This document shows, piece by piece, positions 1 to 20,651 of a stretch of DNA of 20,651 bases (positions are counted from its first letter, which is position 1; the number at the start of each line of letters is the position of its first letter). The DNA lies in the IMG/VR virus record IMGVR_UViG_3300047554_000009, positions 1 to 20,651 of that record. One strand, written 5' to 3'. Origin of the DNA: a virus. The notes beneath the pieces are model-generated. The model searched no databases. It was not told where the DNA came from and saw only the letters and a list, made by a program, of their open reading frames with translations. The translations under genes and the position numbers were made by a program.

Positions 1-2
1 TA

Positions 3-170
3 ATATGCCATGACTTAGGCAAAGCAGGATATTTCCACTTTGTTAGTCGTGGATACGTTCATCATGCAGGATCGCAGACAGTTGGAAACGACTTTGCTAA
101 GTGCCATGAGGAGCCAAGAGAGTGGATAAAGACTAACAGACCAGATATGTACGAGGCATTCTATGGCTGA
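3..170 (+). CDS. C-terminal fragment of an unknown protein, possibly a glycosyltransferase (5' end outside window)
   Basis: An open frame enters from the left edge and stops at the TGA at 168-170, giving about 55 codons. The visible part reads ICHDLGKAGYFHFVSRGYVHHAG, then a run ending in NRPDMYEAFYG. The pattern Asp, then Ala-Gly-Tyr, then an aromatic/basic strand and Val-His-His-Ala-Gly-Ser resembles the end of family 2 (GT-A) glycosyltransferases, where a late His binds the metal or phosphate; this is inference from a short tail. The stop overlaps the next start (163) by 8 bases, so the gene is co-transcribed and probably translationally coupled with the ART-like gene. The frame is convincing because it stays open up to the overlap, but the function is weakly supported. 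Confidence 0.5.
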   Translation: MCHDLGKAGYFHFVSRGYVHHAGSQTVGNDFAKCHEEPREWIKTNRPDMYEAFYG

Positions 171-1536
171 CGGATTACTAGCAAGTGGATTGAATTACAT
201 AGACCAGCAAAAACAGGCTTTAGCGGCTCGTTTAGGATTGTTGATGAATAATCCACAGGAATTTGCTGCTCAGTTAGGTAGTGAGGCTCGTCAAAGGGCT
301 GGAGTTGGTCTATTGGGTGAACCTAAGACTGCTCAGGAAATGGCATCAGGTGCATGGATTAATAGTCCGTATGGTCAGCAAGCAATGCAAGCAGGTAGCG
401 GATTTGCTGGTACTACGGCTTTACCTAAAGTAAAAATTAATCCTAATCTTGTTGGAACTGCTGAACAAAGAGCAGCCGAACAAGGCTACATTGATTATTT
501 GCATGGAACTCAACGATTAGACAGGTTATTAGAAGGCAAAACATTAAATCCTAAACGAGCCACTTCTGGTCCGATGCCATTTGGCACTCCTTCTACTGAA
601 TTATCTTCAAACTATGCAATGTCAAAGGCAGATACGTCTAGGATTGCATCAGACGTAGGTGATTTTAAAAATTACTTTCAAGTATCTCCTAAAGATATTG
701 GGCTTAGCGGTAGATCACCAATTTCTGTTGAAGATTCATGGAGGTATTTATCAAAAGATAAACAAGCAGAAATATTAGATAAAGCTAAACGTATTGGATA
801 CAAAGACCCAGAACAAGGTATGGGTGGATTTGTTTTGCATAATGATTCAAAAGGATTGCCATTTAGCGAAAAACATTGGGAATATGTTTTAAATAAGGAA
901 TCTGGCGGTAACCCCTTAACAGCATTGCGTAAAGTATATGCAGAAAGTGGGATGCTAGACCCATACGCTCCTTCTGAGCTTGCTGATATATATAGTTTGG
1001 CTGGAATTAAAGCACCTATAAGTCAAATGAATGCTCCGTGGACTGAAGCTAAAGGAGTGTTGTTAGGTAAAGCTCGCATAACTAATCCATTGCAAACAAC
1101 TGATGTTAAGAATTTGCAAGAAAACGTAATTCCTTATCTTAAAGAACAATTTAAAAATGATAGGACAAGGAAAGCTGCTTATGGTGCAGACCAATGGGAT
1201 AAGAACACAAAATTTACCCCTAAGGAATGGGTTAACCAACTTGAGCAAGATGTAGCTGCTGGAACAAATTCTTTTGTTTGGACTTCAATTCCTGACAAAA
1301 TTACTAAAAAGTTAAAAGATATTGGGTATAACGGAATTATTGATACAAGTGGCAAAGGTGGTAGTGGTACACCATATCCAGTTGTAATCCCTTTTGAGGC
1401 TGGTCAGATACGCTCAAGATTTGCACAATTTGATCCAGCAAAGATAGGGCAACCAGATATGTTAGCGGCAGGAGTCCCACTAGGATTACTTGCAGGAACT
1501 AATGTAGAGATGCCTAAGAAAGAGAAACGTAAGTAG
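163..1536 (+). CDS. Putative ADP-ribosyltransferase-like phage protein
   Basis: 457 residues. The N-terminal ~90 residues are helical and Gln/Ala/Gly-rich. Around residues 112-160 there is Y-L-H-G-T (H114), then a Gly/Pro loop, then L-S-S-N-Y-A (Y151), the order expected for the His and Tyr elements of H-Y-E class ADP-ribosyltransferases. The C-terminus has I-G-Y-N-G-I-I (387-393) and Q-I-R-S-R-F-A-Q-F-D-P (415-425) followed by D-M-L-A, an ending I know from phage polyvalent and ART-like proteins. The usual catalytic acid just before that last strand is not obvious: the region reads GTPYPVVIPFEAGQ. Activity is therefore uncertain. Substrate unknown; a role in modifying host proteins is inference. 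The central part is much more AT-rich than both ends, suggesting a swapped-in domain. The gene overlaps the upstream ORF by 8 bases and lies 26 bases before the small terminase gene. Confidence 0.6.
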   Translation: MADGLLASGLNYIDQQKQALAARLGLLMNNPQEFAAQLGSEARQRAGVGLLGEPKTAQEMASGAWINSPYGQQAMQAGSGFAGTTALPKVKINPNLVGTAEQRAAEQGYIDYLHGTQRLDRLLEGKTLNPKRATSGPMPFGTPSTELSSNYAMSKADTSRIASDVGDFKNYFQVSPKDIGLSGRSPISVEDSWRYLSKDKQAEILDKAKRIGYKDPEQGMGGFVLHNDSKGLPFSEKHWEYVLNKESGGNPLTALRKVYAESGMLDPYAPSELADIYSLAGIKAPISQMNAPWTEAKGVLLGKARITNPLQTTDVKNLQENVIPYLKEQFKNDRTRKAAYGADQWDKNTKFTPKEWVNQLEQDVAAGTNSFVWTSIPDKITKKLKDIGYNGIIDTSGKGGSGTPYPVVIPFEAGQIRSRFAQFDPAKIGQPDMLAAGVPLGLLAGTNVEMPKKEKRK

Positions 1537-1562
1537 CATGACATCCAGAGGATAATGCAAAA

Positions 1563-1895
1563 ATGGAAACAGAAGTCAGTAAAGAAGAAAAGACTACAGC
1601 GCATCCCGGCTTAACTAATGCTGGTAAGGGTAGACCTGCTGGAGTACCTAATAAGAGTACGGCAGTAGTACGTAATGCTATTGCTACGCTACTAGAGAAG
1701 AACGTGCCTTACATGGATAGATGGCTACAGAGGGTAGCTGAGGGCGATGAGGTCTATGGACTAAAGCCTGATCCTGCTAAGGCATTGGACTTGATGCAAA
1801 AGCTAAGTGAGTACCATATACCTAAGCTGGCTAGGACTGAGATAAGTGGCGTTGATGGTGCTCCTCAGCAGCACGTGGTTACATGGCAGAAGTAA
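1563..1895 (+). CDS. terS: Terminase small subunit-like protein
   Basis: 110 residues. Residues ~20-31 carry A-G-K-G-R-P-A-G-V-P-N-K, the basic G-K-x-x-G-x-x-N-K motif at the start of DUF5681-type and related small-terminase proteins. A helical region (about 34-60) and the ending D-L-M-Q-K-L-S-E-Y-H-I-P-K-L-A-R-T-E are also typical of that group. In packaging motors this subunit binds the phage DNA at the packaging site and hands it to the large subunit. The ribosome site AGAGGA lies about 12 bases before the ATG. The gene overlaps the large terminase start by 13 bases in another frame, the normal TerS-TerL arrangement, which strengthens the call. The sequence alone does not show DNA-binding specificity. 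Confidence 0.75.
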   Translation: METEVSKEEKTTAHPGLTNAGKGRPAGVPNKSTAVVRNAIATLLEKNVPYMDRWLQRVAEGDEVYGLKPDPAKALDLMQKLSEYHIPKLARTEISGVDGAPQQHVVTWQK

Positions 1896-3157
1896 TCGAG
1901 ATCGCTTATAAGCCAAGAGAACAGCAAAGGCTGATTCATGAGGCTATAGACAAGCACAGGTTTACAGTAGTAGTAGCCCATCGAAGAATGGGAAAGACTA
2001 TGTGTGCGTTGAATCACGCTATAAAGGCTGCAATAGAGTGCCAGAAACCTAACCCTAGATTTGCTTACATAGCTCCTACTTATGCTCAATCGAAACGTGT
2101 GGCTTGGGATTACTTGTTGGAATTTACTCGTCCTCTTGGGGCTGTGGCTAACATCTCAGAGCTTAGAGTTGACTTTTGGGGTAGGCGCATTAGTCTTTAC
2201 GGCTCTGATAATGCTGATAGCTTGCGTGGGCAGTATTTCGATGGCGTTATTCTCGATGAGATAGGCGACCAGAACCCTAAGATATGGAACGAGGTTATAC
2301 GTCCAGCACTAGCGGATAGGAATACTGATGAGGCTCCTACGTGGTGTCTATTTATTGGTACGCCTAAAGGTAGGAACCATTTCGCAGACTTTAGAGATAG
2401 GGCTAAGACTGCTGAAGGATGGGCATTACTAGAGTTTAAGGCTAGTGATACAGGGATTCTTGCGGCTAAGGAACTTAAAGACGCTCGTAAGGAAATGGGC
2501 GATGATAAGTACAACCAAGAGTTTGAGTGCAGCTTTGACGCAGCCGTAGAGGGTTCTTATTATGGGCAGATTATCAACAATCTTGAGGAGAAGAACCGGA
2601 TCACCACTATCGAGCCTGATGACTTATGTAAGTCTTATGTTGCTTGGGATTTGGGGATTAGCGATTCTACTTCTCTGTGGGTTGCTCAGGTGGTTGGAAA
2701 AGAAGTACGTCTCATTGATTTTACGGAAAACCACGGTGTCGGTCTGGACTGGTATGTACGCTGGCTCAAAGATAACGGCTACGAAGGCTTCACGCAGTTC
2801 TTGCCTCATGACGTCGAAGTCAGAGAATTAGGCACAGGAAAGAGCCGTAAAGAGGTTTTGCAGGAAGCTGGACTGGATATAACTGTAGCTCCTAGATTGT
2901 CGGTTGCAGATGGCATACAAGCCGTTAGAAGGCTATTGCCGCAATGCTGGTTCGATCATAAGACTAAGACAGGTCTTGATGCACTCAGGAACTATCGCAG
3001 GGAATATAACGAAAGACAGCAAGTGTTTTACGACAAGCCGCTACATGATTGGTCTAGCCATGCTTCAGACGCTTTCAGGTACTTAGCGATAAGTCTTGAC
3101 CAAGACGAGACTTCATGGCAGTCAGATTTGCCCATTAACACAAAATGGATTGTATAA
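1883..3157 (+). CDS. terL: Terminase large subunit (packaging ATPase/nuclease)
   Basis: 424 residues, a usual TerL length. The ATPase half shows a Walker A A-H-R-R-M-G-K-T (32-39), a Walker B V-I-L-D-E (122-126, catalytic E126) and a coupling motif I-G-T-P-K-G (158-163). The nuclease half has an RNase H-like fold signature: acidic residues at D255 (Y-V-A-W-D-L-G), D309 (F-L-P-H-D) and D395 (H-A-S-D-A-F-R-Y). The linker D-K-Y-N-Q-E-F-E-C-S-F (207-217) is typical of the Terminase_6 group. The protein translocates DNA into the procapsid through the portal by ATP hydrolysis and cuts concatemers. All key catalytic residues are present, so it looks functional. It starts inside the end of the small terminase gene and is followed 27 bases later by the portal gene. 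Confidence 0.95.
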   Translation: MAEVIEIAYKPREQQRLIHEAIDKHRFTVVVAHRRMGKTMCALNHAIKAAIECQKPNPRFAYIAPTYAQSKRVAWDYLLEFTRPLGAVANISELRVDFWGRRISLYGSDNADSLRGQYFDGVILDEIGDQNPKIWNEVIRPALADRNTDEAPTWCLFIGTPKGRNHFADFRDRAKTAEGWALLEFKASDTGILAAKELKDARKEMGDDKYNQEFECSFDAAVEGSYYGQIINNLEEKNRITTIEPDDLCKSYVAWDLGISDSTSLWVAQVVGKEVRLIDFTENHGVGLDWYVRWLKDNGYEGFTQFLPHDVEVRELGTGKSRKEVLQEAGLDITVAPRLSVADGIQAVRRLLPQCWFDHKTKTGLDALRNYRREYNERQQVFYDKPLHDWSSHASDAFRYLAISLDQDETSWQSDLPINTKWIV

Positions 3158-3184
3158 TTGCGAAAATCCTAAGAGGAACGCATT

Positions 3185-5287
3185 ATGATGGACGCTGGCA
3201 AAGTAAAAGGCATTATCGAGAATGAAATAGATAATGCTATTGGCTATCTGGACACAGAGACTACCGAAGATCGTAAGAGGGCATTAGAGTATTACTTACG
3301 CTATCCTTACGGTAATGAGCAAGAAGGTCGCTCGCAGATCGTAACTGGTGAGGTAGCTGAGGCTATCGATGGCGCATTGCCACAACTCATGAGAGTCTTT
3401 ACGACTACCGAAGATATTGTCTATTTTGAGCCTAAGAGTCCGGGTGATGAGGAGTCAGCTAGACAAGCTACCGATTACTGTAATTGGGCTTTCTATCGTG
3501 ACAATGATGGAATGCTTATCCTTCATAACTGGTTTAAAGATGCTCTGCTGCAAAAGGTAGGCGTAGTTAAGTCATATTGGGATGAATCTACAGACGTAAC
3601 TAAAGAAGAGTACAAGAATCTATCAGAGGATGAGCTTGCTTTATTGCTATCTGATCAGACTCTAAAGGTTGTCAAGCAGGAAATAGAATATACGGAAATG
3701 TCGGACATGATGGGCAATGTCATACAAGTTCCTAAGTTCGAGGTGTATGTCCAGCGTATCAAAGAATCAGGTCAGGTAAGGATTGAGAACGTACCTCCTG
3801 AAGAATTCCTTATCTCTAAGTCAGCTAAGACTATTGAAGATGCTAGCTTTGTAGCGCATCGTCGCTTGATGACTCGTTCAGAGTTAATTGCTATTGGCTA
3901 CGATCAGGATGTAGTTGACGAATTGCCAACATATAATGATCTAGAGTTCAATGCAGAGCGTATTGCAAGGTTCCCAAATGGCGAACAACCGGATCAAAAT
4001 ACGTCCTTAGATTTCTCTATGCAGATTTTAGAGGTCTATGAGTGCTATATCCGTATTGATGAAGATGACGATGGTATTGCTGAGTTGAGGCGTATTGTCT
4101 ATTGCGGTTCTGAGATACTTGAGGACGAAGAAACAGACTATGTACCATTCCACTCTATCTGTCCTATACCTGTACCGCATAAGTTCTTCGGTCAATCTCT
4201 GGCAGATCGGACGATGGATATTCAGTTACAGAAGTCCACGATAACTCGTCAGAGCTTAGATAATCTGTATCTAACTAACAACAATCGAGTAGGTGCAGTA
4301 GATGGTCAGGTCAACATGGATGACTTGCTCAATGCTACTCCGGGTGGCGTTATCCGCTTAAAGAATCCTAATGCTCTGGTTCCTTTAACGGTACAGAGTA
4401 CGTTCGGTCAAGCCATGCCAATGCTGGAATACTTGGATGCGGTTCAGGCTAAGAGAACAGGCGTTAGCGATGCACAGCAAGGACTTGATCCAGACATTCT
4501 GAGTAATGTTACGGCTACTGCTGTGGCTGCAATGATGAAGTCTAATAGTGGCAAGTTAGAACTAATCGCTCGCATCTTCGCTGAAACTGGTGTTAAGAGT
4601 CTGTTTAAAGGCATCCTGCACTTATTGGGCAAGTATCAGGATAAGCCTCGTATCGTTCGTATGCGTGGTAAGTACGTTCAGTTTGATCCTAGAACATGGG
4701 CAAATGAGTACGATATTAGCGTTAATGTTGGTCTAGGCTCAGGCGACAGAGATCAGAAACTGGCTATGTTGCAGATGGTTTTAGCGAAACAAGAGCAGAT
4801 CATTCAGCAATATGGCGCGTCTAATCCTTTGGTATCTATCGGTCAATACCGCAATACTCTAGCAAAGTTCATTGAATCGGCAGGTTTCAAAGATGCTAAC
4901 GAGTTTATGAATGAAATCACACCGGAACAGAATGCTGCTTTATCACAGCCACAGCCTCCTGCACCGGACGCACAGGCACAGGTTGCTGAGATGCTGGCTC
5001 AGGTTGAAAGAGAAAAGACTCAGGCTAAGGCTCAGATCGATGCGGCAAAACTTGACCTTGAAAAGCAAACGCTAGAGGCTGAATATACCCGCAAAGGTAT
5101 AGAGATGCAGATGAAGAACCAGAAAGATTCTGCTGAGTTACGTATCAAAGAAGCTGAGTTAGCAGTTAAGCAATTGCAAGCTGTACTTGCTATGGACTTG
5201 GCTGACGAGGACACAAAGAATAAGCAGACTGAGCTAACACTTAAAGCATTACGTGAACTAGGCTCATTAACTAAGGGTATGGCGTGA
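3185..5287 (+). CDS. Portal protein (P22-type)
   Basis: 700 residues, in the size range of P22 gp1-like portals. The N-terminal part contains Y-L-R-Y-P-Y-G-N-E-Q-E-G-R-S and S-Q-I-V-T-G-E-V-A-E-A-I-D-G, a conserved opening of this family. The stretch T-G-V-S-D-A-Q-Q-G-L-D-P (from residue 425) followed by T-A-T-A-V-A-A-M-M corresponds to the conserved clip/wing core. From about 600 to 690 there is a long charged Ala/Glu/Lys/Gln coiled-coil, consistent with a C-terminal barrel that reaches into the head. Twelve copies would form the ring at one capsid vertex through which TerL pumps DNA. AGAGGA at 3172-3177 fits the ATG at 3185; the second ATG at 3188 is also possible. The 3' end overlaps the next gene by four bases. 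Confidence 0.9.
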   Translation: MMDAGKVKGIIENEIDNAIGYLDTETTEDRKRALEYYLRYPYGNEQEGRSQIVTGEVAEAIDGALPQLMRVFTTTEDIVYFEPKSPGDEESARQATDYCNWAFYRDNDGMLILHNWFKDALLQKVGVVKSYWDESTDVTKEEYKNLSEDELALLLSDQTLKVVKQEIEYTEMSDMMGNVIQVPKFEVYVQRIKESGQVRIENVPPEEFLISKSAKTIEDASFVAHRRLMTRSELIAIGYDQDVVDELPTYNDLEFNAERIARFPNGEQPDQNTSLDFSMQILEVYECYIRIDEDDDGIAELRRIVYCGSEILEDEETDYVPFHSICPIPVPHKFFGQSLADRTMDIQLQKSTITRQSLDNLYLTNNNRVGAVDGQVNMDDLLNATPGGVIRLKNPNALVPLTVQSTFGQAMPMLEYLDAVQAKRTGVSDAQQGLDPDILSNVTATAVAAMMKSNSGKLELIARIFAETGVKSLFKGILHLLGKYQDKPRIVRMRGKYVQFDPRTWANEYDISVNVGLGSGDRDQKLAMLQMVLAKQEQIIQQYGASNPLVSIGQYRNTLAKFIESAGFKDANEFMNEITPEQNAALSQPQPPAPDAQAQVAEMLAQVEREKTQAKAQIDAAKLDLEKQTLEAEYTRKGIEMQMKNQKDSAELRIKEAELAVKQLQAVLAMDLADEDTKNKQTELTLKALRELGSLTKGMA

Positions 5288-5514
5288 AGAAATCAGACTG
5301 GGCTAACAACTTACTAAGAGACGACTACTTCATCGATATGATGGAAGAACTCAGAGGTATGGAGATAGCTAAGTTTTTGAATAGCGGCTATGGGGATATA
5401 GAGACACGCGAGGAAGCGTATCTACGTCTTAGAGTCTTAGAATCCATTGATAACTACATTCAAGGATTGGCAGATCAGAAGATTATTGATGAAAAAAAGT
5501 TAAAGATTTTGTAG
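5284..5514 (+). CDS. Small protein between portal and scaffold, function unknown
   Basis: 76 residues with a GTG start that overlaps the portal stop in GTGA (5284-5287), so it is likely translated by re-initiation after the portal. The sequence is helical and charged, with W-A-N-N-L-L-R-D-D near the start, then T-R-E-E-A-Y-L-R-L-R-V-L-E-S-I-D in the middle and a Lys-rich end. The middle motif (R-E-E-A-Y-x-R-x-R-x-L) recurs in small proteins placed between portal and scaffold or protease genes in many tailed phages, as I recall. No enzymatic motif is visible. A role in head assembly is inferred from position only. The tight coupling and the conserved-looking motif argue that it is a real gene despite the small size. 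Confidence 0.75.
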   Translation: MKKSDWANNLLRDDYFIDMMEELRGMEIAKFLNSGYGDIETREEAYLRLRVLESIDNYIQGLADQKIIDEKKLKIL

Positions 5515-5553
5515 TCCGAATCGTCCGGTTGGCGATATAATTAAGGAAACTAA

Positions 5554-6513
5554 ATGAGCGATACTCAGAACACGACACCGCAAGGTAGTGGTGAGTTAAC
5601 GGTAGAAGGTGCAGCTAACGCTTTCTTGAGCATGATGGATCGGGAAGATGGCTCCGACAAGGAACAACCAGAATCCGCTTCAGAAGCTAACGAAAGCGAT
5701 GCCGAATCAGACGAGTATGAGTCTGAGGTAGAACAAGATGATGACGGTGAGGAGCAAGAGCAGCCTACGTATCTGGTTAAAGCAGCCGGAGAAGAACGTG
5801 AGGTAACGCTTGATGAGCTTATCAAGTCTTATCAACTTGGCACAGATTACACCAAGAAATCGCAAGCAGTAGCTGAGGAGCGTAAAGCCGTAGAGGCAGA
5901 GCGTCAAGCTGTTCAGGAAGCCAAGCAAATGCGTGATACGTACGCGCAGAGACTTGAGATGATTGAGCAAATGCTACAGCCTCAGCAAGAGGAAAATCTC
6001 GAATACCTGAAAGAGACTGATCCTATTGGATACTCTGTAAAGGTTGCAGAGATGATTCAGAGAGACAAGCAACTAGCTGCTGTACAAGCTGAACGGAGTC
6101 GAATCCAACAGCAACAGGAGCAGGATAGACAGGCACAGATGCAGCACGTAGTGGCTGAGGAAATGCAGAAATTGTCTAGCTTTATCCCTGAGTTCTCTGA
6201 TCCGGCTAAAGGTGAGGCTATCAGAAATGATATTCGAGCTTTTGGTAAGCAGATTGGATTTTCTGATAACGAATTAGCGGCTGTCTATGATAGTCGGGCT
6301 GTACTAACTCTGTATAAGGCGATGCAGTACGACAAGTTAGTTGCTAGTAAGCCAGCGATAACCAAGAAGGTTACAGAGGCTCCTAAAGCGATTAAGTCAG
6401 GCGTAAGCAAACCTAGAGATAGTAGTGCTGAAGAACTGAAGAAACTAAAGGCACGAGTTAAGTCTAGTGGTAGTCCACGTGATGCGGCAAGTGTATTTGA
6501 ACGCTTTTTATAA
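5554..6513 (+). CDS. Scaffolding protein
   Basis: 319 residues lying directly before the capsid gene, the normal scaffold position. Residues ~30-70 are strongly acidic (many Asp, Glu and Ser). About 70-95 holds Y-L-V-K-A-A-G-E-E-R-E-V-T-L-D-E-L, a small conserved module followed by S-Y-Q-L-G-T-D-Y-T-K-K, common in phage scaffolds. Residues ~95-200 are a Glu/Gln/Ala/Arg coiled-coil. The C-terminus is basic, with K-K-L-K-A-R-V-K-S, then R-D-A-A-S-V-F-E-R-F-L, fitting a capsid-binding tail. It would template procapsid assembly and then be released or degraded; no protease gene is visible in this window. AAGGAAA at 5543-5549 precedes the ATG at 5554. Confidence 0.82.
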   Translation: MSDTQNTTPQGSGELTVEGAANAFLSMMDREDGSDKEQPESASEANESDAESDEYESEVEQDDDGEEQEQPTYLVKAAGEEREVTLDELIKSYQLGTDYTKKSQAVAEERKAVEAERQAVQEAKQMRDTYAQRLEMIEQMLQPQQEENLEYLKETDPIGYSVKVAEMIQRDKQLAAVQAERSRIQQQQEQDRQAQMQHVVAEEMQKLSSFIPEFSDPAKGEAIRNDIRAFGKQIGFSDNELAAVYDSRAVLTLYKAMQYDKLVASKPAITKKVTEAPKAIKSGVSKPRDSSAEELKKLKARVKSSGSPRDAASVFERFL

Positions 6514-6524
6514 AGGATTGAATC

Positions 6525-7490
6525 ATGGCAATTTATAACGCCTACGACGCAATCGGTCAGCGCGAAGATTTGACCGACGTAATTTATGATATTTCGCCGA
6601 CTACTACTCCATTCATGAGTTCTATTGGCAAGACTAAGGCAACGGCTGTTTACCACGAGTGGCAGACCGACTCCCTCGCAGCTGCTACTACAAATAACGC
6701 TGCTGTTGAAGGTGCTGATGCTTCTGATGCTACTTTGACACCTACTACTCGCTTGGGTAACTACACTCAGATTCTGCAAAAGACTATCAAAGTCTCTGGC
6801 ACTCTGGATACAGTTAACAAAGCAGGAAGAAAATCTGAAAAAGCTTATCAATTAGCTAAGGCATCACAGGAGCTAAAGCGAGACCTAGAGACAATTCTCT
6901 TGTCTAACCAAGGTCGTTCGGCTGGTTCGTCTAACTCATCGGCTCGTAAGATGGGTTCGTTGCTGTCATGGATCAAGACTAACTCGTCAGTCCAGACTAA
7001 CGGTGGTGACCCAACTACTATCGGCGTATCGACACGTACAGACGGTAACACACGTACATTTACTGAGGCTCTGTTGAAAGAAGTAGTTGCTGAGGTATTC
7101 TCCTCTGGCGGTACTCCTAAGATTCTGATGGTTGGTGCTACTGGTAAACAGAAAGTATCTAGCTTCACAGGTCTGTCGGCTTACCGTTATAACGTCAATG
7201 CTGGTGGTGGTGGTGCTGGCGTTGGTGCTGCAACTATCGTCGGTGCTGCTGACGTTTACTTGTCTGACTTCGGTTCAATGAGCGTTGTTCCTAATATCTT
7301 CATGCGTACACGCGATGCTCTGGTGCTTGATCCTGAGTACGCTGCAATCGCTTATCTGCGTCCGTTCATGACTAACGAGCTTGCAAAAGCTGGTGATGCT
7401 GACAAGACTCAGATTCTGGTTGAGTGCACATTGGAAGTTAAGAACGAAGCTGCTCACGGTATCGTTGCTGACTTGAATATGTCTCTGTAA
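6525..7490 (+). CDS. Major capsid protein (DUF5309/SU10-type, HK97 fold)
   Basis: 321 residues. The opening N-A-Y-D-A-I-G-Q-R-E-D-L-T-D-V-I-Y-D-I-S, then P-T-T-T-P-F-M-S-S-I-G, is the hallmark of the DUF5309/SU10 major capsid group. It is followed by Y-H-E-W-Q-T-D-S-L and a Q-I-L-Q-K-T-I-K-V-S-G-T segment, also typical. The family adopts the HK97 fold and forms the hexamers and pentamers of the head. An Ala/Gly-rich stretch near residues 225-240 (GGGGAGVGAA) is encoded by a GGT run. AAGGATTG 6 to 13 bases upstream serves as ribosome site. Codon choice (GCT, GGT, ACT, CGT) appears biased to a few codons, as expected for the most abundant virion protein. A stem-loop follows 7 bases after the stop. 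Confidence 0.93.
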   Translation: MAIYNAYDAIGQREDLTDVIYDISPTTTPFMSSIGKTKATAVYHEWQTDSLAAATTNNAAVEGADASDATLTPTTRLGNYTQILQKTIKVSGTLDTVNKAGRKSEKAYQLAKASQELKRDLETILLSNQGRSAGSSNSSARKMGSLLSWIKTNSSVQTNGGDPTTIGVSTRTDGNTRTFTEALLKEVVAEVFSSGGTPKILMVGATGKQKVSSFTGLSAYRYNVNAGGGGAGVGAATIVGAADVYLSDFGSMSVVPNIFMRTRDALVLDPEYAAIAYLRPFMTNELAKAGDADKTQILVECTLEVKNEAAHGIVADLNMSL

Positions 7491-7497
7491 TTGAATA

Positions 7498-7523
7498 GCC
7501 CTCAGGGATTCGTCTCTGGGGGC
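7498..7523 (+). terminator. Stem-loop just after the major capsid gene (possible weak terminator or RNA-stability element)
   Basis: GCCCTCAGGG (7498-7507) and CTCTGGGGGC (7514-7523) pair in a 10-bp stem with two G-U wobbles around the six-base loop ATTCGT. Only ATTTA follows, so there is no strong U-tract; full rho-independent termination is doubtful. Hairpins after capsid genes often lower downstream expression or protect the 3' end of the capsid mRNA. The GAGG of the next gene's ribosome site begins seven bases after the stem. Confidence 0.55.
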
Positions 7524-7537
7524 ATTTACGAGGATTT

Positions 7538-7834
7538 ATGGACTATAGACAACAGGTTGTTCATGCGGACGGTGACGGTGGTATCGTCATTGAGACTAAA
7601 CAGGATGTTACTGAGATATTAGAGAGTAACAACCTAATCAGAGAGGAAGATAAAGCAAGGCTAGGACACGTTAAAGAATTGCACCACGTAGCTCGAATAC
7701 CTTTTACAGTTATTGATGACTTGAATAAAAGGGGAGTTATGAAAGGGTTCAATATCGTTGACGATGTGGCTTTTGCTCGATGGCTCAATGATTCCGATAA
7801 TGCACAATGGAAAGTCTATAGGGGTACTATCTAA
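7538..7834 (+). CDS. Small head-associated protein, function unknown
   Basis: 98 residues. The GAGG at 7530-7533 places the start at the ATG at 7538. The visible pattern is a β-rich N-terminus (residues 1-25), then a charged helix, then H-H-V-A-R-I-P-F-T-V-I-D-D-L (near residues 50-63) and a C-terminal A-R-W-L-N-D-S-D-N-A-Q-W-K-V-Y-R-G. I recall this 'H-x-A-R-I-P ... L-N-D-x-x-N-x-x-W-K-x-x-x-G' layout from small proteins directly after phage capsid genes. No catalytic motif or membrane segment is seen. The position suggests a head-stabilising or completion role, which is inference. The stop overlaps the next start in TAATG. Confidence 0.7.
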   Translation: MDYRQQVVHADGDGGIVIETKQDVTEILESNNLIREEDKARLGHVKELHHVARIPFTVIDDLNKRGVMKGFNIVDDVAFARWLNDSDNAQWKVYRGTI

Positions 7835-8520
7835 TGGGTATAACAGTTGGCGTATGCGTTCCAGCTAGAGACGAGGTTCATACAGGATTCGCGTTTGATT
7901 TTGCGAAGATGGTCGGACGAGATAGTAAGTTTCGGTGTGGTTCAGGTGAGAACGGCTTAAAGTTATACACAATGGCTGGTACGTTGATATTCGATCAGCG
8001 TGAAAAGCTGGTTGAAGCTGCGTTAAAAGAGGGTTGTGACTACATTCTGTTCATTGATTCAGATATGCGGTTTCCTAGCGATACGATAGAGATATTGTTA
8101 AGCAGAGAAGTACCGATTGTCGGAGTTAATGCAGTAACTAGACGCAAACCTACGCTACCAACAGCTTTGAATTTAGAGCTAGAAAAAGACGAAAATGGCA
8201 AGATTATTAGCCATGCTTGGCATAAAATAGACTCTAAAGGCAAGGAAGGTATTGAGCCTTGTACGGCAGTTGGTGGTGGTGTAGTAATGATTCACAAAGA
8301 TGTATTCGAGGCTACTAAAAAGCCGTGGTATGACGTAGGTTGGGGTTCTAAGGGCATTATTGGCGAAGATGTACATTTCTGCGTCAAGGCTGCTGATAGC
8401 GGATTCCAGACGTATGTAGATCACAGTCTGTCTATGCATATTGGTCACATTGGAACGTATGAATACCGATGGGATGATGTAGAAGATGGAGCTGTGGAGA
8501 GACACAACTCAGGGAAATAG
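7834..8520 (+). CDS. GT-A fold glycosyltransferase-like protein
   Basis: 228 residues. The start I-T-V-G-V-C-V-P-A-R-D-E-V (3-15) is the nucleotide-binding first strand of GT-A enzymes. Y-I-L-F-I-D-S-D-M (70-78) carries the DxD metal site (D75, D77). T-A-V-G-G-G-V-V-M-I-H then forms an acceptor-side loop. G-E-D-V-H-F-C-V-K (from residue 177) has the conserved Glu-Asp pair, and H-I-G-H-I-G (202-207) could give the last metal ligand. The set is complete, so activity is plausible. It would move a sugar from a nucleotide sugar to phage DNA, capsid or a host glycan; the acceptor cannot be told. It lies between a head protein and the adaptor as an accessory gene, coupled to the upstream gene by a TAATG overlap. 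Confidence 0.75.
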   Translation: MGITVGVCVPARDEVHTGFAFDFAKMVGRDSKFRCGSGENGLKLYTMAGTLIFDQREKLVEAALKEGCDYILFIDSDMRFPSDTIEILLSREVPIVGVNAVTRRKPTLPTALNLELEKDENGKIISHAWHKIDSKGKEGIEPCTAVGGGVVMIHKDVFEATKKPWYDVGWGSKGIIGEDVHFCVKAADSGFQTYVDHSLSMHIGHIGTYEYRWDDVEDGAVERHNSGK

Positions 8521-8522
8521 TT

Positions 8523-9131
8523 ATGACGGATTACAGTTCGTTAAAATCTACGATAGCGAGTTACTTAGGTCGTAGTGATCTGACATCACAGATACCGGAC
8601 TTTATCCAATTGGCTGAAGAACGGCTCCGTAGAGACCTCAGAACGCGCCAGATGCTCGTTGTAGCTCGTGCGACTACCACAGGTGGTGAATCAACTGTCG
8701 GCTTGCCTACGGACTTCCTAGAGATGCGTGACTTACATCTACGCACTACTCCTGCTTCTTCGGTAACTTACCTTTCACCTAATTCATTCTATGCAATAGC
8801 TAGGACTACTGATTCAGCTAAGCCATTGAACTACACGATTCTGGCTTCAGAGATTCAGTTCGCTCCTATACCTGATGATGCCTACAGCGTTCAGATGCTG
8901 TATTACGCTAAGCCTCAGTATCTATCTGATACTAATATCGTTAACGTATTCCTAACTAATTATCCTGATGCTTTGCTGTATGCGGCATTGGGCGAAGCTG
9001 AACCCTATTTGATGAATGATGCACGACTTCAGACATGGGCTGCTTTGTATGATCGTAGCATTACAGCAATTTCTACTGCCGACCAAAATGGTGAATACGG
9101 CGGTCAACCTATGTCTATGTCAGTGAGGTAA
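8523..9131 (+). CDS. Head-tail adaptor protein (SU10-adaptor type)
   Basis: 202 residues. The order of motifs fits the SU10-adaptor family: S-L-K-S-T-I-A-S-Y-L-G-R-S-D-L (residues 5-19), then I-P-D-F-I-Q-L-A-E-E-R-L-R-R-D-L-R, then V-G-L-P-T-D-F-L-E-M-R-D-L. The first two are helices forming the ring that docks on the portal; the last leads into the β part. The C-terminal half has Y-P-D-A-L-L-Y-A-A-L-G-E-A-E-P, a further helical pair typical of this group. Twelve copies would bridge portal and tail nozzle. The gene begins 2 bases after the glycosyltransferase stop and is separated from the tail genes by the HNH gene, which interrupts the usual adaptor to tail order. Confidence 0.82.
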   Translation: MTDYSSLKSTIASYLGRSDLTSQIPDFIQLAEERLRRDLRTRQMLVVARATTTGGESTVGLPTDFLEMRDLHLRTTPASSVTYLSPNSFYAIARTTDSAKPLNYTILASEIQFAPIPDDAYSVQMLYYAKPQYLSDTNIVNVFLTNYPDALLYAALGEAEPYLMNDARLQTWAALYDRSITAISTADQNGEYGGQPMSMSVR

Positions 9132-9134
9132 ATC
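9128..9134 (+). repeat. GTAAATC, left copy of the direct repeat flanking the HNH gene
   Basis: GTAAATC at 9128-9134 is repeated exactly at 9681-9687, bracketing the HNH gene. The copy contains the adaptor stop TAA (9129-9131). Merging the two copies would give GAGGTAAATCATG, with a ribosome site and the ATG of the next gene. Confidence 0.6.
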
Positions 9135-9135
9135 T

Positions 9136-9684
9136 GTGAAGAATTGCAGCAAATGCAATGAAATCAAGCCTTACGAGATGTTCACTAAAGAGAAGTCTGT
9201 AAGTGATGGATTTAGCAGATGGTGTAAGCCTTGCAAAAAAGAATATAAAAGTTCATGGTATGCAAAAAATGCAGAATCAGAACGTAGTAAAGCATTAAAA
9301 TATCATTATGAAAATTATGAAAATCATAAAGAACAAAAAATTAAATTAGCTTCTGAATGGCAAAGCAGGAATAAAAACAGATACAAAGAAATAGCTAAAA
9401 AATGCTATGAAAAAACAAAGCACAAGAAATTTGCTTGGCAAGCATTTGCAAGAGCGGCAAAAAGAAATGCAGTTCCAAAATGGATAAATGAAAATTTAAA
9501 GCATGAAATACAAAAGTTTTACGTTGAAGCAAGGTTAAAGACTAGGGATACAGGGACTAAGTACGAAGTAGATCACATAGTTCCGATAATGGGTGAAAAC
9601 GTATGTGGTTTGCATGTTCCTTGGAATTTAAGAGTTATAACCCAGTTTGAAAACCGCAGTAAACAAAATAAATTTAAGGAGTAA
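9136..9684 (+). CDS. Free-standing HNH endonuclease with N-terminal zinc finger
   Basis: 182 residues, GTG start, five bases after the adaptor stop; GAGG at 9125-9128 is the ribosome site. C4-x2-C7 and C30-x2-C33 form an N-terminal zinc finger (C-S-K-C, then C-K-P-C). A Lys/Glu/Tyr-rich helical linker follows. The C-terminal HNH motif has Y-E-V-D-H-I-V-P-I (143-151, catalytic H147), then P-W-N-L-R-V (N164) and E-N-R-S-K-Q-N (N173), all present. Such proteins cut DNA and can home into copies of a phage genome lacking them. The central 9301-9420 has 28 G/C in 120 bases (about 23%), against 34 in 60 at 8641-8700 in the adaptor, a clear mark of foreign origin. Its 3' end contains the AAGGAG ribosome site of the next gene. 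Confidence 0.88.
   Translation: MKNCSKCNEIKPYEMFTKEKSVSDGFSRWCKPCKKEYKSSWYAKNAESERSKALKYHYENYENHKEQKIKLASEWQSRNKNRYKEIAKKCYEKTKHKKFAWQAFARAAKRNAVPKWINENLKHEIQKFYVEARLKTRDTGTKYEVDHIVPIMGENVCGLHVPWNLRVITQFENRSKQNKFKE
9676..9681 (+). promoter_or_regulatory. Shine-Dalgarno AAGGAG for the next gene, located in the HNH coding end
   Basis: AAGGAG at 9676-9681 lies in the last codons of the HNH gene and sits six bases before the ATG at 9688. It lets the downstream virion gene be translated despite the insertion. Confidence 0.75.
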
Positions 9685-9687
9685 ATC
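9681..9687 (+). repeat. GTAAATC, right copy of the direct repeat flanking the HNH gene
   Basis: Exact copy of 9128-9134, ending one base before the ATG of the next gene. It includes the HNH stop codon TAA (9682-9684). Confidence 0.6.
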
Positions 9688-10074
9688 ATGGCAGAAATGT
9701 CGAACTACCTAGAGCAAGCTCTAATTAACGGTACTCTGCGTGGTACTACCTATACCGCGCCGACTACCACTTATTTAGCTTTATATACTAACGATCCGAC
9801 TGATGCGGATACAGGAACCGAGATTACTGGTGGTTCTTATGTTCGTCAGGCGATCACATTTAGCTCACCTTCAGGTGGTGCGACTTCTAACAGTTCAGCA
9901 ATTGAATTCCCACAAGCTACGGCTGATTGGGGAACAATTACTTATGTTGGTATTCGTGATGCAGTTACTAGCGGTAATCTTCTGTATCACACAGCATTAG
10001 ATACAAGTAAGACTATTAGTAACGGTGATATTTTCAAGATCACATCGACGAATTTATCGGTCACATTGGCATAG
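9688..10074 (+). CDS. Phage virion protein, gp80-like (function not established)
   Basis: 128 residues. The pattern N-Y-L-E-Q-A-L-I-N-G-T-L-R-G-T-T-Y-T-A, then Y-L-A-L-Y-T-N-D-P-T-D, then G-G-S-Y-V-R-Q-A-I-T-F and a W-G-T-I-T-Y-V-G-I-R-D-A run is a small β-sandwich family I recall widely in tailed phages next to fibre or head-tail genes. The C-terminus A-L-D-T-S-K-T-I-S-N-G-D-I-F fits the same family. The protein has no signal peptide or membrane segment and is probably a virion decoration or tail-associated protein; this is inference. It is translated from the AAGGAG that lies in the HNH 3' end. The next gene starts nine bases after its stop. Confidence 0.65.
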   Translation: MAEMSNYLEQALINGTLRGTTYTAPTTTYLALYTNDPTDADTGTEITGGSYVRQAITFSSPSGGATSNSSAIEFPQATADWGTITYVGIRDAVTSGNLLYHTALDTSKTISNGDIFKITSTNLSVTLA

Positions 10075-10083
10075 GGGTAAATT

Positions 10084-10707
10084 ATGTCTACTATCGTTAC
10101 TCGTGCTGGCAAAGGCTCGGCACTTAGTTATACCGAAGTTGATAATAACTTCACTAATCTTAATACGGACAAATACCAGTCTGGTGGCGCATTAGGTACT
10201 CCGGCATCAGCTACTTTGACTAATGCTACTGGTCTGCCTATTTCTACTGGTGTTAGCGGTCTAGGTACTAACGTAGCTACGGCTTTGGCGGTCAATATCG
10301 GCTCGTCTGGTGCTGCTGTGGTTAACGGTGGTGTATTAGGTACTCCAAGCTCAGGCACGCTAACCAACTGTACGGTTGATGGTACTAACCCTATTGGCTA
10401 CCGTGATCTACCTGCTGTAGGCACTAAGACAGGCTCTTATTCGCTTGCTGTGGGTGATGTAGGTAAGTATGTCCAAGTAGGCTCAGGTGGCTCTATAACG
10501 ATTCCTGACGCGACATTTGCTGAAGGTGACATTATCGCTATTGCTAACAATACTAGCTCTGGCGTGACTATCACTTGCTCTATCACTACGGCTTATATTG
10601 CTGGAACTGATACGGATAAGTCTAGTGTTACTTTGGCTACTCGTGGTTTGGCAACGGTGGTATTTCTTAGCGGTACTGTTTGCATCATTTCAGGGAACGT
10701 GTCATGA
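10084..10707 (+). CDS. Tail-fibre-like repeat protein
   Basis: 207 residues rich in Gly, Thr, Ala and Ser. It starts with R-A-G-K-G-S-A-L-S-Y-T-E-V-D-N-N-F-T-N-L-N, a classic phage fibre opening that forms a short trimeric segment. It then carries two copies of the G-G-x-L-G-T-P-x-S-x-T-L-T-N repeat (from residue 34 and from residue 82), which are common in fibre shafts. The C-terminal ~70 residues (V-G-K-Y-V-Q-V-G-S-G-G-S-I-T-I-P-D) form a β-domain seen at fibre ends. It is probably a short fibre or a fibre adaptor whose partner is the LamG protein. The stop overlaps the next start by four bases (ATGA), so both are likely made together. Confidence 0.72.
   Translation: MSTIVTRAGKGSALSYTEVDNNFTNLNTDKYQSGGALGTPASATLTNATGLPISTGVSGLGTNVATALAVNIGSSGAAVVNGGVLGTPSSGTLTNCTVDGTNPIGYRDLPAVGTKTGSYSLAVGDVGKYVQVGSGGSITIPDATFAEGDIIAIANNTSSGVTITCSITTAYIAGTDTDKSSVTLATRGLATVVFLSGTVCIISGNVS
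10183..10371 (+). repeat. Two imperfect fibre-shaft repeats, 144 bp apart
   Basis: The unit beginning GGTGGCGCATTAGGTACT at 10183 recurs as GGTGGTGTATTAGGTACT at 10327, in frame, and codes for G-G-x-L-G-T-P. The offset is exactly 144 bases (48 codons), showing an internal duplication of a shaft segment. Confidence 0.7.
10692..10696 (+). promoter_or_regulatory. Shine-Dalgarno AGGGA deciding the start of the LamG gene
   Basis: AGGGA at 10692-10696 is seven bases before the ATG at 10704. It favours that ATG over the upstream in-frame TTG at 10680, which lacks such a site. Confidence 0.65.
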
Positions 10708-12704
10708 GTGGAATTCTGGCGGCTCTTGCTGGCATTAAGACTGCTATAGCAACTGCAGTCGATGAATACTTTAATCGCACGACTCTACTGCTTAACACTA
10801 GCAGCACTAACGGAGCGCAGAACAATACGTTCTTAGACTCTAGCACTAACAACTTCACTATTACTAGAAATGGTAATACGACTCAGGGTACGTTTACGCC
10901 GTTTAGTCATACTGGGTGGAGTTACTATGGACCGGGGTCATCACAACTGTCAACTGTAGCAAATCCTAATCTGGCTTTTGGTACTGGAGCAATAACTTTT
11001 GAATGCTGGATTAATACAACTTCTACCAGCAACATGGGTATGTGGGGAACCACCAACGAAGCTGCTTGGACTTCAAATTCATACGCATTTAATTACTACA
11101 ATGGCGACATTATTCTTTGGAATAATTCAGCTCTTTGGTCTATAGCTGTTGGAACATTGCATGATGGTAATTGGCATCATATAGCTATTGTACGTAGTGG
11201 TACTACATGGCAAGTATTTGCTGATGGTGTATCAAAAGGGACAACTACAACAGAAGGCAGTAGGGACTTAGGTAATAATGCGTGGCGTGTTGCTATTGGT
11301 CAAATTGAACCGAGTGCAGGAGACACTAAATTTTTTATTGGTTACTTGTCCAATATGCGCGTATCTAATACTGCAATCTATACGTCAAATTTTACGCCTA
11401 GCACAACGCCTTTAACTACAACAAGTCAGGGCGTATCTTCATCAAATGTTAAATTTCTATCGCTGCAATCTAATCGTTTTATAGACAACAGCACTAATGC
11501 AATTGCTCTTACTGTTTTCGGCACACCATCTGTCCAAGCCTTCAGTCCATTTGCTCCTACTGCTGCATACGATACTGCTGTAGTAGGTGGTAGTGGGTAT
11601 TTTGATGGTAGTGGGGATAGTCTTGCTCTTGGAAGTAGCGCAGCATTTGCGTATGGAACTGGAGCAATTACAATTCAATTTTGGATATATGGCACTTCAA
11701 ATTCTTCAGTTCAAGCATGGGTTACTAACGGAAGTAATAACTTAAACATTCAACGTAGCAGTGGTGGTTTTTACAATGTATATGATGGGACGGACAGGGT
11801 TTCTACAACTACTGTAGTTTCTAATCAATGGAATCATATTGCGTTTGTAAGACAGTCTGGCGGGCAAACAAATTTATATGTAAATGGAACAAGTGTTTTA
11901 AGTTGGACTTCATCGGTTAACTATGGAAATGATACGTTTTTAGTATCTGGCTCTGGTTCGTTCCCATTTACAGGGTATGTATCTGGCTTGCAAGTGTTAA
12001 AAGGAACGGCTCTTTATACTTCAACATTCACTCCTCCAACTGCACCACCTACAGCAGTAACTAATACGCAGTTACTTTGCAACTTTACCAACTCTGGCAT
12101 CTACGACTCTACTGCTAAGAATGTATTAGAGACTGTAGGCAATGCACAGGTAAGCACGACACAGGCGAAGTGGGGTACTACGTCGATGTACTTTGATGGA
12201 AGTTCATCAAGTTGGTTAGTTGCTCCATTTAATAGAAATTTAGATATTTCTACTGGCACACCAGATTGGACTTTAGAATGCTGGGCATACATTAATAGCT
12301 ATAGTAATTCTCCATATCTTTTTAACAAAGGTGGACTTGCTGCTGCTTATTACACAAACTACTGCATCTACATTGCGTCAAACGGTGTCGCTGCGTTAAC
12401 GCTGGGCAATAACGGCGGTCAAAGCGACTATAGTTTTGGATCGGTTAGCACAGGAACTTGGTATCACTTTGCTGCAACTCGGCAAGGAAATACTATTCGC
12501 ACTTTCCTTAATGGAACCATGGTGACAAACACTACTATAGGTACAACCATGACCGATAACGGACAGGAATTGTATGTTGGATGCCTTAAAAACTTAACCA
12601 GCAATGTTTTAAACGGATATATAGATGACCTTCGTATTACTAAAGGTTACGCACGTTACACAGCTACATTTACTCCACCAGCAGCAGCCTTCCCTCTTCA
12701 ATAG
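10704..12704 (+). CDS. Triple LamG (concanavalin-like) domain virion protein
   Basis: 666 residues from the ATG at 10704; a TTG at 10680 is less likely. Three tandem LamG/concanavalin-like jelly rolls are visible, roughly residues 95-237, 320-450 and 520-664. Each starts with an A-I-T-x-x-x-W or W-T-L-E-C-W strand, has a W-(H/N/Y)-H-(I/F)-A-x-x-R strand and ends in a Y-T-x-x-F-T-P motif. Such domains bind carbohydrate or protein and would face outwards as a receptor-binding or decoration domain. No transmembrane or catalytic motif is seen. The domains vary from each other at DNA level, so the duplication is old. Parts of the second domain are AT-rich (11881-11940 has 19 G/C of 60). It is coupled to the fibre gene upstream by an ATGA overlap and ends seven bases before the next gene. 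Confidence 0.85.
   Translation: MSGILAALAGIKTAIATAVDEYFNRTTLLLNTSSTNGAQNNTFLDSSTNNFTITRNGNTTQGTFTPFSHTGWSYYGPGSSQLSTVANPNLAFGTGAITFECWINTTSTSNMGMWGTTNEAAWTSNSYAFNYYNGDIILWNNSALWSIAVGTLHDGNWHHIAIVRSGTTWQVFADGVSKGTTTTEGSRDLGNNAWRVAIGQIEPSAGDTKFFIGYLSNMRVSNTAIYTSNFTPSTTPLTTTSQGVSSSNVKFLSLQSNRFIDNSTNAIALTVFGTPSVQAFSPFAPTAAYDTAVVGGSGYFDGSGDSLALGSSAAFAYGTGAITIQFWIYGTSNSSVQAWVTNGSNNLNIQRSSGGFYNVYDGTDRVSTTTVVSNQWNHIAFVRQSGGQTNLYVNGTSVLSWTSSVNYGNDTFLVSGSGSFPFTGYVSGLQVLKGTALYTSTFTPPTAPPTAVTNTQLLCNFTNSGIYDSTAKNVLETVGNAQVSTTQAKWGTTSMYFDGSSSSWLVAPFNRNLDISTGTPDWTLECWAYINSYSNSPYLFNKGGLAAAYYTNYCIYIASNGVAALTLGNNGGQSDYSFGSVSTGTWYHFAATRQGNTIRTFLNGTMVTNTTIGTTMTDNGQELYVGCLKNLTSNVLNGYIDDLRITKGYARYTATFTPPAAAFPLQ
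10976..12698 (+). repeat. Three diverged LamG-coding repeats
   Basis: Copies begin near 10976 (TTTTGGTACTGGAGCAAT), 11648 (GCGTATGGAACTGGAGCAAT) and 12249 (TCTACTGGCACACCAGAT). They end at Y-T-x-x-F-T-P-encoding segments near 11400, 12040 and 12680. The copies are tandem, in frame, and clearly related only at protein level. Confidence 0.75.
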
Positions 12705-12711
12705 GTGACAA

Positions 12712-13023
12712 ATGCTTTACTCTAAAAATGGAAGTATTCCAAAACCTGAGACGGATGGCACAGATGGATGGATTGAAGTTGATGATGCGCCTGAATGTCC
12801 TGTTGGCAAAGAGGTAGTGTGGTGGTATCCACCGGGTTGGGTTATTCGTGATCCTAAGCCAGAGGGCAATTGGTCGTGGAGCCAATCGCAAGAACAATGG
12901 GTTGAGTACACGGTGCAAGAGATAACTACAGTTGAAGTATCTGTCTTAGAATCGGCACAGGTTAATGCAATTAGTTCGTCTGATTTTGGGGCGTTAACGT
13001 CAGAGCAAATTAGTGGGTTGTAA
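12712..13023 (+). CDS. Small tail-associated protein, function unknown
   Basis: 103 residues; TAGGTGA overlapping the previous stop is the ribosome site. The N-terminal part M-L-Y-S-K-N-G-S-I-P-K-P resembles the opening of small phage proteins made next to fibre genes. Residues ~35-72 contain P-V-G-K-E-V-V-W-W-Y-P-P-G-W and several Trp, suggesting a compact β-domain. The C-terminal E-S-A-Q-V-N-A-I-S-S-S-D-F-G-A-L-T-S-E-Q-I-S-G-L has a heptad-like A/L/I pattern seen in trimeric phage fibre linkers. I cannot give a function; a fibre-tip or chaperone role is only inference from position. The stop overlaps the next start in TAATG. Confidence 0.65.
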   Translation: MLYSKNGSIPKPETDGTDGWIEVDDAPECPVGKEVVWWYPPGWVIRDPKPEGNWSWSQSQEQWVEYTVQEITTVEVSVLESAQVNAISSSDFGALTSEQISGL

Positions 13024-13493
13024 TGGCTAACAATTATGTCGATTTCGATTATTGGCTTCAGGGCTACGGTGAAGATGACCTAAGTTCTCCTGATCTATAC
13101 GTTACGGCTGGCTATTGGGATTCTGGCTATGCTGAGAACGAAGGTATTTCTGCATCTGTTATCGGTACTGCTACGGTATCTGCATCAGGATTAGCGATAT
13201 ATGGCGGTATAGCAAGCATTACAGGTACGGCTACTGTAACGGCTGTAGGTGATTCATCTCCTGCGGTACGAGCTAGTGTTACTGGAACTGCTACGGTAAC
13301 GGCTAATGCTACGTTTGTGACTGTCGGTGCTGCTTCTATTAATGGTATAGCTACAGTTACGGCAAATGGCAGTTCTATATTTGCTAGTTCTGCTGCTGTA
13401 ACAGGTAACGCTACTGTGGGTGCTATTGGTGACGTTATTGGTTATCAATGGACTGCGGTAACTCCTGAATCAACTACTTGGTCAAGACAGTAA
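13023..13493 (+). CDS. Five-fold 20-residue repeat protein (β-solenoid-like), probable virion protein
   Basis: 156 residues. The N-terminal ~43 residues are acidic and aromatic (Y-V-D-F-D-Y-W-L-Q-G-Y). Residues 44-143 are five tandem 20-residue units with the consensus A-S-[VI]-x-G-x-A-T-V-[TS]-A. Each unit has a short β-strand around A-T-V, the profile of a β-helix or solenoid. The unit length is constant, with no indel. No signal peptide or transmembrane region is convincing. A fibre-shaft or tail-decoration role fits the gene order. The tail ends with G-Y-Q-W-T-A-V-T-P-E-S-T-T-W-S. TAATG overlaps join it to the genes on both sides, so it is part of one translationally coupled string. Confidence 0.75.
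   Translation: MANNYVDFDYWLQGYGEDDLSSPDLYVTAGYWDSGYAENEGISASVIGTATVSASGLAIYGGIASITGTATVTAVGDSSPAVRASVTGTATVTANATFVTVGAASINGIATVTANGSSIFASSAAVTGNATVGAIGDVIGYQWTAVTPESTTWSRQ
13152..13451 (+). repeat. Five in-frame 60-bp coding repeats
   Basis: Copies begin at 13152, 13212, 13272, 13332 and 13392, exactly 60 bases apart. The conserved core is GG-x-A-C-x-G-C-T-A-C-x-G-T-like (for example GGTACTGCTACGGTATCT at 13164) and encodes G-x-A-T-V. Copies differ mostly at third positions and in the second half of the unit. Confidence 0.85.
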
Positions 13494-14917
13494 TGGCAAA
13501 ACAAAAAGTTATTTTCGGTGAGTGGTTGCCAGATCAGCCTAGCGTTACTGGTGCGGTAATGGATGCTTATAATTGTTATCCAGTTACTAACGGTTATGCT
13601 CCGTTACGTGCTGCGGTAGATTACTCTCAAGATGCAGGTCAGAATTTACTTATTACGTTTGCAGGTAAATTCTCAGGTGCATCTACGTTATTTGCTGCTG
13701 GTGCTACACAGATTTATAAGTTTGACTCTAGCGATGCTAGTTTAGATGCGCTAACGACTACAGGTTATACGGCTGTTGAGGCATGGGATTCTACTCAGTT
13801 CGGTTCTAAGATGATCTTAGCTAACGGTGCTGATAAGTTACAGGCTTATGATTTAGGTTCATCGACGTATTTTGCTGATTTATCTGCTGATGCTCCTACG
13901 GCTAAGTATGTAACAGTAGTTCGTGACTTTGTTGTGGCTGCTAACGTAGGTGGTGAGGAGAATAAGGTCTATTGGTCGGATATTAACGACGAGACTGATT
14001 GGACTGCTGGTGCTGCATCTCAGGCTGACTCACAAATAGTACCTGATGGCGGTGATATTACTGGTATTGCAGGTGGTGAATACGGTCTAATCTTCTTAGA
14101 ACGTGCTATTTACCGCATGACGTACTCAGGAAGTCCGTATTTTTTCCAGTTTGATGCTATTTCTAGGACGTTAGGCTGTATGTCTAACGGTTCTATCACT
14201 CAATTTGGCGGTTTAACGTACTTTTTATCTGATGATGGCTTCTATGTCTGCGATGGTAAGTCCGTTAAGAACATTGGACTAGAAAAGGTTAATCGTTGGT
14301 TCTTTAATAACGTCAGTTTGAGCGAAGTTCAGACTGGTATGAGTGCGACGATTGATCCGGTAAAGAAATTAGTCATCTGGAACTTTAAGAATAACTTCGG
14401 TAAGCGATTCTTGCTGTATTACTCCATCGATTTGAACAAGTGGTCATACGGTTTAACGGATACGAACTATCTAGCGTATGGTCTGACACCTAGTGCCACC
14501 CTTGAGCAGATAGATAACTATAACAATAATCTAGATACCTTAGATATTCCGTTAGATTCACGTACTTGGGCTGGTGGTCAGCTTATATTCGTTGGTGTTA
14601 GAAACCAGAAGATCGTGGTTTTCTCTGGTGCATACTTGTCTGCTTACGTTACATCTGGAGATATAGATATTGGACGTTCTATTATTACATTGGCAAAACC
14701 TATTGTTGATAATGGAACAGCGTCAGTCGCAGTTGCTAGTAGAAAACTATTGTCAGATAGCGTCGAATTCGGAACGACAGCGACACCGGACTCAGATAAT
14801 CGAGTGCCATTGAGAGCTAACGGTAATTACCATCGTATCAAGGTATCTCCAACTAATGCTAATTGGGAAACTATTGTCGGTTGTGAAATTGAAATAGCTA
14901 CGCAGGGTAATCGATGA
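13493..14917 (+). CDS. Tail nozzle/hub-like β-propeller protein
   Basis: 474 residues from the ATG at 13493, overlapping the previous stop in TAATG; an upstream TTG at 13478 is inside the preceding gene and unlikely. The N-terminus reads F-G-E-W-L-P-D-Q-P, then A-Y-N-C-Y-P-V-T-N-G-Y-A-P-L-R, the recurring 'P-D-Q-x ... N-x-x-P-x-x-x-G-Y' opening of P22 gp10-like and nozzle proteins. Repeated Gly/Asp β-strands such as K-V-Y-W-S-D-I-N-D-E-T-D-W and Y-F-L-S-D-D-G-F-Y-V-C-D-G suggest a β-propeller. It would attach under the adaptor and form the tail tip. Assignment to a named family is moderate since I rely on motif memory. Confidence 0.7.
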   Translation: MAKQKVIFGEWLPDQPSVTGAVMDAYNCYPVTNGYAPLRAAVDYSQDAGQNLLITFAGKFSGASTLFAAGATQIYKFDSSDASLDALTTTGYTAVEAWDSTQFGSKMILANGADKLQAYDLGSSTYFADLSADAPTAKYVTVVRDFVVAANVGGEENKVYWSDINDETDWTAGAASQADSQIVPDGGDITGIAGGEYGLIFLERAIYRMTYSGSPYFFQFDAISRTLGCMSNGSITQFGGLTYFLSDDGFYVCDGKSVKNIGLEKVNRWFFNNVSLSEVQTGMSATIDPVKKLVIWNFKNNFGKRFLLYYSIDLNKWSYGLTDTNYLAYGLTPSATLEQIDNYNNNLDTLDIPLDSRTWAGGQLIFVGVRNQKIVVFSGAYLSAYVTSGDIDIGRSIITLAKPIVDNGTASVAVASRKLLSDSVEFGTTATPDSDNRVPLRANGNYHRIKVSPTNANWETIVGCEIEIATQGNR

Positions 14918-15711
14918 CTAGATCAGTACAGTTTCGTACTCTACCTGTATTCGGTGCTGATGAACGTGCTGTTAGTGAGGTTGTCCGTGGAATCATGGAC
15001 GGTAAAACGAATAATACTGGAACGATTACTTTAGCGACTGGTAATGCCACAACGACAACGCTGTATGACGGTCGTATAGGCAATGAGAGCTTAATATTAT
15101 TTGTCCCTGTATCTGATGCTGCTGAGGCTGACGCAGCTCCGTATGGAGCGTTTCAGGACACTACAGATCAATCGGCTGCGAATACTACTACGGCTTACGC
15201 TGTTACATTTAATACAACAGATTATTCTAGTGGCGTATATCTTTCTAATAGTTCGCGTATTAATGTCAGGAATTATGGAATTTACAATATTCAGTTTTCC
15301 ATACAGTTCAAGAATACGACAAATGATACTCAAGACGTAGATGTTTGGTTTAGAAAGAACGGTACGAATATAGCAGGATCAAATAGTCGGTTTGGTATGC
15401 CACCAAGAAAAAGCTCAGGTGATCCATCTCATACTATTGCTGCTTTAAACTTCTTTCTTGAGCTTCAGGCGAATGATTACATTGAAATAATGTGGCGAGT
15501 ATCTGATACAGGTGTGGTTCTTGAGCATTATGCAACAAGTTCTAGCCCAGATAGACCGTCTGTTCCTAGTGCTATTGTTACCGTAAATTATGTGGCTCCA
15601 TCAGCTACAAGTAATGTATATATTTCTAGCAAACAACAAGGACAAGCTACTATAGCTCATTGGGCTAATAGTACGGCAGATAAAACGTATGGTTACATTG
15701 TGGTGGGTTAA
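14914..15711 (+). CDS. Tail/fibre protein with a C1q/TNF-like jelly roll
   Basis: 265 residues; ATGA overlap with the nozzle gene. The N-terminus has an opening Q-F-R-T-L-P-V-F-G-A-D-E-R-A-V-S-E-V-V-R, followed by a G-T-I-T-L-A-T-G-N-A-T-T-T-T-L segment that I associate with phage tail proteins. Residues ~110-225 alternate β-strands: I-Y-N-I-Q-F-S-I-Q-F, then D-V-D-V-W-F-R-K-N-G-T, then F-F-L-E-L-Q-A-N-D-Y-I-E-I-M-W, a pattern typical of C1q/TNF-like jelly rolls. These trimerise and can be host-binding. No catalytic residues are visible. The overall reading is a trimeric receptor-binding or tail-decorating protein, with the jelly-roll name tentative. Confidence 0.65.
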   Translation: MTRSVQFRTLPVFGADERAVSEVVRGIMDGKTNNTGTITLATGNATTTTLYDGRIGNESLILFVPVSDAAEADAAPYGAFQDTTDQSAANTTTAYAVTFNTTDYSSGVYLSNSSRINVRNYGIYNIQFSIQFKNTTNDTQDVDVWFRKNGTNIAGSNSRFGMPPRKSSGDPSHTIAALNFFLELQANDYIEIMWRVSDTGVVLEHYATSSSPDRPSVPSAIVTVNYVAPSATSNVYISSKQQGQATIAHWANSTADKTYGYIVVG

Positions 15712-16109
15712 TGGAGTATAGATATATTGCTCCGCAGGAATTACGTAATTGGTGGGCTAGTGTAAGAACTGGCTTAGATAAGATTAAAAGCAGGAGTCCA
15801 GAAAACTGGATTATTGAAGATGTATATACAGACTGTTTCAATCAAAAGAGTCTGTTATTTGTACTGATAGAGAATAACCACTACGCTGGCTTCTTTGTCC
15901 TACAGCCACAGGGCGAAACAATGCATCTATGGGCTGCTTATTCGTTAGAAAATAGTTATGATGTTGTCGAAAATGCCTTAAAATATATAAAGGGCATGGC
16001 GGCAGAAGCTAAAGTCAAATATATAACATTTTCTAGCCATAGGCGCGGTTGGGCTAAAAGGGCGGCTGATTACGGATTCCGTCCAAAACAATGGATTTGT
16101 GAGGTGTAA
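15711..16109 (+). CDS. GNAT-like acetyltransferase-fold protein
   Basis: 132 residues, TAATG-coupled to the tail protein upstream. The middle has L-L-F-V-L-I-E-N-N-H-Y-A-G-F-F-V-L-Q-P (about 49-67), the β4-β5 region of GNAT-like proteins, then M-H-L-W-A-A-Y. A helix with A-L-K-Y-I-K-G-M-A-A-E-A precedes Y-I-T-F-S-S-H-R-R-G-W-A-K-R-A-A-D-Y-G-F, like the end of phage 'acetyltransferase' proteins I recall. The acetyl-CoA loop Q/R-x-x-G-x-G/A is not clear, so catalysis is unproven and the fold may be used structurally. The position between tail and internal-protein genes suggests a virion or assembly link. The next gene starts one base after the stop. Confidence 0.6.
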   Translation: MEYRYIAPQELRNWWASVRTGLDKIKSRSPENWIIEDVYTDCFNQKSLLFVLIENNHYAGFFVLQPQGETMHLWAAYSLENSYDVVENALKYIKGMAAEAKVKYITFSSHRRGWAKRAADYGFRPKQWICEV

Positions 16110-16110
16110 T

Positions 16111-16845
16111 ATGGGTGGTGGCGGCGGACAACAGAGTAGTACATCAACAACGAGTATTGATCCAGCGATCAAGCCGTATGTTACTTATGGACTCGAGGAG
16201 GCTAAGCGTCTCTATCAGTCTGAATCACCTACCTTCTTTCCCGGTCAGACGTATGTCAGTCCATCGGCACAGACTCAGCAAGCCTTGCAAATGGCTCAGG
16301 AACGCGCTCTGGCAGGTTCTCCGCTAACAGGTGCGGCACAGGCTGAAACATTAGCTACGATTCAAGGACGAGGCGTTAATCCATTCCTAGCGGGTGCTTT
16401 AGAGCAGACTAATCGTCTAGCGGGTGAAGATTATCTCCGCAATATCCAGAAATTACAGTCAGGTGCTGCGTCAGTAGGTCGTTATGGTTCTGCTGCTCAA
16501 GGTCAACTAACAGGTCAGGCTCAGGATGTATTTGCTCGTGCATTAGCGGAGCAAGGTGGTCAATTAGCTTATAACTCGGCTGAAGCTGAACGTGCTCGCC
16601 AAATGGCGGCTGTTGGTGCTGCTCCTCAGATGGCTCAAGCTGACTATGCTGATATACAGCGATTACTTAGCGTTGGTGGTGCTAAAGAGGCTCAAAGTGC
16701 TGCTGTATTACAAGACGCTATGAATCGATTTAACTTCCAGCAAAACTTGCCGCAAATGAAATTGCAGCAATACGCTAATTTGTACTCTACTGCTCCTCAA
16801 GGTAGCACTACGACACAAACAGCGACACCGACAGGGGGTAAATAA
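16111..16845 (+). CDS. Internal/ejection-type virion protein (Ala/Gln-rich)
   Basis: 244 residues from the ATG at 16111, with GAGGTGT 5 to 10 bases upstream; a GTG at 16099 is in the preceding gene and is less likely. It opens with G-G-G-G-G-Q-Q-S-S-T-S-T-T-S, then I-D-P-A-I-K-P-Y-V-T-Y-G-L-E-E-A-K-R-L-Y and F-P-G-Q-T-Y-V-S-P-S-A-Q-T-Q-Q-A-L, a layout I know from small internal phage proteins next to ejection genes. The rest is helical, Ala/Gln/Arg-rich without a stable core, fitting proteins that unfold to be ejected. The function is inferred from context. The TAATG junction couples it to the next gene. Confidence 0.65.
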   Translation: MGGGGGQQSSTSTTSIDPAIKPYVTYGLEEAKRLYQSESPTFFPGQTYVSPSAQTQQALQMAQERALAGSPLTGAAQAETLATIQGRGVNPFLAGALEQTNRLAGEDYLRNIQKLQSGAASVGRYGSAAQGQLTGQAQDVFARALAEQGGQLAYNSAEAERARQMAAVGAAPQMAQADYADIQRLLSVGGAKEAQSAAVLQDAMNRFNFQQNLPQMKLQQYANLYSTAPQGSTTTQTATPTGGK

Positions 16846-17258
16846 TGGGTGATCCTATTTCGGCAGGTGTTGTAGGTTCTGTTCTTGCTCCTAGTGCTGG
16901 TGTTTCGTTAGCTGCCCCAACTATAAGCACAGCATTAGCTTCTGGTTTGGCTACTGGTGGTGGTATGGGTGGTGGTTCATTATTTGGATTTGAGCCTACT
17001 TTGGGTGGCTTAGGTCAAGGGATAACTCAAGCATTTAAAACGCCTATATTTGGTCAGGGCGGTACACTTTCTAATATTGGGCAAGCTGCTGGAGCATATA
17101 ACCAAGTAAATCAATTGCTTGGTGGTCAACAGCAACAAATGCAAATGCCGGGTGCAATGCAGGTTCAACGTGGTCAGGTTCAGCCAATGGATTACATGAG
17201 CCTATTAAATCCACAGCAACAATCGGTAATTATGCCGCAACCAATTTCTTTGCTATAG
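16845..17258 (+). CDS. Small Gly/Gln-rich internal virion-type protein
   Basis: 137 residues. The N-terminal half (about 1-60) is hydrophobic and Gly/Ala/Ser-rich (G-V-V-G-S-V-L-A-P-S-A-G-V, then T-G-G-G-M-G-G-G-S-L-F-G), which could insert into or line a membrane. The C-terminal half is Gln-rich (G-G-Q-Q-Q-Q-M-Q-M-P). I do not recognise a family. It lies between two internal-type proteins in a chain of overlaps, so a role in DNA ejection is a reasonable inference. Low-complexity composition makes homology searches weak. The stop is followed by seven bases including the AGGTGA ribosome site of the next gene. Confidence 0.6.
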   Translation: MGDPISAGVVGSVLAPSAGVSLAAPTISTALASGLATGGGMGGGSLFGFEPTLGGLGQGITQAFKTPIFGQGGTLSNIGQAAGAYNQVNQLLGGQQQQMQMPGAMQVQRGQVQPMDYMSLLNPQQQSVIMPQPISLL

Positions 17259-17265
17259 GTGAAAT

Positions 17266-18858
17266 ATGGCTGATACTATTTTTGGAATGCCATTAGATCA
17301 AGCACAGAGTAAATATGGCAATGCGTCAAGTTTTAGTTTGTCTGATCTTGTGCCTAACATCTATGGCGGTGTTGCTTCTGGCTATGAAGGTATTTTAGGT
17401 AATCAACAAGCGCAACAAATAGGACAACGAGCAAACATTGGTGGGTTGCTTGGTGCTGCTGCTGCTTTGGCTCAAGGTATGGGGTCACAAGGCTCTAGGA
17501 GATCTGGAGTTCAGAATGTTTTAAATGCTTTAGGTGCTGGTTACGGTGTTGCTGGTAATGTTGCTCAACAAGGATTACAGAACTTTGCTCTACAACAGCA
17601 AGTAGCTGGTCAGCAATTACAGCGTCAAAAGACTATGCAAGATTTGCTAAGACAGCAACAGGCATTACAGTCTATTGAAACGCTTATTGCTACTGATCCT
17701 AGCGTTAAAGATAATCCTTCAATGATTGCTTATCTGCGGAATAATCCAGATAAAGCTCTTGAAATGGTTGCTCAACGTAGTGCATTAGAGTCTTATCGTG
17801 CATCAAGATTAAAACCGCAAGCTCCTGCTGAAGTTGCTACTGCATATCCTGTACCAGTTGAAGGTTTAACGGTAACTCCTGATGGTCAGCCTATCCCACA
17901 GGCAAAGATACAGCCTATTCAGCAAGCGCAAAACATTACTCCTAGAGTATCTGAGTTGCAATCAAAGATTGATTCTGCTGATGTTGATGCTGAATACTAT
18001 ACGGCTATTGGCAAACTTGACGATGCTAAGAAATCACAAGATATAGCTAATAATCTGCGTGGTTTGGCTCGTAAAGAAGGTTTAGTAAACCAAGTAAATC
18101 CTCAGCTTGATGCAGTATTCCCTACGCTAAAGAAGCGTGTTGAATCGCTAAAGAAAAGTGCTCCAAATATGACTCAGGAGCAGATTGTTGCAGAACAAAA
18201 CAACATTCTTCAGGATGATGCAAAGCTCTTAGAGTCTCTTAATCCAACATTGCAAGCTGCTGAATTAGCTCGTCGTCGCGCTCAGGCTACCGTTATTGAT
18301 ATGGGTAGCAGAGAGATGGAGAAAGAGTTTGCTAAGGGTGTAGTAGAAGATACTCGTAGCTCATTTGGTCAAGCTAAAGCAGCTGTTAATACCATTAATA
18401 CAATTCAACGTCTAAAGCCTATTATTAGTGCTGGTGTCTATGAAGGCGTATTGTCTGGAGCGCCTAAAGCTGTAGATCAAATAGCTACTGCATTGGGCGT
18501 TAGTGGTAAGAGTACACAAGAAAAGCTGCAACGTACTGCTGTGGCTATGCAAGGTTTGGCATCATTAGAATTGACTGCTGCTGAAGCTATGAAAGGTCAA
18601 GGCGCAATTACTGAGAATGAGCGTACTTTGATCGCTCGTGCTGCTGGTGGTAACTTGAGTAACTTTACATCGGGTGAAGTTCAGGCATTGCTAGACTCAT
18701 TGGATAAAGTTGCTCGATACAAGGTTCAGTCTCATCAGCAAAACTATGAAGTAATGAGTAACGATCCTGTAGGCAAGAAATACTCAAAGTATTACAAACT
18801 AGAAATACCTGGCGGTGGCAAGAAAGTATATAACCCTGCTACTGGAAGGATTGAGTAA
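17266..18858 (+). CDS. Internal/ejection-type virion protein
   Basis: 530 residues; AGGTGA at 17257-17262 is the ribosome site. Residues ~55-80 and ~90-110 are Gly/Ala-rich, then a Gln-rich helix (about 115-145) with repeated Q-Q and L-R-Q-Q-Q-A-L. Residues 220-400 form long charged helices. A conserved-looking C-terminal segment T-A-A-E-A-M-K-G-Q-G-A-I-T-E-N-E-R, then A-R-A-A-G-G-N, then G-E-V-Q-A-L-L-D-S-L-D-K-V-A-R-Y, resembles ends of internal phage proteins. The protein ends with Y-N-P-A-T-G-R-I-E. A DNA-ejection role fits. No lysozyme or transglycosylase motif is visible. The stop overlaps the next start in TAATG. Confidence 0.68.
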   Translation: MADTIFGMPLDQAQSKYGNASSFSLSDLVPNIYGGVASGYEGILGNQQAQQIGQRANIGGLLGAAAALAQGMGSQGSRRSGVQNVLNALGAGYGVAGNVAQQGLQNFALQQQVAGQQLQRQKTMQDLLRQQQALQSIETLIATDPSVKDNPSMIAYLRNNPDKALEMVAQRSALESYRASRLKPQAPAEVATAYPVPVEGLTVTPDGQPIPQAKIQPIQQAQNITPRVSELQSKIDSADVDAEYYTAIGKLDDAKKSQDIANNLRGLARKEGLVNQVNPQLDAVFPTLKKRVESLKKSAPNMTQEQIVAEQNNILQDDAKLLESLNPTLQAAELARRRAQATVIDMGSREMEKEFAKGVVEDTRSSFGQAKAAVNTINTIQRLKPIISAGVYEGVLSGAPKAVDQIATALGVSGKSTQEKLQRTAVAMQGLASLELTAAEAMKGQGAITENERTLIARAAGGNLSNFTSGEVQALLDSLDKVARYKVQSHQQNYEVMSNDPVGKKYSKYYKLEIPGGGKKVYNPATGRIE

Positions 18859-20651
18859 TGGCTAAAGTTATTCAAGTACCCGGAATGGGAGATGTAGAGT
18901 TTCCTGACTATATGACAGATCAGGAAATAAGCTCTGCTATTCAGAGAAATATGCAAGGTTCAGTAATGAATCAGGCTATTCCTTACTCTCCTAAAGTAGA
19001 GGCATTACGATCTGCTGCTGGTGGTGCTACGTTTGGATTTGGTGAAGAAATAGAGGCTGCATTGCGGTCTGGTGCTATTTCAGGTTCACAGTATGAGAAT
19101 TTGCGTAATAGATTAAGAGCGCAACAAAGCCAATTCCAACAAGAATATCCTGTGACTGGTGCTGTTACTGAAATCGGCGGTGCTATAGCTGCTCCATTAG
19201 GTGCATTTAAAGCGTTAGGTCGTGCTGCTCCTGCTGTACAAGAGGCTATTACAGGCACTACATTGACAGGTCAAATAGCTAGAGGTACTGGTGTAGGTGC
19301 TGCTACAGGCGCGTTAACTGGTGCTGGGACTGCTGAGACTGATGTTAGTGGTAAGGCATTAGAGTCTGGCGTATTTGGTGGTGCATTAGGTGGAACAGTT
19401 CCAGTTGTATTGCGTGGTGCTGGTAACGTAATTAAGAATGTATTAACTGCGTCTGGTGTTGGCGATCAACCGGGTGCTGCTTCTAAGATGATAGCTAATG
19501 CGCTACAGAAAGAGAATTTAACCACTCAAGAAGCTGCTCAGTTACTTAATGAAATGGAGCGTGTTGGCGTTCCTCGTCCTGTATTGGCTGATCTTGGTAA
19601 GAGTTTGCAGGACTTAGCTTATTCAGCTTATGTCGTTCCATCAGGTCAAAAGGCATCAACAGCTAGATTCTTAGAGTCAAGAATGATCGATCAGCCTAGC
19701 GATATTGTTAAAGGCTTAGTTGAGAAAGCTGGTTTAGGTAAAAATGTTAATGGATATGAGTATTTGCAATTCTTAGCGGAGAATCAAAAGTCTGCTGCTA
19801 GTGCTAAATATCCATTAGCTTATAGCAAGAATATTTACGCTAAAGATTTTAGGCAATTTATGGATCGTCCTGTATTTCAGGATGCTTATAAAGAGGCTCA
19901 AAAACGTGCGGCTGTTTACGGAGATACATTGCCTGACTTGGATATTTTCCTAAGTGATAGGAAAGTTCCTACTGATGTAATGCATCAAGTAAAAATAGGT
20001 CTTGATCGTATTGTTGAAAAAGAAACAGACGCAATTACAGGTAAAGTTACTGGATATGGTAGAGATGTAGCTACAGTAAGAAAAGAATTTAACGATCTTA
20101 TTAAGACTAAAAATCCTATATATGCCAAAGCTAATGCTGAATTTGCTGATAATGAGCGTATTAAATCAGCGTTTGAAGTAGGTCAAAAATATCAAAAACT
20201 TGACTATAAAGAAGCATTAGATAATCTTAAAAAGATGAATGATTCTGAAAAAGAAGCATTTCGTCTAGGTATGATGTCTGACGTAAACTCTCGTCTTGAG
20301 AACTTTAAAGGCGGTGATTTTGCTAGACAAGTATTTAAGAGCGATAAGCAGAAATCATTGCTGCGTTATGCGTTTACCGACCAGAATCAATATAATGATT
20401 TTGTTAAGTATGTTGATGCTCTTGAAGGTCAAACAAAAACAGCTAAGTCATTAATGGGTGGCTCTCAGACTGGTGAGCGTTTATCTACAAGTCAAGGTGC
20501 TGCTGAGTTAGGTTCATTAGCGCAAAATTACGCTAGAGGTGGATTAACTGGCGTTGCTATGGACATTGCTCGTCAGGGATTAGCAAGAACTAAAGGTATT
20601 AGCGGAGAAACTTCCGCAGAGCTTCAAAAGCGATTATTCTCTACTGATCCT
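18858..20651 (+). CDS. Large internal/ejection-type virion protein with glycine zipper (3' end outside window)
   Basis: The ATG at 18858 opens a frame of 598 codons that runs off the right edge. It begins V-P-G-M-G-D-V-E-F-P-D-Y-M-T-D-Q-E-I, an N-terminal module ('V-E-F-P-D-x-M-(S/T)-D-x-x-I') I recall from large phage internal proteins. Residues ~50-120 hold F-G-F-G-E-E-I-E-A-A-L and an R-N-R-L-R-A-Q-Q-S helix ending in Y-P-V-T-G-A-V. Residues ~133-180 form a glycine zipper with G-x-G-x-G and G-x-x-x-G spacing, fit for membrane insertion. The rest (190-598) is helical and charged. It probably forms part of the DNA-ejection channel. The full length and C-terminal domain cannot be seen. Confidence 0.72.
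   Translation, partial: MAKVIQVPGMGDVEFPDYMTDQEISSAIQRNMQGSVMNQAIPYSPKVEALRSAAGGATFGFGEEIEAALRSGAISGSQYENLRNRLRAQQSQFQQEYPVTGAVTEIGGAIAAPLGAFKALGRAAPAVQEAITGTTLTGQIARGTGVGAATGALTGAGTAETDVSGKALESGVFGGALGGTVPVVLRGAGNVIKNVLTASGVGDQPGAASKMIANALQKENLTTQEAAQLLNEMERVGVPRPVLADLGKSLQDLAYSAYVVPSGQKASTARFLESRMIDQPSDIVKGLVEKAGLGKNVNGYEYLQFLAENQKSAASAKYPLAYSKNIYAKDFRQFMDRPVFQDAYKEAQKRAAVYGDTLPDLDIFLSDRKVPTDVMHQVKIGLDRIVEKETDAITGKVTGYGRDVATVRKEFNDLIKTKNPIYAKANAEFADNERIKSAFEVGQKYQKLDYKEALDNLKKMNDSEKEAFRLGMMSDVNSRLENFKGGDFARQVFKSDKQKSLLRYAFTDQNQYNDFVKYVDALEGQTKTAKSLMGGSQTGERLSTSQGAAELGSLAQNYARGGLTGVAMDIARQGLARTKGISGETSAELQKRLFSTDP

Follow-up and report, generated by a model that had tools for sequence, protein, structure and literature searches.

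The gene that lies just upstream of the terminase genes in this viral DNA raises the question of whether it represents a fixed frame into which different effector cores are swapped. A first-pass annotation, made from the letters of the sequence, had described its middle part (420-1380) as A+T-rich and ADP-ribosyltransferase (ART)-like, and as seemingly acquired between ends that resemble the local backbone. In the window, by which we mean the whole stretch of 20,651 nucleotides that was analyzed (IMG/VR virus record IMGVR_UViG_3300047554_000009), this gene, referred to here as the cargo gene, is indeed located directly 5' of the genes for the small and large terminase subunits (TerS and TerL), followed by the portal and capsid genes (Table 1). 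Its first eight bases coincide with the last eight of the upstream gene (UP), stop codon included; UP is GT-A glycosyltransferase-like by eye and had no match in Pfam or PHROG. Scans of the cargo protein against Pfam (E<=10), PHROG and NCBIfam gave no match, a sequence search of the PDB returned nothing useful, and no recognised domain was found in the leader. Neither the whole protein nor its MATLEETL-type leader nor its tail matched anything in named phages.

Table 1. Positions of features in the window and in sister loci, with the cores found behind the window-type leader
Feature	Record	Position	Strand	Remark
UP gene, 3' end	window	1..170	+	within conserved left arm; stop overlaps cargo start (ATGGCTGA)
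Cargo gene	window	163..1536	+	457 aa; ATG to TAG
Constant N-terminal frame (leader)	window	163..416	+	about 84 residues, MADGLLASGLNYIDQQ...GSGFAGT; DNA joint 390-416
Exchanged core (core A)	window	417..1392	+	36.8% G+C; tentative ART-like domain
C-terminal tail (IRSRFAQFDPAKIGQPDMLAAGVPLGLLAGTNVEMPKKEKRK)	window	1393..1533	+	constant only behind cores with FDP ending
Spacer CATGACATCCAGAGGATAATGCAAAA	window	1537..1562	+	precedes TerS; 26 bp after cargo stop
Small terminase subunit candidate (TerS)	window	1563..1895	+	110 aa; right flank
Large terminase subunit (TerL)	window	1883..3157	+	survey anchor; 64% identical to Methylophilales phage Venkman TerL
Core B	L003, L018, L019			
Core C	L005-L007, L013, L020, L119			
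Core D	L004			distant version in L118
Core E	L008-L010			
Core F	L011			
Core G	L012, L014			
Core H	L015			
Core I	L016			
Core J	L017			
Insert between TerS and TerL	L004	6205-6882		Dam or N6_N4 methyltransferase or HNH_3
Insert between TerS and TerL	L011	5919-6356		as above
Insert between TerS and TerL	L046	2876-3361		as above
Insert between TerS and TerL	L119	2781-3263		as above
Insert between TerS and TerL	L072	4327-5004		as above
Insert between TerS and TerL	L118	3031-3645		as above
ParB-like + methyltransferase-like gene	L016, L034, L038, L050, L059, L068			by eye
ParB-like + methyltransferase-like gene	L073, L074, L081, L089, L092, L136			by eye

Base composition of the cargo gene

The base counts of the first-pass annotation were reproduced (30.0% G+C at 661-780, and by direct count 29 G/C out of 60 in each of the flanks 301-360 and 1441-1500), and the dip survived a proper window analysis, in which the core (418-1392) had 36.8% G+C compared with 46.3% for the N-terminal frame (163-417) and 43.8% for the C-terminal part (1393-1536). 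The window outside the cargo gene has 43.0% G+C. The third-position G+C was 0.29, 0.21 and 0.28 for the N-terminal frame, core and C-terminal part, respectively, and about 0.40-0.43 for the terminase, portal and capsid genes. However, composition alone was dropped as proof of acquisition because equal dips occur elsewhere in the window: 58 of 1900 120-nt segments also have 33% G+C or less, the lowest 975-nt stretch has 36.0% G+C, and a comparable dip is found, for instance, around 9187-9407. The dip in the core nevertheless goes beyond chance, since the cores of all 14 sister loci are A+T-rich (30.5-38.4% G+C, with a third-position G+C of 0.14-0.23) behind N-terminal frames of 45-50% G+C, and since the step in composition coincides with the recombination joint.

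Exchange of cores at one site

A search of IMG/VR with the cargo protein yielded 22 loci, two of which were similar over nearly the whole length (69%), while in most of the 22, residues 1-85 matched at 93-99% and the similarity then ended. Across 14 or more loci the N-terminal frame was 79-99% identical. When the DNA of 14 sister loci was aligned with the window, alignability fell from 85-100% at 1-420 to 0% at 421-1380 and was back at 90-100% from the terminase onward; the left alignable arm ended at base 390-416, and the alignment resumed at 1392-1536 in 13 of the loci and at 1708 in the remaining one, close to the borders of 420 and 1380 that had been drawn initially. The left joint thus lies within codons 76-85, and the right joint is close to the stop codon. 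At least ten kinds of core were found behind the window-type leader (Table 1), and 217 pairs have the N-terminus in common and the core not.

The reciprocal arrangement, in which the same core follows other leaders, was also found. Clustering of the first cargo genes by single linkage, which made some clusters broad, gave nine N-terminal families and fifteen core families, and four of the core families occur behind two or more unrelated N-termini. In 67 pairs, the core or C-terminal sequence is in common and the N-terminus is not; for example, 1244 nt at 95.9% DNA identity in L017 and L043, and 369 nt at 97.3% in L037 and L082, follow unrelated N-termini. Core A itself is present behind at least eight other N-termini, including the leaders of L002 and L135 and those of other phages that carry it behind leaders of their own (L213, L214-L216, L217, L218, L220, L221). 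In L225-L228 it is also joined in one polypeptide to a segment that bears the metallopeptidase motif HELTH, and in L224 to a methyltransferase-like end, both partners having been read by eye. Two cores in one protein were likewise seen in L016 (GNAT and ART), whereas the window has one. The fixed frame with a swapped middle that the first-pass annotation had suggested is therefore well founded, as the same N-terminus carries many cores and cores recur behind unrelated N-termini, and we regard it as practically certain that the members of one podophage lineage, closely related phages of fresh water, swap cores with each other at a single site.

The two ends of the gene, both of which had been taken as conserved, differ in this respect. 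The N-terminus is constant in the 14 sister loci, but the idea of a tail as fixed as the leader was dropped, because about one gene in two lacks the tail, which is absent behind several cores (those of L004, L008-L010, L011, L012 and L118). Its constancy is restricted to genes with a core that terminates in the motif IRSRFAxFDP, and its FDP...DLLA part accompanies core A in unrelated phages too.

The leader and the core are both under purifying selection, with a dN/dS of 0-0.21 for the leader and a dN well below dS for core A. The dS of the leader was lower than that of the terminase in 104 of 105 pairs (median 0.42 versus 1.18), which is expected if recombination spreads or homogenises the leader. 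We read this as a probable sign of such spreading or homogenisation; constraint on synonymous sites could be an alternative source of the low dS.

Of 80 loci that were located through the large terminase gene and included UP, 12 had an empty site in front of the terminase genes, and in most of these the UP stop is followed by about 21 nt and then by the TerS start. In two empty loci (L044 and L097), the spacer CATCCAGAGGATAATGCAAAA is located directly after the UP stop and is preceded by CATGA, as in the window. The spacer after the cargo stop is the same as the spacer after the UP stop in these two loci, and therefore marks the insertion point. Other genes were observed in the vicinity. Between TerS and TerL, some sister phages carry genes for Dam or N6_N4 methyltransferases or HNH_3 endonucleases, and in many loci TerL is preceded by a ParB-like and methyltransferase-like gene together with a different small-terminase-like gene (MIEHIPSAENKR...), with functions assigned by eye (Table 1). 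In L211, about 840 nt (5712-6550) interrupt the large terminase match after residue 390 and may be an intron or intein.

With regard to the lineage, TerL is about 45% identical to that of HTVC010P-type pelagiphages, in addition to its identity with that of Venkman, and among species genomes it found SAR11-type relatives only (43-45%). Neither Venkman nor HTVC106P has a cargo-type gene at the site, and no relative of core A was found among 84,980 species genomes. A 35% identical relative of the L037 gene, which combines another leader with core D, is present in two complete genomes (MW202462 and MW202544) that are uncultured and come from Manatee Spring; in MW202462 this relative lies just before the terminase genes. 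A scan of six sister records (19-38 kb, possibly incomplete) found no integrase (PF00589), and no second copy of the leader was found in six sister records. An earlier description of the site was not found in the open-access literature.

Enzyme families of the cores

Several of the sister cores belong to families of known effectors. Pfam matches to ART-PolyVal were obtained for L015 (1.8e-21), L088 (5e-11) and L022 (7e-8), and matches below the Pfam cut-off for L005 (1e-5), L016, L080 and L139. A PBECR5 nuclease was identified in L017 (2e-22) and also in L043, and a GNAT domain in L087 (4e-10) and, below cut-off, in L016. L029 contains LPD23 together with an HEMQH motif, and L004 matches PHROG 2579, 'ParB C-terminal domain'.

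ART identity is established by Pfam for several sister cores, but for the window's own core A, which the first-pass annotation had called ART-like, it is tentative. Core A had no match to ART-PolyVal (PF18760), but it contains candidate motifs in the histidine of LHGT (residue 114) and the tyrosine of SNYAM (residue 151), and neither the LHGT histidine nor the SxY tyrosine varies among 14 core A sequences, the assignment to the H/Y ARTs being by motif. The acidic aspartate of strand 5 in H-Y-D ARTs, a feature of polyvalent ARTs (PMC5512222), is replaced by proline in the window (PVVIPF, aligned by eye) and by glutamine in most core A relatives, and aspartate is found at this position in L218, L220 and L221. 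Comparison of core A with the sister ART profile was weak (P 33%).

Structure prediction gave a poor AlphaFold2 model for the full-length protein (pLDDT 43) and one of middling quality for the core alone (pLDDT 63), with a strand at core residues 24-28 and a low-confidence, helical tyrosine region. The top Foldseek PDB row for the core A model was the ART-type anti-CRISPR AcrIF11 (6KYF, PMC12421852; prob 0.30, Z 3.4 over 104 residues), a match below the level that shows kinship; AcrIF11 differs in being a stand-alone protein of 137 residues, and no sequence similarity between it and core A was shown. The weak viral matches in BFVD include several ART-PolyVal proteins. Matches to death domains (Foldseek, VIA; Z about 4) were not credited because they cover the helical middle only. 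Considering the motifs and the fold matches, ART is the likeliest family for core A, possibly with altered catalysis, and we hold this assignment to be slightly better than even. A separate weak match (Z 3.5, 100 residues) was observed between the model of window 418-1533 and a pre-ejectosome protein of cyanophage A4 (9k3a_B).

Proposed mechanism and alternative explanations

Our best reading is that of a polymorphic-toxin-like cassette with a single site, supplied from the effector pool of polyvalent proteins, in a podophage lineage of Venkman/HTVC010P kinship. It begins with a constant leader that overlaps UP translationally; an effector core that can be exchanged comes next, and about half of the genes end in a constant tail. 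Cores would be exchanged by homologous recombination between co-infecting phages, for which the 3' end of UP with the leader, and the spacer with the tail, would serve as conserved arms. The leader may carry the protein into the capsid or the ejection apparatus, and the core would act on the newly entered host, by ADP-ribosylation, acetylation, RNA cleavage or proteolysis according to its type. Two considerations lead us to infer that the leader loads the protein into the virion and that the protein enters with the DNA and acts on the new host: the families to which the effectors belong, and reports that link genes of this kind to head-packaging loci, a location described as a hallmark of packaged phage ARTs (PMC9503650, PMC5512222). 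The purpose would be to disarm defence, which we favor, or alternatively to reprogram the cell, and the turnover of cores would reflect an arms race with host defences. The whole account of a plug-in effector cassette, including delivery by the virion, seems to us probable. It is possible, and put forward tentatively, that the cassette represents virion-delivered counter-defence on the polymorphic-toxin plan, in which a short leader loads any core fused to it, recombination refreshes the cores at one terminase-proximal site, and core A is a new divergent family of the ART type, in podophages in which no integrase was found.

Alternatively, the exchange may be real and the product an intracellular late protein involved in superinfection exclusion or lysis timing, or an early counter-defence protein acting after entry, with a leader that serves for folding, localisation or binding of a host factor. 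The interval before the large terminase in sister phages also holds Dam, N6_N4_Mtase, ParB-like and HNH genes, whose products are not necessarily virion proteins, the site can be empty with its neighbours kept, and packaging of the cargo into the virion is a prediction. In contrast, injection is the presumed fate of proteins in the ART, PBECR, GNAT and zincin families and agrees with a gene position next to late packaging genes (PMC5512222, PMC9503650). We consider an intracellular product the less likely reading.

The conserved ends might also be mere recombination arms with little function in the protein, the swapping then being neutral phage mosaicism, as would agree with the other mosaic genes in the window (14914-15708, 16845-17255 and 17266 onward) and with the unusually low dS of the leader. 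This is quite improbable, since the low dN/dS of the leader indicates selection on the protein, and since the replacement cores stay in frame and the identifiable ones belong to conflict-effector families, not to random genes. Finally, unrelated sequences could have been joined through short common arms during assembly, given that the sister loci are all metagenomic contigs and that the window-type leader joined to core A was found in one record only, the window. However, for each of cores B, C, E and G the joint was found in two or more assemblies, the core in the window is bordered on either side by ends of its own lineage type, and the complete genome MW202462 has a gene of the same kind in the same position, which makes a chimera scarcely credible.

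The favored cassette is best compared with known systems. As in the polyvalent proteins (PMC5512222), the effectors come from a pool including ART-PolyVal, PBECR, GNAT, zincin and LPD23, the genes adjoin virion or packaging genes, and the products are thought to be injected. However, polyvalent proteins are typically multidomain, up to very large, and variable in architecture, and were stated not to follow a plan of constant N-terminus and variable toxin (Iyer et al. 2017, PMC5512222), whereas the proteins described here are short, with one core (rarely two), a constant leader and one fixed site of exchange. In its plan the cargo is similar to polymorphic toxins and most of all to the MuF toxins, which temperate phages encode beside portal or terminase genes (PMC5576092) and in which a constant N-terminal region likewise precedes effector domains that vary and come from a common pool. 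In contrast to these, the window protein has no MuF domain by Pfam scan, no integrase was found in the sister records scanned, half of the genes have a constant tail, and there is no regular downstream immunity gene; in the window, the cargo is followed by the spacer and then TerS, and a 61-aa ORF 3' of the cargo is present in no more than four sister loci (L003, L056, L079 and L167). T4 Alt, an ART carried by the phage that modifies the new host, may serve as a model of how such a protein works, but its active site is of the R-S-E type and it is not exchanged as a cassette, and the Alt/VIP2-type (R-S-E) ART profile had no Pfam match in the window protein.

Nature has here combined one constant leader with many different effectors at a single site, which opens the questions of whether the leader is a portable device for virion loading, what each core does, and how fast such weapons are changed. 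It also offers a route, based on position, to new counter-defence enzymes that profiles miss.

Variation was observed at other places in the window as well. A 182-aa gene at 9136-9684 (32% G+C, HNH-like by eye, no Pfam match) is absent at that place from all four relatives compared. A 265-aa gene at 14914-15708 could be aligned throughout in two of four relatives and at its ends only in the other two, and is thus another mosaic gene. The right end (16845-20651) is a second variable region, in which one third or nothing of the genes of 137, 530 and 598+ aa could be aligned with four relatives, and the latter two genes have a low third-position G+C.
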